Notes under the pieces: generated by a model
The model's input: only the letters and a program-made list of their open reading frames with translations
Databases searched by the model: none
What the model was told of the DNA's origin: nothing
Position numbers and translations under genes: made by a program
Origin: Sediminibacterium magnilacihabitans
GTDB taxonomy: Bacteria > Bacteroidota > Bacteroidia > Chitinophagales > Chitinophagaceae
Direction: 5' to 3'
DNA length: 64,000 nt
Assembly (NCBI GenBank): GCA_002973575.1
Contig: PVEQ01000010.1
Location: 1-64,000, forward strand
Part shown: in pieces, positions 1 to 64,000 of the stretch
How the letters are laid out: each line of letters opens with the position of its first letter
Numbering within the stretch: position 1 is the stretch's first letter

Positions 1-139
1 CTTCCATGGCCATTTTACACTGGATCAACTATCTTAATGGCAGAAAAATCGCTCAAATCAAACATGCTCTCAGTTTCTAATAGCACAACACGTTATTCAT
101 TAATTTTCAAATAACCTCTAAAACCTGATTGCATCAAGT

Positions 140-1084
140 ATGAAAAACTCACGTCGTTCATTCATCCGTAATGGATTTGGCAGTGCATTGGCTACTGCCG
201 TTTTACCCGCCGTTCGTATCAGCAACAACAACGAAGTTGCTGTACAGCCGAAACCGCGTATCAAGCTCAGTATCTCTTCTTATTCGTATTGGCATTTCAA
301 AGGAGAAAAATTCCCTGTTGAAAAAGTAATTGATGAAGCAGCAAAACTGGGAGTGGAAGGCATCGATATCCTACACAGGCAGATGAACGGTACCGACGCC
401 AAATACATCAACGAACTGAAACGGCGTGCCTATAATAACGGCATTGCATTCACCTGTCTTTCTATTCACCAGGGATTTGTAACACCCGATAAAAAGGAAT
501 GGCAAAAAAATATCGATAATACAAAAGAATGGATTGAGCTCTCTGCAAAAATGGGTGTACCCTGCATGCGGCTCAATTCGGGCAGATGGGGTACTACCGC
601 ATCATTCGATGAACTGATGAAAAACCGTGGTATAGAACCTATTCTTCCCGGTTATACAGAAGACGACGGCTTCAAATGGTGCATAGAAGCCATTCAACAA
701 TGCATTCCCACAGCCGAACAGCACGGTGTTGTGCTGGCGCTGGAAAACCATTGGGGCCTCTGCTCCACTCCCGAAGGTATGCTGCGTATTAAAAAAGCCA
801 TCGACTCACCCTGGTTGGGCCTCTTAATGGATACAGGTAATTTCCTGGAAAATCCTTATTCCAAACTAGAAATGATTGCACCCCAGGCCGTTTTCGTTCA
901 GGCTAAAACCTATTATGGAGGGGGCGAATGGTACACACTCGATCTCGACTACGATCGCATCATTTCCATACTCAACAATGTAAACTATCACGGCTATCTT
1001 TCGCTCGAATACGAAGGAAAAGAAGATGCCGCTACCGCTGTGCCTAAAAGTATTGCAATGCTGAGAAAAGCGATGAAAGAGTAA
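140..1084 (+). CDS. Tat-exported sugar phosphate isomerase/epimerase-like TIM-barrel protein
   Basis: Member of the xylose isomerase-like TIM-barrel superfamily (sugar phosphate isomerases/epimerases), 314 aa. Residues 4-12 (SRRSFIRNG) form a twin-arginine motif followed by a hydrophobic stretch, so export to the periplasm through the Tat system is predicted. Family-type acidic residues that could hold a metal are visible: E202 in LALENHWG, D231 in LLMDTGNF and E290 in YLSLEYEG. Related Bacteroidota proteins usually act on sugars or inositols alongside Gfo/Idh/MocA oxidoreductases; one such oxidoreductase lies at 8625 but not in the same operon. The substrate cannot be told from the sequence. 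The gene stands alone, convergent with the next. Confidence 0.8.
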   Translation: MKNSRRSFIRNGFGSALATAVLPAVRISNNNEVAVQPKPRIKLSISSYSYWHFKGEKFPVEKVIDEAAKLGVEGIDILHRQMNGTDAKYINELKRRAYNNGIAFTCLSIHQGFVTPDKKEWQKNIDNTKEWIELSAKMGVPCMRLNSGRWGTTASFDELMKNRGIEPILPGYTEDDGFKWCIEAIQQCIPTAEQHGVVLALENHWGLCSTPEGMLRIKKAIDSPWLGLLMDTGNFLENPYSKLEMIAPQAVFVQAKTYYGGGEWYTLDLDYDRIISILNNVNYHGYLSLEYEGKEDAATAVPKSIAMLRKAMKE

Positions 1085-1140
1085 GCCTCCTCATCGCCTT
1101 CTCCGATGAAAAAGAACAGTCCTTTCTCAATATTGCCATG

Positions 1141-1575
1141 TTATATAACGTGTTCGGCAAACTTCTTACTATGGTAGAGGTAGGGAACAAGAAAGGAAAT
1201 GCTTGCGCCGGTAATAGCAGTCACACCCATCAGCAAACCCCTGAACTGCACAGAAACCGATTCGATAGGAGAACGCTGAACACCTGCTGCTTTCCAAAGC
1301 AAAAACAAGGAAAGCACTGTAAACAGCACAATAAATACAACGCCACCCCCTTTGATCGTTTTCCTGAATACCTGGTACAACATGCCGCAGACAACCAATA
1401 TTACATTGCAAGCAAAAATGATAGAAGCCACATTGATGATGGCCGAAAGCGTAAATCCTGTATTATACCTGTAAATAAAATCATACACCAAACAACACAG
1501 CGTTGTTGCAAGCCCCGCAAACAAACCCGTGAAAACCGATTTCGAAAAAGGCGTTTGCTCATAATTGTAATCCAT
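1141..1575 (-). CDS. Four-helix membrane protein, paralogue of the one at 12694
   Basis: Hypothetical integral membrane protein of 144 aa with four hydrophobic segments (about residues 14-36, 44-66, 78-96 and 108-132) and a short loop carrying FRKTIKGG between helices 2 and 3. No catalytic motif is visible. It aligns over its length with the 145-aa protein at 12694: both have GLF(A/V)G(L/I)A near the start, a YR...TG(F/Y) loop, a basic loop after helix 2 and a G...GA(S/F) last helix. This marks a small paralogous family. The function is unknown. Transcription runs away from the FNR-like regulator at 1753. Confidence 0.65.
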   Translation of the reverse strand: MDYNYEQTPFSKSVFTGLFAGLATTLCCLVYDFIYRYNTGFTLSAIINVASIIFACNVILVVCGMLYQVFRKTIKGGGVVFIVLFTVLSLFLLWKAAGVQRSPIESVSVQFRGLLMGVTAITGASISFLVPYLYHSKKFAEHVI

Positions 1576-1752
1576 AAAACTTGTTTTATTATGATAAAAA
1601 TTAATTTCTTTAGCGGTTTTCTTCCGGCAGGCGCAAAATTATTGTAAATAATATGTTTTTAGTCATTTTAAAATCTAAATAATAGTAAAAAAATGGTATA
1701 TACAATATTTCATAAAACCCGTATTTGTATATAATCTTTGTATCATTGCTAT

Positions 1753-2448
1753 ATGCAAGTGAGTTCCTGTAATATTTCAGATTGTTTTCTCTGCAGCTCC
1801 TGCCTGCCCGAATGGAAGGCCCTGGTAGAAGTAAAAAAAACGACCCTGCGTTTCAAAAAAGGAGCGCAAATATTTGGTGAAGGCGGGAAAGTGACCGGTA
1901 TCTATTTCCTGTATTCCGGGTCGGTAAAAGTGCATAAAGAATGGGGGGAGCAAAAAGAACTGATCATCCGTTTTGCAAAAAAAGGAGATATCCTGGGGCA
2001 CCGGGGTATGGGAAGCGATCCGATATACCCGATCTCTGCAACAGCATTGGAAGATGTGAAACTCTGTTTTATTGATAATGCTTTCTGGGAAGCAACCATG
2101 AAAAGCAATCACGCGCTTACCCATAAGCTGGTACAGTTTTATGCGGTTGAACTACAGCAAGCCGAAAAACGCATGCGCAACCTGGCGTTGATGGAAGTAA
2201 ATGCAAGGATTGCCGATGCACTGCTGGAAATGAAAGAAATATGGGGTGTTAACAGCGAAGGTTATATTTCGGTTCCTGTGGCCAGGCGCGATATAGCCGC
2301 TTATGCCGGCACCATTTACGAAACCGTGTTTAAGTTTCTCTCAGAACTTACACAAAAGAAGATCATCGCCACTTCGGGGAAAAGCATACGCATCATCGAT
2401 GAAGAAAAACTGAAACAGCATATAAAAACAAAAAAGTCAATCGGCTAG
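1753..2448 (+). CDS. Crp/Fnr-family regulator with FNR-like cysteines
   Basis: Transcription factor of the Crp/Fnr family, 231 aa from the ATG at 1753; a TTG 15 bases upstream is in frame but less likely. A cyclic-nucleotide-binding-type beta roll covers about residues 25-120, followed by a long dimer helix and a winged helix with IAAYAGTIYETVFKFL as recognition region (E190 sits where FNR has its DNA-reading Glu). Four cysteines crowd the N-terminus (C6, C11, C14, C17) and a fifth (C105, in KLCFIDNAFW) falls at the place of the central FNR cysteine. FNR uses such a set to hold an oxygen-sensing iron-sulfur cluster; that role here is inference. The gene end overlaps the convergent ThuA gene by 12 bp. 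Confidence 0.85.
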   Translation: MQVSSCNISDCFLCSSCLPEWKALVEVKKTTLRFKKGAQIFGEGGKVTGIYFLYSGSVKVHKEWGEQKELIIRFAKKGDILGHRGMGSDPIYPISATALEDVKLCFIDNAFWEATMKSNHALTHKLVQFYAVELQQAEKRMRNLALMEVNARIADALLEMKEIWGVNSEGYISVPVARRDIAAYAGTIYETVFKFLSELTQKKIIATSGKSIRIIDEEKLKQHIKTKKSIG

Positions 2449-3258
2449 GCTTCCTGTTCCCAGCCAGATCAATGCATCCCTGATCAGCTTGTTTTGTTCG
2501 GGACTACTGAACGTAGACGACAGGCTGCAGTTAGTGCCGCCATAATCCATATCGTTATGTCCCATGTTCAGGTAAATCATCCGGTATTTTTTATTCGTCC
2601 ATACAACCGGGTAATAACCACTGTGCCAGATCTCATGCGGTTTGGGCCCCGTGCCCAACGGGAAGCTGGTAGGATCGATAGACAATAAGATATCGATATC
2701 GGCATTCTGCCGCAGGTCGTTTTCCCAGCGATACCATTCATTCGGTGCCGTTTTAAATGTTTGCGGGAGGTGCTGTGTTGCAGGTTGTTTCTTTTCTACA
2801 CGCACTATTGCTGAAGTAGGCCGCCAGGTATTGCTGGCATATTGACCCGAGCCGAGGAAATGATTGTGATACCAATTCCAATTTTGCGGGTAAGCCGAAG
2901 GCGTTAATGCAAAAGCTGAAAAATGAAATCCCATCCATGCGCCGCCTTGCTCCATGTATTGTTGAAATGCTTCGCGTTGTTCCGGCGCTTCAGGGCGACT
3001 ATCAAGAAATATAACTACTTTGTATCGTTTCAATGTGTCTTTGTTCAACCGGCTCCAATCGTTTGTAGCTGTATAACTGAAATGATTAGCTGCTGCCAAC
3101 TGTGTAAACCAGGGATTGGCTTCCTGCACAAAACTGATATGCGCAAGGTCTTGCTTGCCGGTATAAAAACCCAGCACATTGAACAAGGGCTTGTCTTGTG
3201 CCGGTAACAGGAATGGCAACAGGCAGGCAATCAATAAAAAATGTACGTACCTGAACAA
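2437..3258 (-). CDS. Secreted ThuA-domain protein
   Basis: ThuA-like (trehalose-utilization type, class I glutamine amidotransferase fold) protein. Translation most likely begins at the TTG at 3258. This gives a clean signal peptide (FRYVHFLLIACLLPFLLPAQ) and avoids overlap with the cupin gene upstream, leaving a 10-bp gap. The length is then 273 aa. Family features include the GFYTG start, VVIFLDSRPEAP, the GG(A)WMGFHFSAFAL loop and the C-terminal HNDMDYGG. Catalysis by ThuA proteins is poorly defined; some are linked to 3-keto sugar metabolism. It is the last gene of a tight minus-strand operon for hydroxy-acid use. A related but diverged copy lies at 62944. Confidence 0.75.
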   Translation of the reverse strand: MFRYVHFLLIACLLPFLLPAQDKPLFNVLGFYTGKQDLAHISFVQEANPWFTQLAAANHFSYTATNDWSRLNKDTLKRYKVVIFLDSRPEAPEQREAFQQYMEQGGAWMGFHFSAFALTPSAYPQNWNWYHNHFLGSGQYASNTWRPTSAIVRVEKKQPATQHLPQTFKTAPNEWYRWENDLRQNADIDILLSIDPTSFPLGTGPKPHEIWHSGYYPVVWTNKKYRMIYLNMGHNDMDYGGTNCSLSSTFSSPEQNKLIRDALIWLGTGSLAD

Positions 3259-3268
3259 GGCTAAAATA

Positions 3269-3595
3269 TTAGGTGGCAAAGGCTTTGTAATCTTCCCGAA
3301 CCGGACTAAAGACGTCGAAAAGTTTACAGTCGGTAAGAGCCGTTCCGCCATGTTCCGTCATTGAAGGGATGACCACGGCCATGCCCGGGGTGTACACTCT
3401 CGTTTCTCCATTAACCGTAAATTCAAATTCGCCTTCATGTACCTGCATTACCTGTTCATGGATGTGTTTATGCAATGGAATGGAAGACCCTTTTTTTACC
3501 TCCCAGTAGGCCAGTGTCATGGAATCGGCATGAACGAATCTTGCCCAAAAACCCGGCACCACTTCTTTTGCAACAATTGCATTTATGTTTATCAT
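3269..3595 (-). CDS. Single-domain cupin protein
   Basis: Small cupin of 108 aa. Cupin motif 1 is seen as PLHKHIHEQVMQVHEGEFEF (His, His, Glu metal ligands) and motif 2 as PGMAVVIPSMTEHGG (last His ligand). Single-domain cupins of this kind bind a divalent metal and often isomerise or sense sugar or uronate derivatives. The reaction here is unknown. Spacing is 10 bp to glycerate kinase upstream and about 10 bp to the ThuA gene downstream, so it belongs to the same transcript and may act on the same hydroxy-acid or sugar-acid substrate. Confidence 0.8.
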   Translation of the reverse strand: MININAIVAKEVVPGFWARFVHADSMTLAYWEVKKGSSIPLHKHIHEQVMQVHEGEFEFTVNGETRVYTPGMAVVIPSMTEHGGTALTDCKLFDVFSPVREDYKAFAT

Positions 3596-3605
3596 GTATC
3601 TGTTT

Positions 3606-4739
3606 TTAGGTGTTCAACGTTAATAAATTTCCCAGTTGACCGGCAAGTCGTACCAGGTTTTGATGCGTATGTTTCAATGCATCTGTTAAAGGCGATGGTT
3701 CATTTGTTATCGACAATAAAACATCGAAATATCGGTTGAGTTCCTGATCGGTGTTCAACGGCACTTTCCCTGCCATTCCTACCACCGGAATGCCTTTTGC
3801 TTTTGCCCGCACTGCAACCCCGAACGGCGCTTTGCCTTCCAGGCTCTGCTCATCGATACTGCCTTCCGCTGTGATCACAAGATCGGCTTTTGACAGGGCA
3901 TCTTCAAACCCTACCCGGTCGAGATAATAATCGATCCCATTCACCAGTTGGGCATTGAGGAACGCGAACAGTCCTGCTGCCGCTCCTCCTGCCGTGCCAC
4001 CGCCATTGATGTCATCCACTTTTTTACCCGTGTTGCGATGGATGATCGTTGCAAACTGTGTAAGGTATTTTTCAAGTATGATCAATCCTTCTGCTGTAGC
4101 GCCTTTTTGCGGACCGAAAACCCTGGCTGCCCCCTTATCACCCAATAACTTATTTTGAACATCGCACATGACAATAATTTCTGTACCCGGTATTCTCTTG
4201 TCGAGCTTGCTGGTATCGATTTCATTTAGCGTTGCCAGGTTCTCTGGGTTGGGGAACAGTTCCTCACCCGATGCATTTAAAAACCGAACCCCCAATGCAT
4301 GTAATATCCCGGCCCCGCCATCTACCGTTGCAGAGCCGCCCATGCCGATGATGATTTTCTTTACGCCTTTGTCCAACGCTGCTTTTACCTGCTCGCCTGT
4401 TCCGTAAGAAGAGGCTTTCAATGGGTTCAGGGCTGCCCGTTCCAATAAACGGATACCAGCGGCATTGGCCATTTCTATCACAGCAGTATCCTGGTTATCG
4501 ATTAGTCCGAATGAACTGTCTATGATACTTCCCAAAGCATTATGTACCCTGCCTGTTATATAAATGCCATTGCTTTGTTTGATGAGCAGCTCTCCTGTTC
4601 CATCGCCGCCATCGCCAACCGGTATTTTTTCACTGGTGAAATGCAACCGGCTGCTTTGCAATCCCATCTCAATAGCATCGGCAACACTGCCTGCATCAAG
4701 ACTGCTTTTGAAAGCGTTCGGTGAGATCAGGATATGCAT
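3606..4739 (-). CDS. Glycerate kinase (GlxK/GarK family)
   Basis: Glycerate kinase, 377 aa, the usual length of the GlxK/GarK family. It phosphorylates D-glycerate with ATP, in this family usually to 2-phosphoglycerate, feeding lower glycolysis. Recognisable blocks are SPNAFKSSLDA at the N-terminus, PVGDGGDGT near residue 41, MANAAGI near 90, IIGMGGSATVDGG near 130 and ITAEGSIDEQS near 290. The neighbours upstream are a D-2-hydroxyacid dehydrogenase (8-bp gap) and a lactate/glycolate-type permease. Together they make a pathway from an imported or oxidised two- to three-carbon hydroxy acid to phosphoglycerate, which supports the assignment. Confidence 0.92.
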   Translation of the reverse strand: MHILISPNAFKSSLDAGSVADAIEMGLQSSRLHFTSEKIPVGDGGDGTGELLIKQSNGIYITGRVHNALGSIIDSSFGLIDNQDTAVIEMANAAGIRLLERAALNPLKASSYGTGEQVKAALDKGVKKIIIGMGGSATVDGGAGILHALGVRFLNASGEELFPNPENLATLNEIDTSKLDKRIPGTEIIVMCDVQNKLLGDKGAARVFGPQKGATAEGLIILEKYLTQFATIIHRNTGKKVDDINGGGTAGGAAAGLFAFLNAQLVNGIDYYLDRVGFEDALSKADLVITAEGSIDEQSLEGKAPFGVAVRAKAKGIPVVGMAGKVPLNTDQELNRYFDVLLSITNEPSPLTDALKHTHQNLVRLAGQLGNLLTLNT

Positions 4740-4747
4740 GGTGAATT

Positions 4748-5704
4748 TTAGTTTACAACATTTACCGGTTTGCCTTGCATAAATGCGTTCAGGTTGTCAA
4801 CGGTAATCTGCATCAACCTAAGCCTGGCTTCTTTACTTGCCCAACCGATATGTGGTGTGATGATGCAATTTTTGGCTTTCAACAGCGGATTATCCGGTGG
4901 GGGCGGTTCTGTAGTGAGCACATCCAGTCCGGCGCCGGCAATCACATCGTTGTTGAGTGCGTGCGCAAGATCATCGTCTTCCACTACCGGTCCTCTCGAT
5001 GTATTGATCAGGAAAGCCGTTCGTTTCATCTGTGATAAAGTGGTTTTATTGATCAACCCTTTTGTTTCGGGCACGAGCGGACAATGCAGGCTAATTACAT
5101 CTGCATTTGACAACAACTCCGGCGTGTCTACCCAGCGGAAATCCTGTACACCCGCATGCGTTCGCCGGGTTCTGCTGGTACACAAAATATGCATACCAAA
5201 TGCAGCGCCAACAGCAGCCACTTTTTGGCCTATATTGCCAAACCCAATGATACCAATGGTTTTACCTGATAACTCTGAAAGCGGATAATCCCAGAAGCAC
5301 CAGTCTTTCGACTGGCTCCATTTACCGGATGCTACGGCATCGCTGTGCCGCTGTACATGATTGGTTAATTCCAGCAGGAGCGCGAAAACCGTTTGCACCA
5401 CAGATGCCGTACTGTAATCCGGAGCATTGCACACGATGATGCCCTGCGTTTTAGCAGCAGCCGTATTCACCACATTGTACCCGGTGGCCAATACGCCTAT
5501 GTATTGCAGCTTGTTTAACTGTTTCAGTGTTTCCGCTGTGAGCGGTGTTTTATTTGTAAAAACAATCTCAGCGCCTTCGCATCTTTTTACGATTTGATCT
5601 GCCGGGGTTCTGTCATAAACTGTTAACTCACCTGATTGTTGCAAAGCCTCCCAGGAGAGATCTCCCGGGTTCAATGCATATCCATCCAGTACAATTATTT
5701 TCAT
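4748..5704 (-). CDS. D-2-hydroxyacid dehydrogenase (glycerate dehydrogenase/hydroxypyruvate reductase type)
   Basis: NAD(P)-dependent D-2-hydroxyacid dehydrogenase of 318 aa. The Rossmann motif GIIGFGNIGQKVA lies at about residue 150. The catalytic triad is visible as Arg in NTSRGPVVE, Glu in TTEPPPPDNPLL and His in ITPHIGWAS. The PHIGWAS and EPPPPDNPL wording is typical of glycerate dehydrogenases and hydroxypyruvate reductases. It would interconvert hydroxypyruvate and D-glycerate (or glyoxylate and glycolate). It sits between the permease (12-bp gap) and glycerate kinase (8-bp gap), which fits supplying glycerate to the kinase. Confidence 0.88.
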   Translation of the reverse strand: MKIIVLDGYALNPGDLSWEALQQSGELTVYDRTPADQIVKRCEGAEIVFTNKTPLTAETLKQLNKLQYIGVLATGYNVVNTAAAKTQGIIVCNAPDYSTASVVQTVFALLLELTNHVQRHSDAVASGKWSQSKDWCFWDYPLSELSGKTIGIIGFGNIGQKVAAVGAAFGMHILCTSRTRRTHAGVQDFRWVDTPELLSNADVISLHCPLVPETKGLINKTTLSQMKRTAFLINTSRGPVVEDDDLAHALNNDVIAGAGLDVLTTEPPPPDNPLLKAKNCIITPHIGWASKEARLRLMQITVDNLNAFMQGKPVNVVN

Positions 5705-5716
5705 ATCTGTTCTATT

Positions 5717-7333
5717 TTAAGGCACTAACCACTTAAGCCAGTATGCCTGCGCCAATGTCATCATACTGATGAACAAGAGCATGATAAAGCTATGCTTTAT
5801 CGTAAACCGGAGCAGGTTCGATTCTTTCCCGATCATTGAGCCGGCTGCAGCCGCTACGGCAATAGAGGATGGCGAGATCATTTTACCTACTACGCCCCCG
5901 GAAATATTGGCTGAAACCGTAATCACCGGATCAACGCCTATTGAAACCGCCGTTGTTTTTTGTGTATGGCAGAACAGGGCGTTGGATGATGTATCGGAGC
6001 CGGTTACAAAAACGCCCAGCCAGCCCAGCACCGGTGCAAAGAATGGGAACAGTACACCTGTGTTGGACAATACTTTCGATAAAGTGCCGGTAATACCTGA
6101 ATTGTTCAGGATATAAGCAAAACCCAAAACAGCAGCAATCGTAACGATGGGTATTTTAAGTTGCACAAGGGTTTGTATGAATATTTTCCATCCGTCTTTA
6201 ACGCTTAATCCTAATAACCATACCCCCACCATGGCCGCAAATAAAATAGCGGTACCCGCCGCGGAAAGAAAATTAAACTTGAACACTTGCGGCAACAATT
6301 TGTCCCCTTCCGGCAGCATAATGGCATTATGTAAACCGGGTATTGGAAACGATAAAAGACTGATACTATCCAGGAAACTTTTTACCGGCTTTAATCCCCA
6401 TACAATCACAAAAACCGTGAGCACCATAAACGGCGCCCAAGCCTTGGTAATGGTTTTAGCGGAATGAGGGGTTTCATTCGATGCCACCACAGCCGGTTCA
6501 TGGGGAAATCTCCATATCGTTTTTGGCTTCCAGTAACGCAGCAAGACCAGCAAAGAAACGATCGAGCACACGCCTGCAATGATATCCGGCAGTGTGGGTC
6601 CCAGGAAGTTTGATGTGAACCACTGAAAAAAAGCGAAAGACAAACCCGATACCAAAATCGCTGGCAACACTTCCATGGCCTTCCTGAATCTGGCCATCAA
6701 TACCACCAGGTAAAAAGGAAGCAGCATGGATAAAAATGGCAGTGTCCTTCCCACCATTTGAGATATGGCCATTTCAGGTATACCGGTTACCTGCGATGCA
6801 ACTGTTACCGGGATGCCGATAGAACCAAAGGCCACAGGAGCTGTATTGGCAATCAGGCATAAGCCTGCCGCATACAACGGATCAAAACCCAAACCTACCA
6901 GCATCGCTGCAGTGATGGCCACTGGTGATCCAAAACCTGCAGTCCCTTCCAAAAAAGAACCAAAAGAAAATGCAATGAGCAAGGCCTGTAACCGCCTGTC
7001 GGGCGTGATGGAAGCCATGAACTGTTTGATGATCTCGAACCGGCCGCTCTTCACCGTTACATTGAAAAGGAATACTGCCGTGATCATGATCCAGCATATC
7101 GGGAAAATTCCATACAGCATACCATGTGCGGTAGATAACAGAGCAAGCCCGGCAGGCATCTGGTAAATGAAAATAGCAATGGGTATGGCCAGGGCGGTTG
7201 CCAGCAGGCTGGCTTTGTAGCCTTTCATTTTTTTTACCAGGAGGGCCCAGAATACAAACAGTATGGGCAAAACAGCCACCGCCGCCGATAAGGTTATATT
7301 ATGAAACGGATCAACTAATTGCTTCCAGTACAT
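5717..7333 (-). CDS. L-lactate permease family transporter
   Basis: Integral inner-membrane transporter of the LctP family (lactate/glycolate:proton symporters), 538 aa with about 12-14 hydrophobic segments. Family blocks are GTAGFGSPVAITAAMLVGLG near residue 130, NTAPVAFGSIGIPV near 162, and the C-terminal VTGSDTSSNALFCHTQKTTA and GGVVGKMISPSSIAVA. LctP proteins import lactate, glycolate or related 2-hydroxy acids. Being the first metabolic gene before a 2-hydroxyacid dehydrogenase and glycerate kinase suggests glycerate, glycolate or lactate as substrate; which one cannot be told. The gap to the GNAT gene upstream is 20 bp. Confidence 0.9.
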   Translation of the reverse strand: MYWKQLVDPFHNITLSAAVAVLPILFVFWALLVKKMKGYKASLLATALAIPIAIFIYQMPAGLALLSTAHGMLYGIFPICWIMITAVFLFNVTVKSGRFEIIKQFMASITPDRRLQALLIAFSFGSFLEGTAGFGSPVAITAAMLVGLGFDPLYAAGLCLIANTAPVAFGSIGIPVTVASQVTGIPEMAISQMVGRTLPFLSMLLPFYLVVLMARFRKAMEVLPAILVSGLSFAFFQWFTSNFLGPTLPDIIAGVCSIVSLLVLLRYWKPKTIWRFPHEPAVVASNETPHSAKTITKAWAPFMVLTVFVIVWGLKPVKSFLDSISLLSFPIPGLHNAIMLPEGDKLLPQVFKFNFLSAAGTAILFAAMVGVWLLGLSVKDGWKIFIQTLVQLKIPIVTIAAVLGFAYILNNSGITGTLSKVLSNTGVLFPFFAPVLGWLGVFVTGSDTSSNALFCHTQKTTAVSIGVDPVITVSANISGGVVGKMISPSSIAVAAAAGSMIGKESNLLRFTIKHSFIMLLFISMMTLAQAYWLKWLVP

Positions 7334-7353
7334 GCTGTTGTATTATTCCTTTA

Positions 7354-7857
7354 TCAGGCAATCCGTTTGCCTAAAATTTTCAAGCCCCTTTCTTCTCCGT
7401 CCAGTATCGCAATATTGGGCAATGTAGCCCAATCTTCAAATCCAAAATGCCTGAACAGTTTCAGGCTGGGTTCATTGTGCGAGAAGATAAATCCGAGTAA
7501 GGTCTTGATACCGAATTGCGACGACTCATCGATACAAAACTGCAGGACTTGTTTGCCCAGTCCCTTCCCTCGCTGGTTCTCCGCCAAATAAATACTTATT
7601 TCAACCGTACTATCATAAGCCGGCCTTCCGTAAAAAGATTGAAAGCTAACCCAGCCAACTATTTCATCATGGTTATTTTCAATAACCCAAAGCGGTCTCC
7701 TGGAAGCGCTGTGTTCGTTGAACCATCCTTGCCTGCTTTCAACCGAAACCGGTTCGGTATCGGCTGTAACCATTCTCGATGCAACCGTTGAATTGTATAT
7801 CTCAACAATTTTTGCCAAATCTGCCTGGGTTGCATCCCTGTATCTTAGTTCTTCCAT
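7354..7857 (-). CDS. GNAT-family N-acetyltransferase (phosphinothricin acetyltransferase-like)
   Basis: GCN5-related acetyltransferase, 167 aa. The acetyl-CoA binding loop is QRGKGLGKQVL near residue 95. The flanking STVEISIYL strand and the C-terminal HNEPSLKLFRHFGFE are typical of the phosphinothricin N-acetyltransferase-like group, which acylates small amines such as methionine derivatives. The specific substrate is not predictable. It may be the promoter-proximal gene of the hydroxy-acid operon, since the next gene starts 20 bp downstream, although its biochemical link to that pathway is unclear. Confidence 0.85.
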   Translation of the reverse strand: MEELRYRDATQADLAKIVEIYNSTVASRMVTADTEPVSVESRQGWFNEHSASRRPLWVIENNHDEIVGWVSFQSFYGRPAYDSTVEISIYLAENQRGKGLGKQVLQFCIDESSQFGIKTLLGFIFSHNEPSLKLFRHFGFEDWATLPNIAILDGEERGLKILGKRIA

Positions 7858-7882
7858 TTAATCACCTATACCTCTAAGATAC

Positions 7883-8044
7883 TCATTCATTAAAACAATC
7901 GGTCAACACTTCTTCTATAATTTCCCTTGTAAGGGGTTTGTGTTTGAATCCGGCAAGCACAGCAATTTGTCCGGCCTTTGAACGGTCGTCGGGGTTAATG
8001 AAAGTAGAGAGCATTACAATGACCGCCTTTCTTTTTTCAGCAGG
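7883..8044 (-). pseudogene. C-terminal remnant of a response-regulator receiver domain
   Basis: Directly after the DinB stop codon, and in the same reading frame, 53 sense codons follow before a TGA at 7883-7885. The translation contains VIVMLSTFINPDDRSKA and GFKHKPLTREIIEEV. These look like the fourth strand (with its switch Ser/Thr), the conserved Lys-Pro and the last helix of a CheY-type receiver of the Bacteroidota kind; compare MVSSSINEADIQ and YLVKPVPKTRYREL in the regulator at 20028. The phospho-acceptor half and any normal start are missing. It is best read as a truncated gene. A readthrough tail on DinB is a less likely alternative. Confidence 0.6.
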
Positions 8045-8566
8045 TTATTGCAATATCCGCAGGTATTCGATCCATGGCCCCACTGCCTCTTTGTATTGTT
8101 TGGCCATCACACGCGACACCTGTGCAATATGGTTCAGGTCGTGGGCAACCCAGGTGGCCAACAATTGCTCCAATGTTACTTCTCCGAAAGAAGGGTGGAT
8201 ACCTGTTTTGCCGAGATCGTTATGGGTGAGTTTTTTTGAACGAAGCAGGTCTATATTCTCCATACGCACTTTGGTGAATTCATCCAACAATTGCGGCAAG
8301 GTTTTTCCTCTGCTTTCTTCAAACTGGGCAAACCGGTTGAAACGTGCAAATGTTTTATTGGGCCCATCTGAAAGGATAATCTCCATGCGGGCGACCCAGT
8401 CGGTTCGCTCTCCATGAATCAGGTGTCCCATAACATCATAAGCGCTCCAGGTTTCACCGCCTTCGTTGTTCATTACCCAATCATCGGCAATACCCCGTAA
8501 CAGGGTATTCAGCACATCGGGTGTGCGCCCAAGGATCTCTATTGATTTTTCAAGATCGAACTGCAT
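8045..8566 (-). CDS. DinB family protein
   Basis: DinB/YfiT-like four-helix-bundle protein of 173 aa. The start at the ATG at 8566 (MQFDLEKSIEIL) is preferred to one ten codons upstream, because the family begins at this helix. The three-His metal site of the superfamily is visible as His in VMGHLIHGE and the HDLNH pair in WVAHDLNHIAQV. DinB-like proteins are often thiol-dependent transferases or damage-inducible proteins of unknown role. The gene is followed in frame by a response-regulator remnant. The neighbour upstream on the same strand is a Tat-exported oxidoreductase whose start is about 1.5 kb away. Confidence 0.8.
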   Translation of the reverse strand: MQFDLEKSIEILGRTPDVLNTLLRGIADDWVMNNEGGETWSAYDVMGHLIHGERTDWVARMEIILSDGPNKTFARFNRFAQFEESRGKTLPQLLDEFTKVRMENIDLLRSKKLTHNDLGKTGIHPSFGEVTLEQLLATWVAHDLNHIAQVSRVMAKQYKEAVGPWIEYLRILQ

Positions 8567-8624
8567 GGCATTATGTTTAAGTGTGTAAATCGCCACTGCA
8601 ATTTACACACTTAAACCGCCAGTC

Positions 8625-10058
8625 TTATACTTTGTAATACTGCTCCCATCCTTTGCGGGGCGGAAGTCCCGTCAGCATTTCATTGGCCATTTTGTTATTG
8701 GTGATGGTCTTCGTTTTCCGGTCGAACTGCAGTTTCGTGTTCAGTTTTTGCGCCAGCACACCCAGGCAGAATACCTGGCTCAGCGGACCGGCAATCGCGA
8801 ATGGTGAACGCGTTTCTTCTTCTCCCTTGCAAGCCTTCAAAAAGTTGGCATAATGGTTCGAAGTGCTTATGGGTACTTCCGGCAACCTGGAAGCCATTTC
8901 TTTTGCTTTCTCTTCGGGTATAATGGAAAGTGTACTTCCGTGCGACCCGCCTTTGAAAGTAAGCTCTTTGCTGTAGATGATCTTACCGGGATTCAGTTTG
9001 GGCGCCTGCAGGGATCCGCTGCTGGGCGGCGGGATATTGGGGTCGAGTCCCATCACGCCATACCCTTTAGGGATCGGCGGCAGGTTGTTCACCCCATCGT
9101 ACCAGGTGATATCACAGGCCGGCATATTGCCACGCTCGGGGAAACGGAAGAGGATGGTGGATGATTGCGGGTAGAAGAATGAATTGTGTCCTTCTGCTTT
9201 CTGCATACTCACTTCATAAGGCAGGCCTAAAGACAGGAACTGGTGAGCGGTATCGATGAGGTGTGCACCCCAATCGCCCAGCGCGCCCATACCGAAATCG
9301 TACCAGCAACGCCACTGGCCGTTGATATAATCGTGGTTATAGTCGTGCAGTTGTGTTACACCATGCCAGGTATCCCAATCGAGCGTAGAAGGAATGGGCT
9401 CTTTGGGAGGGAGTTGTTTGATATGTGCATCCCAGCCATGCCAGCGGCGGGCGCTGTTCATGTGTGCTGTGATAGCGGTAACATCTTTGATGATGCCTGC
9501 TTCTTTCCATGCTTTGAACTGGAAATAATTAGCTTCTGAATGTCCCTGGTTACCCATTTGTGTAACCACTTTGGGATGCTTCGCAGCCGCCTTCATCATC
9601 AGCTCCACCTCATTAAAGGTGCGTGCCATGGGCTTCTCCACATATACGTGTTTGCCCAGTGCCAATGCCATCATGGTAATAGCGAAATGCGAATGGTCAG
9701 GTACGCCGATGCAAACTGCATCTATCTGGCTGCCCATCTTATCGAACATCATCCGGAAATCCTGGAAGCGGGGCACGTTGGGAAATTTTTGCAATACCGC
9801 CAATGTCTGTGGCGCTCCCATATCTACATCGCAAAACGCAACAAAATTGGCCAGTCCTGTTTTATCGAAAGACATTACATCCGATCCGCCCTGGTTACCG
9901 ATGCCAATACAGGCGAGGTTCACTTTTTCGCCGGGCTTGATGGTTTTCGGTGCAGGCCCACCCCATGCTTTGGTGATGATAGAAGGGAAGGCGGATGCTG
10001 CTGATAACAATGCTGCATTTTTTAAAAAGGAGCGGCGCGATTTTTCGGAAGGCTTCAT
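8625..10058 (-). CDS. Tat-exported Gfo/Idh/MocA family oxidoreductase
   Basis: NAD(P)-dependent oxidoreductase of the Gfo/Idh/MocA family, 477 aa from the ATG at 10058. A TTG nine bases upstream is also in frame. The N-terminus SEKSRRSFLKNAALLSAAS is a twin-arginine signal, so it should act in the periplasm with a tightly bound cofactor. The Rossmann region begins at VNLACIGIGNQGG. The family EKP signature is present in HVYVEKPMARTFNE. Long secreted members like this are common in Bacteroidota and Planctomycetes and work on sugars or glycosides. Its substrate is not known. A rho-independent terminator at 10106-10131 separates it from the amidohydrolase gene upstream. Confidence 0.9.
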   Translation of the reverse strand: MKPSEKSRRSFLKNAALLSAASAFPSIITKAWGGPAPKTIKPGEKVNLACIGIGNQGGSDVMSFDKTGLANFVAFCDVDMGAPQTLAVLQKFPNVPRFQDFRMMFDKMGSQIDAVCIGVPDHSHFAITMMALALGKHVYVEKPMARTFNEVELMMKAAAKHPKVVTQMGNQGHSEANYFQFKAWKEAGIIKDVTAITAHMNSARRWHGWDAHIKQLPPKEPIPSTLDWDTWHGVTQLHDYNHDYINGQWRCWYDFGMGALGDWGAHLIDTAHQFLSLGLPYEVSMQKAEGHNSFFYPQSSTILFRFPERGNMPACDITWYDGVNNLPPIPKGYGVMGLDPNIPPPSSGSLQAPKLNPGKIIYSKELTFKGGSHGSTLSIIPEEKAKEMASRLPEVPISTSNHYANFLKACKGEEETRSPFAIAGPLSQVFCLGVLAQKLNTKLQFDRKTKTITNNKMANEMLTGLPPRKGWEQYYKV

Positions 10059-10105
10059 GGCAAACAAAAGATTGGTGAATGCTCTAAAGTAAGCGGAAAA
10101 AATAA

Positions 10106-10131
10106 AAAGCCATCCTCCGTTGGATGGCTTT
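10106..10131 (-). terminator. Rho-independent terminator after the amidohydrolase gene
   Basis: A perfect 10-bp stem (AAAGCCATCC / GGATGGCTTT) encloses a 6-base loop. On the minus strand it is followed by a T-rich run (TTTTTATTTTTT). It lies 32 bp past the stop of the amidohydrolase at 10163 and before the start of the oxidoreductase gene at 10058, so it should end the transcript of the former. Confidence 0.85.
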
Positions 10132-10162
10132 GCATAAATAGCATATGATTATGCTCATTTTT

Positions 10163-11431
10163 TTATACTACCCGCCCGGGATAATATTTGCTATGCAAGA
10201 ACTGCTCTACATTGTGACCCGCCATCTGGTCCCAGGCAGTGCCACTACCACAAGGTTGCGCCAGGGCATCGCTTTTGAATTTATTATAATCATCCTTTTC
10301 CGGTATCTCCTGCTCTGTCATGAAAAAATCGGTACCAAAAAGAAGGCGGTTAGTGAACATGTTATTTTTCAGGTCATCAAAAACCGGTGCATGCACTTTG
10401 GTATTGTGTACTGCATAAGAGATATCTGTGTACAGGTTAGAGAATTCCTGCATCAGTTCCTGTATCTGGCTGCACCAGTTCTTTTTCTCAACACCATATA
10501 ATGTACGTTCATTGATGGGATAACCATGTGCCGCCAGGATGTGCCGGTCGCCACCATAATGGGCCAGGCATAGTTTCAATTCTTTCTTGAACGCGTATTT
10601 AAAATAATGCAGCATTGATTTGTAACTGGCCGGCTCCAGGAAATACGAACAACTGATCTTGTTATTGTTTGCCGTATTGGTGCCGAATATTTTCTTCCAG
10701 AAATGAGATTCCTTCTGATAAACAGGCTGGTCGTACATTTTCCTGGCATACGGATCATAAAAGTTCAGGGTCGATTGCAGGTGGCGGGTATCATTGTTGT
10801 AAATGCCTCCAAGGTAATTACAGTGACTAAGAACGGGCACTTCATTTTCTGCGGCCCATTCCAGTGTTTCTTTCAGCCTTTCATCGAAAATATAAAAGCC
10901 CGTGCTGGGATACAATTTCAGGCCCACAAACGGGTACACCGAACGGGAAGCATTGATGCGGAGCTTAGTATCAAAATATCCGGCCACCATATCTTTCAGT
11001 TTCTTTCCTTTGGCGTCCCATCGCGGGTCAAGCCCTAAAAATACCAGGAGCCTGTCGGGATATTGTTGTTTCACTTGCAACAATTCCTCTATCTGCCCTG
11101 CAAAACCCGAGGTGGAATAGCCGGCGCCACACTCTTCCATGAACATAGACAACGCCACGAATTTGATATCCGGATCATTGTATTGCTTCAACAAGTCTTC
11201 AAAAACATCGAGCTGTCCGCAGCTTTTGCCGATCTTCAAAAAACTGGCGTAGCGTTTCCCTGCTGTTCCGGGTAATTTAGACAACAGCCACGCAAGCGCC
11301 AGGGCTCCGGGCCGGGTATTCGTCATGGTATCAATAGCGTTTGCAACGGCATCGGGCAAATACATGTGCAGGAAACGCTTGGGGGCATTGTCCATCGTAA
11401 AAACATGACTGTGTACATTATAGTATTGCAT
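10163..11431 (-). CDS. Amidohydrolase-superfamily metal-dependent hydrolase
   Basis: TIM-barrel metal-dependent hydrolase of the amidohydrolase_2 type, 422 aa. Expected metal ligands appear in order: NVHSHVF at residues 4-10 (the HxH motif), SHCNYLGG near 200, LAHYGGDRH near 295 and GTDFFM near 370 (the last-strand Asp). Enzymes of this group hydrolyse or decarboxylate cyclic or aromatic acids; the substrate is unknown. It begins 7 bp after the stop of the membrane protein gene at 11439, so the two are cotranscribed. A terminator follows at 10106-10131. Confidence 0.82.
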   Translation of the reverse strand: MQYYNVHSHVFTMDNAPKRFLHMYLPDAVANAIDTMTNTRPGALALAWLLSKLPGTAGKRYASFLKIGKSCGQLDVFEDLLKQYNDPDIKFVALSMFMEECGAGYSTSGFAGQIEELLQVKQQYPDRLLVFLGLDPRWDAKGKKLKDMVAGYFDTKLRINASRSVYPFVGLKLYPSTGFYIFDERLKETLEWAAENEVPVLSHCNYLGGIYNNDTRHLQSTLNFYDPYARKMYDQPVYQKESHFWKKIFGTNTANNNKISCSYFLEPASYKSMLHYFKYAFKKELKLCLAHYGGDRHILAAHGYPINERTLYGVEKKNWCSQIQELMQEFSNLYTDISYAVHNTKVHAPVFDDLKNNMFTNRLLFGTDFFMTEQEIPEKDDYNKFKSDALAQPCGSGTAWDQMAGHNVEQFLHSKYYPGRVV

Positions 11432-11438
11432 GGCAGGG

Positions 11439-12437
11439 TTATTTAGCGCGTTTTGGAATGTTGTTATTGGTTCGCTTCAGCAGGTTGAACCAGAAGGGAG
11501 CACCGAAGCTGGCAGCAAAACCGCTGATCAGGATGCCCAATAGCTTCGTCCATATTTCATTCCAGCTCATCGCGTGCCGCACCGATCGTTTGATAATGCT
11601 GTAACCCATGCCTACCGGTAGTTTCAGCGATTGGGATAATGAATCCATTTTGTTTTCATAAGCCTGTGTTTGCTGCATCATGCTTTGCATATCGGCTTGC
11701 GCGGTATCGCTCTTTGCCTGTTTTTCCAGCCATTCTTCATTCTGTTGATAAAAATGGAGGATCGCCCCCCTGCTGTTATCGTCTTTGCTGAACAGGTTAA
11801 ACAACTGTATACTATCTACATTGATGAGCAATGCGATCAATACACCGAGCATGAACAATCGCATGCGTGTTTTTTTCTGATACCATTCTGTTATGCGGCC
11901 TGTTAATTCTGTAAACCACTGTGCTATGTTTGCCAGCAGCAACTCATATACTTTCGATTCATCTACGGTTCCGTTGACTGTCGCCCGCAGTTCTGCATTA
12001 TCCATGAATTGTTTCAATGAAACCATCACATCGCTGGGCTGCAGCACGAGCGTGGCTGCTTTGAAATCGTGCAGCAGCGGATTCTGGTAACGGATCGCTT
12101 CTGCGGCAGCGTCTTTTTTTCTTTGTACCAATTGCGACTGGCCTACAATATCTATCATAACTGACGCGAATAATTCAGGCGGTATATTACTGGTAGGTTT
12201 ATTGACTGCCCTGCTCAACAGGTCTATCGAGCCATGCGCATAGAGGAGTTTGGCCCAGTTGATGTCGTTTGGATAGTCGTGCAACTGCTGAAGCAGGTAT
12301 TGCTTCATGAACCGGCCACGCTCGGCTTTTACCCTTGTAACGGACTCGTGGATCATGCTGCACAACATGGCAAACAGCGCCCAGCAAATAACAATGGAAA
12401 TGGCTATGGACAGGATGGGGGTAGATAGTAGGTTCAT
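11439..12437 (-). CDS. Membrane protein with coiled-coil region, unknown function
   Basis: 332 aa from the ATG at 12437 (MNLLSTPILSIA), chosen because the first helix then begins at once. Three hydrophobic segments are seen: residues about 6-27, about 197-217 (LFMLGVLIALLINVDSI) and near the C-terminus (LLGILISGFAASFGAPFWFNLL). Between the last two lies a polar stretch rich in Gln, Glu and Lys (about 225-275) likely to form a coiled coil. The ending SFGAPFWFNLL resembles a motif that recurs in uncharacterised bacterial membrane proteins. No enzyme motif is found. It is cotranscribed with the amidohydrolase downstream. Confidence 0.65.
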   Translation of the reverse strand: MNLLSTPILSIAISIVICWALFAMLCSMIHESVTRVKAERGRFMKQYLLQQLHDYPNDINWAKLLYAHGSIDLLSRAVNKPTSNIPPELFASVMIDIVGQSQLVQRKKDAAAEAIRYQNPLLHDFKAATLVLQPSDVMVSLKQFMDNAELRATVNGTVDESKVYELLLANIAQWFTELTGRITEWYQKKTRMRLFMLGVLIALLINVDSIQLFNLFSKDDNSRGAILHFYQQNEEWLEKQAKSDTAQADMQSMMQQTQAYENKMDSLSQSLKLPVGMGYSIIKRSVRHAMSWNEIWTKLLGILISGFAASFGAPFWFNLLKRTNNNIPKRAK

Positions 12438-12567
12438 AAGAGATCTTTTTGGCGTACGAATTGTTAAATTACTCGTTGCGGCCGGCTTTTGCAATGGGAA
12501 AAACACCTTATTTCAGACGTAAAACACCGAACCCGGAAAAATGTTACCAGGACCTGCTCCTGCCTGG

Positions 12568-12598
12568 TTGCAGAAGTAAATAAATTTAACCAATTTTG
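12568..12598 (+). promoter_or_regulatory. Predicted Bacteroidota-type promoter for the gene at 12694
   Basis: TTG (12568-12570), a 20-bp spacer and CAATTTTG (12591-12598) approximate the Bacteroidota promoter pattern TTG-N19-21-TAnnTTTG with one mismatch. It lies about 95 bp upstream of the ATG at 12694. The rest of the 12438-12693 gap shows nothing recognisable. Confidence 0.45.
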
Positions 12599-12693
12599 TA
12601 GTGTAAAGGCTCTTCTACAAGGCATTGGACCAGAATGGCATTTTCCGGTTGTATGGTTTATGATTTCAGTAATGAACTTAAAACCAGAAATAT

Positions 12694-13131
12694 ATGGAAT
12701 CCGCTTCACCGTATAAGTACACCCTCCCCGTAAGAGGAATCCTCGGAGGTTTGTTTGTAGGCATCGCCGGAACAGTTATCAACCTTGCCTTTGACATCAT
12801 TTACCGTAAGATCACCGGTTATGAATTCGCCGAATACATCGGCATCAATTCTATCATTTTCTTTACCATTCCTACCTTAATCGCCGCGGGAATCGTGTAT
12901 GCCGTTATTCGCGAATACATCAAAAAAGGCCTCATCGTGTATATCGTTCTCGCGGTAATACTGACCGTGATCGTAGCATTCATTCCCCTTGGACCTAACA
13001 TGTTACCCTCGGGTGCTGCCATGCCTCCTGCTGCGCGCGGTCTTACTATGGGCATTGAGATCATTACCGGCGCCATGGGTGCATTTGCGCTGCCTTATTT
13101 TGCAGAACACCCGAATATCTGGGGCAGTTGA
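12694..13131 (+). CDS. Four-helix membrane protein, paralogue of the one at 1141
   Basis: Integral membrane protein of 145 aa with four hydrophobic helices (about residues 12-34, 48-69, 77-97, 110-135). It shares its layout and several matching blocks with the 144-aa protein at 1141-1575, including GGLFVGIAGTV near the start, the FDIIYRKITGYE loop and the basic IREYIKKG turn. It is more conserved-looking and richer in Ala, Ile and Gly. No function is known for the family. The methyltransferase gene begins 24 bp downstream and may be cotranscribed. Confidence 0.7.
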   Translation: MESASPYKYTLPVRGILGGLFVGIAGTVINLAFDIIYRKITGYEFAEYIGINSIIFFTIPTLIAAGIVYAVIREYIKKGLIVYIVLAVILTVIVAFIPLGPNMLPSGAAMPPAARGLTMGIEIITGAMGAFALPYFAEHPNIWGS

Positions 13132-13155
13132 TGTTGATTGTTGCACCTTTGCCGC

Positions 13156-13791
13156 ATGATTTTTGAACTGGAACTGCGGCATTTTGAATGGGATGGTCAC
13201 CAGCAATCATTGTATGTTCCCAATCAGGAGCAGGTACGCCATTTGTACCAGCAAAATACTACGGCTCCTTTCCCTTACTGGGCCCGTTTATGGCCTGCTG
13301 CCATAGCAATGGGCAGGTGGTTGGTTGAAAACATATCTTTACTCCGGAACAAAAAAGTGCTGGAACTGGCCGCCGGCCTGGCACTCCCTTCTTTGATCGC
13401 TGCGCATTATGCGGGTGAAGTATGTTGCAGCGATTATCTCCCCGAACCGTTAGCAGTAGTGGCGCGATCTATTGCGCATCATCAATTAACATCGATCCAA
13501 TGTCAATTGCTCAACTGGCATCATTTGCCGGCAGATATAGAAACTGATATCCTGCTTTTGAGTGATGTGAATTATCACCCTTCGGAATTTGATGCATTGA
13601 TGCGTGTGATCATGCATTTCCTGCACAAAGGAACCCGTATCGTGCTCACCACGCCGCAACGGTTGGCAGCGAAACCATTCATAGAAAAATTATTGCCTTT
13701 CTGCACAACGCAAAAAGAAATGGCGATCGATCACGACGGCAGCATTACCATCATTAGTCTATTGCAATTGGGTGAAGAAAAAACCGTTTAG
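13156..13791 (+). CDS. Class I SAM-dependent methyltransferase (METTL21/EEF-KMT-like)
   Basis: Methyltransferase of 211 aa from the ATG at 13156. FPYWARLWPAAIAMGRWL near residue 40 is the pre-motif seen in lysine methyltransferases of the METTL21/nicotinamide N-methyltransferase-like group. KVLELAAGLALPSLIAA near 70 is motif I for S-adenosylmethionine binding, followed by VCCSDYLPEPL (acidic end of strand 2) and LLSDVNYHP at motif IV. Homologues methylate proteins or small amines. The target here is not predictable. Its last bases overlap the convergent helicase gene by 4 bp. Confidence 0.8.
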   Translation: MIFELELRHFEWDGHQQSLYVPNQEQVRHLYQQNTTAPFPYWARLWPAAIAMGRWLVENISLLRNKKVLELAAGLALPSLIAAHYAGEVCCSDYLPEPLAVVARSIAHHQLTSIQCQLLNWHHLPADIETDILLLSDVNYHPSEFDALMRVIMHFLHKGTRIVLTTPQRLAAKPFIEKLLPFCTTQKEMAIDHDGSITIISLLQLGEEKTV

Positions 13792-15008
13792 TTTTTTTTA
13801 TGCCTGGGAGGTCCGTGGAACCTTCTTTTTTTATGATGAGGGGGGCGTCCCTGCCTGGGCTGATAAGCAGGCACTGGTCCGAATACTTCCGGAACAACCG
13901 CCTTTTCTACCTGTCTTTCTATCAGGCTTTCTATCTGTGCAAACTTATTTTGTTCTCTTTCGCTGATGAGGGTATACGCTGTTCCTTCGCTGGCCGCCCT
14001 TGCCGTACGGCCAATGCGGTGTACATAATCTTCTCCATCGTTGGGTACATCGAAGTTGATCACCAGATCGATGTCTTCGATATCGATACCCCTGCTGAGG
14101 ATATCTGTTGCTACGAGTATCTTGAGTTTCTTATTCCTGAAATCCTGCAACACTTGTTCGCGTTGTTGTTGCTCGAGGTCGGAATGGATTTCTTCTACAG
14201 AAAGCCGTGCCCGCTTCAGTTCCCGCGTAAGCTGTTTCACGTTTTGCTTCTTCGAACAAAATACAATGACACTTTGGAAATCTTTATGCGTCAGTATGTC
14301 TTTGATCAATGGTATCTTCTGCGCTTCATATACCACATAAGCCTGTTGCAGAATTTTTTCGGGCGGCTTGGAGATCGCGATATTGATCTCTTCGGGTTGA
14401 TGTAATATTTTCCTGGCCATCTCCCGCATCTTCATGGGCATGGTAGCGGAGAACAACAGGTTTTGCCGCTCTTTGGGAAGAAAAGAAATGATCTTCATGA
14501 TGTCATCATGAAAACCCATATCCAGCATGCGGTCGGCTTCATCAAGCACCAGGTATTTCAATCCTTTCAGTTTCACATAGCCCATGTTCAGGTGGGCGAT
14601 CATACGGCCGGGTGTACACACCACCACATCTACTCCATGCGCCAGCGCTTTTTTCTCGGTGGCAAATGAATTGCCATCGCCGCCTCCATATACTGCTATA
14701 GAACTTACATCGGTGAAGTAGGAAAGCCCCTCCATGGTTTCAGCGATCTGTATCGCCAGCTCGCGCGTAGGTACAATGATCATGGCATTGATATCGTGCT
14801 GCGCGTGAGGGTGGGTGAGTAACTGGTGTATGAGGGGTAACAGGAAGGCCGCTGTTTTACCGGTACCGGTTTGTGCAGAAGCGATGACGTCTTTCCCTGC
14901 CAGGATAGGACTGATCACCTGCTGTTGAACGGGCGTTGCCGTTTCGTAACCCATTGCATCTATGCCTTCCAGTAATCGTTCGTCCAGGCCAATGTCTCTG
15001 AATTTCAA
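13788..15008 (-). CDS. rhlE: DEAD-box RNA helicase, RhlE type
   Basis: ATP-dependent RNA helicase of 406 aa. All core motifs are present: the Q motif before ASAQTGTGKT (motif I, near residue 45), PTRELA (Ia), VLDEADRMLDMGF (II, DEAD), SATMP (III), VIVFCSKK (IV), SRGIDIEDID (V) and HRIGRTARA (VI). A basic, His/Arg/Pro-rich tail (residues 385-406, with HHKKRRFHG and PPRHKKN) is typical of RhlE proteins and probably binds RNA. Such helicases remodel RNA during ribosome assembly and cold growth. A -7 box TATCTTTG lies at 15038-15045 on this strand. Confidence 0.92.
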   Translation of the reverse strand: MKFRDIGLDERLLEGIDAMGYETATPVQQQVISPILAGKDVIASAQTGTGKTAAFLLPLIHQLLTHPHAQHDINAMIIVPTRELAIQIAETMEGLSYFTDVSSIAVYGGGDGNSFATEKKALAHGVDVVVCTPGRMIAHLNMGYVKLKGLKYLVLDEADRMLDMGFHDDIMKIISFLPKERQNLLFSATMPMKMREMARKILHQPEEINIAISKPPEKILQQAYVVYEAQKIPLIKDILTHKDFQSVIVFCSKKQNVKQLTRELKRARLSVEEIHSDLEQQQREQVLQDFRNKKLKILVATDILSRGIDIEDIDLVINFDVPNDGEDYVHRIGRTARAASEGTAYTLISEREQNKFAQIESLIERQVEKAVVPEVFGPVPAYQPRQGRPPHHKKRRFHGPPRHKKN

Positions 15009-15037
15009 AATTGAATCGTTTTAAATCTTTAGTACGC

Positions 15038-15045
15038 AAAGATAG
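15038..15045 (-). promoter_or_regulatory. Predicted -7 promoter box of rhlE
   Basis: On the minus strand TATCTTTG matches the Bacteroidota -7 consensus TAnnTTTG exactly. It lies 30 bp before the helicase ATG, giving a leader of about 25 nt. No clear -33 TTG is visible at the usual distance. Confidence 0.5.
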
Positions 15046-15059
15046 CTGAATAGGCCGCA

Positions 15060-16133
15060 CTACAGCTTTTCATACAATGCCCGGAGTTTATCGCGGGTCA
15101 TCTGCTTTTCCCAATCCTTCCCTAACGCGTTCTCCCACAAGGGTTTCATACCCAGAGATACATTGATCATGGCGTCAAACTGTTCATCGGTCAGGCCCTT
15201 GCAGATACCGGCGGGGATATCGATCTGGTTCTTTTCTACCATGTATTTGAATTCCTTCACGCCTGCCGGGTAATATTCTTCCAGGTGGTTCATCACAATG
15301 CAATTGCCAATACCATGTTTGGTGCCCAGCAGGTAAGACAATCCATAACTCACTGCATGCGCCACACCTACCTGTGAGTACGCAATGCTCATACCGCCGG
15401 CATAAGAAGCCATCATCAGTTTATCATCGCAGGTCTCATCCCATCCGCTGCGTTTTACATAAATATCCTGGCAGAGTTGCAGTGCTTTCTCTCCATAGCT
15501 TTTGCTGAACTCGTTCAGGTAAGTGCCTTCGAGGCTTTCTATGCAATGGATATAGCAGTCCATACCGGTATAAAAACGCTGGTTCGCCGGCGCATCTTTG
15601 GTCAGTTCAGGATCGAGCACGATCTGATCGAATGGTGTGAAATCGCTGTTCATGCCCAGTTTGCGCGTTGGGCCCGTTAATACGGTGGTCCTGCTTACTT
15701 CGGCGCCTGTACCACTGAGGGTGGGTATGCCCACTTTGTAAACGCCTGCATGTTTTACCAGGTCCCATCCCTGGTAATCGGCCGATGAGCCCGGATTGTT
15801 CATCATCAATGAAACCGCTTTCGCCAGGTCCATCACCGATCCGCCGCCTATGCCAATGATGCCGCTTACTGTTCCGAATTTTTCTTTCAGTTGGTTGGCC
15901 AATGCATCTACCTGTGTTGTCTTCGGTTCATAAGTAACATCGGCAAAAATCAGTTGATCCTTTCCTCTTAACGGTACCCGGCCTGCCAATGGTTTCCCTT
16001 CAAAAAAATGATCCAGCAGGAATATCATCGGGGCATCGCCCTTGCGATGCGGTGCCAGGATCTCATCCAACTGGTTGAAACTGCCGCGTCCGTATACAAC
16101 ATAACTCACCATCTTAAAATTGCGAAAACTCAT
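15060..16133 (-). CDS. kdnB: KdnB-like iron-containing dehydrogenase (Kdo 8-oxidase)
   Basis: Iron-containing alcohol dehydrogenase fold, 357 aa. GGGS (residues 97-100) binds the nucleotide. The metal ligands of the family are seen at D192, H196, H259 and H273 (MDCYIH, GVAHAVSYG, GTKHGIG). The N-terminus (FKMV-YVVYGRGSFNQL) and overall sequence recall KdnB, which oxidises C8 of Kdo in the route to 8-amino-Kdo, a lipopolysaccharide core sugar described in Shewanella. The kdsB gene lies about 1 kb upstream in the same direction, which supports this. The partner aminotransferase kdnA is not in the window. A generic alcohol dehydrogenase is the alternative. Confidence 0.8.
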   Translation of the reverse strand: MSFRNFKMVSYVVYGRGSFNQLDEILAPHRKGDAPMIFLLDHFFEGKPLAGRVPLRGKDQLIFADVTYEPKTTQVDALANQLKEKFGTVSGIIGIGGGSVMDLAKAVSLMMNNPGSSADYQGWDLVKHAGVYKVGIPTLSGTGAEVSRTTVLTGPTRKLGMNSDFTPFDQIVLDPELTKDAPANQRFYTGMDCYIHCIESLEGTYLNEFSKSYGEKALQLCQDIYVKRSGWDETCDDKLMMASYAGGMSIAYSQVGVAHAVSYGLSYLLGTKHGIGNCIVMNHLEEYYPAGVKEFKYMVEKNQIDIPAGICKGLTDEQFDAMINVSLGMKPLWENALGKDWEKQMTRDKLRALYEKL

Positions 16134-16153
16134 AATCTTCGGTATTTGATTCG

Positions 16154-16183
16154 CAAACCTACTTTAGATCAAGGTGATTTCAA
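16154..16183 (-). promoter_or_regulatory. Predicted promoter of kdnB
   Basis: Read on the minus strand, TTG (16181-16183) is followed after 19 bp by TAGGTTTG (16154-16161). This is an exact match to TTG-N19-21-TAnnTTTG. It lies 20 bp before the kdnB ATG, so the leader would be about 15 nt. This separates kdnB from the response regulator upstream as its own transcription unit. Confidence 0.65.
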
Positions 16184-16295
16184 TAAGATTTACCCTGCAT
16201 TCGCCGCTTTTTTTGCAGCATGCAGTAAGCAGACAATACCAGCATTGAATAAAATAAAAGTGAAAAACAAAAACCGTAGACCGATGATTGATAGC

Positions 16296-16670
16296 TCAAT
16301 TCTTGTTGTTTATCCTGCTCATCAGGCGCTTTACCCGGATCGACAGTTCATTCAGGCTGAAAGGTTTGGTAATATAATCATCTGCACCCAGCTCAAATGC
16401 TTCCATGACTACTTTTTCCTGTTCCATGGCTGAAAGAATAATAATGGGAATCGTTTTGCGGCCCGGTTGTTTTACCAATGAAACAACTTCGAGCCCGGAT
16501 GCGTAAGGCATCATAATATCGCTGATGACAAGATCGGGATTGTCTTTTTCAATTCTTGCGATGGCGTCTCGGCCATCTCCGGTAGCAATTACTTCGTAAC
16601 CTTCCTTCTTCAGTTTCAATTCAATTGTTTTCAATAGCATTGGTTCATCTTCTGCAACCAAGATTTTCAT
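16296..16670 (-). CDS. Single-domain response regulator (receiver only)
   Basis: CheY-like receiver of 124 aa with no output domain. The acidic pocket is AEDEP (residues 6-10), the phospho-acceptor is D51 in LVISDIMMP, the switch Ser is in IILSAMEQE and the conserved Lys is in DDYITKPFS. It would relay or sense phosphate through protein contacts. An Hpt phosphotransfer protein is encoded 52 bp upstream in the same direction, so the two may exchange phosphate. No histidine kinase is nearby. Confidence 0.9.
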   Translation of the reverse strand: MKILVAEDEPMLLKTIELKLKKEGYEVIATGDGRDAIARIEKDNPDLVISDIMMPYASGLEVVSLVKQPGRKTIPIIILSAMEQEKVVMEAFELGADDYITKPFSLNELSIRVKRLMSRINNKN

Positions 16671-16722
16671 AGTGGGGGGATTTTATGAAATACCCGTTAT
16701 AAAAATAGCCATTTAACCGCAG

Positions 16723-17085
16723 TCAGCCTATTTCTTTGCGTATCATATTTACTTCTTTCGTCAATTCTGCCCTGAGAACCTCAAAAGTGGCCTCCACTTC
16801 TACAACCCAGCCTGCAATGGGGGTCTTATCTTCAGCAGATTTGGCCGTTTTTTCTATTGATGCCAGCTGGTTCACCAATGATTTTGCCTGTAGCATAGAC
16901 AGGGAGCCTTTCAGCTTGTGTGCCAGCTCTGAAACCGATTCCCATTCCCCGGCCCTGGTACTAAGCGCTAATTGCCGCACCTGCTCAGGTGTATCTTTTA
17001 AGAACAGGTCTAACACATCCAGCAAAGCGCTTTTATCGTCTAACTGTTCCAGTAAGCTCAAATCATAGTTATTGGTTCCGGCCAT
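16723..17085 (-). CDS. Histidine phosphotransfer (Hpt) protein
   Basis: Stand-alone Hpt domain, 120 aa, mostly helical. The phosphorylatable histidine is H56 in ELAHKLKGSLSML, the standard HxLKGS motif. It should shuttle phosphate between a hybrid histidine kinase and a response regulator. The receiver-only regulator 52 bp downstream is the obvious partner. The kdsB gene is 37 bp upstream in the same direction. The position of a phosphorelay pair between kdsB and kdnB is unusual. Confidence 0.88.
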   Translation of the reverse strand: MAGTNNYDLSLLEQLDDKSALLDVLDLFLKDTPEQVRQLALSTRAGEWESVSELAHKLKGSLSMLQAKSLVNQLASIEKTAKSAEDKTPIAGWVVEVEATFEVLRAELTKEVNMIRKEIG

Positions 17086-17122
17086 ACCTCGGTATTGATT
17101 GCAGAATAAATATAAGAAACGG

Positions 17123-17851
17123 CTATGAGAATAATCCTGCTGCGCGTTGCAGGTCTTCCGGTGTATCTATTTCAATACCCATATAATCGGTAACTACCAT
17201 CTTTAGTGTAATGCCGTTTTCGAGGTAACGCAGGCATTCTATTTTTTCGGCGGTCTCCAGCGGAGTCATTTCCCATTGAGTAAAGCGCATCAGCGCCTCC
17301 TTCCGGAAAGCATATACGCCGATATGTTCGTAATAAACCGCGGCTGTTGCTGTATTTCTCAGATAAGGTATCACACTGCGGGAAAATAGCAGCGCGTTCA
17401 TCTGCTTGTCAACCGCCACTTTTACATAATTGGGATCGTTGATGAATTGCGCTTCTTTCATTACCTGCATCAGGGAAGCCACTTGTACTTTTTTCCCCGC
17501 TTCCCCTTCAAATACCTGCAATAGTTTTTCGAGTGGTTCTTTCTTTACAAAAGGTTCATCGCCCTGTACATTCACAATGATCTCCACATCGAGGTGTTCG
17601 GCCGCTTCCGCAATACGGTCGCTGCCGCTTTCGTGCGCCTTCCTGCTCATGATAGCCTGCCCGCCGTTTTGTTCAATCTCTTTGAAAATGATCTCGCTAT
17701 CTGTTACCACATATACTTCATCGAACAACCCTGTTGCCACCGTATTATCATAAGTATGCCCTATCACCGTTTTCGTGCCCAGTTGCTGCATGAGCTTGGC
17801 CGGAAAACGGGTAGCAGCATAACGCGCCGGGATCATGGCTATCTTTTTCAT
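17123..17851 (-). CDS. kdsB: 3-deoxy-manno-octulosonate cytidylyltransferase
   Basis: KdsB activates Kdo (or 8-amino-Kdo) with CTP to the CMP-sugar for lipopolysaccharide assembly in the cytoplasm. The length is 242 aa from the ATG at 17851; a TTG 18 bases upstream is in frame but would only add six residues. Signature blocks are IPARYAATRFPAKLM at the start, VVTDSEII, VQGDEPF near residue 100, YYEHIGVYAFRKEAL and the ending GIEIDTPEDL. A KdnB-like enzyme 1 kb downstream raises the possibility that its natural substrate is 8-amino-Kdo. Confidence 0.93.
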   Translation of the reverse strand: MKKIAMIPARYAATRFPAKLMQQLGTKTVIGHTYDNTVATGLFDEVYVVTDSEIIFKEIEQNGGQAIMSRKAHESGSDRIAEAAEHLDVEIIVNVQGDEPFVKKEPLEKLLQVFEGEAGKKVQVASLMQVMKEAQFINDPNYVKVAVDKQMNALLFSRSVIPYLRNTATAAVYYEHIGVYAFRKEALMRFTQWEMTPLETAEKIECLRYLENGITLKMVVTDYMGIEIDTPEDLQRAAGLFS

Positions 17852-17885
17852 GAACGCTGTTTCCTGCAAAGATCACGGGAGATCG

Positions 17886-18707
17886 TTAATAATCGGTTTT
17901 TATTTTTTGATTGAAAGGAAGGCCCATCTGGTAGCTCAATTCTTCATCGCGCTTTTCATCCAGCACATCCAGTCCGTAATGCAACCCGTCAACTGCTGTA
18001 TTGTTGTAAGTGCCGAACAGGTGATCCCAGATGGAAAAAATATTACCGTAATTGCTATCTGTCTGCGGCCTTACATAATGATGATGCACTTTATGCATAT
18101 CGGGAGAAACGATCACCCAATTCAAGACCCGGTTAAGCGTACGGGGAAAACGGATATTCGCATGATTGAACTGCGAGAGCAGTGCGCTCATGCTCTGATA
18201 CACCATCACGAGCCAAACTGGCGCTCCGCAAACAAATACGGCGAGCAAAGTAAATACCGCCCTGAAAACACTCTCGCCGGGATGATGCCTGTTGGCGGTA
18301 GTTGTATCTACATGCGTATCGGCATGGTGCACCATGTGGAACTTCCACATCCATTTGATCTTATGTTCTATATAATGAATCCAATAGGCGCCGATGAGGT
18401 CCAACAACAATAATCCCAGTAATAGTGTAAGCCACAAGGGCATCGCTGCCAGGTACAAAAGACCAAAATGGTGCGCGGTGGCCCAGTCGCTCGTTTTAAC
18501 GATCAGTACGGCAAAAAGAAAATTAACTACCACTGTGGTGAGGGTAAAAAAAATGTTCACCAGGGCATGCTTCCATTTATTGTACCTGAACCTGAATAGT
18601 GGTATGATGCCTTCTAGCAGCCAAAAAAAACTAATACCGCCTGCCAGTATCAGGGTGCGGTGGAGGCTGGGAATATGATTGAAATAATGAACGAGGTTTT
18701 CAAGCAT
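17886..18707 (-). CDS. Sterol desaturase / fatty acid hydroxylase family membrane enzyme
   Basis: Integral membrane di-iron oxygenase of 273 aa with four to five hydrophobic segments. The His clusters of the family are present in order: HYIEH and HMVHHADTH (near residues 132-154), NRHHPGE (near 160), FNHANI (near 195) and HKVHHHYVRPQTDSNYG (near 220-236). Members hydroxylate or desaturate lipids such as sterols, carotenoids or fatty acids; the substrate here is unknown. The gene lies 34 bp upstream of kdsB's ATG on the same strand, so the two may share a transcript. Confidence 0.88.
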   Translation of the reverse strand: MLENLVHYFNHIPSLHRTLILAGGISFFWLLEGIIPLFRFRYNKWKHALVNIFFTLTTVVVNFLFAVLIVKTSDWATAHHFGLLYLAAMPLWLTLLLGLLLLDLIGAYWIHYIEHKIKWMWKFHMVHHADTHVDTTTANRHHPGESVFRAVFTLLAVFVCGAPVWLVMVYQSMSALLSQFNHANIRFPRTLNRVLNWVIVSPDMHKVHHHYVRPQTDSNYGNIFSIWDHLFGTYNNTAVDGLHYGLDVLDEKRDEELSYQMGLPFNQKIKTDY

Positions 18708-18770
18708 AGCAAACGAAATAGCTTTATCAATTTACAAATTATTTCGCGAACGGGTTGTTCCTGTTATGCA

Positions 18771-18795
18771 AAACGCCCCTTATCCAGGGGCGTTT
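18771..18795 (-). terminator. Hairpin terminator after dnaN
   Basis: A perfect 9-bp inverted repeat (AAACGCCCC / GGGGCGTTT) with a 7-base loop lies 21 bp past the dnaN stop on the minus strand. The T run after the stem is short, so termination strength is uncertain. It separates dnaN from the lipid hydroxylase gene. Confidence 0.7.
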
Positions 18796-18816
18796 ATAAA
18801 ATCATTCGATATGATA

Positions 18817-19932
18817 TTAATTATTCAGCATCAAAGGCATTACCAGCATCAGCAGGTCTTCTCCTTCTGCCTGCTCGCTGGGTTTGATAAGGCCCGCTTT
18901 GGTAGATGTTGACAATTCCATCCTGATCTCTTCCGTATCGGCTGCGCCCAGCATCTCAATGAGAAATTTGGCATTGAAAGCGATCTGCAGATCGCCTCCA
19001 TCGTACTGGCAGCTCATCCTTTCGTTACCTTCAAAACTGAAGTCCACATCCTGCGCTGCCATCTGCAATTCACTACCACTGATACTCAGCGCCACCTGGT
19101 TGGTGCTCTTGTTACTAAACACATTTACCCGGCGAAGGGCATTCTGAAAATCTCCTTTGTTAACGATCAGCTTGTAAGGATTATCGACAGGTATCACCAC
19201 TTTATAATCGGGGAAGCGCGCGTCGATCAGCCGGCAGATCATTTGTGTTGAACCATGGTTCACAAAAAGATGGTTGCCGTTATAGCTGATGGTCAGCTCA
19301 TCATCGTTATCCGGTAACGCATTCTTCAACAGGTTCAGGGGTTTTTTGGGAACGATGAAAGAATCGTTCTTGCTGGCTTTGGTATCGAGGCGCTTGTAGC
19401 GTACCAGGCGGTGGGCATCCGTTGCCACAAACTGTACCCCCTCTTTTGTCAGTTCAAAAAATACGCCGGTCATAGCAGGCCGGAGGTCGTCGTTGCTCAC
19501 TGCAAAAAGTGTTTTGTTGATAGCAGTCAGCAGGGCGCTGCTGGTCATGGTAAAACCGGTAGTATCATCGGCCGGAGGCTCTTTTGGAAAATTATCGGGG
19601 TTTTCTCCCATCACCTTGTACTTACCATTGTCGCTGGTGATCTCAACAGCAAAATTTTTGTCGATATTGAAAGTAAGTGGCTGGTCGGGGATGTTTTTCA
19701 GCGAATCCAGCAGAATCTTAGCCGGGATACATACTTTGCCACTGACCTTACTCTCTACTTCCATCTGCACACGCATCACTGTTTCCAGGTCCGTAGCAAC
19801 CACATTCAGCTTTTTATCCTGTATTTCAAATAAAAAATCTTCCAGTATCGGTAATACGGTATTTGCGTTGATCACACCGCTGATCTGCTGCAGGTGTTTC
19901 AAAAGAGAGGAAGAGGAAACAATGAATTTCAT
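18817..19932 (-). CDS. dnaN: DNA polymerase III beta subunit (sliding clamp)
   Basis: Beta clamp, 371 aa, the standard length, made of three repeated clamp domains. It forms the ring that keeps the replicative polymerase on DNA. Recognisable blocks include the N-terminal KFIVSSSSLLKHLQQISGVI, DNGKYKVMGENPDNFP, FVATDAHRLVRYKR near residue 170 and the C-terminal LLMLVMPLMLNN, the position of the normal M-P-(M/V)-R-L ending in other species. The ending LNN differs from the Escherichia coli form but is common in Bacteroidota. It is not next to dnaA here. It has its own promoter and terminator. Confidence 0.96.
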   Translation of the reverse strand: MKFIVSSSSLLKHLQQISGVINANTVLPILEDFLFEIQDKKLNVVATDLETVMRVQMEVESKVSGKVCIPAKILLDSLKNIPDQPLTFNIDKNFAVEITSDNGKYKVMGENPDNFPKEPPADDTTGFTMTSSALLTAINKTLFAVSNDDLRPAMTGVFFELTKEGVQFVATDAHRLVRYKRLDTKASKNDSFIVPKKPLNLLKNALPDNDDELTISYNGNHLFVNHGSTQMICRLIDARFPDYKVVIPVDNPYKLIVNKGDFQNALRRVNVFSNKSTNQVALSISGSELQMAAQDVDFSFEGNERMSCQYDGGDLQIAFNAKFLIEMLGAADTEEIRMELSTSTKAGLIKPSEQAEGEDLLMLVMPLMLNN

Positions 19933-19954
19933 TCTCGATCATTTAGGTTCGCAA

Positions 19955-19962
19955 CAAACCTA
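19955..19962 (-). promoter_or_regulatory. Predicted -7 promoter box of dnaN
   Basis: TAGGTTTG on the minus strand matches TAnnTTTG exactly and lies 22 bp before the dnaN ATG. A TTT about 21 bp farther upstream could be a weak -33 element. The same 8-base box is used before kdnB. Confidence 0.5.
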
Positions 19963-20027
19963 GTGTAAAATGTTAATATTCGTAAACAGAAATTTGCACG
20001 CCTGCCGCATAAACAGTGTATAATGAG

Positions 20028-20432
20028 TTAGTGGCCATTTCCCAAAGCTTCCAGCAGTTCGCGGTACCTGGTCTTGGGCACTGGTTTTACCAGGTAACCC
20101 GTTACCGTATGGAAAGTGGCTGAATGTTGTATATCTGCCTCGTTGATGGATGAACTCACCATATATAGCGGAGGTGATACAATGGGCAGTTGCATTTTTT
20201 CGTAGGATGTCAGGAATTCCCAACTGTCCAGTACCGGCATATTGATATCAAGAAAAATGATATCGGGGAAATCCTTTTTGCCGGCGCCTGCAAGCTTTTC
20301 AAAATGGACCAGTGCTTCAGCACCATTATTAAAAGAATGCACTTCCTTTACCAGATCGGTAGACTCCAGGATCTTCCGGGCGGTAAACTGGTAAATGGGA
20401 TCATCGTCTATGAGACAAACGGTATATTTCAT
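20028..20432 (-). CDS. Single-domain response regulator (receiver only)
   Basis: CheY-like receiver of 134 aa. The acidic cluster is LIDDDP (residues 8-12), the phospho-acceptor is D62 in IIFLDINMPVLDSWEFL, the switch residue is in MVSSSINEAD and the conserved Lys-Pro is in YLVKPVPKTRY. This subtype with LDINMPVLDGWEFL-like wording is abundant in Bacteroidota and usually works with hybrid or membrane kinases encoded elsewhere. No kinase is adjacent. The same subtype is represented by the broken remnant at 7883-8044. Confidence 0.9.
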   Translation of the reverse strand: MKYTVCLIDDDPIYQFTARKILESTDLVKEVHSFNNGAEALVHFEKLAGAGKKDFPDIIFLDINMPVLDSWEFLTSYEKMQLPIVSPPLYMVSSSINEADIQHSATFHTVTGYLVKPVPKTRYRELLEALGNGH

Positions 20433-20526
20433 AGTAATCTGACAGTGGATATTGGTTATTTTGCTTTGAAAAGTCTGACGCCTTAAAGGACAAATCTACA
20501 TTATAATCCATTTTTAATGCAAACTT

Positions 20527-20991
20527 GTGAAAACCAGCCTCTCACCAGAAAAAGCCTTCCAGAAAATTAAACATTATTGCGCATATCAGGAACGCAATCA
20601 TTACGAAGTGCGTGAAAAACTTTATGGAATGGGTTTGTTCAAGAAAGAGGTGGAAGCATTAATTACCCGGCTGATCGAGGAAGATTATCTCAACGAAGCC
20701 CGCTATGCCATCCAGTTTGCAGGCGGTCATTTCCGCCTTAAAAAATGGGGTAAAATAAAGATCCGGTTTGAATTGCGACAAAAAGGTGTTAGTGATTACA
20801 ACATAAAGGCAGCTTTGAAAGAGATCAACGAAGCAGATTACCTGCAAGTACTTTCCAAACTTGCCCGGGAAAAATGGGCAAGCCTGAAAGCTGAAAGTCC
20901 GGCTGGCCGCCACGCCAAAACCACTGCATCCCTTTTACGTAAAGGCTATGAAAATAACCTTATCCAGGAAGTGATAGCTGCCATTTATTGA
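20527..20991 (+). CDS. recX: Regulatory protein RecX
   Basis: RecX-family modulator of RecA, 154 aa, built of three-helix repeats. Typical wording is KAFQKIKHYCAYQERNHYEVREKL at the start, EDYLNEARYAIQFAGGHFRLKKWGKIKIRFELRQKGVS in the middle and LLRKGYENNLIQEVI at the end. RecX binds RecA filaments and limits recombination. The start is the GTG at 20527; no ATG in this frame fits. Here recX is not next to recA. The omega-amidase gene follows after 30 bp and may be cotranscribed. Confidence 0.9.
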   Translation: MKTSLSPEKAFQKIKHYCAYQERNHYEVREKLYGMGLFKKEVEALITRLIEEDYLNEARYAIQFAGGHFRLKKWGKIKIRFELRQKGVSDYNIKAALKEINEADYLQVLSKLAREKWASLKAESPAGRHAKTTASLLRKGYENNLIQEVIAAIY

Positions 20992-21021
20992 CCATCTTTG
21001 CAATCAAGAAAGTTGTTCCCC

Positions 21022-21828
21022 ATGTCGTCGTCTTTGACTTTTTCACTGATACAACCCTCCCTTGCCTGGGAAGACAAGACCGCCAACCTCGGTCATCTCG
21101 GTCAGCTCCTGGAAAGCATCACCACCAAAACAGAAATTGTAATACTACCCGAAATGTTCAGCACCGGTTTCAGCATGCAGCCGGAAAAACTTGCAGAAAA
21201 TATGGAAGGGCCTACCGTACAATGGATGAAGGACTGGGCGCACAAGAAAAGGATTGCGCTCACAGGCAGTGTCATCATTGAGGACGGGCGGCATTATTAC
21301 AACCGCCTGCTTTGGGTATTGCCCGATCAAACCGTGGGTTATTACGACAAACGCCACCGCTTTGCCTTTGCGGGTGAGGATGAAAAATATACGCCAGGTA
21401 AAAAGAGGCTGATAGCCCAGGTAAAGGGCTGGAAGATCAACCTGCAGGTATGTTATGATCTCCGGTTCCCTGTATGGGCCAGGCAGCAGTTGGAAAACGG
21501 ACCCAATAGCCAGCCTGAATACGATGTGCTGGTCTATGTAGCCAACTGGCCCGAAAGGCGCAGTCACGCCTGGAAAACACTGCTTACGGCCAGGGCTATT
21601 GAGAACCAATGTTATGTCATGGGTGTAAACAGGGTGGGTAATGACGGGAATGGTATTTATCACAGTGGCGACAGCATGGTGATTGACCCGTTGGGTGAAG
21701 TGTTGTTCCACAAGGCGCACGAAGAAGCCATCCATACAATTACGATCGACAGGGAAAAACTGGATGAAGTACGGTCGCGCTTCCCTTTCTGGAAGGATGC
21801 CGATCATTTCCATATCAGTCAATCATGA
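21022..21828 (+). CDS. Omega-amidase-like carbon-nitrogen hydrolase (nitrilase family)
   Basis: Nitrilase-superfamily amidase, 268 aa from the ATG at 21022. The Glu-Lys-Cys catalytic triad is visible at E44 (LPEMFSTGF), K110 (YYDKRHRFAF) and C144 (LQVCYDLRFPVW). The wording matches the YafV/omega-amidase group, which hydrolyses alpha-ketoglutaramate and similar omega-amides to close glutamine transaminase cycles and methionine salvage. It follows recX by 30 bp and precedes nagA by 15 bp. Confidence 0.9.
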   Translation: MSSSLTFSLIQPSLAWEDKTANLGHLGQLLESITTKTEIVILPEMFSTGFSMQPEKLAENMEGPTVQWMKDWAHKKRIALTGSVIIEDGRHYYNRLLWVLPDQTVGYYDKRHRFAFAGEDEKYTPGKKRLIAQVKGWKINLQVCYDLRFPVWARQQLENGPNSQPEYDVLVYVANWPERRSHAWKTLLTARAIENQCYVMGVNRVGNDGNGIYHSGDSMVIDPLGEVLFHKAHEEAIHTITIDREKLDEVRSRFPFWKDADHFHISQS

Positions 21829-21843
21829 ACATATCAAAGCTGC

Positions 21844-22941
21844 ATGAAAAACCAACAGATTTATCTAGCCAACCGCGTCTTTACCGGTACTGAGTGGCTG
21901 CATCACCATGCCGTAGTTATCGAAAGAGGCGCCATTACAGATATACTTCCTTCCACAGCGCTTCCTTCGGGTGAAACCTTGCAACATGCCATTATTGCAC
22001 CGGCTTTTGTTGACATACAAATTTACGGTGCGCACAACCGGCTACTGGCTGTTTACCCCGAAGCCAATACGCTGGACCTACTGTATGATTATTGCAGCAA
22101 AGGTGGCGCCGCCTATTTTCAACCTACGGTGGCCACTAACAGTTACGAAGTGTTTTACCAATGCATCGACGCTGTTCGCGACTATTGGAAAAAGGGAGGC
22201 AAAGGCTGCCTGGGACTGCATATAGAAGGTCCCTGGATTAGCCCGGCCAAGCGCGGCGCGCATATCGAATCTTTCATCCATACGCCATCCGTTGAAAAAA
22301 TAAAACCCTTGCTCGACTATGGCAAGGATATTATTACGATGATCACTTTGGCGCCCGAAACCTGTGGCCAGGATGTGATCGACCTGATACGTTCTTACGA
22401 TATTGTTATTTCGGCGGGTCACAGCAACGCTACTTATGAAACAGCTATGGCCGCATTCAATGACGGTATCCCGGCGGCTACCCATCTGTTCAATGCTATG
22501 AGCCCTTTACAACATCGTGCACCGGGTATGGTGGGCGCCATTTTCAATCACCCCGGGGTAATGTCGAGTATCGTACCGGATGGTTATCATGTTGATTTCC
22601 CCGTGTTGCGCATTGCCAAGGATTTAATGAAAGAACGGCTTTTCGTTATCACCGATGCCGTTACCACTACTACGGAAGGCCCTTACCCGCACCAGTTGGC
22701 GGGCGACAAATACGAGTCGAACAATATACTCAGCGGTTCTGCCCTCACCATGCTCAAATGCGTGCAAAACCTGGTGCATCGTGTCGATGTACCGTTGGCA
22801 GAAGCATTGCGAATGGCCAGCCTGTACCCCGCTCAGGTGATGGGAAAAGCACACCGGATGGGAAAAATAGAAAAAGGATACGACGCCAACCTTGTATGTA
22901 TGAACGAAGCGCTGGAAATAGAACAGGTGGTTACCGGGTAG
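21844..22941 (+). CDS. nagA: N-acetylglucosamine-6-phosphate deacetylase
   Basis: NagA removes the acetyl group from GlcNAc-6-phosphate in amino-sugar catabolism and cell-wall recycling. The length is 365 aa. Key blocks are LHIEGPWISPAKRGAH near residue 124 (Glu metal ligand), ISAGHSNATYETA near 195 (His), THLFNAMSPLQHRAPGMVGA near 217 (His and substrate loop) and FVITDAVTTTTEG near 262 (catalytic Asp). The N-terminal motif is the altered IQIYGAHNRLLA rather than the usual NGxxG loop. The end overlaps the convergent membrane-associated protein gene by 11 bp. Confidence 0.9.
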   Translation: MKNQQIYLANRVFTGTEWLHHHAVVIERGAITDILPSTALPSGETLQHAIIAPAFVDIQIYGAHNRLLAVYPEANTLDLLYDYCSKGGAAYFQPTVATNSYEVFYQCIDAVRDYWKKGGKGCLGLHIEGPWISPAKRGAHIESFIHTPSVEKIKPLLDYGKDIITMITLAPETCGQDVIDLIRSYDIVISAGHSNATYETAMAAFNDGIPAATHLFNAMSPLQHRAPGMVGAIFNHPGVMSSIVPDGYHVDFPVLRIAKDLMKERLFVITDAVTTTTEGPYPHQLAGDKYESNNILSGSALTMLKCVQNLVHRVDVPLAEALRMASLYPAQVMGKAHRMGKIEKGYDANLVCMNEALEIEQVVTG

Positions 22942-23716
22942 TTTCCCGTTTATGTCTTTTGAAGATATCGGTAAATATCCTGTCAATGAAAATGGCGCTT
23001 CCGATGCTCCAGTACCAGCCGTCGTAATTATACCGGAGATCACTTTCGAAAATCATTTTGCGTACACCGATCATCGTATTAACGCCCATGTAGGTAAGGA
23101 AATGCATGTGTTTTATTTCAGGCATGATGAAGTTGGCTGAGAAACCAAAACCACCCGGAACAAAATCCTGGTATTGGGTAGTAGTTACAAACCGTCCGCG
23201 TATTTTGTTTACCGAATCCAGTACCGCTTTACCATAACCGAGTTCAAACACCATGCTCATTTCCCATCTTTTCTTCCTGAAAAGAAAGGGCTCATAATAA
23301 ACTGTTCCGAAATAAAGCCGCTTGGTCAGTTGGCGTAACGGTATGCCTTTTTTATCCAGCTTCACACTGGCGGTATTCTGATCGAGGAAATATCCACCGA
23401 TGCCCAGTTTGAATTTGTCGTTGAACAGCAATCCTATGCGGTAGCCCCATATACTCACGCCCTGGTCTTCGATAAAAGAGAAGCGCTGGTCAAAATCTCC
23501 GGTGGGTTTGAGTGAAAGCCTGTGGTGCGTTGCAACAATGGAATCGTTCATCAGCACTGTGCTGTCTTTTGCATGAATTACTGCACTGTCCTTTGAGTGA
23601 ACTACCGTGGTATCCTGTGCTGCACAGGTACCACCGATCACCAAAAAACAAACCAAGCTTACAAAGCTTGCCTTAGGATAGACGAACCGATATTTTGCCC
23701 TGGGTTTGAGTAACAT
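22931..23716 (-). CDS. Exported protein, possible outer-membrane beta-barrel, unknown function
   Basis: 261 aa with a signal-type hydrophobic stretch at about residues 17-33 (ASFVSLVCFLVIGGTCAAQ). A short degenerate repeat follows (VHSKDSAV, IHAKDSTV, LMNDSIV, residues 39-60). The rest alternates polar and aromatic residues in beta-strand style (YFGTVYYEPFLF, MSMVFELGYG, WYWSIGSAIFI), which suggests an outer-membrane barrel or barrel-associated protein. No family is recognised. It faces nagA and overlaps it by 11 bp; an S41 protease gene lies upstream on the same strand. Confidence 0.6.
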   Translation of the reverse strand: MLLKPRAKYRFVYPKASFVSLVCFLVIGGTCAAQDTTVVHSKDSAVIHAKDSTVLMNDSIVATHHRLSLKPTGDFDQRFSFIEDQGVSIWGYRIGLLFNDKFKLGIGGYFLDQNTASVKLDKKGIPLRQLTKRLYFGTVYYEPFLFRKKRWEMSMVFELGYGKAVLDSVNKIRGRFVTTTQYQDFVPGGFGFSANFIMPEIKHMHFLTYMGVNTMIGVRKMIFESDLRYNYDGWYWSIGSAIFIDRIFTDIFKRHKRETTR

Positions 23717-23791
23717 TCTATTCGATAGCGCAATTTAGTGATTTTTGATTCCGGGAAAATCACGTGTTCTTACCGTTTTGCAAAGATTCGT

Positions 23792-25282
23792 TCAACGGCT
23801 TTTACGCTGTATGAGCGCCCGAATATCTTCTATTTTAGGGTCAATCCCTTTCCTGATGGCCCCGGAAGAAGGCTTTACTTCGAGGTCGGGCACAATGCCA
23901 TGTCCTTTAGGGTGGCTGCTGTCGATGACCAGGCGGTACATGGGCAGGCTCACCTGCAGACCCGAATAAGGTAACCTGATCGTGGGTATGTGCATAGCTG
24001 AGTTGCCGTAATACCCTCCCCCGGTTTCTTCTCCTACCACTGTTATATTTTTCTGTCCTTTCAAAGTGGCTACCATCATACTGGCGGCAGAAAATGTCAG
24101 TCCCCCCTGCACTAAGTAAACATCACCATCAAAATGGAATCTTTTCCGGGGCTTGAAATAGTGTTGCTCATAATGACCGAAATGTATCAGCCCATCTTTT
24201 TCTTTGGTGGCGGCAAGATTCATCACCAACCAATATGGCCAGGCTGGATGGATATACCTTCCATACCTGAATTTCCGGCTGATGGCTACCACGCTATCGC
24301 CCAGCTTAAACGGTTTTGCCGCCAGGTATTGCGTGAGGTCTACACTGTTACTAACCGTGCCGCCTCCGTTTTCCCGCAGATCAATTACCAGGTGTTGCAA
24401 GCGCTGCTGCCCAATGGTTTTGAAAGATCGTTTGAAAAAAGGTTTGAGCCTTCCTCCCGAAAAACTGGTGATGCGCATGAAGGCTGTGCTGCTGGCCGTA
24501 TCAATGACCATTACTCTTTTATTCATCAGTCGCATCTTCCTTGTTGGCCTGCCACTGATCTGCTCATCGCGCTTGTCTGTTGATGGTTTTTTAGTGCCAA
24601 TGCTATCCTTTTGGGGAATGAAAGCTTTCACCAATGTAGATCGTTCCCTGCCTGCAGTGTCGATGTAGGTAATGGTGTATACACTGTCTGTACCGAATAT
24701 GGTTTTATACCAGGCGGGAAAATTGCCACTGACCAACTGGTTCTTGTAATTATCTGCATAACCATCGGTACTGATGAACTGGAAAATAGAATCGAGCACC
24801 TGCCGGTTGCTTCGCCCGTTGATGGAAGTGATGATGGTACCTCTTTTAAAAACCGTGTCGCGGGGCCAGATACTTCCCAGCACTACCAGGCTGTCGTTCC
24901 AGGCTTTCAATGCCAGCGGGAATAAGGGGTACCTGAACAGCGGCGCTATTTTACCATATGCTTTTGAAAAACGGACCGTGGTATGTCCGCACCGGATCTT
25001 GCTCACCAGCCACGCAACCTTATTCTTGAATGCCACTTCATTCAGCGAATCGGTAATACTGTTGATGGTGTACCTGAAATACTGGTCCATGCTGTCTTTC
25101 GGCGTGTACCAATAGAGACTGGGATGGTTGGCTTCGAGTATTTTTTTCAGCAGGATGACATCTTCACGTAAACGGCTGGCTGGCATTTTAGGTAATATAG
25201 CATCAGCTCTTTGTGCCATTAGCTTGTTAGGCCCTGACAGCCAAAACAAAAACAGCCATAAGAACAATCTTTTTTTTACCAT
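23792..25282 (-). CDS. Exported S41-family peptidase
   Basis: C-terminal-processing-type serine protease (S41), 496 aa from the ATG at 25282. That start gives a signal peptide (VKKRLFLWLFLFWLSG); starts farther upstream would run into thiL. A PDZ-like segment around residues 150-200 (GTIITSINGRSNRQVLDSI) precedes the catalytic domain with LVIDLRENGGGTVSNSVDL and VYLVQGGLTFSAASMMVATL, where the Ser of TFSAA is the likely nucleophile. GHGIVPDLEV near the end is also typical. It probably acts in the periplasm or on the cell surface. It lies 10 bp after thiL on the same strand. Confidence 0.85.
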   Translation of the reverse strand: MVKKRLFLWLFLFWLSGPNKLMAQRADAILPKMPASRLREDVILLKKILEANHPSLYWYTPKDSMDQYFRYTINSITDSLNEVAFKNKVAWLVSKIRCGHTTVRFSKAYGKIAPLFRYPLFPLALKAWNDSLVVLGSIWPRDTVFKRGTIITSINGRSNRQVLDSIFQFISTDGYADNYKNQLVSGNFPAWYKTIFGTDSVYTITYIDTAGRERSTLVKAFIPQKDSIGTKKPSTDKRDEQISGRPTRKMRLMNKRVMVIDTASSTAFMRITSFSGGRLKPFFKRSFKTIGQQRLQHLVIDLRENGGGTVSNSVDLTQYLAAKPFKLGDSVVAISRKFRYGRYIHPAWPYWLVMNLAATKEKDGLIHFGHYEQHYFKPRKRFHFDGDVYLVQGGLTFSAASMMVATLKGQKNITVVGEETGGGYYGNSAMHIPTIRLPYSGLQVSLPMYRLVIDSSHPKGHGIVPDLEVKPSSGAIRKGIDPKIEDIRALIQRKSR

Positions 25283-25292
25283 CGTGCCGGTA

Positions 25293-26324
25293 TCATTTCT
25301 GAAAAGCATTCCATCCCTGCGCAGTAATATCGAAACTATTGCCGCCCTTGGTGAGCAGTTTACAGCCTTCTTCAATAGCTGTCATATATCCGATCACACT
25401 TATCTCTTCATTCAGGGTAATCTTATCGTAGTCTTCCTGCTTCAGCGTAAAGATCAGTTCATAATCTTCCCCTCCATTCAGCGCGCAAACGGTGGGATCT
25501 AATCCAAATTTATACGCGGCTTTCCTGCTGTCTTCCGATACAGGTAATTTCTCTTCATAGATACGGCAACCCAGGTTGCTTTGCCTGCAAAGATGCAATA
25601 CCTCGCTGCTCACACCATCGCTCACATCCATCATGGCTGTAGGAACGATGTTCTGTGCAGCTAAAAACTGTATGATGTCTTTCCGTGCTTCCGGTTTCAG
25701 CAAACGGCCAACAATATAATTCTCGTTCTCCAGGTCGGGCTGCACCTCCGGGTTTTCGAGGAAGATCTTTTTTTCACGTTCCATCAGGGTAAGGCCCAGG
25801 AAGGCGCCGCCCAAATCGCCGCTCACACAGATCAGATCGCCCTGCTGTGCCGTACTTCTTTTTACAAATTGGTCCGGCGCCACTTCTCCGATGGCAGTAA
25901 CAGAAATAATGAATCCTTTTTGCGATGAAGAAGTATCTCCTCCTACTAAATCAACGCCATGTTTTTCACAGGCAACATGCACGCCTTCATAAAATTCACT
26001 CAATGCTTCCAGGCTGAAGCGGTTGCTTACGCCAATGCTTATGGTGATCTGTGTGGGGATGGCGTTCATCGCATAGATATCGCTCAGGTTCACCATAACG
26101 GCCTTGTAGCCTAAATGTTTGAGCGGTGTGTACATCAGATCGAAATGAATGCCTTCGATCAGCAGGTCGGTGGTAACCACCACTTGTTTGCCAAAATGAT
26201 CCAGCACGGCAGCATCATCGCCCACGCCCACTACGGTAGAAGCATTCTGTATTTCAAAATTCCTGGTCAGGTGTTCAATCAATCCAAACTCTCCCAGTTC
26301 TCCTATTTCTGTTCTTTGTTCCAT
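25293..26324 (-). CDS. thiL: Thiamine-monophosphate kinase
   Basis: ThiL phosphorylates thiamine monophosphate to the active diphosphate with ATP. It has 343 aa from the ATG at 26324 (MEQRTEIGELGEFGLIEHL). Family motifs: EFGLIEHL at the start, VGVGDDAAVLD near residue 34, TTDLLIEGIHFDL near 52, GYKAVMVNLSDIYAMNA near 72 and GGDTSSSQKG near 130, all of which bind ATP and magnesium. The inositol monophosphatase gene ends 10 bp upstream, so the two are probably cotranscribed. Confidence 0.94.
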   Translation of the reverse strand: MEQRTEIGELGEFGLIEHLTRNFEIQNASTVVGVGDDAAVLDHFGKQVVVTTDLLIEGIHFDLMYTPLKHLGYKAVMVNLSDIYAMNAIPTQITISIGVSNRFSLEALSEFYEGVHVACEKHGVDLVGGDTSSSQKGFIISVTAIGEVAPDQFVKRSTAQQGDLICVSGDLGGAFLGLTLMEREKKIFLENPEVQPDLENENYIVGRLLKPEARKDIIQFLAAQNIVPTAMMDVSDGVSSEVLHLCRQSNLGCRIYEEKLPVSEDSRKAAYKFGLDPTVCALNGGEDYELIFTLKQEDYDKITLNEEISVIGYMTAIEEGCKLLTKGGNSFDITAQGWNAFQK

Positions 26325-26334
26325 ATCAGGTTTG

Positions 26335-27111
26335 TTATATCGATGCGCCATTCACTACGGCCAGCAGCTCATCATGAATTTTACCATTCGTGGCTATAAT
26401 ATGCGGTTGGTAGGGCGAATAAGCATGGCCTTTGAAGTCGGTCACTTTACCGCCCGCTTCTTCTACGATGAGGAATCCGGCGGCGCTGTCCCATGCCTGT
26501 AATTTGTGTTCGTAAAACCCGTCGAAACGGCCAGACGCTACCCAGCAAAGGTCAATCGCTGCACTGCCGAGCCGTCTTACCGGTACGCCCTTTCTGATCA
26601 ACTTTTCAAATACCTGCAACGGCCCATTGGGCATATCGAGATAGGTATAAGGGAACCCTGTTACCAGACAGCTTTTGATCACTTCGGTCTTCTGGCTCAC
26701 CGTTATTTTTTTATCATTCAGTGTAGCGCCGAAACCTTTTTGCGCAAAGAACATTTCCCCGATGAAAGGGTTATATACTGCGCCGAGGATCATTTCGCCG
26801 TTCTGCTCAATGCCAATGCTCACGCAGCAGATGGGGATGCCATTGGCAAAATTCACCGTACCATCGATGGGGTCGATGATCCATTTATAGGAGGAATCCT
26901 GGATGATTTCACCCGTTTCCTCACTTAAAATGAAATGATCGGGAAATTGCTGCCTGATCACTTCGAAAATGGCTTTTTCTGCGGCATGATCTGCTTCGGT
27001 TACCAGGTTATTGATCCCTTCTTTGTGACTGATTTCAAACTGGCCATTAAAAAAATGCCGTAATTGTGCGGCGCCTGCCTCAACGGCCTGCAATAAGGTT
27101 TGTTTCAACAT
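26335..27111 (-). CDS. Inositol monophosphatase family protein
   Basis: Lithium-sensitive phosphatase fold of 258 aa. Metal-binding motifs are present: LVTEADHAAEKAI near residue 37, LSEETGE near 62, WIIDPIDGTVNFANGIP near 76-92 and AWDSAAGFLIVEEAGG near 205. Members dephosphorylate inositol phosphates, fructose-1,6-bisphosphate or PAP. A CysQ-like PAP role is possible but less needed here because the sulfate pathway in this window appears to go through APS. It heads a transcript with thiL and the S41 protease. Confidence 0.9.
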   Translation of the reverse strand: MLKQTLLQAVEAGAAQLRHFFNGQFEISHKEGINNLVTEADHAAEKAIFEVIRQQFPDHFILSEETGEIIQDSSYKWIIDPIDGTVNFANGIPICCVSIGIEQNGEMILGAVYNPFIGEMFFAQKGFGATLNDKKITVSQKTEVIKSCLVTGFPYTYLDMPNGPLQVFEKLIRKGVPVRRLGSAAIDLCWVASGRFDGFYEHKLQAWDSAAGFLIVEEAGGKVTDFKGHAYSPYQPHIIATNGKIHDELLAVVNGASI

Positions 27112-27115
27112 GGCG

Positions 27116-27123
27116 CAAAAGTA
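27116..27123 (-). promoter_or_regulatory. Predicted -7 box just ahead of the inositol monophosphatase ATG
   Basis: TACTTTTG on the minus strand matches TAnnTTTG exactly and ends only 5 bp before the ATG at 27111. If used, transcription would begin at or within a base or two of the start codon, giving a leaderless mRNA. No good -33 element at the normal spacing is seen (a TTTG lies 15 bp upstream). Confidence 0.4.
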
Positions 27124-27166
27124 CCCAATTCCTTATGTCAAATTCCCTATTTCAGCTCATTTGCGT

Positions 27167-27174
27167 TAATTTTG
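27167..27174 (+). promoter_or_regulatory. Predicted -7 box of the GH3-family gene
   Basis: TAATTTTG matches TAnnTTTG exactly and lies 30 bp before the ATG at 27205, divergent from the box at 27116-27123. The -33 element is not obvious. Confidence 0.45.
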
Positions 27175-27204
27175 TATATTCAAATTGATAAACCTGCGCT
27201 AACG

Positions 27205-28743
27205 ATGGCAATACTTGATATCAAGCTACCTAATTCTATACTCAAGGCCCTCCGGTTACCACAGAACAATCCCCGGAGACAGCAGATCAAAGTATTGAAG
27301 AAATTACTCCGTAAAGCCAGGTTCACCTCTTTTGGCCAGCAATACCGGTTCGATGAAGTATTGCTGAGCAAGCATCCCGGGAAAAAATTCCAGGAAATGG
27401 TGCCGGTTTTCACCTATAATAAGATATACACTGATTGGTGGCACACCACCCTTGAAGGAACGCCCGATATCTGCTGGCCCGGCAAAATCCGGTATTATGC
27501 CCTCAGCAGCGGCACCAGTGAGGCCGCCAGCAAATACATTCCCGTAACCAACGACCTGTTGAGGGGCAATAAGATCGTCATGATCAAACAGCTCCTGAGC
27601 CTGCGGAATTATGAAGATATCCCGTACAGTTCTGTGAGCAAAGGCTGGCTTACCCTGGGTGGCAGTACCGATCTGCAGAAAGGATCAGGCTATTATGCCG
27701 GCGACCTGAGCGGCATCACCGCTAAAAACGCCCCCTTCTGGTTCCAGCCTTTTTATAAGCCCGGTAAAAAGATTGCCAAGGAGAAAGACTGGAACAAGAA
27801 GATCGAAGAGATCGTTGAAAAAGCTCCGCACTGGGATATCGGTTTCCTGGTAGGCGTGCCGGCCTGGATACAGATGTGTGTTGAAATGATCATCGAACGC
27901 TATAAACTCAATAACATTCATGAAATGTGGCCCAACCTGGCTTTCTTCGTGCATGGGGGCGTTAGCTTCGAACCTTATAAGAAAGGGTTTGAAAAACTAT
28001 TGGGTAAGCCCATCACCTATATCGAAACCTATCTTGCCAGTGAAGGGTTCATCGCTTACCAGGACCGCCAGTACAGCACCGGCATGCGATTGGTTACCGG
28101 CGAACATATTTTTATGGAGTTCGTTCCCTTTGATTCCAAAAATTTCAATGCCGATGGAGAAATAGTCAGCAATCCTGAAGCGCTCATGATCCATGAAGTG
28201 GAGGAAGGCAAAGACTATGCACTGCTCATCAGCACAGCTGCCGGCGCCTGGCGATACCTCATCGGTGATACCATACGGTTTGTTGACAAAGAACGTTGCG
28301 AGATCGTGATCACCGGCCGCACCAAACATTTCCTCAGCCTCGTAGGTGAACACCTGAGTGTGGAGAATATGAACAAAGCCATACAGCTTGTCAGCGATGA
28401 AATGAATATCTGCATCCCTGAATTTACCGTTGCCGGCATACCCCATGGCAACTTCTTTGCACACCAGTGGTATGTGGCCTGTAACGATCATGTGGATGGA
28501 AAGAAACTGGCTGCCAAAATCGATGAAAAGCTGAAGATGCTGAACGATGATTATGCTGTTGAAAGAAACAGCGCTTTGAAAGAGGTCTTCGTAGAAGTGC
28601 TCAGCGAACAACAGTTCATGGACTTCATGCGCTGCAAAGGAAAAGTAGGCGGACAACACAAATTCCCCCGTGTATTAAAAGGTCGCATGCTGGAAGACTG
28701 GCAACGCTTTCTTAAAAGTGAACTAACCACTGTACATGCTTAA
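27205..28743 (+). CDS. GH3 auxin-responsive promoter family protein (acyl-adenylate/amido synthetase fold)
   Basis: Bacterial GH3-family protein, 512 aa from the ATG at 27205 (MAILDIKLPNSI). Plant GH3 enzymes adenylate carboxylic acids and join them to amino acids; bacterial members share the fold but their substrates are unknown. ATP-binding signatures are YALSSGTSEAASKYIP near residue 97 and the YLASEGFIAYQ segment near 275. A C-terminal domain begins near VITGRTKHFLSLVGEHLS (about 368). The cyclophilin gene overlaps its end by 8 bp, so translation is probably coupled. Confidence 0.85.
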   Translation: MAILDIKLPNSILKALRLPQNNPRRQQIKVLKKLLRKARFTSFGQQYRFDEVLLSKHPGKKFQEMVPVFTYNKIYTDWWHTTLEGTPDICWPGKIRYYALSSGTSEAASKYIPVTNDLLRGNKIVMIKQLLSLRNYEDIPYSSVSKGWLTLGGSTDLQKGSGYYAGDLSGITAKNAPFWFQPFYKPGKKIAKEKDWNKKIEEIVEKAPHWDIGFLVGVPAWIQMCVEMIIERYKLNNIHEMWPNLAFFVHGGVSFEPYKKGFEKLLGKPITYIETYLASEGFIAYQDRQYSTGMRLVTGEHIFMEFVPFDSKNFNADGEIVSNPEALMIHEVEEGKDYALLISTAAGAWRYLIGDTIRFVDKERCEIVITGRTKHFLSLVGEHLSVENMNKAIQLVSDEMNICIPEFTVAGIPHGNFFAHQWYVACNDHVDGKKLAAKIDEKLKMLNDDYAVERNSALKEVFVEVLSEQQFMDFMRCKGKVGGQHKFPRVLKGRMLEDWQRFLKSELTTVHA

Positions 28744-29380
28744 ACCGGTTTTGCTGAAGGGCATATTCGCCTGCTCTCTGCTGCTTTCCTGTTTATGGCC
28801 GAAAGCGCAGGTACCCGACCAGGCCATACTTCATTTAAGAGCGCCCGATACTTTCAAAGCCCGGTTCACTACCACCAAAGGCGCATTCGTCATTGAAGTT
28901 TACCGCAATTGGTCGCCCTTGGGTGCCGACCGGCTGTACCAGCTCATCAGATCGGGCTTTTACAATAATTCCGTTCTGTTCAGGGTACAGCGTAATTACG
29001 TGATCCAGTTTGGGATAGCCAACAACCCCAAAGTGAACCGCTTTTGGGATACGCGTAAAATATCCGATGAACCCGCAAAATTCAACAATGAGAAAGCCGT
29101 GATCTCTTTTGCCCGCGATGGCGCCAATAACCGCGCCACGCAGCTCTTCATTAATATGGCCGACAACCACAAACTGGATACCATTTTTCGCAACGGGGTA
29201 AAAGGATATACACCCGTTGCCAGGGTTATAAAAGGAATGGAAGTTGTGGCATCTTTTTATGACGCTTATGGAAGAAGCACGCTCGCACACCAGGATTCTG
29301 TTTATCTTCACGGCAATCAATACTTCTATCAACATTTCCCGGGATTGGATAAAATCATTGTTGCCACCATTCTCGAATAA
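28736..29380 (+). CDS. Exported peptidyl-prolyl isomerase (cyclophilin type)
   Basis: Cyclophilin-family peptidyl-prolyl cis-trans isomerase, 214 aa. An N-terminal signal (LLKGIFACSLLLSC, possibly a lipobox with Cys19) directs it to the periplasm. Cyclophilin blocks are TTKGAFVIEVYRNWSPLGADRL, GFYNNSVLFRVQRNYVIQFG near residue 78 and ISFARDGANNRATQLFIN near 121; the usual GxQFF motif appears as ATQLFIN. It would help fold exported proteins. It overlaps the GH3 gene by 8 bp and is followed by a LysE-type transporter after 44 bp. Confidence 0.88.
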   Translation: MLKPVLLKGIFACSLLLSCLWPKAQVPDQAILHLRAPDTFKARFTTTKGAFVIEVYRNWSPLGADRLYQLIRSGFYNNSVLFRVQRNYVIQFGIANNPKVNRFWDTRKISDEPAKFNNEKAVISFARDGANNRATQLFINMADNHKLDTIFRNGVKGYTPVARVIKGMEVVASFYDAYGRSTLAHQDSVYLHGNQYFYQHFPGLDKIIVATILE

Positions 29381-29424
29381 TTGTTGATGAAACTGATCTG
29401 TTGACCGGTAAATAATTATCAAGC

Positions 29425-30081
29425 ATGATTGCTCCGCTTATCAAGGGTTTGATTTTAGGTGTGATATTGAGTATTTCGGTAGGGCCGGTGATCTTTGCCA
29501 TTATTAAACAAAGCATCAACAACGGTCACAAAGCCGGGTATTTTTTTGTAGCAGGCGTATCGGCCAGTGATATTTTACTGGTGTTGGTCTGCAATTTTTT
29601 TACTTCACTCTTCACTACCGCACTCAACCACCGCACTTTCATTGCAGTGGCAGGAAGCGCTTTCCTGGTAGCAGTAGGCATTTACACGCTTTTTTTCAAA
29701 AAAGTACATACGGATGAAAGCAATAATATCGTCGATAAAAAGTTCAGGAAACGCGATCTGCTGGCCATCTTTTTTTCCGGCTTTTTTATGAACATGCTGA
29801 ACCCGGCGGTATTCATTTTCTGGTTTGCCTGGACAGCAGCCATCCTGGCCGATTCGCAAACGGCGGTCCATCCCATAGAATACAGGACCATTGTGTTCGG
29901 CACCTGCCTGGCATTCGTACTGTTTTCCGATCTGCTCAAAGTGATGCTGGCCGGTAAGTTGAGGCCCAAGCTCACACCGGGCAATCTTCATCTCATCAAT
30001 AAAATATCCGGACTGATCCTCATCGGTTTTGGCATTGCACTTTGCTGGGGTATATTGACCTATGGAAATAAAATAGGATAG
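29425..30081 (+). CDS. LysE family transporter
   Basis: Inner-membrane exporter of the LysE/RhtB family, 218 aa with about six hydrophobic helices. The N-terminal block GLILGVILSISVGPVIFAIIKQSINNGHKAG and the mid-protein SGFFMNMLNPAVFIFW are diagnostic. Family members export amino acids or related metabolites; the substrate is not predictable. The MtgA gene starts 4 bp after its stop. Confidence 0.9.
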   Translation: MIAPLIKGLILGVILSISVGPVIFAIIKQSINNGHKAGYFFVAGVSASDILLVLVCNFFTSLFTTALNHRTFIAVAGSAFLVAVGIYTLFFKKVHTDESNNIVDKKFRKRDLLAIFFSGFFMNMLNPAVFIFWFAWTAAILADSQTAVHPIEYRTIVFGTCLAFVLFSDLLKVMLAGKLRPKLTPGNLHLINKISGLILIGFGIALCWGILTYGNKIG

Positions 30082-30085
30082 GAAA

Positions 30086-30808
30086 ATGGTAAAGAAAAAA
30101 TCTTCCCGCCTGGGAAAAATAGGGCGATGGATCAGGAGAGCATTGCTCATTATGTTCCTTTCTTCATTGGTCTACATCATTCTCTGCAAATGGATCATGC
30201 CGCCCATTACACTTACACAGGCAGCAAATGCTTTCGGTTACGGCTTGAAACGAGATTATGTATCCTGGAACGATATCTCTTATAATATAAAGCTGGCAGC
30301 TATTGCCAGTGAAGACCAGACTTACCCCGATCATAGCGGGTTCGATTGGGATGCCATTGAAAAAAGCCTGCGTCCCAAAAAGAAAGGAAAGAAAACCAGG
30401 ATCCCTTTGGGTGGCGGCGCCAGCACCATTACCCAGCAGGCAGCCAAGAATGTTTTTCTATGGCAGGGGGGCGGTTTCGACCGCTTTATTCGCAAAGTAC
30501 CGGAACTCTATTTTACCAAAATGATCGAATGGATATGGGGTAAGCAACGCATATTGGAAGTGTACCTGAATGTGATTGAAATGGGACCGGGTATTTTTGG
30601 AGTGGAAGCCGCATCCCGTGCCTATTTTGGAAAAAGTGCCCGTAATCTTTCCCGCGCAGAAGCTGCCATGATCATCGCCTGTCTGCCCAACCCCAAGCGG
30701 TTCAGCGTACAACCGATGAGCCGTCGCGTGGCCTGGCGTTATCCGCAGATTGTTCAGCAAATGCACAATATTGAAGATGATCCCGACATACAAGCCATCA
30801 TCCGTTAA
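30086..30808 (+). CDS. mtgA: Monofunctional peptidoglycan transglycosylase
   Basis: GT51 glycosyltransferase that polymerises lipid II glycan strands at the outer face of the inner membrane, 240 aa with one N-terminal membrane anchor (about residues 16-34). Catalytic and donor-site motifs are AIASEDQTYPDHSGFDW near residue 72 (the first Glu is catalytic), GASTITQQAAKNVFLW near 111, GKQRILEVYLNVIEMGPGIFG near 152 and ARNLSRAEAAMIIACLPNP near 190. No transpeptidase domain is present. The last 4 bp overlap the convergent kinase gene. Confidence 0.93.
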   Translation: MVKKKSSRLGKIGRWIRRALLIMFLSSLVYIILCKWIMPPITLTQAANAFGYGLKRDYVSWNDISYNIKLAAIASEDQTYPDHSGFDWDAIEKSLRPKKKGKKTRIPLGGGASTITQQAAKNVFLWQGGGFDRFIRKVPELYFTKMIEWIWGKQRILEVYLNVIEMGPGIFGVEAASRAYFGKSARNLSRAEAAMIIACLPNPKRFSVQPMSRRVAWRYPQIVQQMHNIEDDPDIQAIIR

Positions 30809-31395
30809 TGGATCCATTGCTCAACAGCGTCAATGGCTGTCTGTAAACGCTGATCATAATTGCCGTTGATCTCAACCCAGGGAACTTGTTGGTTAATGAG
30901 CAGGTCTTTGTAAATGCGATAGAGTTCCTGCCGCGGTTGTTCATCCGGATATTCCCGCAATTCCTCTTTTACCCAGGGCAGATCCACGTTGCACAAAAGA
31001 TACAGATCGTATTTGCGCCAAACGATTTCGTCCAGGATAAACTGGTGGCATTTTCCAAAAACATATTCGCACCATACTTTCATCACATACATATCCGTAT
31101 CTACAAACAGGCACGGCACATGTGGCGAAGCAATCAGCGAATTGCGCTTGACCCAATGCTTGTCTGCCGTTGATGACCATTGTTGTTTCACCAGTGAAAA
31201 ATATTCATCTTCCAGCGCAAGCTGTCCTTTTGCAATGGTCAGCAGGTCATCGAATGTATATTCCGTACCATGTGTTAACAGGTATTCCCTTGCAAATTCA
31301 GGGCACCATTCGGTATTGTAATGCTGTGCCAGCAACTCGCACAAAGTGCTTTTGCCGGTTGACTCCGGCCCAATGACAACAACTTTTTTAATCAT
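30805..31395 (-). CDS. NadR-like P-loop kinase (predicted ribosylnicotinamide kinase)
   Basis: P-loop ATPase of 196 aa with Walker A GPESTGKST at residues 9-17 and CPEFAREYL near 35, wording typical of the kinase half of NadR. It lacks the NMN adenylyltransferase half of the two-domain enzyme. Its gene overlaps the end of pnuC by 8 bp. A nicotinamide riboside importer next to this kinase makes phosphorylation of the riboside to NMN the likely reaction, trapping it for NAD synthesis. Confidence 0.82.
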   Translation of the reverse strand: MIKKVVVIGPESTGKSTLCELLAQHYNTEWCPEFAREYLLTHGTEYTFDDLLTIAKGQLALEDEYFSLVKQQWSSTADKHWVKRNSLIASPHVPCLFVDTDMYVMKVWCEYVFGKCHQFILDEIVWRKYDLYLLCNVDLPWVKEELREYPDEQPRQELYRIYKDLLINQQVPWVEINGNYDQRLQTAIDAVEQWIH

Positions 31396-32020
31396 GATTT
31401 GTAACGATGAGCGCTTTTCTTTTCCATTCGATGAGTCCGGCTATTGCCAACACCAGCAATACCAGGAACTGCACGCTGGTGAAAACGTACCCTTTGATGA
31501 AATATAACGGAATGGAAGCGATATTTGTTGCGATCCACCAGATCCAGCTTTCTACTTTTTTCTTGGCCATCAGCCACATACCGGTATAAGCCGTAGCGCT
31601 GGCGAAGGCATCGGCCCACGGAATAGCTTCGGGGGCAAATGCTTTTTTGAGCCAGGTGAGTGCGCCGAAGATCGCCACATAAAAAACCACGAAGAACAAC
31701 AGTTGTTCTATCCGGTTGCGTGCACTGCTGTAAGTAATGTGCAATAAAGTTTCTTTGTTCTGCTGGTCTTTCCTTGCCCAGAGCATCCACCCGTAAATAC
31801 TCATCACCGTATAGTAAAAATTTACGCTGGCCTCGCCCAGTAAGTGACCTTTTACACTCAGGTAAACATAAATGCTGGTGTTGATGAGCCCTACCGGGTA
31901 CACGAGTATGTTTTCTTTACGGCTGAACCATACGCTGGCAATACCTGCGAATACGGCTATGAATTCAAGCGCGCCTGTTTGTTGTAATCCGTCGATAAAT
32001 TGGTTGAAAACATTCGTCAT
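31388..32020 (-). CDS. pnuC: Nicotinamide riboside transporter PnuC
   Basis: PnuC-family facilitator of the inner membrane, 210 aa from the ATG at 32020, with about seven hydrophobic segments. Family blocks are EFIAVFAGIASVWFSRKENILVYPVGLINTSIYVYL near the start, INTSIYVYLS, YYTVMSIYGWMLW near residue 88, and the ending WWIATNIASIPLYFIKGYVFTSVQFLVLL. It imports nicotinamide riboside; uptake is driven by phosphorylation inside the cell, here probably by the overlapping NadR-like kinase. Confidence 0.92.
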   Translation of the reverse strand: MTNVFNQFIDGLQQTGALEFIAVFAGIASVWFSRKENILVYPVGLINTSIYVYLSVKGHLLGEASVNFYYTVMSIYGWMLWARKDQQNKETLLHITYSSARNRIEQLLFFVVFYVAIFGALTWLKKAFAPEAIPWADAFASATAYTGMWLMAKKKVESWIWWIATNIASIPLYFIKGYVFTSVQFLVLLVLAIAGLIEWKRKALIVTNHD

Positions 32021-32081
32021 CTGGCGAAACCGGTATTGAATGAGCAAATGAAATTACAGATTCATTGTTTAATCACGTCCG

Positions 32082-33581
32082 TCAATTGCTGAAATAATAG
32101 ATGGCGCCGTCTTCGAAGCTTTTTTGCCAAAGCAGTTTTTTATGGCGCTGTATAAAATCGATAGAGACCAGGTCGGGGTTGTCTCCATCGGTAAACATTA
32201 CCACACAAAACGACGGATAGCTAAAAAACTCTTCTATCTCTTTCTGTATGTCCTTATGCGGTAACATGTCGGCCCGCATGCCGGTAAGAAAATAAATGGC
32301 GTCATTGGCGTTCGCATACACCAGCGAACCCAGCTCCTGTTTGTGCTTGCGTATGTAATCAATGGTTTCCGACTGTGTCCAGCTATCTTCGGTATAACCG
32401 GGAATGCCGGCATCTTTTATGTCTTCCCATGCATTGGCATTCTGCCGGTACTGGTACCATTGGAAGGAGGCATACAAAAAGAACATCAAAGCACAGAGGA
32501 TGATCTTTTTTATGCCGAATGCGCTTTGCACTGCCGGGACAAACCAGCCGGTAAGCAACAGCAACATCGGAATATATAATGGCAACAACAGGCGGCTGTT
32601 CAGCTCTTCAAAACGCGAAACCGTAGCAATCGTTACCATGAATAACGCATACACCAGGAAAAAAAGCGACAGCGCCATTTCGTAAGACCGAAAAAACTGC
32701 TGCTGTAATATCCGGTATACTACCACAGTCAGTGCCAGTAATACTACGATGATGAACAGCACGGCCATCGCTTTTTCATAGCCCTTCATGAATGGCAACC
32801 AACTACCAAATGTGTTCCCGATATCGAGCAAATTATCCCATAAATCCCTTTCTGCTCTTTCTCTGACACCGGTAAAACTTTGCGACACGAAATGGTTCCT
32901 GATCAGGTTTGCTGCCAGCAAGGAAGCGCCGGTAAGGTTGAAGACCAGCAGGTGTTGTATCTTTTTCTTCCTGCCAAGTGTTTCATCGGCCAGCATCAGT
33001 ATACTTCCCACTGCCAATAATACCACGCCGGCATAACGCGTAACCAGTGTAATGGCGGTTATCAGTGATAACAACAGTAAAGAGCGCCAGGTTTTTTGCT
33101 GCAGGTACCGCTGCGCCTGGATGATGAAAACCAAAATGAGTAAAACAAAAACCGTTTCGGACCACAACATGGAATAGGCTTGCAACATACAACGGCTCAA
33201 TACCAGCGCCAGCAGGAACAAGCTTCTATACCAGGTGGCGGTTTTTTCCAGTCCGTTGATGATGGTTGCCGTTGCGAACAAAACGCCACCGAACAACAAA
33301 CTGTTCAATACCGGGGCAAATGCCATCACCGATAATCCCGTAATAAATTGTATGGCGGCCAGCAGGCAGGGATATCCTGCCGGAAAAAGTACCAGCAGCA
33401 AGCCTGTAAAATCTGCCATGCGGCCATGCTGGCGAATGTTTTCCGCCGTGGTGATGTATTCGACAGAATCGGGAGAGATGCCTATGCCGCTGTGCTTCGT
33501 CAGCAGGTAAAGGGCAAAGGCCGACAGAACCGTTGCCAGCAATGCATCCCAGTATTTACTCCACAATCCTGAGTTTTGCAT
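32082..33581 (-). CDS. Multi-span membrane protein, glycosyltransferase 39/ArnT-like
   Basis: Integral membrane protein of 499 aa from the ATG at 33581, with about ten hydrophobic helices and a soluble C-terminal domain of about 110 residues. The first loop contains GISPDSVEYITTAENIRQHG, the Asp-rich loop position where GT-C glycosyltransferases (PMT/ArnT type) bind a lipid-linked sugar donor. It probably transfers a sugar from a polyprenyl carrier to a lipid or protein on the periplasmic side. The acceptor is unknown. Its start lies 26 bp inside the end of uvrD, so translation may be coupled. Confidence 0.7.
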   Translation of the reverse strand: MQNSGLWSKYWDALLATVLSAFALYLLTKHSGIGISPDSVEYITTAENIRQHGRMADFTGLLLVLFPAGYPCLLAAIQFITGLSVMAFAPVLNSLLFGGVLFATATIINGLEKTATWYRSLFLLALVLSRCMLQAYSMLWSETVFVLLILVFIIQAQRYLQQKTWRSLLLLSLITAITLVTRYAGVVLLAVGSILMLADETLGRKKKIQHLLVFNLTGASLLAANLIRNHFVSQSFTGVRERAERDLWDNLLDIGNTFGSWLPFMKGYEKAMAVLFIIVVLLALTVVVYRILQQQFFRSYEMALSLFFLVYALFMVTIATVSRFEELNSRLLLPLYIPMLLLLTGWFVPAVQSAFGIKKIILCALMFFLYASFQWYQYRQNANAWEDIKDAGIPGYTEDSWTQSETIDYIRKHKQELGSLVYANANDAIYFLTGMRADMLPHKDIQKEIEEFFSYPSFCVVMFTDGDNPDLVSIDFIQRHKKLLWQKSFEDGAIYYFSN

Positions 33582-35862
33582 AATTGAGCATGATCTTTTT
33601 TTCTCCATTCAGCTGAAACTGAATAGTGGCAATGGGATTATGATTGGAACCTTCTATTGCAACGATCCTGCCAAACCCAAATTTCTGGTGCTCTACTTCT
33701 TGTCCCGCTTGCAATGCCGAAACATCGCTTGCCACAAAATCTATCGAAGGTTTGTGTTCCACTACTTTATTCGGTGGCGCAGGCGGCAGGTATTCGGGCT
33801 TACTCGGTTGTCTGCTCACCGGAGCTTTCCTGGCAGGCGCGGCGCCAAATCCGCCAAACCGCTGATCAAATCCGGTGCTGTTCCGCGCACCGCCTCCGGC
33901 GTAGCTTTTATCGATATACTGCTCGGGCATTTCATCAATGAACCGGCTCGGCTCATTTTGCACCAACTGTCCAAAACGGTAGCGCGAATTGGCATAAGTT
34001 AGCCACAACCGTTGCTTGGCACGGGTTACCGCCACATAAAAAAGCCGGCGTTCTTCTTCGAGTTCTTCCCGGGTGTTGATGGCCATGCCACTGGGGAAAA
34101 GACTTTCTTCCACACCGGCCACAAATACGCATCCGAATTCAAGTCCCTTTGCAGCATGTATGGTCATCAGTTTTACCACATCGCTGTTTTCTTTATCGTC
34201 ATCGGCATCGGTGAGTAAAGTGATTTGCTGGAGATAAGCACCCAGCGATTTATTGCCTACTTCTCCATCTTCATTAGCCGGACTTTCGATCCATTCCTTG
34301 ATAGAGTTCAGCAATTCCTGGATGTTCTCATAACGGGCCAATCCTTCTGTGGTCTTATCGTTGAAGAGTTCTTTTACAATATTGGTATGTTTGCCTACCT
34401 GCACCGCTACATCGTAAGCGTTCTTTTCAGTTAAGAGGCTCTGAAAATAACGGATCATGGTAACGAAATTCTGCAACGCTTCCAATGTGCCTGCTTTAAA
34501 ACCAAATTCTGCAGCGCGGGTAAGCACATCGAACATGGGAATATTCTGTTCATTGGCAATGATCACGCATTTTTCAATCGTGGTTTTACCAATGCCTCTT
34601 ACCGGGTAATTGATGATGCGTTTGAGCGCTTCTTCATCTTTTGTATTGATGATCACACGCAGGTAAGCCAGGAAATCTTTGATCTCTTTGCGCTGGTAGA
34701 AACTCACTCCTCCATAGATGCGATAGGGTATACCCATCCGCCGCAGGCTTTCTTCAAAAGAACGGCTCTGTGCGTTGGTGCGATAGAGGATGGCAAAATC
34801 CCGGTTGAGGTAATGATTGCGCAGCTTTTGTTCCTGGATAGTATCTGCCACAAACCGTCCTTCGTCGTTATCGGTCATGGTGCGCACCAGCCTGATCTTG
34901 TCGCCCTCGGCATTATCTGTCCACAGGTTTTTGGGAATCTGCCCTTTGTTATTCCTGATCACTTCATTGGCAACATGGATGATGTTTTTGCTGCTGCGGT
35001 AATTCTGTTCCAGTTTTACCACTTTCACATCATCATAATCTTTTTGAAACTGGAGGATGTTCTCAATGGTAGCGCCCCGAAAACTGTAAATACTTTGTGC
35101 GTCATCGCCCACCACGCAAATGTTCTCGTGCACGGCGGCCAGTAATTTGGCTATCTGGTACTGTACAGGGTTCGTATCCTGGTACTCATCGATCATGATG
35201 TATTTGAACTTGTGCTGGTATTTGTGCAGTGCGTCTGGAAAATGTTTAAGCACTTCATACATTTTCAGCAGCAGGTCATCGAAATCCATGGCGCCGTTCT
35301 TGAAACAGCGGCTGGCGTAAGCAGCATAGATCTGCGCAATGGCGGGCCGGTTAGCGCGCATGTCTTCCTGTTGTATGAAATGATCGAGTGCATATTCAGC
35401 CGGAGTCATCAACGCATTCTTGGCAGCTGAAATGCGGCTGCCTACAATATTGGGCTTATAATGTTTATCGTCGAGGTTCAGTTCATTGACCACCGTTTTG
35501 ATCACCGAGCGGCTATCGTCGGTATCGTAAATGGTGAAATTGGCCGGATAGCCGAGTCGATGCGCTTCGGCCCGCAGCAAACGGGCAAAAACGCTGTGGA
35601 AAGTGCCTATATAAAGATTACGTGCTTCTGTATTACCCAGTATTTTTTCAACCCTTTCTTTCATTTCGGCTGCGGCCTTGTTGGTAAAGGTCAGCGCCAG
35701 TATGTTAAACGAATCAATACCATGGGCCATGAGGTGCGCGATACGGGTAGTCAGCACTTTTGTTTTTCCACTCCCTGCCCCGGCCACAATCATCAGCGGT
35801 CCGTTGATATGCGTTACCGCTTCCAACTGGGGCTCATTCAGTCCTTTCAGATAATCTTGCAT
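33556..35862 (-). CDS. uvrD: UvrD/PcrA-type DNA helicase
   Basis: Superfamily 1A 3'-to-5' DNA helicase, 768 aa, used in nucleotide excision repair and replication-fork upkeep. Motifs include the Q motif LNEPQLEAV, AGAGSGKT (residues 27-34), LTFTNKAAAEMKERV, FKYIMIDEYQDTNPVQY (near 220), VGDDAQSIYSFRGA, EQNYRSSKNI, LMTIHAAKGLEFGCVF (near 570) and VAVTRAKQRLWL. A Pro/Ala-rich linker (about 655-700) joins a C-terminal tudor-like domain (VEHQKFGFGRIVAIEG) of the PcrA type that binds RNA polymerase in other bacteria. Confidence 0.95.
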   Translation of the reverse strand: MQDYLKGLNEPQLEAVTHINGPLMIVAGAGSGKTKVLTTRIAHLMAHGIDSFNILALTFTNKAAAEMKERVEKILGNTEARNLYIGTFHSVFARLLRAEAHRLGYPANFTIYDTDDSRSVIKTVVNELNLDDKHYKPNIVGSRISAAKNALMTPAEYALDHFIQQEDMRANRPAIAQIYAAYASRCFKNGAMDFDDLLLKMYEVLKHFPDALHKYQHKFKYIMIDEYQDTNPVQYQIAKLLAAVHENICVVGDDAQSIYSFRGATIENILQFQKDYDDVKVVKLEQNYRSSKNIIHVANEVIRNNKGQIPKNLWTDNAEGDKIRLVRTMTDNDEGRFVADTIQEQKLRNHYLNRDFAILYRTNAQSRSFEESLRRMGIPYRIYGGVSFYQRKEIKDFLAYLRVIINTKDEEALKRIINYPVRGIGKTTIEKCVIIANEQNIPMFDVLTRAAEFGFKAGTLEALQNFVTMIRYFQSLLTEKNAYDVAVQVGKHTNIVKELFNDKTTEGLARYENIQELLNSIKEWIESPANEDGEVGNKSLGAYLQQITLLTDADDDKENSDVVKLMTIHAAKGLEFGCVFVAGVEESLFPSGMAINTREELEEERRLFYVAVTRAKQRLWLTYANSRYRFGQLVQNEPSRFIDEMPEQYIDKSYAGGGARNSTGFDQRFGGFGAAPARKAPVSRQPSKPEYLPPAPPNKVVEHKPSIDFVASDVSALQAGQEVEHQKFGFGRIVAIEGSNHNPIATIQFQLNGEKKIMLNYAKLRIVE

Positions 35863-35892
35863 GGGTGCAAGTTAATCAGATGATCGCAGTGT

Positions 35893-35923
35893 AAAAAACC
35901 ATTCGGTTAAGCGATGGTTTACA
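35893..35923. repeat. Inverted repeat upstream of uvrD
   Basis: AAACCAT (35896-35902) and ATGGTTT (35914-35920) form a 7-bp stem. Allowing a three-base bulge, the arms extend outward to GTGTAAA and TTTACAC. It lies 30-60 bp upstream of the uvrD ATG and could be an operator or a leader hairpin. The rest of the 35863-36083 gap shows nothing else I can name. Confidence 0.35.
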
Positions 35924-36083
35924 CCATCAAATACCTGTAAAAACAATTTATTTTGAAAAAATAACAGGCTAGTCGCATAAAATTGCGTAGAACTACTTAA
36001 CATACGTACTTGCTTTTACAGCAATTTCCCACTTCTTTATTAACCCTTCCATATATACATATGGATACTGCAAAAATCAAATC

Positions 36084-36809
36084 ATGGAAAACACTAAAAT
36101 TAAAGTGATGATCTGTGACCAACACCTCATTTTCAGATCGGGACTTAAAAACGTTCTCTCCGATATTGAAAACGTGCAAATTGTTGGTGAAGCTACCAGT
36201 GTGGAACAGTTGGTCACGACCGCCCTTTTATCTGCCCCCGATCTGATCCTGTTGGATATTGGCATGCCGGGTATGAACAGCGAAACGTTGATGAAACAAC
36301 TGGAAAAACTCATTCCCGATTGTAAAGTAGTGGGCCTGGCTGTTAACGGACACGAAAACAGTTTATGGGAAATGATCACGGCTGGTGCAGCCGGTTATAT
36401 ACTCAAAAGCGCCAGCCAGGAAGAGATCGAAGAAGTGGTGGGTACTGTACAGGAACCCTACCCGTCTCATTACAGACCGGCATCTGATAAAAAGGCATCG
36501 GTTGCTGCCATGCAGCGCAGCAACCGCAAAGTCTATGATGTTTTTTTTACCGACAGGGAAAAAGAGATCATCAACCTCATTTGTAAAGAATATACAAGCA
36601 AGCAGATAGCACACACGCTTTTCCTGAGTAAAAGAACTGTGGAAGGTCACCGCACCCGCATCATGTGCAAGATGGGCGTGAAGAGCATCGCCGGCATGAT
36701 CTCTTATGCTTATCGAAGAGGGCTTTGCAGACTTATGTTAACAAGCATTGTCGTTTACTGGCCGGGATGGTATTCCTGTTCCTTGTGCTGCGATATATCT
36801 TCCTTATAG
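36084..36809 (+). CDS. NarL/FixJ-type response regulator with an abnormal C-terminal tail
   Basis: Two-domain response regulator, 241 aa. The receiver domain (about 5-120) has phospho-acceptor D58 in LILLDIGMPGM and conserved Lys in GYILKSAS. The LuxR-type helix-turn-helix covers about residues 155-215 (FTDREKEIINLICKEYTSKQIA and LSKRTVEGHRTRIMCKMGVKS). NarL proteins usually end soon after the last helix (here at YAYRRGL). Instead 27 hydrophobic, Cys-rich residues follow. The last 55 bp lie antisense to the end of the acylase gene, which suggests that the original stop codon was lost. No partner kinase is adjacent. Confidence 0.88.
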   Translation: MENTKIKVMICDQHLIFRSGLKNVLSDIENVQIVGEATSVEQLVTTALLSAPDLILLDIGMPGMNSETLMKQLEKLIPDCKVVGLAVNGHENSLWEMITAGAAGYILKSASQEEIEEVVGTVQEPYPSHYRPASDKKASVAAMQRSNRKVYDVFFTDREKEIINLICKEYTSKQIAHTLFLSKRTVEGHRTRIMCKMGVKSIAGMISYAYRRGLCRLMLTSIVVYWPGWYSCSLCCDISSL

Positions 36810-38932
36810 AAAAAAACATCTTTGAACCGGCCGGTCAGGAACATTGCTGCCTGATCGGTAAAATGCGGAGAGCCTACCCGCGAACTTTGACCACCGGTAA
36901 CAATGGTTTTCGCGCGTAGCTTCTTGCCGAACTCAACTGCGGCAATGAAGCTATTGCCCGATACCCCGTATCGCTTTTTTGTATTGGCAGCGCTGCGGCT
37001 TTCGAAAGCAGGCAAGGTGCCCCAGCGCGAGGAAGCCAGTGAAGAAGGAAGGCTCGGCTGCTTATCATCGAACTGATTACCGGCGAGCCGTTGGTATCGG
37101 TTGATATTACCCCAGGGCTGCCGCCAGTCGCCAAATGTTTGTTCCAGGTTCTTCAATGCTTGGATCAACAGTTTCAGTTTTTGTTGTGCTGTTGTATTGT
37201 TTACCATTTCCTGGAATCGACCCAGGGCATTACTGGCTTCTTCCTGTGTTCTGGCTTTGGGCAGCAAGAGGCCAACGCCTGTTGCCCAGTCAACCGCCAG
37301 TGCAGTAGCCATCGAATGTTCATCGGCGGTTTTATTCCAGGCTTTCAGCAATTCAACAGGTTCTTTCAATTGTTGTTTGATGTTTTGATCCGTTGATGCG
37401 TCATAAGCCTGGAACAATGCAGGCAATAAAATATCAAAGGCCAACATATAGCGGTTGTACCCGATTTTTATCAGGTCGTCGAGCGTTAACTGGCGGGCAT
37501 CTTTTAACAAGCGTATGGCATTGAGCGCCCGGGCATTCTGACCATCGGGGGCCATGTAAGCGGGGTATTTGGTTTTATCCGGACTGCTCTCGCCGGCAGC
37601 AGTGAAAGGAGTGGAGTTGCAATTCTGTATCCATCCACTGGCAGGATTGTAAAGATGAACGATCTCATCGAGCGGGTGGGTGCCCTTCCATTCATTCGAA
37701 GATTTCGTGCCATCTACTGGTAAGGTCCAGTCAAGTTTGGGATCTCTTACCGGAACAAAATCGCCATGCCAGTAAGCAATATTTCCCTTGTCATCTGCAT
37801 ACACCGTATTATTGGTTGTATTGGATAACAACATCATGGCCTTTTTGAACTGTTCAAAACCATTGGCCTTGGTGCTCACCCATGACTGGATGAGGGCGTT
37901 GAGCGAACGGTTGTTTTCTTTCAGGCTCAGCCATTTTCCGTTACGGCTTCCCATCACAGGCCCGTGATGGGTGTAAAAAGCTTCTACAGGAACAGCTACC
38001 ATCCCTGTCTCTTTTTTATAATGAAGCAAGATCTTCTTTGTTCTTACCGGTTTTTGTTTTTCTTCATACGCATATACCCATTGGTTATTTTGCCGGGTTA
38101 CTTTTTCTTCATACAGATCGGCAACATCTGCATAGCTGGTGGTGTGCATCCATCCACAATGCTCATTGAATCCCTGGTACACGAACATTTGTCCCCATGT
38201 AACCGCCCCATAAGCATTCAATCCCTCTTCACTTATCATATGTACTTCAGTTCTGAAATAGAAAGGAACATGCGGATTGATATACAACAACGCGTTTTTG
38301 GTGGCGCTGCGCGAAGGGGCGATGGCAAAGCCATTGGACCCGCGAAGTTCCGTTTCATCATAGAAGTGGTTCCATGCAGTGGCCTTCGCTGCATCTTTAT
38401 TGATATAAAAACTGCCGATCTCATCCAGCCCTATGCCGCCTGTTCTGGTAGCCGATACGCTGCCATCGGTGAACATGAGGTGAAACCAGGGTTCGAAGCG
38501 TTTCAAAACCAATGGATGTACTTCCGGATGTTTGTACAGATAATAATTAATGCCATCGGCAAAAGCATTGAGCAGTTTTTTAAACCACTCTGGACTGCGT
38601 TCATAATCCCTGATAGCATCGGCGCTGTCTTCTATCAGGCGCATCTGCAGGTCATAATTGAGTTTGCTTTCACCATCGGCTTCGGCCTGGCGACCCAATA
38701 CCTCCAGGTAATTGCGTTCCACTTTTCCAAAATCCTCTTCGCACTGGGCATACAATAAACCAAATACGGCATCGGCATCTGTTTTTCCATAAATATGAGG
38801 TATGCCCCAGGTATCCCGGATGATGGTTACTTTATGCGCCCGGGCTTCCCACCGGTTGATCTCTTTTGCGGAAAAATTTTGGGCAATACCGGCAACAGGA
38901 GCTAATAACAAAAAAAACAGCAATTGTTTCAT
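36755..38932 (-). CDS. Penicillin acylase family hydrolase (exported)
   Basis: N-terminal-nucleophile amidase of the penicillin/acyl-homoserine-lactone acylase family, 725 aa from the ATG at 38932. A signal peptide (KQLLFFLLLAPVAGIAQ) directs it to the periplasm. TIIRDTWGIPHIYGKTDADAVFGLLYAQ is the conserved alpha-chain start. The precursor is predicted to cut itself at G198-S199 in LRGSNGFAIAPSRSATKNALL, freeing S199 as nucleophile. Later blocks are VYQGFNEHCGWMHTTSYADV and the Asn-containing LLSNTTNNTVYADDKGNIAYWH. Substrates range from beta-lactams and acyl-homoserine lactones to peptides or lipids and cannot be fixed here. DUF3820 lies just upstream. Confidence 0.9.
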   Translation of the reverse strand: MKQLLFFLLLAPVAGIAQNFSAKEINRWEARAHKVTIIRDTWGIPHIYGKTDADAVFGLLYAQCEEDFGKVERNYLEVLGRQAEADGESKLNYDLQMRLIEDSADAIRDYERSPEWFKKLLNAFADGINYYLYKHPEVHPLVLKRFEPWFHLMFTDGSVSATRTGGIGLDEIGSFYINKDAAKATAWNHFYDETELRGSNGFAIAPSRSATKNALLYINPHVPFYFRTEVHMISEEGLNAYGAVTWGQMFVYQGFNEHCGWMHTTSYADVADLYEEKVTRQNNQWVYAYEEKQKPVRTKKILLHYKKETGMVAVPVEAFYTHHGPVMGSRNGKWLSLKENNRSLNALIQSWVSTKANGFEQFKKAMMLLSNTTNNTVYADDKGNIAYWHGDFVPVRDPKLDWTLPVDGTKSSNEWKGTHPLDEIVHLYNPASGWIQNCNSTPFTAAGESSPDKTKYPAYMAPDGQNARALNAIRLLKDARQLTLDDLIKIGYNRYMLAFDILLPALFQAYDASTDQNIKQQLKEPVELLKAWNKTADEHSMATALAVDWATGVGLLLPKARTQEEASNALGRFQEMVNNTTAQQKLKLLIQALKNLEQTFGDWRQPWGNINRYQRLAGNQFDDKQPSLPSSLASSRWGTLPAFESRSAANTKKRYGVSGNSFIAAVEFGKKLRAKTIVTGGQSSRVGSPHFTDQAAMFLTGRFKDVFFYKEDISQHKEQEYHPGQ

Positions 38933-38971
38933 ATAAAACAAGTGTTGGTTATTGGTAAGACAATGCAGTAA

Positions 38972-39202
38972 CTAGCGCAGGGGCTTCAGCAGGTATTCCA
39001 ATCCGTTGAGTTTGATCACATACAGTGTTTGCAATAGCTCTCCCAGCTTTCCCTTAGGGAATCCCTTTTGCTGGAACCATTCAAGGTAGCTGACCGGCAA
39101 ATCGCAAAGCAGCCTGTCCTTGTATTTGCCAAAGGGCATTTTCATCCGCACCAGTTCAAGCAGGACATCGGGATTAGGCTTTAACGGATCGGCGCTCATC
39201 AT
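38972..39202 (-). CDS. DUF3820 family protein
   Basis: Small protein of 76 aa with the DUF3820 signature MPFGKYKDRLLCDLPVSYLEWFQQKGFPKG, in which a KMPFGKYKG-like strand and the YLxWF motif stand out. The biochemical role is unknown; related proteins are sometimes labelled quorum-sensing-regulated virulence factors by homology. It lies 39 bp upstream of the acylase start on the same strand, so cotranscription is likely. Confidence 0.85.
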   Translation of the reverse strand: MMSADPLKPNPDVLLELVRMKMPFGKYKDRLLCDLPVSYLEWFQQKGFPKGKLGELLQTLYVIKLNGLEYLLKPLR

Positions 39203-39235
39203 AACTGTAAAGTACGGCTAAAAAACGCATTTGTA

Positions 39236-40282
39236 TCACGACTCTTCGTCGAAATACAATTTATAGAACCGCTTCCCTATCAATTCATCATAGCCCTGTT
39301 CTATTAAATCTTTTCTGCCATGTATATAGATATGAAAATTCTTATCCAGTTTCAGCACGCTCTTGAAGAAGCGTTGTTGTTTTTTCACGGCAGACAGATG
39401 GATAGGAAATTCTTCTTCTATTGCCACTTGCCTGGCAGATTCATAAACGTTTTTATATTGGTGAAAGCTTTCGATCACTTCATCGTGGTGCAATACTTCC
39501 CTGGCAAATTCATCCATTCTGAATTCGTCTTTCGTTTTGAAATAATCCATGCTCCGGTTGAGCATATCTATCTGATCGCTTTTCGACACTTCGAACTTTT
39601 CGGCCATTTCATTATGGATGAAAAGCTTACACATGCCCAATGCGGTATCGGTATGATGATAACTGTTGGTATTACGCGTTACCTGCAGGAAATCGTTTAC
39701 CCAATAGCGGGCTTCGTTCTGTTTATTGGTGTTGTCTACCACGCATACAATATATCCTTCTTCCCGGTTCTGGCGGAATACAAGACAACCTTTATCCAGT
39801 TTATTGATATTGATACCATCTTCCGCAACCACTTCAAAGCTTTTGCCATGCGGGAATACTTTCAGGAAAGGTTCTTTGGTTTCGCTTTTGAAAATCCCAA
39901 CAGCTTCTACATATTCCGTTCCGAATGGCACCTGTGAGAACCTTGTTACATACAGTTCTCCCTGCTTCACATTGGCATGGGTGCTTTTGGTATACAGAAA
40001 ATGAGCCATCAGGGCGCTTTGTTCCATAAAGCTGGCGGGCTTGTCAAAGAGCGCCGACACATAATGATACATCTCGTTCAGCTCCAGGTTGCTGATATGG
40101 GTGAAACGGTATTGTTCTTCTTCCTTGAACGGGTGCAGGAAATACCTGGTAAGCAGGCCCCTTACAATGGGATCGTTCAGTGAAAGCGGGTTGGCAGAAA
40201 GTTTCAGTTCTTCCCCCCTTGTAGGATTGCCCAATTGGTGCACCACGGCCTGTTCCAGTACTACGCTGTCGATTGCTGTCAT
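39236..40282 (-). CDS. Nucleoid-associated protein (NdpA/YejK family)
   Basis: NdpA-like protein of 348 aa from the ATG at 40282 (MTAIDSVVLEQAVVHQLGNP). Typical wording includes VVHQLGNPTRGEELKLSANPLSL, FLYTKSTHANVKQGELYVTRFSQV near residue 95, KVFPHGKSFEVVAEDGININKLDKGCLVF near 145 and ARYWVNDFLQV near 203. Family members bind the nucleoid; their effect on DNA is not well defined. It is transcribed toward DUF3820 and the acylase with a 33-bp gap. Confidence 0.85.
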   Translation of the reverse strand: MTAIDSVVLEQAVVHQLGNPTRGEELKLSANPLSLNDPIVRGLLTRYFLHPFKEEEQYRFTHISNLELNEMYHYVSALFDKPASFMEQSALMAHFLYTKSTHANVKQGELYVTRFSQVPFGTEYVEAVGIFKSETKEPFLKVFPHGKSFEVVAEDGININKLDKGCLVFRQNREEGYIVCVVDNTNKQNEARYWVNDFLQVTRNTNSYHHTDTALGMCKLFIHNEMAEKFEVSKSDQIDMLNRSMDYFKTKDEFRMDEFAREVLHHDEVIESFHQYKNVYESARQVAIEEEFPIHLSAVKKQQRFFKSVLKLDKNFHIYIHGRKDLIEQGYDELIGKRFYKLYFDEES

Positions 40283-40382
40283 AATAAGGCGAAGATAATA
40301 CCTCAAAAAGCAAATAAGATTTGCCGGGAATAATGCAATTTTGTAGTAGTTCCTCGTTTACCCCTTAGAAATTTATCGCCGC

Positions 40383-40706
40383 ATGTATCAACAGTTTTGG
40401 ATTAAATACATACCGGTTATCAGGATATTGTTCAAGCGTACAGCTGTAGGAGACCAAATACTTGATCTTAACCGTGTTGATTTCGAACATGCAGGAATGA
40501 CCCGCAAGGCCGGATACAAGTTCGATATAGAACTGGTGAACGGAAGGGTTTCCAATCATATAGGCGGCATGCCGCTGGCTGCAGAGCTCGCCGCAATTTT
40601 ACTGGAAGACCCTGCTGTACAGATACTATTGACTGAGCATGATTTTGTTATCTCTCTGAACACGCGCTACCAACTCAGCATCAAACGGATCCGTGCTACA
40701 ACTTGA
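40383..40706 (+). CDS. Conserved-looking small protein of unknown function
   Basis: 107-aa soluble protein with ATG start at 40383. No family is recognised. It reads as a compact alpha/beta fold: aromatic N-terminus (MYQQFWIKYIPVIRILFKR), a hydrophilic centre (DLNRVDFEHAGMTRKAGYKFDIELVNGR) and a hydrophobic helix (GMPLAAELAAILLEDPAVQILL). It has no signal peptide or membrane segment. It lies between the divergent nucleoid-protein gene and the leader of the cysteine operon. A role in that operon is not supported by any motif. Confidence 0.6.
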   Translation: MYQQFWIKYIPVIRILFKRTAVGDQILDLNRVDFEHAGMTRKAGYKFDIELVNGRVSNHIGGMPLAAELAAILLEDPAVQILLTEHDFVISLNTRYQLSIKRIRATT

Positions 40707-40837
40707 AATAACAATTTGTGACATCAAGTTACGAATGCCGCAGAAACGACCGCTTGTTAGCTTTTACTGTCTCGCAAACGTTTGCCTGGTATGGCTTCCA
40801 AGGCATCTGAAAAATTTTTCAAAAAAGTCTACCAAAA

Positions 40838-40869
40838 TTGTGGGGAATTTAAATTTGCCCTTATCTTTG
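40838..40869 (+). promoter_or_regulatory. Predicted promoter of the cysteine operon
   Basis: TTG (40838-40840), a 21-bp spacer and TATCTTTG (40862-40869) match the Bacteroidota pattern TTG-N19-21-TAnnTTTG exactly. Transcription should begin around 40875, about 25 nt before the leader ORF at 40899. A second -7-like box TAAATTTG lies at 40850-40857 but has no matching -33 element. Confidence 0.65.
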
Positions 40870-40898
40870 TCCTGTCATTATCATTAACTCGATTAAAA

Positions 40899-41015
40899 AT
40901 GAAACAGGCCATCACCACTTTCGTTCAGGCAATCATGAACCTCCTCACTCCTGCCAAAGGGTTCATGTGTTGCTGTTGTTGCCCTGTACAACCCACCAGG
41001 TGTTGTAATGACTGA
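40899..41015 (+). CDS. Poly-cysteine leader peptide of the cys operon (candidate cysteine-sensing attenuator)
   Basis: A 38-codon ORF starts at the ATG at 40899 and ends with TGA at 41013-41015, 56 bp before cysH. Codons 24-28 are five Cys in a row (TGT TGC TGT TGT TGC) and codons 35-36 are Cys-Cys, so 7 of 38 residues are cysteine. The rest (KQAITTFVQAIMNLLTPAKGF, then PVQPTR) has no enzymatic look. Placed between a good promoter and the first gene of cysteine biosynthesis, it has the form of a leader peptide on which ribosomes would stall when charged Cys-tRNA is scarce. Poly-Cys upstream ORFs with that role have been reported in mycobacteria; in Bacteroidota this is inference. A small metal- or thiol-binding peptide is the alternative. 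Confidence 0.7.
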   Translation: MKQAITTFVQAIMNLLTPAKGFMCCCCCPVQPTRCCND

Positions 41016-41071
41016 TATCTCCCCTTACTTACTTACCCAGGTTTTCAGTTTCACCAATACCCGATTCTTGT

Positions 41072-41785
41072 ATGTCACATTCAACAAGTGATGCATTGGC
41101 TTCACTGCAACATAGTATCAATGGCAAAAGCATAGCAGAGGCTGTGGAAACGCTTATTGCCGCCTACCCGGGCGCTGTGACTTTTTCCACCAGCTTCAGC
41201 AATGAAGACCAGGTTATCACAGATCATATTGCGAAGAACCACCTGCCCGTTTCATTTTTCACACTCGATACGGGCCGTCTTTTTCCTGAAACATACAGTA
41301 CCTGGAGCAGGACGCTGGAGCATTATTCCATCAGCATCAAAGCCTATTATCCCAATGCGGGTGAACTGGAGACTTTCATCGAATCGAATGGCCCCAACGC
41401 TTTCTACGACTCTGTAGAGCTCCGTTCCCGCTGCTGCTTTATTCGCAAAGTGGCTCCCCTGAAAAGGGCCCTGCAAGGTAAGGCTGTATGGATCACCGGT
41501 CTGCGTGCAGAACATTCGCCCAATAGGCAAGACCTGCAGTCGCTGGAATGGGATGAAGGCAACGGAATCATCAAATTTCACCCGCTGTTACATTGGAGCA
41601 CCGAAGAGGTCAGCAACTATGTACAGCAAGCGGCCATCCCATACAACCCTTTACACGATAAAGGTTTCGTGAGCATCGGCTGTGCGCCCTGTACCAGGGC
41701 CATCCGCCCCGGCGAAGATTTCAGGGCTGGCAGGTGGTGGTGGGAAGACAGCAGTAAAAAAGAGTGCGGATTACATACACATTAA
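41072..41785 (+). CDS. cysH: Adenylyl-sulfate (APS) reductase, CysH family
   Basis: CysH reduces activated sulfate to sulfite with thioredoxin, 237 aa. The nucleotide-binding region includes VTFSTSFSNEDQVI (36-49) and the TLDTGRLFPET loop (64-74). C232 in ECGLHTH is the catalytic cysteine. CC at 121-122 (SRCCFIRKVAPL) and CAPC at 204-207 match the four-cysteine [4Fe-4S] set of APS reductases, which PAPS reductases lack. The operon has no APS kinase (cysC), in agreement with direct APS reduction. It is the first enzyme gene after the poly-Cys leader, with 18 bp to cysD. Confidence 0.93.
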   Translation: MSHSTSDALASLQHSINGKSIAEAVETLIAAYPGAVTFSTSFSNEDQVITDHIAKNHLPVSFFTLDTGRLFPETYSTWSRTLEHYSISIKAYYPNAGELETFIESNGPNAFYDSVELRSRCCFIRKVAPLKRALQGKAVWITGLRAEHSPNRQDLQSLEWDEGNGIIKFHPLLHWSTEEVSNYVQQAAIPYNPLHDKGFVSIGCAPCTRAIRPGEDFRAGRWWWEDSSKKECGLHTH

Positions 41786-41803
41786 AGAACAGAATTCAAC
41801 ATC

Positions 41804-42712
41804 ATGAGTCAGTATAAAACAGATTATTTAGATCAACTGGAGTCGGAAGCCATCCACATCATGCGTGAAGTGGCCGGTCAGTTCGAAAAACCAGCCCTGC
41901 TTTTCAGCGGCGGTAAAGATTCCATTACCCTGGTGCACCTGGCATTGAAAGCTTTTCGTCCCGGTAAACTTCCTTTCCCGCTGGTGCACATCGATACCGG
42001 CCATAATTTCCAGGAAGCCCTGGATTTCCGCGATGAACTGGCAGAGCAACTGGGAGAAAGACTCATCGTGCGTAAAGTGGAAGACACCATCAAGGCCCGT
42101 CACCTTACAGAACCCAAAGGAAAATTCGCCAGTCGTAATGCGCTGCAAACCTATACGCTGTTAGATACCATTGAAGAATTCAAGTTCGATGCCTGTATCG
42201 GAGGCGCTCGTCGCGATGAAGAGAAAGCCAGGGCCAAGGAAAGGATCTTTTCGGTGAGGGATGAATTCGGCCAGTGGGATCCTAAACGCCAGCGTCCTGA
42301 ATTGTGGAATACTTACAATGGCAGGATCAGCAAAGGAGAGAACGTAAGGGTATTCCCCATCAGTAACTGGACCGAACTCGATATCTGGAACTATATCCGG
42401 CGCGAGAAGATCGATCTGCCATCTATCTATTTCTCACATGACCGCAAAGTGCTGGAGCACGAAGGACAACTCGTTGCAATATCTGATTTTATTGAAGTAG
42501 AGCCCCATGATAAAGTATCGGTGAAGCGGGTGCGCTACCGCACGGTAGGTGACATGACCTGTACCGCCGCCGTTGAATCAAATGCTTCCTCTATCGATGA
42601 TATCATCCGTGAAATCGTTGCCACCAAAACCAGTGAGCGCGGCGAAACAAGGATAGACGACAGGGTGAGCGAAGCGGCAATGGAGGACAGGAAAAAAAAT
42701 GGTTACTTCTAA
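41804..42712 (+). CDS. cysD: Sulfate adenylyltransferase subunit 2
   Basis: CysD is the small catalytic subunit of ATP sulfurylase, which makes APS from sulfate and ATP, 302 aa. The PP-loop SGGKDS is at residues 35-40, followed by VHIDTGHNFQEALDFRD and GGARRDEEKARAKERIFS near 128, and KNGYF at the C-terminus as in other CysD proteins. It needs the GTPase CysN, encoded next with a 14-bp overlap that implies translational coupling. Confidence 0.95.
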   Translation: MSQYKTDYLDQLESEAIHIMREVAGQFEKPALLFSGGKDSITLVHLALKAFRPGKLPFPLVHIDTGHNFQEALDFRDELAEQLGERLIVRKVEDTIKARHLTEPKGKFASRNALQTYTLLDTIEEFKFDACIGGARRDEEKARAKERIFSVRDEFGQWDPKRQRPELWNTYNGRISKGENVRVFPISNWTELDIWNYIRREKIDLPSIYFSHDRKVLEHEGQLVAISDFIEVEPHDKVSVKRVRYRTVGDMTCTAAVESNASSIDDIIREIVATKTSERGETRIDDRVSEAAMEDRKKNGYF

Positions 42713-43964
42713 AAACAAACACATGGACTTATTAAGATTTATAACTGCAGGCAGTGTAGACGACGGTAAAAGCACATTGATAGGCCGTTTATTATATGAC
42801 AGCAAATCGATCATGATTGACCAGCTCGAAGCCATTGAAAAGCAAAGCAAGAACAAAGCCGATGGAGAGATAGACCTGGCTTTGCTGACCGATGGCCTGC
42901 GCGCCGAAAGAGAGCAGGGTATTACCATTGATGTGGCGTATAAATATTTCGCCACACCCAAACGCAAGTTCATCATCGCCGATGCGCCCGGCCATATCCA
43001 GTACACCCGGAACATGGTAACAGGCGCTTCCAATGCCGACCTGGCCATCATTCTCATCGATGCCCGCAATGGTGTGGTAGAGCAAACCCGCCGCCATTCC
43101 ATCATCGCTTCTTTGCTTAACATACCCCATGTGGTGGTGGCAGTGAACAAAATGGACCTGGTAAACAATTCCCAGGATGTGTACAATAACATTGTGATCG
43201 ATTACGCAGAAGTAGCCAAAACATTGGGCCTGAACGATGTTACGTATATTCCCATCAGCGCCATCAACGGCGCCAATATTGTAGAGAAAAGTGAAGACTT
43301 CCCCTGGTATGAAGGAGCATCTCTTTTACATATTCTGGAAAATGTACAGGTAGAGAACGATATCAACCATACCGATGCACGATTCCCCGTACAATTCGTG
43401 ATCCGTCCTCAAACCGATGCACTGCACGATTACCGTGGCTATGCAGGAAAGATCAGCAGCGGTGTTTACGCCAAGGGCGATAAAGTAACCGTTTTACCTT
43501 CCGGCACCACTTCTGCTATCAAAGCCATTGAAGTAGGCGGCAAAGAAGTGAAAGAAGCTTATGCTCCGCAAAGCGTTGTGCTGCACCTGGAAGACGATAT
43601 CGATATCAGCCGCGGTGATATCATCGTTAAAACAGATAACCAGCCTGCTGTTGGCAACGAGATAGAAGTATTGTTGTGTTGGATGGACCACAAACCCCTC
43701 ATCCCCGGAAATAAATACCTCCTGCAATTGAACAGCAAAACGGTTCGTAGCGTGGTGAAAGAGATCACCTACAAACTAGATGTGAACTCATTGCAGCAGG
43801 AAGCTTTCCCCGAAAAAGTAGGATTGAACGATGTGGTGAAAGCTACCATCAAAACAGCTTCGCCCATCGCTTATGACAGCTATAAAAAATTAAGAACGAA
43901 CGGAGGAGCGATATTGATAGATGAGACCAGTCATGTTACCGTTGGTGCATGCATGATCCAATAA
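42699..43964 (+). CDS. cysN: Sulfate adenylyltransferase subunit 1 (GTPase)
   Basis: CysN couples GTP hydrolysis to APS formation by CysD. The length is 421 aa from the ATG at 42699; an alternative ATG at 42723 begins at the conserved MDLLRFITAG. GTPase motifs are GSVDDGKST (18-26), DAPGH (95-99) and NKMD (150-153), followed by two EF-Tu-like beta domains. It is a little shorter than the Escherichia coli protein and has no fused APS kinase domain at its end, again consistent with an APS-dependent route. Confidence 0.95.
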   Translation: MVTSKNKHMDLLRFITAGSVDDGKSTLIGRLLYDSKSIMIDQLEAIEKQSKNKADGEIDLALLTDGLRAEREQGITIDVAYKYFATPKRKFIIADAPGHIQYTRNMVTGASNADLAIILIDARNGVVEQTRRHSIIASLLNIPHVVVAVNKMDLVNNSQDVYNNIVIDYAEVAKTLGLNDVTYIPISAINGANIVEKSEDFPWYEGASLLHILENVQVENDINHTDARFPVQFVIRPQTDALHDYRGYAGKISSGVYAKGDKVTVLPSGTTSAIKAIEVGGKEVKEAYAPQSVVLHLEDDIDISRGDIIVKTDNQPAVGNEIEVLLCWMDHKPLIPGNKYLLQLNSKTVRSVVKEITYKLDVNSLQQEAFPEKVGLNDVVKATIKTASPIAYDSYKKLRTNGGAILIDETSHVTVGACMIQ

Positions 43965-43975
43965 AATAACCCATC

Positions 43976-44809
43976 ATGACCAAACAGGATTTTGTACAGC
44001 ATTTATTCCACAAGAACAGGAAGCGCTTCAGCCGGTTTCCCGATAAGGAATTGGCCGAACGTTTTACCGATGATCTGTTCAACCTGCTTTTTGGTTCTTA
44101 TGAAGGCCGGTATGATTCTGCCGAAAAACTAACGCAGGAATACCAGGAATTGCAAAATACTTTTTCAGCTATCCTGTTTGAATTGATCAGGGATGAGCAA
44201 TTGGTGAAGCAACACACCGGGCATTTCTTTTACGAACTACCGGAACTCTACGAAGCGCTGTTACTGGATGCGGAAACAGTACTGAAGTTCGACCCGGCAG
44301 CCCAGTCCATCGAAGAAGTACTGGTGGCTTACCCGGGCTTTTATGCCACGGCTATTTATCGCATCGCACACCAGTTGCACCTGCAGGGCATCAAAACCCT
44401 GCCGCGCATTCTCTCTGAATATGCGCACAGCAAAACAGGCATCGATATCCACCCGGGCGCAGAAATAGGATCTTCTTTTGCCATCGATCACGGCACCGGT
44501 ATTGTAATCGGAGAGACCACCGTTATCGGTAACCATGTAAAGATCTACCAGGGTGTAACATTGGGCGCTTTGAATGTGGCAAAAGAACTGGCCAACAAGA
44601 AAAGACATCCTTCCATTGAAGACCATGTAATCATTTATTCCGGAGCAACCATATTGGGTGGTGAAACCGTTGTTGGCAGCGGTAGTATCATCGGCGGTAA
44701 TATCTGGCTCACCCACAGCGTGCCCGCGAATTCCGTAGTGTATCATAAAAGCGAGATACACATCAAAGGCAAAGACCCTTTTCCCGAACCTTTAAATTTT
44801 GTGATTTAA
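43976..44809 (+). CDS. cysE: Serine O-acetyltransferase
   Basis: Acetylates serine with acetyl-CoA to give O-acetylserine for cysteine synthesis, 277 aa. The N-terminal half is helical; the C-terminal half is a left-handed beta-helix with hexapeptide repeats ([27 protein letters not shown] and [13 protein letters not shown]). The catalytic His-Asp pair is in AIDHGTG and the conserved [19 protein letters not shown] block is present. It belongs to the EpsC-like branch with a longer N-terminus. It lies 11 bp after cysN. Confidence 0.93.
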
Positions 44810-44834
44810 CTCAAAACACTGTAAAAATAAAAGC

Positions 44835-45746
44835 ATGAAAGCAGCTAACATTTTAGAAACGATCGGCAATACTCCTCATGTGAGGATCAATAAATTATTC
44901 GGCAATGATCACGAAGTATGGGTGAAGCTGGAAAGAAACAACCCCGGCGCCAGCATCAAAGACAGGATCGCCCTGGCGATGATCGAAGATGCTGAAGCCA
45001 AGGGCTTGCTCAAGAAAGACAGTGTGATTATTGAACCTACGAGCGGTAATACCGGCATCGGCCTGGCGCTGGTAGCAGCTGTGAAAGGATACAAGATTAT
45101 CCTGGTAATGCCTGAGAGTATGAGCATCGAGCGCAGAAGACTGATGGCGCTCTACGGTGCAGAGTTTGTATTAACGCCCCGCGAAAAAGGTATGAAGGGC
45201 GCTGTTGATAAAGCCAATGAGCTGGCTGCGGAAACACCCAACTCCTGGGTACCGCAGCAATTCGATAACCCTGCCAATACAGAGGTTCATCGCAGAACGA
45301 CTGCAAAAGAAATTCTCGCAGATTTTCCCGACGGACTGGACTATATCATTACAGGTGTTGGAACCGGCGGTCATATCACCGGTGTAGCGGAAGTGTTGAA
45401 AAAACAATTCCCTAACCTGAAAGTGTTTGCAGTAGAACCGGAATTATCGCCTGTATTAAGTGGCGGCGCTCCTGGTCCGCACCCCTTACAAGGCCTGGGC
45501 GCCAACTTCATTCCTTCTATCCTGAACAGGGATATACTCGATGGTATCATCACCGTAGGTAAGGATGAAGCATTCAGTTATGCACAGCGTGCTGCGAAAG
45601 AAGAAGGATTGTTCATCGGTGTTTCATCGGGCGCTGCGCTTGCAGGCGTTGCAAAGAAACTCTCTGAAATACCCAAAGGATCAAAAATATTAACCTTCAA
45701 CTACGATACCGGCGAAAGATATCTTTCTGTTGAAGGATTGTTCTAA
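44835..45746 (+). CDS. cysK: Cysteine synthase (O-acetylserine sulfhydrylase)
   Basis: PLP-dependent enzyme joining sulfide to O-acetylserine, 303 aa. The PLP lysine is K42 in [11 protein letters not shown]. The substrate loop is [12 protein letters not shown] (67-78) and the phosphate-binding loop is [10 protein letters not shown] near residue 175. [18 protein letters not shown] and GMKGA follow the CysK rather than CysM pattern, although the length is CysM-like. It lies 25 bp after cysE; the two enzymes form a complex in other bacteria. Confidence 0.93.
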
Positions 45747-45756
45747 AACCAGTTGT

Positions 45757-46614
45757 ATGAGCTATCAACCCACCATAGGCAAAGTGATATTGGCGGCAGC
45801 CGGACCGGGAGACCCGGAACTGGTGACCCTGAAGACTGTTCGTTTTTTGCAACAGGCAGATGTGGTACTGGCCGACAGGCTCGTGAGTGAAGACATCATC
45901 AAAGCGCATGTGAAGCCTGGAGCAGAAGTAATATATGTGGGTAAACAATGCCGCAGGGGGATCTCTACTCCGCAACTTACCATCAACGAATTATTGGTAC
46001 ACCATGCTGGTCGTAATCAGCTGGTAGTTCGGCTCAAAGGCGGCGATACCGGGATATTTTCCAATATCCTGGATGAGCTGGAAACACTGGTAGCCCATCA
46101 GATCCCCTATGAAATCGTTCCCGGGGTTACTGCTGCACTCGGTGCATCGGCTTATGCCGGTATTCCGCTTACGGCAAGAGGATATGCCACTTCTGTTCGC
46201 TTCCTCACTTATTACAAATCAGATGTAGTAACGGATGAAGAGTGGAAAGAGCTGGCGGAAACAAATGATACGCTGGTATGGTATATGTCATCCGAAACAC
46301 TCGATACCGTTGTTGAAAAACTTACACAACACCAGATCAGCGCCGATAAATTGCTGGCAGTTGCCGAACAGGCAACAACGCCATTGCAAAACATCCACAC
46401 TTGCAGCTTGTATGATTATGAAAAACAACTGAAAGGAAAGGCGTTCTTATCGCCTTCCCTGGTGATCATTGGCAAAGTGGTGGCGCTTCACGAGCAGTTT
46501 GCCTGGATAGCCAACAGTTACAGCAAAGAACATTATTTCAAACCACTGACAGGTCGTGTAAGCATCATACACGACGATGCAGCAAAAGATAATAAACATG
46601 TTAACAGGGCCTAA
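45757..46614 (+). CDS. cobA: Uroporphyrinogen-III C-methyltransferase
   Basis: SUMT, which methylates uroporphyrinogen III twice to precorrin-2, the precursor of the sirohaem needed by sulfite reductase. It has 285 aa from the ATG at 45757. Motifs are AAGPGDPELVTLKTVRFL at the start, VLADRLVS, VKPGAEVIYVGKQC, RLKGGDTGIFSNILDELE and EIVPGVTAALGASAYAGIPLT near residue 117. It has no fused dehydrogenase/ferrochelatase half (as in CysG), so those steps need genes outside the operon. It lies 10 bp after cysK and overlaps cysJ by 17 bp. Confidence 0.93.
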   Translation: MSYQPTIGKVILAAAGPGDPELVTLKTVRFLQQADVVLADRLVSEDIIKAHVKPGAEVIYVGKQCRRGISTPQLTINELLVHHAGRNQLVVRLKGGDTGIFSNILDELETLVAHQIPYEIVPGVTAALGASAYAGIPLTARGYATSVRFLTYYKSDVVTDEEWKELAETNDTLVWYMSSETLDTVVEKLTQHQISADKLLAVAEQATTPLQNIHTCSLYDYEKQLKGKAFLSPSLVIIGKVVALHEQFAWIANSYSKEHYFKPLTGRVSIIHDDAAKDNKHVNRA

Positions 46615-48310
46615 ATTCAAATTACTGACAGATCTGATTAGCCAGTCAAGCAAAGAGGAGCTGATTTGGATCAACGGCTATTTGTCTGCATTGCTGGGGC
46701 AACAACCACAGCCTGCTACCGCCGTTGCGGCTCCTGTAAGTGTTGCTGCGGCCACACCTAAGAAGATCACCATTACCTATGGCACCGAAACCGGTAACTC
46801 TAAAAAGCTGGCCACGGAATTTGCCGCCAAGGCAAAAAAGAATGGGATACAAACCAAACTGGTGGGGCTTGACCAATATCGCCTCACCGATCTTCCAAAA
46901 GAAGAGTATTTTATTACCGTGATCAGCACACAGGGTGAAGGTGAGCCCCCTATTGCAGCACAAAAATTTTACGACCATATCCACAACAATGGTTTTAAAA
47001 TACCACAATTGAAATTTGGTGTACTGGCGCTGGGCGATACGGCTTATCCGCAGTTTTGCAAGGCAGGAGAAGATGTAGACAGCCAGTTGCAAAAGCTGGG
47101 CGGCAACCGCATTGTTCCGCTCCAAAAATGCGACCTCGATTATGAAGAGCTCGCGCATAGCTGGTTTTCAGATTTACTCAAATCATTCGATAATGCAGGC
47201 GCTCCGGCCATTGTAGCGGCACCGGTTGTTGCTGATCAGAAAAAACCGGCCGGTAAAAAAACATATACCGGCACTATTCTCTCCAGTATTAATCTCAATG
47301 CCAACCAGTCTGACAAGAAAACATACCATATTGAAATAGCAGCAGAAGGCGTAGAATATCTCCCCGGCGATTCCATTGCCATCATACCGGAAAATCCGGC
47401 TGCGATCGTGGAAGAGATCCTGTCCCTCAGTCAAACAGATCCGGCAAAAAGCATTTTTTGGAAAAATGAAACGTTTACGATCAAAAACCTGCTCACACAG
47501 AAACTGAATATCACTTACCTGTTGGAGAAATCTGTTAAACAATATGCAAGCATTGTTGGTCAGGATATCCCGGCAGCAAGGGTAGGTTTGCTGGAACTGT
47601 TGCAGAAATATCCTTTGAAAGATGCAACGCAGTTCGAAGCCATTGTACTCGGACTCACCCCCACTGCTCCACGCATTTATAACATCGCTTCTTCACCCGC
47701 CGCACACGAAGGTGAAGTGCACATTACTGTGTTGCAGGATGTGTTTACGGTAAACGGAGAAAAACAGTATGGACTGGGTACCTCATTCCTGGAAAGCAAA
47801 AAGCCAGATGATGAGATCAGTTTCTTCATTCAACCCAACAAACGCTTCCGCTTACCCGCAGCAGATAAAGATGTGATCATGATCGGACCCGGAACAGGTA
47901 TTGCGCCGTTCAGGTCGTTCACTGCAGAACGCGATGCAACAGGCGCCGCGGGACGCAACTGGTTGTTCTTTGGCGAAGGCAGTTTTACAGACGATTTTCT
48001 TTACCAGACCGAATGGCAAAACTGGTTCGATACCGATGTGCTCACCAAAGTGAGCCTGGCTTTTCATAAAGACAGTGCAGACAAACCATTCGTACACCAC
48101 CGGATACTGCAACATGGCGCAGAGTTGTTTGAATGGATGCAGAACGGAGCTTATCTCTATCTCTGCGGTGAGAAAGACCCGATGAGCAAGGAGGTGGAAG
48201 CCGCGCTGCTAACCGTTATTGAGCGGGAAGGAAAATTGTCTGCTGAAGATGCAGCAAAATATTTCGAGCAATTAAAAACAGAAGGACGCTACGCAAAAGA
48301 CGTGTATTGA
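46598..48310 (+). CDS. cysJ: Sulfite reductase flavoprotein subunit
   Basis: Carries electrons from NADPH through FAD and FMN to the haem subunit, 570 aa from the ATG at 46598. An Ala/Pro-rich linker (about residues 28-50) precedes the flavodoxin domain with ITYGTETGNSKKLATEF and STQGEGEPPIAAQKFYDHI. The FAD site is RIYNIASSPAAHEGEVHITV, the NADPH site IGPGTGIAPFRSF, and the protein ends in GRYAKDVY as expected for CysJ. It overlaps cobA by 17 bp and is followed by cysI after 18 bp. Confidence 0.94.
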   Translation: MLTGPKFKLLTDLISQSSKEELIWINGYLSALLGQQPQPATAVAAPVSVAAATPKKITITYGTETGNSKKLATEFAAKAKKNGIQTKLVGLDQYRLTDLPKEEYFITVISTQGEGEPPIAAQKFYDHIHNNGFKIPQLKFGVLALGDTAYPQFCKAGEDVDSQLQKLGGNRIVPLQKCDLDYEELAHSWFSDLLKSFDNAGAPAIVAAPVVADQKKPAGKKTYTGTILSSINLNANQSDKKTYHIEIAAEGVEYLPGDSIAIIPENPAAIVEEILSLSQTDPAKSIFWKNETFTIKNLLTQKLNITYLLEKSVKQYASIVGQDIPAARVGLLELLQKYPLKDATQFEAIVLGLTPTAPRIYNIASSPAAHEGEVHITVLQDVFTVNGEKQYGLGTSFLESKKPDDEISFFIQPNKRFRLPAADKDVIMIGPGTGIAPFRSFTAERDATGAAGRNWLFFGEGSFTDDFLYQTEWQNWFDTDVLTKVSLAFHKDSADKPFVHHRILQHGAELFEWMQNGAYLYLCGEKDPMSKEVEAALLTVIEREGKLSAEDAAKYFEQLKTEGRYAKDVY

Positions 48311-48328
48311 TCCTATAAAACAGGTATT

Positions 48329-49996
48329 ATGAGCAAGCAGGAAAAATTATCAGCCATTGAACACATCAAAACAGCCAGCCATGGCTTGCGGGGCACACTG
48401 AAAGAAAGTTTGCAGGACGAGATCACAGGCGCTATCCGCGAACAGGATCAGGCATTGGTGAAGTTCCACGGCATGTACTTGCAGGATGACCGCGATTTGC
48501 GCGAAGAGCGGGCCGCCAAGAAGCTGGATAAATTGTATTCCTTCATGGTCAGGCTGCGCATTCCAGGTGGCCTCATGACACCTGAACAATGGATCACGGC
48601 ACACCATGTAGCGGGAGAATATACTACCGGTGTGATCAAGATCACTACCCGCCAAACCATTCAACTGCATGGTATCCTGAAAAACCATGTGAAGCCTACA
48701 CATCAAAACTTCAGCAAAGTAAAACTCGATTCCATTGCCGCTTGCGGCGATGTGAACAGGAATGTGGCCTGTACGAGTCACCCCGCCGAATCGCTTTTGC
48801 ATAAAAGTATTCATGCGTATGCCGACAGGATCAGCCGGCTATTACTGCCCAAAACAAGGGCATTTTACGAAGTATGGCTCGACGAAGAAAAGATTGCCGA
48901 AAATACAGAGACCGATCCTTTATACCAGGATCGCTACCTGCCCCGGAAATTCAAAATAGGCATTTGTATTCCGCCCAACAACGATGTAGATGTACTGGCC
49001 AATGACCTGGGATTGATTGCTATTATTGAAGATGGCAAACTGAAAGGATTCAATATTGCCGTAGGTGGCGGTTTATCTACTACGCACGGCAACGCCGATA
49101 CCTATGCGCGACTGGCCACTGTTATTGGTTTTACCGACACCGAAGAGAAGACCCTCAAGGCTGTATATGAAACCCTTACTATCCAACGCGATTATGGTAA
49201 CAGGAGCGACCGGAAACTGGCGCGCATGAAATACACGCTCGACAATATGGGTGTGGATGCCTTCCGCAAAGAACTGGAAAAACGTTGCGGCTTCCCTATC
49301 GAAGATCCAAAGCCTTACGAGTTTACACAAAGAAAAGACCGTTATGGCTGGTTCAAAGACTATGAAAGCAACTGGCACTATACTTTATTCATCGAGAACG
49401 GAAGGGTTACCGATACCGAGCAACTGCCATTGAAAACCGCATTGCTGGAGATCGCCCAAACCGGTAAAGCCAATTTTCGTTTTACCAGCAACCAGAACCT
49501 GATCTTAAGCGATATCAAAGACAGTGATAAAAAGATCGTGGAAGACCTGTTGAATCAATTTGGTATCATCCAGGCTACCGATGCCGCATCTGCCCTGCGT
49601 AAGAATGCGATCTCCTGCGTGGCTTTGCCTACCTGTCCGCTTGCACTGGCCGAAGCCCAGCGCTACCTGCCCCAACTCATTGATCAGATCGAACCGCTTT
49701 TGCAGCAATACGGTTTATCGGATGATGATATCGTCTTGCGCATGACTGGTTGTCCCAATGGTTGCGCAAGACCTTATGCCGCAGAGATCGGACTCATTGG
49801 AACCGCTCCCGGTCTTTATAACCTGCACATTGGCGGCGACCGCTACGGTCAGCGGTTGAATAAAAAATACAAAGAGAACCTCAATGAAAAAGCCATCCTG
49901 CAGGAATTGGATCACCTGTTCAGCGATTACAAAACCGGCAAAATAGCCGATGAGCATTTCGGCGATTATGTGTTTAGAAAACAACTAGCCAGTTAA
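48329..49996 (+). CDS. cysI: Sulfite reductase haemoprotein subunit
   Basis: Reduces sulfite to sulfide using a sirohaem and a [4Fe-4S] cluster, 555 aa. The four cluster and haem cysteines are C430, C436 (CVALPTCPLALAEAQR) and C475, C479 (MTGCPNGCARPYAAEIG). The N-terminal half-repeat has VRLRIPGGLMTPEQW and ITTRQTIQLHGI. It is the last gene of the operon. A strong terminator starts just past its stop. Confidence 0.95.
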   Translation: MSKQEKLSAIEHIKTASHGLRGTLKESLQDEITGAIREQDQALVKFHGMYLQDDRDLREERAAKKLDKLYSFMVRLRIPGGLMTPEQWITAHHVAGEYTTGVIKITTRQTIQLHGILKNHVKPTHQNFSKVKLDSIAACGDVNRNVACTSHPAESLLHKSIHAYADRISRLLLPKTRAFYEVWLDEEKIAENTETDPLYQDRYLPRKFKIGICIPPNNDVDVLANDLGLIAIIEDGKLKGFNIAVGGGLSTTHGNADTYARLATVIGFTDTEEKTLKAVYETLTIQRDYGNRSDRKLARMKYTLDNMGVDAFRKELEKRCGFPIEDPKPYEFTQRKDRYGWFKDYESNWHYTLFIENGRVTDTEQLPLKTALLEIAQTGKANFRFTSNQNLILSDIKDSDKKIVEDLLNQFGIIQATDAASALRKNAISCVALPTCPLALAEAQRYLPQLIDQIEPLLQQYGLSDDDIVLRMTGCPNGCARPYAAEIGLIGTAPGLYNLHIGGDRYGQRLNKKYKENLNEKAILQELDHLFSDYKTGKIADEHFGDYVFRKQLAS

Positions 49997-49997
49997 C

Positions 49998-50040
49998 AAA
50001 AAGAGAGGGAGTTTCAGATTTTGAAACTCCCTCTCTTTTT
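49998..50040. terminator. Bidirectional terminator between cysI and the TonB receptor gene
   Basis: A perfect 19-bp stem (arms 49998-50016 and 50022-50040) with a 5-base loop lies between the convergent cysI and TonB receptor genes. The arms begin and end in A and T runs, so it can act in both directions. It starts directly after the cysI stop. Confidence 0.92.
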
Positions 50041-50055
50041 TATATTCTTTATTCC

Positions 50056-52884
50056 CTATTTCCCTCTGTTCGCATCAAACACAAGGGTTATATAATAAAA
50101 TCCCCCAATAGCCGGCCCGCCCACATACTGCGTGTGATACGTGTTGAGGATATTGGTACCACCTATCTTAACTGTGGTATTCGCTTTCGCAAAACGGTAA
50201 TTCACCTGGGCATCAACAGTATTGTAGGCCGGAACGATGCCGTTGGCTAACGGGCTGTTCCAGTAAAACGCATCCTGCCAGTGCCATACCAGGTTGAACC
50301 CGGTATTCTTAAACAGTTGCCTGTTGCCGAATGATACATTGGCCATCCATTTAGGCGTATTAAAAGCAGGTGTAAATGCATCGGAAGCGTGCACTTCAAC
50401 CAACTGGGCATAGGCCAGATTGGCGCCGATATTGAATTTCCTGTAAAAGTTATAGTTCAGACCAATATCAAACCCCTGGTTGCTGATCTTACTTTTGGAG
50501 TTGGTCCACATTTTATACTTTTTTACAGAACTACCGCCGGCATATACAAATGCTGCCGTACTATCGTTAGACCCACCGGTTTGACCGATGGTACCCCTGA
50601 TGGGTTGTGTAACATCGAGTTGGCCGATAAAATTGTCGTACAGGTTAAAATAATAGTCGGCATCAACGAACAGTTTGTTATCAAGCAGCACGCCTTTGTA
50701 ACCCAGTTCGAAAGAATTGAGGTGCTCCGGCTGTATATAACCGTATGTACTCTGTACCAGTAACCCTTTTTGATTATTAATAGCTGTATTCTTGCTCACA
50801 CCATTACTGATATCAGCATTTACTGCATTCTTAAACGCAGTTACGGAGGAATTCAGATATGAGTTTTCGAATACATTCAACGGACCTGCCGTTACTTTTA
50901 ATCCACCCAGCCTGCGCACACCGCCATTGTTCACAAAGGCAAAGCCTTCGAAAAGGGTGGGAAAGCGATAACCATTCTGGTAAGAAGCGCGGATATTGTG
51001 CTGCTCGGCAGGAGAATACACCAGTGCGATACGAGGGTTGATCTTCGGATCGAAATATTCGGTTTTGTCCACGCGTAATGAACCGGTGAGCTTCAGCTTA
51101 TCGTCCAGCACTTTTTTAGTAGCCTGCACAAAGCCGCCAAAATTGTAATAATAGAAATCATCGTTGGCTCTTTTAGGATCGGTAAGCACGGCAGGGTTGA
51201 TGTATTCGTTGCCATCGGGCGTAACAATGTACCTGCGGTAATGACCGCCCGTCAGCAGTTGAATGCCTTTGATCAAACGGCTCCAATCGTATTGCCCCTC
51301 AATATGCCAGAAAGCAGATTGCAGCAACAACTGTGCACCAACGGTATCCCAGTTATTGGTATGAATGATCTTATTACGCACGCTGTCGAACGCAGCCGTG
51401 CCGGGCACGAACCTGCCGTTATCGGCAAAGGCGCGGGCAGCAGTATGGGCCGCAGCTATGTTGCCGCCATTAGCCGCAAAGGCAGTGTTAAAGCCGTTGG
51501 TATAATCATTCCACCACTGCGGCGATTTTTTAAAAGCCATATCGATGTTCTCTGCCAGCGGACGGAAATTGAAAGAATTGGCGCCGGTATTCTCCTGTGT
51601 GTAATAGGCTTTAATAAAGAAATCGTTGTTTTTCACTTCCAGTGCATGCTGCTGGATCTGCTCACCATCGAGCCGCACCCTGTTGCCGCGCTGGTAATTA
51701 TTGGTTACAGTACCAATGCGGTACGCATAAGAAGCCTGAAGCGAGGAATTGAACTTATAATACAACCCCGCATCTATCTTGGAATTCTTTACAGCATAAT
51801 CCGTAAGGTCCTGCTCCCGGTAACCGGTACGGCTTACATCATAGGTCTTGCCCTGTAACGTAAGGGTCTTCATATCGCTATTGTATTCATCGCCATAAGT
51901 GTTGATCAGGTCGGCAGCCGGATTGCTGGCTTTCCCAATGCCCAGCGATGCATTGGTTTTATTACCAGCCGCGTAATACTGATCGGTACTATCGTTGGCA
52001 ACCCAATCGGTGCCTTGCGAATAAGATCCGTTGATCTTAAATGCCAGCCGTTTGTTAATGGCTTTGGCATAACGGATAGCATATTCCTGGTAGAGGGAGG
52101 GCGACAGATCCTTGCCATCTATATGATTCACCCCTTGTTTCACATAAACACTCAGGCCCTGGTATTGAAAAGGGTTCTTGGTTTTGAGGTTCGAAATACC
52201 ATTGATGGCGTTCAGACCGTACACCGCCGAGGCTGCGCCGGGAATCAATTCAACACTTTCGATATCCAGCTCGGTAGGACCCACCGCATTGGCCACCGGT
52301 GCGCCGATACCGGGAGAAATATTATCTACACCATCCACCATTTGAAGAAAGCGCGAATTGGTGGTGCCGGCAAACCCGCGGGTATTGGGTACTTTATAAC
52401 CAATACTCAGCGTGGTCATCTGCACCCCTTTCAGATTCTCCAGCGCATCGAAGAAAGAGGGCGCCGGGCTCTCTTTGATGGCACGCAGGTCGAGCTTTTC
52501 AATGGTAACAGGCGATTTAAGGATACTTTCCGATACACGTGAAGCGGAAACGATCACCTGACCTGCATATTGATTCTGTGCATATAAAGAAACCGATACG
52601 GCCGACGCATTGTTATCCGATACCAGGAACTCCTGCGGTTGATAGCCAACATAAGAAACCAGCAATGTAATCGGCAGGCGTTGAAAAACTTTCAATTCAA
52701 AACTGCCGTCTTCTTTAGATACCGTTAACTGGTTGGAACCTTTTACCCTGATTGAAGCGCCGCCCAGTTGCTGGGCATGGGCCGAATCGAAAATTTTACC
52801 CGAGATGGTATAAGCGCCCTGCGAATACGATCGCAATGCCAGCAGGGCAAAAACAATTGGTACAAGTATAGCTCTGGACTTCAT
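50056..52884 (-). CDS. TonB-dependent outer-membrane receptor
   Basis: Outer-membrane active transporter of 942 aa with a signal peptide (about 1-21). An N-terminal carboxypeptidase-regulatory-like beta domain (YTISGKIFDSAHAQQLGGASIRVKG to VSLYAQNQ, about 25-105) is followed by the plug domain (KSPVTIEKLDLRAIKESPAPSFF, VQMTTLSIGYKVPNTRGFAG, VDGVDNISPGIG and GPTELDIESVELIPGAASAVYG) and a long 22-strand-type barrel ending in GFYYITLVFDANRGK. No SusD partner follows, so it is not a SusC pair. Being next to the sulfur operon, it may import a sulfur compound. The substrate is unknown. Its leader is unusually long. Confidence 0.93.
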   Translation of the reverse strand: MKSRAILVPIVFALLALRSYSQGAYTISGKIFDSAHAQQLGGASIRVKGSNQLTVSKEDGSFELKVFQRLPITLLVSYVGYQPQEFLVSDNNASAVSVSLYAQNQYAGQVIVSASRVSESILKSPVTIEKLDLRAIKESPAPSFFDALENLKGVQMTTLSIGYKVPNTRGFAGTTNSRFLQMVDGVDNISPGIGAPVANAVGPTELDIESVELIPGAASAVYGLNAINGISNLKTKNPFQYQGLSVYVKQGVNHIDGKDLSPSLYQEYAIRYAKAINKRLAFKINGSYSQGTDWVANDSTDQYYAAGNKTNASLGIGKASNPAADLINTYGDEYNSDMKTLTLQGKTYDVSRTGYREQDLTDYAVKNSKIDAGLYYKFNSSLQASYAYRIGTVTNNYQRGNRVRLDGEQIQQHALEVKNNDFFIKAYYTQENTGANSFNFRPLAENIDMAFKKSPQWWNDYTNGFNTAFAANGGNIAAAHTAARAFADNGRFVPGTAAFDSVRNKIIHTNNWDTVGAQLLLQSAFWHIEGQYDWSRLIKGIQLLTGGHYRRYIVTPDGNEYINPAVLTDPKRANDDFYYYNFGGFVQATKKVLDDKLKLTGSLRVDKTEYFDPKINPRIALVYSPAEQHNIRASYQNGYRFPTLFEGFAFVNNGGVRRLGGLKVTAGPLNVFENSYLNSSVTAFKNAVNADISNGVSKNTAINNQKGLLVQSTYGYIQPEHLNSFELGYKGVLLDNKLFVDADYYFNLYDNFIGQLDVTQPIRGTIGQTGGSNDSTAAFVYAGGSSVKKYKMWTNSKSKISNQGFDIGLNYNFYRKFNIGANLAYAQLVEVHASDAFTPAFNTPKWMANVSFGNRQLFKNTGFNLVWHWQDAFYWNSPLANGIVPAYNTVDAQVNYRFAKANTTVKIGGTNILNTYHTQYVGGPAIGGFYYITLVFDANRGK

Positions 52885-53100
52885 TAGTCTATTATTTTAG
52901 TAGGATAAAAAGTTAAACTGATTGCTGCTAGGTTACAGGCGAAGCCTGCGGTGGTGAATGATTAAAGCCCCAAAGGGCAGGAAAGGCTGCGGGTCATCGC
53001 CATACGAGCATGGAACGTGAAGTACGTATGACAGATAATATCATATTTCAAGGGAGAAGAGGTTAATTTGTTCAGTAGATTGCCCATTATTTTCTGTTTC
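52885..53100 (-). promoter_or_regulatory. Hairpin-rich leader of the TonB receptor gene
   Basis: From the predicted start near 53100 to the receptor ATG are about 215 nt. On the minus strand this leader holds three stems: CATACG/CGTATG (53025-53030 with 53001-53006), GCCC/GGGC around a 4-base loop (52967-52978) and CAGGC/GCCTG around a 3-base loop (52936-52948). No known riboswitch consensus is recognised. Together with a short ORF it could be a regulatory leader. Confidence 0.4.
52962..53087 (-). CDS. Possible 41-codon leader ORF of the TonB receptor
   Basis: An ATG at 53087 opens a 41-codon ORF ending in TAA at 52962-52964. The peptide begins MGNLLNKLTSSPLKYDII and ends MAMTRSLSCPLGL, with two Cys. 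It starts about 13 nt after the predicted transcription start, inside the structured leader. Coding is unproven and it has no recognised family. A shorter form from the internal Met codons is equally possible. Confidence 0.3.
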   Translation of the reverse strand: MGNLLNKLTSSPLKYDIICHTYFTFHARMAMTRSLSCPLGL

Positions 53101-53105
53101 GGTGG

Positions 53106-53113
53106 CAAATATA
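53106..53113 (-). promoter_or_regulatory. Predicted -7 box for the TonB receptor transcript
   Basis: TATATTTG on the minus strand matches TAnnTTTG exactly. No -33 TTG is present at the usual distance, which may mean that an activator is needed. An ACTATTTTAGTAG inverted repeat lies just upstream. Confidence 0.5.
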
Positions 53114-53157
53114 CGAATATCCTACTAAAATAGTAGAGTATTTATAAAAAAATAAAA

Positions 53158-53189
53158 AGCCTTTGTAGGAAACGAATCCTACAAAGGCT
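53158..53189 (-). terminator. Strong minus-strand terminator with no coding gene before it
   Basis: A perfect 13-bp stem (AGCCTTTGTAGGA / TCCTACAAAGGCT) with a 6-base loop is followed on the minus strand by a T-rich run (TTTTTATTTTTTTA). No gene on this strand ends nearby; the nearest upstream one stops at 53959, behind a convergent gene. It may end a small RNA or block readthrough into the TonB receptor promoter at 53106. Confidence 0.8.
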
Positions 53190-53490
53190 GTGTAGCGGTT
53201 AACTACGGTTTTTCATGGACTAAACCAAAACGCTACCAATTAACCTACGCTAAAAATCAATTGGCAACTTTTCAAGGATCTTTTCAAAGGATTATTGGAT
53301 TTCCAACTGTAACACATTCTTATAATGTGATATCACAAAGAAACGCCCAGGTACGGAAATACCTGATAGTGAAAGTGATGAAAAACAGATAGAACAGTCG
53401 GCCTTCCATTATAGTGATATTACTACACGGGTCCTGTTGAAAACACCAATGTTACGGATGGTAATCCTTTTTAAAAGCATATAAAAGGGC
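53190..53490 (-). other. Gene-free stretch with several inverted repeats, possible small RNA
   Basis: No coding gene is visible. Inverted repeats seen are CAGGTA/TACCTG (53348-53353 with 53360-53365), CACATT/AATGTG (53313-53318 with 53324-53329), the palindrome at 53326-53337 and GTAGCG/CGCTAC flanking GGTTT/AAACC (within about 53194-53238). On the minus strand they run into the terminator at 53158-53189. A structured small RNA of 100-250 nt is possible. No known RNA family is recognised and no exact -7 box was found. Confidence 0.3.
53326..53337. promoter_or_regulatory. Perfect 12-bp palindrome TGTGATATCACA
   Basis: The half-site TGTGA and its mirror TCACA are those of Crp/Fnr proteins, but the gap is only two bases instead of six. 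The arms are separated too little for a classical Crp site. It lies 154 bp before the predicted -33 element of the DoxX-like gene. Confidence 0.25.
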
Positions 53491-53521
53491 TTGCATCTGT
53501 GGAATAAATGTTGTAACTTTT
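53491..53521 (+). promoter_or_regulatory. Predicted promoter of the DoxX-like gene
   Basis: TTG (53491-53493), 20 bp and TAACTTTT (53514-53521) fit TTG-N19-21-TAnnTTTG with one mismatch in the last base. The ATG follows 19 bp later. Confidence 0.45.
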
Positions 53522-53540
53522 TAGTATCAAATGACCCAAT

Positions 53541-53948
53541 ATGAAACAGTATCACATTATTTCCAGAATAGCTATTTACCTGCTGGCTGTTGTAATGATT
53601 GTTTTTGGGATTTATCACTTTATGAATGCACGTGATCTGGTGGTTTTTATTCCCAGCTCTTTGCCTGGTGGTATTTTATGGGTTTACCTTGTTGGCGGTG
53701 CATTTATATTGGTTGCCATTGCCTTCATTACCAATAAAATGGTGAAATCGGCCGGGTATGTGCTGGCGCTTTTATTGATTGTTTTCATTCTCACCATCCA
53801 CATACCCAACTACGTTAGTGCGGGCGACAAGGAAATGAAAACCATGGCGTTCATCAACTTGTTGAAGGATACAGCCATCGCCGGTTTTGCGCTTCACATT
53901 GCAGCCTCTGCCAGTCAACAGAAACTGCATTTCGAGGATAACGACTAA
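53541..53948 (+). CDS. DoxX-like small membrane protein
   Basis: Integral membrane protein of 135 aa with four hydrophobic helices (about 7-27, 42-64, 69-89, 104-124). The pattern RIAIYLLAVVMIVFGIYHFMNARDL followed by a Gly-rich second helix and a soluble-faced loop resembles the DoxX/DoxD-like group, whose members have been tied to quinone or sulfur redox chemistry and often have no known role. No catalytic residues can be named. It is convergent with the cyclase gene, with a 10-bp gap. Confidence 0.7.
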   Translation: MKQYHIISRIAIYLLAVVMIVFGIYHFMNARDLVVFIPSSLPGGILWVYLVGGAFILVAIAFITNKMVKSAGYVLALLLIVFILTIHIPNYVSAGDKEMKTMAFINLLKDTAIAGFALHIAASASQQKLHFEDND

Positions 53949-53958
53949 TAACGTTATC

Positions 53959-54858
53959 CTATTTATTGGCGCCGGTCAGTTTAGCCATTGCCCGCACAGG
54001 GAACGTGCCCACTCCTTTGAACTTGGGTGGAATAGCGCTGAAGGTGAATCCGTCTTCCGGTAGCAACTGCAGGTTGCACAGGTGCTCCACAATCAAAATT
54101 TCTGCGCCCAATAATGTTGTATGAACTGGCCGTGATTTCCCGTTCGTATTGTCTATATTGTGCGAGTCGATCCCCACCAGCTTCACACCGCAATCTCTTA
54201 AATAAACGGCTGCCGCTTCTGTAAGGTAGGGGTTGTTCTCGTAATAGTGCTCTGTATTCCAATGAACATCCCAGCCCGTATGTATTAAAACTGCGCGGTT
54301 CCTGATCTCGTAGTTCCGCAGGTGCTTGTCTGTAATTTCGGGTGATGTTGTATAGGGCACCCTAATGACAATGCCTTCAAGATCGGTAAAGCAAGCCAAT
54401 TCCACTTCTGACAAGTCTTTCCCATGTTCAAAGCGGTGAAACGGGCAATCGATATAAGTTCCCGTATTCGCAACCATTTCAATTTTGCCGATCTGGAACT
54501 CGGTTCCCGTTTCATATATCTTGCGCGAATCTTCCCTGCTCAGGTAATCACATATAATAGGCGCCGGCAATCCTTTATACGTTACCAATCCATTTTCGAT
54601 GGTATGGCTTAGATCTATCAGCAGGTCATTGCCCGTTTTTTCATTGATGGGTTTTCTTTTATGTTGCTCTGTTATGATCTCTTTGTTCAGGATCTTTGTT
54701 TCACCCACCATCAGCAATCGCAGGTCGTCAACAATATAATCGGCCAGTTCTTTGTCTGAAATATTGTCCCCGGCGATGTCAAGGCGAAAATCATGGCCTT
54801 TGATGCCTCCTCCATTCGTGAAATAAATTTCAAAATCGAATTTTACTCTTTTGTTCAT
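53959..54858 (-). CDS. Cyclase-family hydrolase with an N-terminal extra domain and altered metal motif
   Basis: Kynurenine formamidase-like cyclase fold (Pfam Cyclase) from about residue 78 on, 299 aa in all. The family metal motif HxGTHxDxPxH reads N131-T-G-T-Y135-I-D137-C-P-F-H141, so two His ligands are Asn and Tyr while Asp and the last His remain. The second-site His and Glu are present (H245 in PVHTTLLG and E257 in IVEHLCNL). The first 70 residues (KFDFEIYFTNGGGIKGHDFRLDI) form a separate small domain ending in HKRKP. The enzyme may be a variant lineage with one metal or a different reaction. No operon partner is adjacent. Confidence 0.8.
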   Translation of the reverse strand: MNKRVKFDFEIYFTNGGGIKGHDFRLDIAGDNISDKELADYIVDDLRLLMVGETKILNKEIITEQHKRKPINEKTGNDLLIDLSHTIENGLVTYKGLPAPIICDYLSREDSRKIYETGTEFQIGKIEMVANTGTYIDCPFHRFEHGKDLSEVELACFTDLEGIVIRVPYTTSPEITDKHLRNYEIRNRAVLIHTGWDVHWNTEHYYENNPYLTEAAAVYLRDCGVKLVGIDSHNIDNTNGKSRPVHTTLLGAEILIVEHLCNLQLLPEDGFTFSAIPPKFKGVGTFPVRAMAKLTGANK

Positions 54859-54954
54859 GTTGCTTGCATTATCGGGTGCATGAATTTACAAAATCTGTAT
54901 ACGGCTACCCTGATTCTTTATTGAGATTTTTCTGGAAATACCGCGAAAAAACGC

Positions 54955-54985
54955 TTGCACAGGGGTTTTACACAGAGTACTTTAG
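54955..54985 (+). promoter_or_regulatory. Predicted promoter of the lipoprotein gene at 55016
   Basis: TTG (54955-54957), 20 bp and TACTTTAG (54978-54985) fit TTG-N19-21-TAnnTTTG with one mismatch. It lies 30 bp before the ATG at 55016. Confidence 0.45.
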
Positions 54986-55015
54986 TATTCGTTTTTACCA
55001 TTTACCATTGTCTGT

Positions 55016-55459
55016 ATGAAAAAACCAATACTATTTGCAGCATTAGGGATCTGTGTCTTACTGTTTTCCTGCAGGGTTGTTCTGGTCCCGGAATACAGTG
55101 CCGAGCTGGAAAACCAGATCGTTCAAGGCGCCAAACTGAATGATAGGCTCTACATCAATTTGCTCGATGCGAATCCGGATAAAAGAAGTTTTCAACTGTA
55201 TGCAGATAAATACGCCGAGATTGAATCGGAAATCCATTCCATCCTGCTAAAAAACGAGACGAGGAAAAAGAACAACGATATGCTGGTGATCATCAGGAAC
55301 CTTGATTCCGTCTTTGTTAAATACAAAAACCACCACAAATCAAAAAACACGCTCAGTGATGGTGAAATCAAGCTCAACCAGGTTTATATTAAAGATCTCT
55401 GGAAGCCTTTGCTGATTGCTGAATCGGGATTGAAAAAAGCTAAAACTGTTACGCGATAA
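55016..55459 (+). CDS. Small predicted lipoprotein, unknown function
   Basis: 147 aa with a lipoprotein signal: a hydrophobic stretch (ILFAALGICVLLFSC) in which LFSC at residues 16-19 is the lipobox, so Cys19 would be acylated. The mature part is charged and mainly helical (AELENQIVQGAKLNDRLYINLL and YADKYAEIESEIHSILLKNETRKKNND), which hints at a coiled-coil surface. No family is recognised. A second small unknown gene follows after 41 bp in the same direction. Confidence 0.65.
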   Translation: MKKPILFAALGICVLLFSCRVVLVPEYSAELENQIVQGAKLNDRLYINLLDANPDKRSFQLYADKYAEIESEIHSILLKNETRKKNNDMLVIIRNLDSVFVKYKNHHKSKNTLSDGEIKLNQVYIKDLWKPLLIAESGLKKAKTVTR

Positions 55460-55500
55460 GTACTTATAAAACCACCTGTTTAACGAAAAAATTTACACTT

Positions 55501-55830
55501 ATGCAATTCGATATCAATGAAGTCGCTTCGAACATGCTGGCGGCTATAAAAAACTCCGTAAAAGACGATTGGAAAAAAGTAAAAGAAGCTGCTACCAATT
55601 TCTTGCAAGACAATAAGAGCCGGTTGGGGCTATTAGCCAACTCACGATTATCTAATGAAATCAGTGATGAAGACTTTTTAGCCCGGCTCGGCGATGAGAA
55701 AAAGATCCTCGAATCACAGTTGCATGCTATTGCCATTTTATCAAAAGTAGCCGCTCAAAATGCGGCAAACGCCGCAATCGATGTGTTGTCGGCCGCTGTT
55801 TCAAAAGCGTTGGGCATTGGTATACTATAA
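55501..55830 (+). CDS. Small helical protein, unknown function
   Basis: 109 aa, no signal peptide, predicted almost entirely helical (FDINEVASNMLAAIKNSVKDDWKKV, EDFLARLGDEKKILESQLHAIAIL) with an Ala-rich end (VAAQNAANAAIDVLSAAVSKALGIGIL) that may associate with membranes or form bundles. No family is recognised. It is 41 bp behind the lipoprotein gene and is probably cotranscribed with it, so the two may act together. It is convergent with the glycosidase gene 4 bp away. Confidence 0.6.
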   Translation: MQFDINEVASNMLAAIKNSVKDDWKKVKEAATNFLQDNKSRLGLLANSRLSNEISDEDFLARLGDEKKILESQLHAIAILSKVAAQNAANAAIDVLSAAVSKALGIGIL

Positions 55831-55834
55831 CTCA

Positions 55835-57529
55835 TTAAAATACCAGTCTCACCAAGGATACGGACTGCCTGGGAAGTTGCATATCAACCGTGAGTGTTCC
55901 ATTCTTCATCGTAACTTCTTTCGGTACCGACAATAACGCTAATTGTCCGGCTTTTTCCAATTCCTGATATTGCTGCTCTGTTGGTTGTTGAGGCGAACCC
56001 ATTTTTTTCCATACTTCGTAAGCATTGCTGTGATCGCTATCGATCCGGTAATGATACAGCTTGGCTCTTTTTACCGGGATATGCTGTAAAGAAAGCATTA
56101 CCGGTGAACCATTATCCTGCATATCATCGTCGTGATAATTCCACAGCATCACGGTCAATGAATTTTTGCTTTTTGCAGCAATCGCATTGATATCCGTTTG
56201 CTTTCCGTGCACGCTTGAATCGATGATCGACTGATAATCATAAGAAAAGTTTCCTGAAACTTCCACACGATTGCCCAACATCATGCCCAGCATGCGAAAA
56301 ACATTCAATACGGGCTTGTCCACCCCATTGGTGGCCAGGTCTCGAAAACCGTAAAACCAGGGCTGGTTCTCAAATTCAAACGACCAGTTGACTGCCCCGA
56401 TCAGGTTGGTTCCAAAATGCGCATTGATATCATAAATACGTGCAACAGATGCAGCCGTATAACTCGAATACATGGTTCCGTTTCGATACGCATTCTGCGG
56501 ATCCGTTTTCATACCGCAGGCTGCGCAGCCTTCGGGGTCCGACTCGCCAACGATTACCGGTAAATGTTTGGTTTCCGGGAAAGAAGCGATCACGCTCAAA
56601 TGATCCCGGATATTTCTCAACTGGCTGTACATGCCCATGCGTACCCGGTCGTTGACAATCCGTGGTGAACCTTTTGCATGAAAAGCAAGGAAGTCAATGG
56701 GTGCACCCACTTTGCCGGTAGCTGCATTGATCTCTTTCAAGCAATGAATGATGAAGCCACGCATGAACGCTTCGCCTCCTCCGGTAGTATGCGGCCCGCC
56801 TACTTTGGCAGATGGCAGTGCGCGTTTAACAGCATCCGAAGCGTAATCATACATCTTGCAATACGTCTTCAACCTGTCCTGCGCCTGCAGGTAAGGAGAA
56901 TTCGGTTCATTCCACAACTCCCAATACCAGCTTTCTACTTCAGCTTTGCCATATCGTTCAACGCAGTGCTTTACCCATTGGTAAATCAACGCTGCCCATT
57001 TATTGTAATCATTCGGCGGGTACGACCATCCTGTGTGGATATCGCCATACTTATCGCCGGGTTTCCAGTGGTGCTGGTAAGGCTGCGGGTGGCTCGACAA
57101 CGCTTCAGGCATAAAACCAATCTGCGCCAATGGCTTCATTTTCCTTTGTATGAACGTATCGAATATCGAGTCAACAATATTCCAGTAATACACCGGGTTA
57201 CCGTTTTTGTCTTCGGTATACATATTGGTAGAGCCCCATTTCAGCGCGGCGTTGCCATCTCCTGAAGTCATGAGGTTATGCACGCGAACATGAACGGGTA
57301 CCGGACTCAAAGCAGCAATTTCCGAAAGCAGTTTCCGGCCATCTTTCATATAAGTGTAGTTGGGCTCGTCGTATCCGAACCAGGCCCAGATGGGGGTCAT
57401 AGGGCCTTTTTCTTTTGCGGCATCTACCTTGATCTGTACGGCAGACTGGGCCATCAGGCCCATACTCCAACCAAGCAACAATAGAGAAACTATGCTTTTT
57501 CGAATGACACCCGGTTGATTCATTGTCAA
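55835..57529 (-). CDS. Exported glycoside hydrolase, GH39-like
   Basis: Clan A (beta/alpha)8 glycosidase of 564 aa with a signal peptide (about 10-28). E208 in WELWNEPN is the expected acid/base, and E329 in LPVIVGESDPEG is the expected nucleophile. The overall wording (RVHNLMTSGDG, WYWELWNEPNSPYL, FLAFHAKGSPRI) is that of GH39 beta-xylosidase-type enzymes. It has a C-terminal beta domain (about 440-564). It probably cleaves plant xylosides or related glycosides in the periplasm. It stands alone without a SusCD pair. Confidence 0.82.
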   Translation of the reverse strand: MTMNQPGVIRKSIVSLLLLGWSMGLMAQSAVQIKVDAAKEKGPMTPIWAWFGYDEPNYTYMKDGRKLLSEIAALSPVPVHVRVHNLMTSGDGNAALKWGSTNMYTEDKNGNPVYYWNIVDSIFDTFIQRKMKPLAQIGFMPEALSSHPQPYQHHWKPGDKYGDIHTGWSYPPNDYNKWAALIYQWVKHCVERYGKAEVESWYWELWNEPNSPYLQAQDRLKTYCKMYDYASDAVKRALPSAKVGGPHTTGGGEAFMRGFIIHCLKEINAATGKVGAPIDFLAFHAKGSPRIVNDRVRMGMYSQLRNIRDHLSVIASFPETKHLPVIVGESDPEGCAACGMKTDPQNAYRNGTMYSSYTAASVARIYDINAHFGTNLIGAVNWSFEFENQPWFYGFRDLATNGVDKPVLNVFRMLGMMLGNRVEVSGNFSYDYQSIIDSSVHGKQTDINAIAAKSKNSLTVMLWNYHDDDMQDNGSPVMLSLQHIPVKRAKLYHYRIDSDHSNAYEVWKKMGSPQQPTEQQYQELEKAGQLALLSVPKEVTMKNGTLTVDMQLPRQSVSLVRLVF

Positions 57530-57725
57530 ATGATTTTATTTTCTTGTCTGTCTAAAAATAACGCACTATGTGGAAATCATTATAGAAGAATGGTCTTATT
57601 CATGAATGAAGTTGGTATCTGTCAACAAAAGTTTGACTATCAGCGCATTGTCTAAAATGTTGGTTTCAGCCGTTGCAGAGGCAACCCTTCTGTTGCAAGC
57701 TGCGTTATAATTTGAAACAACAGTT

Positions 57726-58202
57726 ATGCAATCCATATCCATTTTCAGGCAGCTTGGTCTGCTGTGTGTGGTGTCTACCGGCCTCCTGTTTTCGTCTTGC
57801 AGCAAAAACAACAATTACACGGCGCCGTCAACCACCTATACTATAAGTGCGTCGCTTACGGCGGCCCAGGAAGTGCCTGCCACCAACAGTACGGGTACCG
57901 GTACCCTTACCGGCACTTACGATGCAAGTACTTATAAACTCTCTTACACCCTTAACTGGAGTGGTCTCACCGGGGCGGCTACCGGCATGCACTTTCATGG
58001 TCCTGCCGCCGCAGGTACAAGCGCCGCCGTGGAAGTAGCTATCACAGGTTTTCCTTCTGTAGCCAGCGGTACTGTGAGCGGAACAGCTACACTTACTGCC
58101 AGCCAGAATGATGATCTTTTGGGTGGTAAGATGTATGCGAACATACACACTTCGGCTAATCCTGCTGGTGAGATAAGAGGACAGGTAAGTGCTTCGAAAT
58201 AA
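57726..58202 (+). CDS. CHRD-domain lipoprotein
   Basis: 158 aa. The signal region ends in a lipobox (LLFSSC, Cys near residue 22), so it is probably an outer-membrane or surface lipoprotein. A CHRD domain fills the rest: ISASLTAAQEVPATNSTGTGTLTG, LSYTLNWSGLTGAATGMHFHGPAA and the ending NIHTSANPAGEIRGQV are the diagnostic blocks. CHRD domains are beta-rich and were named from chordin; their role in bacteria is not settled. No neighbour suggests a pathway. Confidence 0.88.
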   Translation: MQSISIFRQLGLLCVVSTGLLFSSCSKNNNYTAPSTTYTISASLTAAQEVPATNSTGTGTLTGTYDASTYKLSYTLNWSGLTGAATGMHFHGPAAAGTSAAVEVAITGFPSVASGTVSGTATLTASQNDDLLGGKMYANIHTSANPAGEIRGQVSASK

Positions 58203-58211
58203 GTTTGGTAG

Positions 58212-59360
58212 TTATCCTGCTACAAGGTCGATACCGCACAACTGCGCTGCGGCATTCAACCTGCCTGCACGCATGTGCGCGGTCAGTTGCAGTAGTCTGG
58301 GGCGATATAATTCATAATCTGCGCCATAAGCATCTTTGATGTTTTTGGCTTCTACTTGTGATATCTTACCATCGAACGCTACAGCAACGGTGAAAAGATC
58401 CAGGAGGAGATTGCGTTCTTCCTTACTTACCCTTTTTAAAATATCGATGAATACATTCCAGTCATCATATTTTACCGCACTGTTATTATCGGTATGAAGC
58501 AGGTGCTGGAAGCGCAGCAGCAGTATCACCATGTTGGGATGAAAATTCTGCGCCATTACCACGGCGTTGCCAATAGCGCAGAGACAACCTTGTTTGGCCA
58601 ATGGCGAGAGCCGCTCTATGAGGTGATCGTGCAATACATTGTCGGCAATATGGTTGCTCAAAGCAAAACCAAACAAGCGCAAGCGGGCTTCTTTCACTAC
58701 GCGGTTGAGCACTACCCCGTTCCAGAAACATTCCACCGGAAGCGCCACATAATTGATGGAAACACCTGCGATCGTTTTGCCCACTGTTTTCAATAACAGG
58801 AACTTGGCAGCGAAATTCGTGATCGTGATCTTCAGCTTATACAACAGACCCAATACCAACAGGTTCTTTTTCGATATCCGTTCGAAAGGGTCGATACCCA
58901 ACACTTCCATTTCCGGGTCGGGCAGTTCCAGTGCTGTTCTCGCAAGAATATTCGTGATGCTGAAAGGGCCGGATTTCAAGAAATCTTTTTTATGCGCATG
59001 CAGGTTGATAAGTTCGCTTACTTCGTGAACGGCTTTTAATGCGATCAGGAACAATAAGTACAATTCAATAACTATGGAAACCAGTGTTACGCCGCCTGTC
59101 CATGTATAGTGGATATACCAGGGTTCGTTTTGTTTCAGCAGGTCAATGTATACGGTAGGCCAAACCAATACCAGGCCGGTAATAGCAGATAATACGATGC
59201 CTTTGATAGATATTTTCCTGATCTTTTGTTCGAGCACTTCATCGGGTATATCGAACACATGATGCGTGAGGTCTTTTTTGTCGAACCGGTCGAGGTAATA
59301 GACGCCAAACTTTTCCAACGACGATTTTTTCTTTGCTTTCAGTTGGATACCGGGTTGCAT
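58212..59360 (-). CDS. Membrane protein with a TerB-like C-terminal region, unknown function
   Basis: 382 aa. Two strong hydrophobic helices lie at about residues 50-74 (IVLSAITGLVLVWPTVYIDLL) and 88-112 (GGVTLVSIVIELYLLFLIAL); weaker ones follow near 170-215. The C-terminal 60 residues (LLLDLFTVAVAFDGKISQVEAKNIKDAYG) resemble TerB-type helical domains, where a DGxIxxxE pattern follows an Ala-rich helix. No catalytic residues are evident. It starts 11 bp after the stop of the PQQ dehydrogenase gene on the same strand and is probably cotranscribed. Confidence 0.55.
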   Translation of the reverse strand: MQPGIQLKAKKKSSLEKFGVYYLDRFDKKDLTHHVFDIPDEVLEQKIRKISIKGIVLSAITGLVLVWPTVYIDLLKQNEPWYIHYTWTGGVTLVSIVIELYLLFLIALKAVHEVSELINLHAHKKDFLKSGPFSITNILARTALELPDPEMEVLGIDPFERISKKNLLVLGLLYKLKITITNFAAKFLLLKTVGKTIAGVSINYVALPVECFWNGVVLNRVVKEARLRLFGFALSNHIADNVLHDHLIERLSPLAKQGCLCAIGNAVVMAQNFHPNMVILLLRFQHLLHTDNNSAVKYDDWNVFIDILKRVSKEERNLLLDLFTVAVAFDGKISQVEAKNIKDAYGADYELYRPRLLQLTAHMRAGRLNAAAQLCGIDLVAG

Positions 59361-59371
59361 GATCGGGGGTT

Positions 59372-61573
59372 TCAGTTTTTATCCGGCAATGCGAATGCCA
59401 CATAAGCATCACCGGATCGGGTCTTCAATTTACCACCGCCGCAGGCAATTACAATAAATTGTTTTCCCTTTACATGATATACCGCAGGAGTAGCAAAGCC
59501 CGAAGCGGGCAAGTCGGCCTCCCACAACAGTTTTCCTGTTCTTTTATGGAAAGCCCTTATTTTATTGTCTTTTGTAGCTGCGATGAACAATAATCCGCCG
59601 GCTGTTACTACCGGGCCGCCATAGTTCTCCGTGCCTGCATGTATGCCTTTTGCTTTCAGTTCCGGGTAATCGCCCAACGTTTCTTTCCATACAAATTCAC
59701 CGGTGTTCAGGTCAATAGCGGTTAGTGTACCCCATGGTGGCTTAACGGCGGGATATCCCTCTTTTGTCAGGAATTTGTTATAACCGGTATTGGTATAAGG
59801 TAGACGAGTATATGCATCTTCGGCTTTTTGTTCATGGATGAATTTTTTTGCTTGCCCTGTTTTATTCTCCAGGATATATGCGGCAACGGCATTTTGTTCC
59901 TGTTCTGAAAGATGATTGAATGCCGGCATCATACCCCTTCCCGACCTCATCAACTGGAGAAATCTTGCGTCGTTGTATTTTTTATTTACGTTGATGAGTG
60001 ATGGATAGTTCCCCGATCCTTTTCTTTCAGGACCATGGCAGCTCATGCAGTTAAGCGTGTATAAGCGTTTACCGGCTGCTAAATAATTTTCTTCTTTTGC
60101 TGCTTTCTCTTTCACCTCCACCATTTTTAATACCCAGGGCACTTCATTGGCGTTCACATATAATATACCTGTGGCCGGATCGTAGGCGGGACCGCCCCAT
60201 TCGGCGCCACCATCGAAGCCCGGAAAAATAACCGTGCCCTCTTTGGATGGAGGGTTGAAAATATTTCCTGTCTTATAACTTGCCAACCGCTTTTTAATAT
60301 CCTGGAACGATGAATCGCCGACAAGGTTGTTCAGGTCTGCTTCAGATAAAGATTGTCTCGCAAAGGGTATCGGGAATGTTGGTATGGGTTGTGTAGCAGA
60401 CACCTTTTCACCTGTCAGTTCCGATTCAGTAGGTACCGGTTTTTCTTCTACCGGGTACACAGGTTTGCCGGTTGTTCTGTCCAGCAAAAAAATAAATCCT
60501 GTTTTGGTTGGTTGAGCCAGCGCTTCAATCTTTTTTCCATCCTTCATCATATTTACCAAAACCGGTGCAGTGGGCAGGTCGCGATCCCAGATATCGTGGT
60601 GCACTGTTTGGTAATGCCAGATCAGTTTGCCGGTTGCTGCATCCAGTGCCAGCACACAATTGCCGAAAAGATCGGGGCCTAATCGTTTGCCTCCATAAAA
60701 ATCAAAAGAAACAGAACCTGTTGGTACAAATACAATGCCTTTGGTTTCATCCAGGCTCATGCCTGCCCAGCAATTGGCGCCGCCCAGGTGTTTCCATGCT
60801 TCTTTATCTTCCCATGTTTCGTAACCTAATTCACCGGGCTGGGGTATGGTATGAAATATCCATTTCAATTTGCCGGTACGAACATCATAAGCGCGGATAT
60901 GGCCGGGTGCGGCAGTAGCATCTTCCGCTACACGGGAGCCGATGATCAATAGATCTTTGTAAATGATACCAGGCGTATTGGAAGTGATAAACTTATCCTT
61001 CACATCCCGGTCCAGTCCGTCGTGAAGATCTATACGGCCATTTTTACCAAAATCCGCAGCGGGTTTTCCATTGGTAGTCTGCAAGCAGATGAGCTGGTCT
61101 CCGGCCGTATAAAAAAGTCTTTTGTCGTTCTTGCCATCTGTCCAATAGGTAACGCCGCGACCAGTATTGGAGAAGGCCATCATCAAACGAGTTTGTGCGC
61201 TCGTGTCTGCTGAAATTTTGGCGCCGGGATCAAAGACCCATTGTTGTTTTCCGGTAGCAGCATCCAGCGCAAACATTTTCATTTTGGGTGTAGTGCCGTA
61301 TAGTATGCCGTCTACTACAATAGGATTGCATTGTATCTGGGAATGAAGCAGGGTGTCTGCATCGTTTGTATGATAGGTCCAGGCAATTGCCAGGCGGTTT
61401 ACGTTGTTTGTATCAATTGCTGTGAGGGTGGAATAATGCATTGCATCTTTTGTTCCTCCATAAACGTTCCAGTTTTTATGTTCTTGTTTTTCTGCCGGTG
61501 TACAACACACCCATGAGATTACAAGCAAGAGGTACATAAATAAAGGGGTCTTCCCGTTTGTAAAATTTTGCAT
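59372..61573 (-). CDS. PQQ-dependent dehydrogenase with cytochrome c domain
   Basis: Quinoprotein dehydrogenase of 733 aa from the ATG at 61573. The N-terminus has a signal with possible lipobox (LLVISWVCC). Eight-bladed propeller blocks are seen: WNVYGGTKDAMHYSTLTAID, TTNGKPAADFGKNGRIDL, ALDAATGKLIWHYQTVHHDIWDRDLPTAPVLV and the final TPAVYHVKGKQFIVIACGG. Inserted near residues 506-512 is a haem-c site (CMSCH) with a Met-rich loop later (SGRGMMPAFNHL). It should oxidise sugars or alcohols in the periplasm and pass electrons to the internal haem. The substrate is unknown; the type resembles membrane glucose dehydrogenases. Confidence 0.9.
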   Translation of the reverse strand: MQNFTNGKTPLFMYLLLVISWVCCTPAEKQEHKNWNVYGGTKDAMHYSTLTAIDTNNVNRLAIAWTYHTNDADTLLHSQIQCNPIVVDGILYGTTPKMKMFALDAATGKQQWVFDPGAKISADTSAQTRLMMAFSNTGRGVTYWTDGKNDKRLFYTAGDQLICLQTTNGKPAADFGKNGRIDLHDGLDRDVKDKFITSNTPGIIYKDLLIIGSRVAEDATAAPGHIRAYDVRTGKLKWIFHTIPQPGELGYETWEDKEAWKHLGGANCWAGMSLDETKGIVFVPTGSVSFDFYGGKRLGPDLFGNCVLALDAATGKLIWHYQTVHHDIWDRDLPTAPVLVNMMKDGKKIEALAQPTKTGFIFLLDRTTGKPVYPVEEKPVPTESELTGEKVSATQPIPTFPIPFARQSLSEADLNNLVGDSSFQDIKKRLASYKTGNIFNPPSKEGTVIFPGFDGGAEWGGPAYDPATGILYVNANEVPWVLKMVEVKEKAAKEENYLAAGKRLYTLNCMSCHGPERKGSGNYPSLINVNKKYNDARFLQLMRSGRGMMPAFNHLSEQEQNAVAAYILENKTGQAKKFIHEQKAEDAYTRLPYTNTGYNKFLTKEGYPAVKPPWGTLTAIDLNTGEFVWKETLGDYPELKAKGIHAGTENYGGPVVTAGGLLFIAATKDNKIRAFHKRTGKLLWEADLPASGFATPAVYHVKGKQFIVIACGGGKLKTRSGDAYVAFALPDKN

Positions 61574-61735
61574 ACAGTCTGTTTTATTGCCAGTTTGGTG
61601 ATACGTTTTTTCCATCAGGTTCATCATACCGGGTAATTGTAACAGTAATGAAAAGAAAATCAATCACCCCTTCTAAAATTAGGTAAACATTTAATGACAG
61701 TTATGTCTTCAGCTTCAGGTCTGAAATATGCTTAT

Positions 61736-61833
61736 TGCGGAGAATAATGGGCTTATTCTCCGCATTTTTTACGGCGAATAATTGGTATGCGGAGAATATT
61801 GCTTATATTCGCCGCATATTTTGCGGAAAATGG
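61736..61833. repeat. Regular array of six half-sites upstream of fic
   Basis: Six copies of a 12-bp half-site close to TGCGGAGAATAA begin at 61736 (+), 61753 (-), 61770 (+), 61788 (+), 61805 (-) and 61822 (+), with steps of 17, 17, 18, 17 and 17 bp. The first pair is a perfect inverted repeat; the second pair has 14-bp arms with one mismatch. The whole is a 52-bp three-site module present twice. The last copy is degenerate and covers the fic ATG at 61830. It looks like an operator for a multimeric repressor. Confidence 0.8.
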
Positions 61834-62936
61834 CAGTTTATATCCATCAATTATCTAATTGGCCCCATTTTACCTGGCAGCAAGAGCTGGTGGCCCCCTT
61901 GTTGGCTGAAGTGCGTTACAAGCAAGGCCGGTTATTGGGGCGCATGGAAAGTTTGGGCTTCCGCTTGCAGGCAGAGGCGAATCTCCGAACGCTTACCCTG
62001 GATGTACTGAAGTCAAGCGAAATTGAAGGGGAGTTATTGGATGCCGACCAGGTCCGGTCTTCTATTGCCCGCAGACTGGGTATGGATATCGCCGGACTGG
62101 TACCGGCAGACCGCCATGTGGAGGGAGTGGTAGAAATGATGCTCGATGCTACGCAACATTACAAGCAAGCATTATCTGCCGACAGGCTTTTTGGTTGGCA
62201 TGCCGCCCTGTTTCCTACGGGCAGGAGTGGCATGCATAAAATTGTAGTGGCGGCCTGGAGGGATAATCAAAAAGAGGATCCGATGCAGGTAGTTTCCGGG
62301 GCCACAGGAAGGGAGAAGATCCATTTCCAGGCACCGGATGCCGACAGGTTAGATGAAGAGATGACTCGTTTTATCCGTTGGTTCAATGAGGATATAAAGA
62401 TGGATGGCGTACTGAAAGCGGCGGTTGCGCATCTTTGGTTTGTAACCATCCACCCTTTCGATGATGGCAACGGGCGTATAGCCCGTGCTATTGCAGATAT
62501 GCAACTTTCCCGCGCAGATGAATCGGTTCAACGGTTCTATAGCATGAGTGCGCAAATCAGGAAAGAAAGAAACGCCTATTATGATGTTTTGGAAAACACA
62601 CAAAAGGGGTCCATGGATATTACAGCATGGCTGGTATGGTTTTTAGAATGTTTTAATCGTGCTATAACGGCCACAGATGAAACGCTCGCTTTGGTACTGA
62701 AAAAAGCGCGGTTCTGGGAAAAGCATGCTACTACGCTGTTGAATGAACGGCAACAATTGATGCTGAACAAGCTACTGGATGGTTTTGAGGGAAAATTGAA
62801 TACTTCCAAATGGGCCAAGATCACCAAAACATCACAGGATACGGCATTGAGAGATATACAAGACTTAGTGAATAAAGCAATATTGACGAAAGAACCCGGC
62901 GGAGGAAGGAGTACGAGTTATACAATTTCAGAATAA
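61830..62936 (+). CDS. Fic-family protein (predicted AMP transferase, class II)
   Basis: Fic-domain protein of 368 aa from the ATG at 61830 (MAVYIHQLSNWPHFTW). The N-terminal domain (1-75, DUF4172-like) carries the inhibitory motif S62-SEI-E66-G67, in which the Glu blocks ATP in the resting state (class II Fic). The active site HPFDDGNGRIAR is complete at residues 208-219 and the flap is near 135-165. A C-terminal winged-helix-like part (about 290-368, KWAKITKTSQDTALRDIQDLV) could bind DNA. It should transfer AMP to a protein hydroxyl; the target is unknown. A six-half-site array overlaps its start, which suggests autoregulation. Confidence 0.92.
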   Translation: MAVYIHQLSNWPHFTWQQELVAPLLAEVRYKQGRLLGRMESLGFRLQAEANLRTLTLDVLKSSEIEGELLDADQVRSSIARRLGMDIAGLVPADRHVEGVVEMMLDATQHYKQALSADRLFGWHAALFPTGRSGMHKIVVAAWRDNQKEDPMQVVSGATGREKIHFQAPDADRLDEEMTRFIRWFNEDIKMDGVLKAAVAHLWFVTIHPFDDGNGRIARAIADMQLSRADESVQRFYSMSAQIRKERNAYYDVLENTQKGSMDITAWLVWFLECFNRAITATDETLALVLKKARFWEKHATTLLNERQQLMLNKLLDGFEGKLNTSKWAKITKTSQDTALRDIQDLVNKAILTKEPGGGRSTSYTISE

Positions 62937-62943
62937 ACGCCTC

Positions 62944-63774
62944 TTACCACTGAATGGGTTCGTTGCGTTCTTTGGCATACGCCTTCGAGTAGTCCAGTTT
63001 TTGGGGGCGATGCGTGGCTACAAACTCGATGCCTTGTAAAATAAACCGCATGAAAGAAGGGTCTGAATAAAGTTTTTTATCATGCCCCAATGTTGTCATC
63101 CAGGCCAGGCCGCCGTCGTAATAGTTGTGCCAGCCGGCAGGATAATAATCTTTGAAACTGCCCATATTCAATTTGATGTTATCGTGCGGTTTAAGAGTCG
63201 TTACATCGTGCACCAAAAAAGTATGAATAGACGGATAGAGTTCCTTTTCAAAATAGCACTCGTCTTCAACGTCCCAAACCGTTGGCATACCTGCTACCGA
63301 AGGGTGATTTTTGTCCACAATCCGCACTTTGAACTTTTGAAAAGGTGCATGCCATGAAAACGTGCCGCCCGTGAATTGCTTGAACCAGGTCCAATCGCGT
63401 TCGGTGGCTATCGCCGAATGAATACCAACCAGGCCTCCGCCCGCTTCGATGTATTGTCTAAATGCCAAACGTTGTTCTTCCGTGTCGAACACCTCATTAT
63501 TGGTACTTGGGAAAATCAGAAGATGGTATTTCGATAAATTTTCTCTCGTAAATACCGAGGGGTTAGTTGAAGTATCTACTTTAAAGCCGTATTTCTTGCC
63601 CAGGTCTTGCAGACCAGCCACAGCGGAAGGGATATTGTCGTGAACATAGCCCTTGCCATTTTTCGAATACACCAATACGCTCAGTTTTTTCCAATCAATT
63701 GCTTTTTGTTTTTGAGAAAATCCGCAAATGGCGGATAGTGATGCGACTAGAAAGATTAGCATTTGTCTTTTCAT
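62944..63774 (-). CDS. Exported ThuA-domain protein
   Basis: ThuA-like protein of 276 aa with a signal peptide (MLIFLVASLSAICGFSQ). Blocks include VLVYSKNGKGYVHDNIPSAV, LLIFPSTNNEVFDTEEQRLAFRQYIEAGGGLVGIHSA, AGMPTVWDVEDECYF and GGLAWMTTLGHD. It has the class I glutamine amidotransferase-like fold without a clear nucleophilic Cys, as usual in this family. It is related at low identity to the ThuA protein at 2437. It is convergent with fic (7-bp gap). Upstream, 63775-64000 shows no gene. Confidence 0.85.
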   Translation of the reverse strand: MKRQMLIFLVASLSAICGFSQKQKAIDWKKLSVLVYSKNGKGYVHDNIPSAVAGLQDLGKKYGFKVDTSTNPSVFTRENLSKYHLLIFPSTNNEVFDTEEQRLAFRQYIEAGGGLVGIHSAIATERDWTWFKQFTGGTFSWHAPFQKFKVRIVDKNHPSVAGMPTVWDVEDECYFEKELYPSIHTFLVHDVTTLKPHDNIKLNMGSFKDYYPAGWHNYYDGGLAWMTTLGHDKKLYSDPSFMRFILQGIEFVATHRPQKLDYSKAYAKERNEPIQW

Positions 63775-64000
63775 CGTTTCTTGAATTGTTCGTATAGAAG
63801 TATCTAAATTAGATCAATTATTCTATTGATCTTCAATGATATTGACGTGTACTTATCTTGAATATGCTTGTTTGTACCTGATTCATTCCAATATTTCCAA
63901 GCCCTGTTTCTTATACTGATACTTACCGAATCTTTCTTACGTTTTTTATTACTGATGGTCGGCGGGCTCCATGGATAACAACAAGGATAATAATTTCCAT

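Follow-up and report, generated by a model that had tools for sequence, protein, structure and literature searches.

A conserved cysteine-run ORF ahead of the sulfate-assimilation operon of Sediminibacterium magnilacihabitans, very probably a cysteine-sensing leader

Why should a sulfate-assimilation operon be preceded by a tiny ORF in which five cysteine codons stand in a row? The question is raised by a 64,000-nt stretch of contig PVEQ01000010.1 of Sediminibacterium magnilacihabitans (Chitinophagaceae), here called the window, for which a preliminary description had proposed a leader-peptide sensor of the end product of the operon. The observation itself, a Cys-run ORF ahead of cysH, is real: the coordinates and the translation of a 38-codon ORF with CCCCC and CC, whose stop lies exactly 56 nt before the cysH start, are confirmed. 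We think that a leader sensing charged tRNA-Cys is by far the best reading of this ORF, and we give a probability of about 0.75 to its being a ribosome-mediated attenuator responsive to cysteine, whichever its output. The elements around the ORF are the following:

40838-40869, forward strand: predicted promoter (TTG at 40838, 21 nt, TATCTTTG at 40862-40869)
40899-41015, forward strand: leader ORF (uORF), 38 codons and stop TGA, translation MKQAITTFVQAIMNLLTPAKGFMCCCCCPVQPTRCCND, presumed start
40968-40982, forward strand: five consecutive Cys codons within the leader ORF, the putative control codons
41001-41006, forward strand: second Cys-Cys pair, two codons before the leader ORF stop

The predicted promoter is of the Bacteroidota type, and its parts (TTG, 21 nt, TATCTTTG) are present as had been claimed. 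The frame of the leader ORF is open further upstream, with 77 codons if counted from the TTG at 40782, and its start is placed at 40899 because of the predicted promoter; the end of the TATCTTTG box is 29 nt from this ATG. A sigma-70-type scan gave one site against 0.9 expected, and thus adds nothing on the promoter. No Rfam family matched the window with covariance models, and no NCBIfam family matched the leader peptide at E up to 1. Just 5' of the leader, a 107-aa ORF (40383-40706, forward strand) has no Pfam or NCBIfam match at E 0.001.

Behind the ORF, cysH and seven further cysteine-pathway genes had been announced, and all eight sulfate-assimilation genes are identified by profile matches:

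41072-41785, forward strand: cysH, (phospho)adenylyl-sulfate (APS/PAPS) reductase, first gene of the eight
41804-42712, forward strand: cysD (TIGR02039)
42699-43964, forward strand: cysN (TIGR02034)
43976-44809, forward strand: cysE-like serine O-acetyltransferase (TIGR01172, 162 bits, below the cut-off of 211)
44835-45746, forward strand: cysK (TIGR01139)
45730-46614, forward strand: cobA/cysG-type uroporphyrinogen-III C-methyltransferase, for siroheme (TIGR01469; the listed TTG start overlaps cysK)
46577-48310, forward strand: cysJ-type sulfite reductase flavoprotein (TIGR01931, 534 bits, below the cut-off of 668)
48329-49996, forward strand: cysI, sulfite reductase hemoprotein (TIGR02041)

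There is no separate APS kinase among the eight genes of 41072-49996, and the cysH of the window scores above the cut-off of the APS-reductase subfamily model, so that sulfate may be reduced at the APS level in this bacterium, the kinase having been considered among the eight operon genes only.

A single Cys run is weak evidence, because TGYTGYTGYTGY, that is, four Cys codons, is not rare in the 4.04 Mb of the own genome, where it has 90 matches against 16 in a backwards control. In 464 kb of this genome, outside which cysS falls, cysH is the only one among 360 genes with a short upstream ORF carrying a Cys run of at least three. For comparison between genomes, cysH loci were drawn from genus and family, from a named genome collection and from further stretches; at the family level these are the best 90 of about 126 matches (30 and the next 60), the 36 weakest being left out. 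Among 118 loci, 42 (L075-L077, L079-L081 and L083-L118, mostly Proteobacteria and Chloroflexi) were scanned and then excluded; none of their listed peptides has four consecutive Cys and one, in L097, has three. L070 was excluded for its too short upstream sequence, and seven duplicates were removed from the set of distinct loci.

The strict rule used for this comparison accepts a run if it belongs to a short ORF that starts with ATG and stops 15-150 nt ahead of cysH; it was applied likewise to 20 rounds of shuffles. By it, a Cys run of at least three is present at 65 of 127 distinct related cysH loci (shuffle mean 0.4, maximum 3) and a run of at least four at 43 of the 127, against 0 in shuffles. 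Leu comes next after Cys with nine loci, then Val with four and Ala with one, and on the reverse strand Cys is outside the six most frequent amino acids. These counts of Cys runs, 65 of 127 loci against 0.4 with Leu next at nine, speak for reading the window ORF as a probable cysteine sensor. A loose rule, which asks of the last 25 codons either three consecutive Cys or a Cys pair with four Cys in total, finds a leader in 73 of 128 distinct loci, and the 55 of 128 without one by this rule count against the leader reading. The Cys-rich ORF, on whose conservation at homologous cysH loci the earlier proposal turned, is thus present there, and its Cys run recurs while the remaining peptide differs.

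Of the 73 loci with a leader, seven do not enter the statistics of gap and structure: L019, for its 27-nt gap, and six others that a hand-made list marks as terminator type, as having a long gap or as doubtful. Clustering of the remaining 66 gave 55 non-redundant loci. In 37 of them the last Cys codon directly adjoins the stop; it is one codon away in 11, two in six and six in one. The distance is thus no more than two codons in 54 of 55, while the search had required only a cluster in the last 25 codons. Between leader stop and cysH the median gap is 52 nt (10th-90th percentile 44-74). Counted from the first in-frame ATG, the leaders range from 13 aa to 80 aa and their N-termini are unlike; for Cys, TGT is used 290 times and TGC 128 times. 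Compared with the window, the near-identical relative L002 has two changes in the ORF, both at third codon positions (one changes TGT to TGC), and one in the gap. Seven Cys codons do not vary, even at third positions, among four Rufibacter loci and one Sabulibacter locus, where one Ser codon and the codon before the stop do; this invariance fits a codon constraint and would be compatible with selection at the protein or the DNA level. A TAnnTTTG box is found at -260 to -90 in 58 of 72 leader loci, against 10.5 in shuffles. The distance from this predicted promoter box to the ATG is 4-47 nt in 47 of 55 loci with a box, and 21-47 nt in 41 of these; judged from the predicted promoters, the leader ORFs of the window and of the cysH class are predicted not to be leaderless.

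Another box, CTAY...RGTAGACTA, lies near the cys promoter at -26 to -190 of cysH, for example in L005, L021, L036, L043 and L150, and is possibly the operator of some regulator. As a replacement of the leader it was rejected, since it is found in 10 leader and six leaderless loci (16 of 127) and so co-occurs with the leader.

The same element is also found before a second gene. A search of seven genomes for four Cys codons followed by a stop gave 43 places, 11 of them ending in TGG, which is no stop, and 32 in true stops; 31 of the latter were read and one was the already known L006. Twelve of the 32 are inside an ATG-started short ORF: six are cysH leaders, L006 included, two precede, by 70 and 80 nt, a gene of about 500 aa, in one case in the genome of the window, and four are without an assigned Cys gene, namely L301, L322, L291 (antisense in a gene) and L329 (overlapping a long ORF). 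L301 (G043:C11) is a leader-like ORF that ends in SSCYCCCCC and a stop, behind a CTAT...GTAGATTA box. The gene of about 500 aa is cysS, for cysteinyl-tRNA synthetase (TIGR00435, 451 bits), and its leader in the own genome is the following:

G000:C7:10098-10136 (L333, L339): second poly-Cys leader of the own genome, MIRIYPYCCCCC and a stop, 80 nt before cysS

In a sample made of the best 30 of 114 family genomes with a match, plus L314, cysS leaders are present in 19 of 31 loci, or 17 of 29 if L339 and L314, whose leaders had led to them, are set aside; the absence of a leader by the criteria in the other 12 of 31 speaks against the leader reading. Of the 19 leaders, 18 have their last Cys codon directly at the stop, and the gap to cysS ranges over 52-80 nt. 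The ATG lies 4-10 nt behind a predicted TAnnTTyG box in 15 of 19, a spacing at which these leader ORFs, like that of the own genome, are probably leaderless. A second TAnnTTyG box within the cysS gap, in eight of 19 loci against 1.2 in shuffles (L342, L343, L349 and L352 among them), could possibly yield a leader-free cysS mRNA. One would expect a sensor of charged tRNA-Cys to act on cysS as well, a gene that had not been chosen beforehand. We propose that the same element would control cysS and thus form, with the operon, a small cysteine regulon read by ribosomes. With a conserved Cys-rich ORF, a recurrent run and the same element before cysS, the leader-peptide sensor of the preliminary description gains support at the level of sequence, and this real and conserved ORF is very probably a cysteine-sensing leader.

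Two other readings would do without sensing. The ORF might make a functional Cys-rich peptide, metal-binding, modified or signaling, whose production together with the operon is incidental. Its high Cys content would suit such a role, as would a sub-threshold match of one of three leaders scanned to a bacteriocin precursor family (E 0.11, 12 bits against a cut-off of 33), but what recurs is a Cys run beside the stop, in peptides of 13 aa to 80 aa with unlike N-termini, the window peptide has no NCBIfam match at E up to 1, and the same run at cysS suits sensing and not a shared peptide; we regard this explanation as highly improbable. The DNA might otherwise be kept for a reason such as repeated TTG promoter elements or a TGY microsatellite, the reading frame being incidental. 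TGYTGY repeats are indeed frequent in the genome, Cys codons could double as a -33 element where a second TAnnTTyG box stands in the cysS gap (the eight of 19 loci against 1.2), and the seven Cys codons shared by the five related Rufibacter and Sabulibacter loci are identical at third positions. However, other frames would read Leu or Val/Ala, and the counts observed are Cys 65, Leu 9, Val 4 and Ala 1; moreover, stop codons stand directly behind the Cys run, TGT (290) and TGC (128) are both in use, and boxes in the cysH gaps are near expectation (5 against 2.8). An incidental frame is disfavored, to the point of being scarcely credible.

If the ORF is a cysteine-sensing leader, it would be translated by ribosomes soon after transcription start. 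With plentiful charged tRNA-Cys, these would pass the Cys codons, terminate and leave, after which the terminal Cys codons could pair with the RNA just behind the stop and the C-rich gap would be free of ribosomes, leading to an early stop of transcription, most likely by Rho. With scarce charged tRNA-Cys, a ribosome held on the terminal Cys codons would cover the 5' side of the gap and keep the hairpin from forming, with expression of the operon as the outcome. We infer sensing and direction of control from the codons together with the way in which leader attenuators are established to work. Two features behind the Cys codons of the window are of interest for the output stage:

40999-41061, forward strand: predicted stop-spanning stem-loop, the Cys-Cys codons pairing with CAAUACC about 10 nt before cysH
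41016-41071, forward strand: C-rich, G-poor gap, possible Rho loading region (C minus G 0.23)

A C minus G value of 0.23 is reached by 3% of 133 upstream regions of the own genome. Gaps of the cysH class contain C at 0.248 and G at 0.110, and this difference of 0.138 compares with 0.025 in the same 133 regions (p 1.7e-12), a background drawn from one genome while the leader gaps come from many, and with 0.006 in 23 leaderless cysH loci chosen by eye as non-coding upstream (p 1.8e-7). In leader loci the excess of C over G begins at the stop and extends about 60 nt into cysH; leaderless loci have no steady bias. The cysS gaps behave alike, with 0.130 against 0.037 (p 2.8e-4). A tendency of the terminal Cys codons to pair with the bases just behind the stop is seen at class level, with z -0.79 ± 0.19 for cysH (0 of 200 permutations as good) and -1.31 ± 0.20 for cysS, against 0.03 ± 0.09 for ordinary gene stops (n = 150). 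The cysS hairpins are not better than those obtained by swapping arms between loci (39 of 200 permutations), and a longest-stem test gives p 0.004 for cysH and a non-significant 0.46 for cysS. In the window the compact hairpin of the family is weak (-3.0 kcal/mol), and folding of the whole leader region gives z -1.89, with five of 200 shuffles as good. A second, trp-like switch was tried and rejected: over the stretch that begins 23 nt behind the stop and reaches 60 nt into the gene, the arm behind the stop has no second partner (z +0.3).

The statement that no obvious intrinsic terminator lies between the ORF and cysH holds, no terminator-like site being found in 40800-41300 of the window. 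A lax scan gave weak sites in eight of 55 cysH gaps (3.4 in shuffles) and in one of 19 cysS gaps (1.4 in shuffles).

The main rival for the output is translational attenuation, in which, with cysteine available, the freed Cys-codon segment would pair with the cysH start region and block initiation, a pairing that the stalled ribosome would prevent in the other state. Some single loci suit it, since the Cys run covers the start in L004, L158, L005 and L028, and in the window the longer predicted stem joins the Cys-Cys codons to bases about 10 nt ahead of cysH, which keeps translational control plausible there; a stalled ribosome would also cut the opening cost in the window from 8.5 to 5.9 kcal/mol. 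The mycobacterial poly-Cys leader, moreover, has reportedly been tested and is said to work by freeing the ribosome-binding site. Across loci, the real gap is a modestly better partner for the Cys segment than its shuffled versions (duplex z -0.54 ± 0.16, paired t 2.6 and 2.3), and k-mers complementary to Cys codons are raised in the gap (18 of 55 against 8.4), but a reversed k-mer control, in sets that overlap, is equally raised (16 of 55 against 5.8). The gain from stalling over the 55 cysH loci is neither above that in shuffled gaps (p 0.094) nor above that of a ribosome placed earlier (mean gain 1.14 against 1.72, p 0.22), in cysS it has p 0.47, and the Cys segment pairs less with the coding start of cysH than shuffles do (t -3.0). 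As a universal mechanism, pairing of Cys codons with the cysH start was rejected, the signals from RNAduplex, base-pair probabilities, k-mers and opening energies being weak or non-significant; as the explanation of the window, translational attenuation is plausible, though less likely than not.

For the window class we favor ribosome-gated Rho termination, because the excess of C over G is found in the gap at both targets, cysH and cysS. Rho is present and essential in Bacteroides thetaiotaomicron according to a passage of PMC13269538. Against Rho termination, YC dimers, the step preferred by Rho, are not above the composition of the gaps, and a stalled ribosome would cover only the first nucleotides of the gap; blocking of Rho in this way assumes a gap too short for Rho. 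About half of our expectation for the output stage goes to Rho, a distinctly smaller though substantial share to translation initiation, and a small remainder to something else.

Beyond the family, cysH was found in 157 of 346 genomes of the class, and 60 loci, hand-chosen across families and cut around cysH, contain 12 poly-Cys leaders in 11 loci. The genes behind them are for siroheme methyltransferase, sulfite reductase, APS reductase and, once, homoserine dehydrogenase (nine identified by Pfam, L252 and L288 by their cysH match, and L233 by likeness to L230); since these loci were cut around cysH, sulfur genes are likely neighbors anyway. Nine of the 12 have no terminator within 150 nt. 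Upstream of 2643-3890 in L250, a leader MCCCCCMCMC stands 189 nt ahead of a homoserine dehydrogenase gene. A looser look at 28 loci found Met-Cys leaders (MMMMCC and similar) in L071 (Flavobacteriaceae) and L239, and, in two further loci, Met/Cys-rich leader ORFs ahead of cysH and about 10 nt behind a SAM riboswitch (RF00162), possibly a tandem element with two inputs:

L240:7644-7843: SAM riboswitch and leader
L245, around 4085-4179, minus strand: SAM riboswitch and leader

Upstream of cysH in L239, L071 and L064 there are two successive Cys-containing leaders with terminator-like hairpins, Met and Cys being mixed. The Bacteroid-trp leader RF01692 was found in L239. An Rfam search of 13 loci gave no match that overlaps a leader.

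Ten other Bacteroidota leaders, with Cys or with Met and Cys, have a hairpin and a T run 19-60 nt behind the stop, having been selected because a terminator was seen or suspected. Their best antiterminator arm begins 10-19 nt behind the last Cys codons; in five of the ten it is a 7-8 nt arm, starting 10-13 nt behind the Cys codons, which at most three of 200 shuffles reach, and in the other five it is indistinguishable from shuffles. Equilibrium folding of nine terminator leaders with a stalled ribosome gave no switching in most (in L073 the wrong T run was involved) and told less than the comparison of arm complementarity. The suggestion that control acts on translation or through Rho therefore stands for the terminator-free class of the window and does not extend to these ten leaders. 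Tentatively, at somewhat less than even odds, we suggest a ribosome-read cysteine regulon spread over the phylum, comprising sulfate assimilation and cysS, in which two output stages would have evolved: intrinsic terminators, in some cases with Met and Cys codons, besides leaders behind SAM riboswitches; and a terminator-free form, with a hairpin across the stop codon next to a Rho-loading gap.

If the sensing reading is true, a leader that counts codons would explain, at least in part, how sulfate assimilation and cysS are matched to the cysteine supply, many unannotated tiny ORFs would gain a role that can be tested, and poly-Cys leaders would exist in at least three bacterial groups. Having leaders with and without a terminator within one phylum would moreover allow for a direct comparison of how the output of an attenuator changes.

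Actinobacterial poly-Cys leaders occur at several cysteine loci per genome. They differ from the leaders described here in phylum, in that the window ORF is predicted not to be leaderless (the cysS ORFs probably are), in that cysS is a target here, and in the stop-spanning hairpin. Masking of the start site, by which the mycobacterial leader is said to work, is not supported family-wide here and is plausible in single loci. Passages of Seliverstov 2005 (PMC1262725) report poly-Cys leader ORFs ahead of cys operons in Mycobacterium, Propionibacterium and Bifidobacterium, and share with our case a short ORF with a Cys run near its stop ahead of a cys operon, the lack of a terminator and suggested Rho sites, there polypyrimidine stretches in a prediction that the authors call weak. 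The mycobacterial leader work (Canestrari 2020) is cited in PMC13236596 and PMC9031893. The motif uORFC-8-2 likewise places Cys codons in a uORF upstream of cysS, and a passage of PMC8632094 reads it as ribosome-mediated attenuation and describes it for Rhodobacterales only. It has tandem Cys codons at positions 14-15, an intrinsic terminator and two stems, whereas in the window class the run is at the stop and a clear terminator is lacking. For Bacteroidota, the preliminary description knew of no such leader. This agrees, for cysteine, with the literature searched, mostly outside subscription journals, in which none was found; leader-peptide attenuation as such is known there, being stated generally for amino-acid operons of Flavobacterium in section 19 of PMC9723704, and the Bacteroid-trp leader RF01692 is likewise a peptide-leader RNA of this phylum, though with Trp codons and trp genes.

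With the classical trp-type attenuator the window ORF has in common control codons for the product amino acid of the operon, whereas the intrinsic terminator of that system is absent in the window. In E. coli tnaC, a ribosome that is stalled on its own peptide with tryptophan, where the short ORF ends, decides Rho termination in the leader. The mechanism proposed for the window would resemble tnaC, which is named in a passage of PMC1262725, in that a ribosome at the ORF end gates Rho, and would differ from it in that the ribosome is held by codon starvation.
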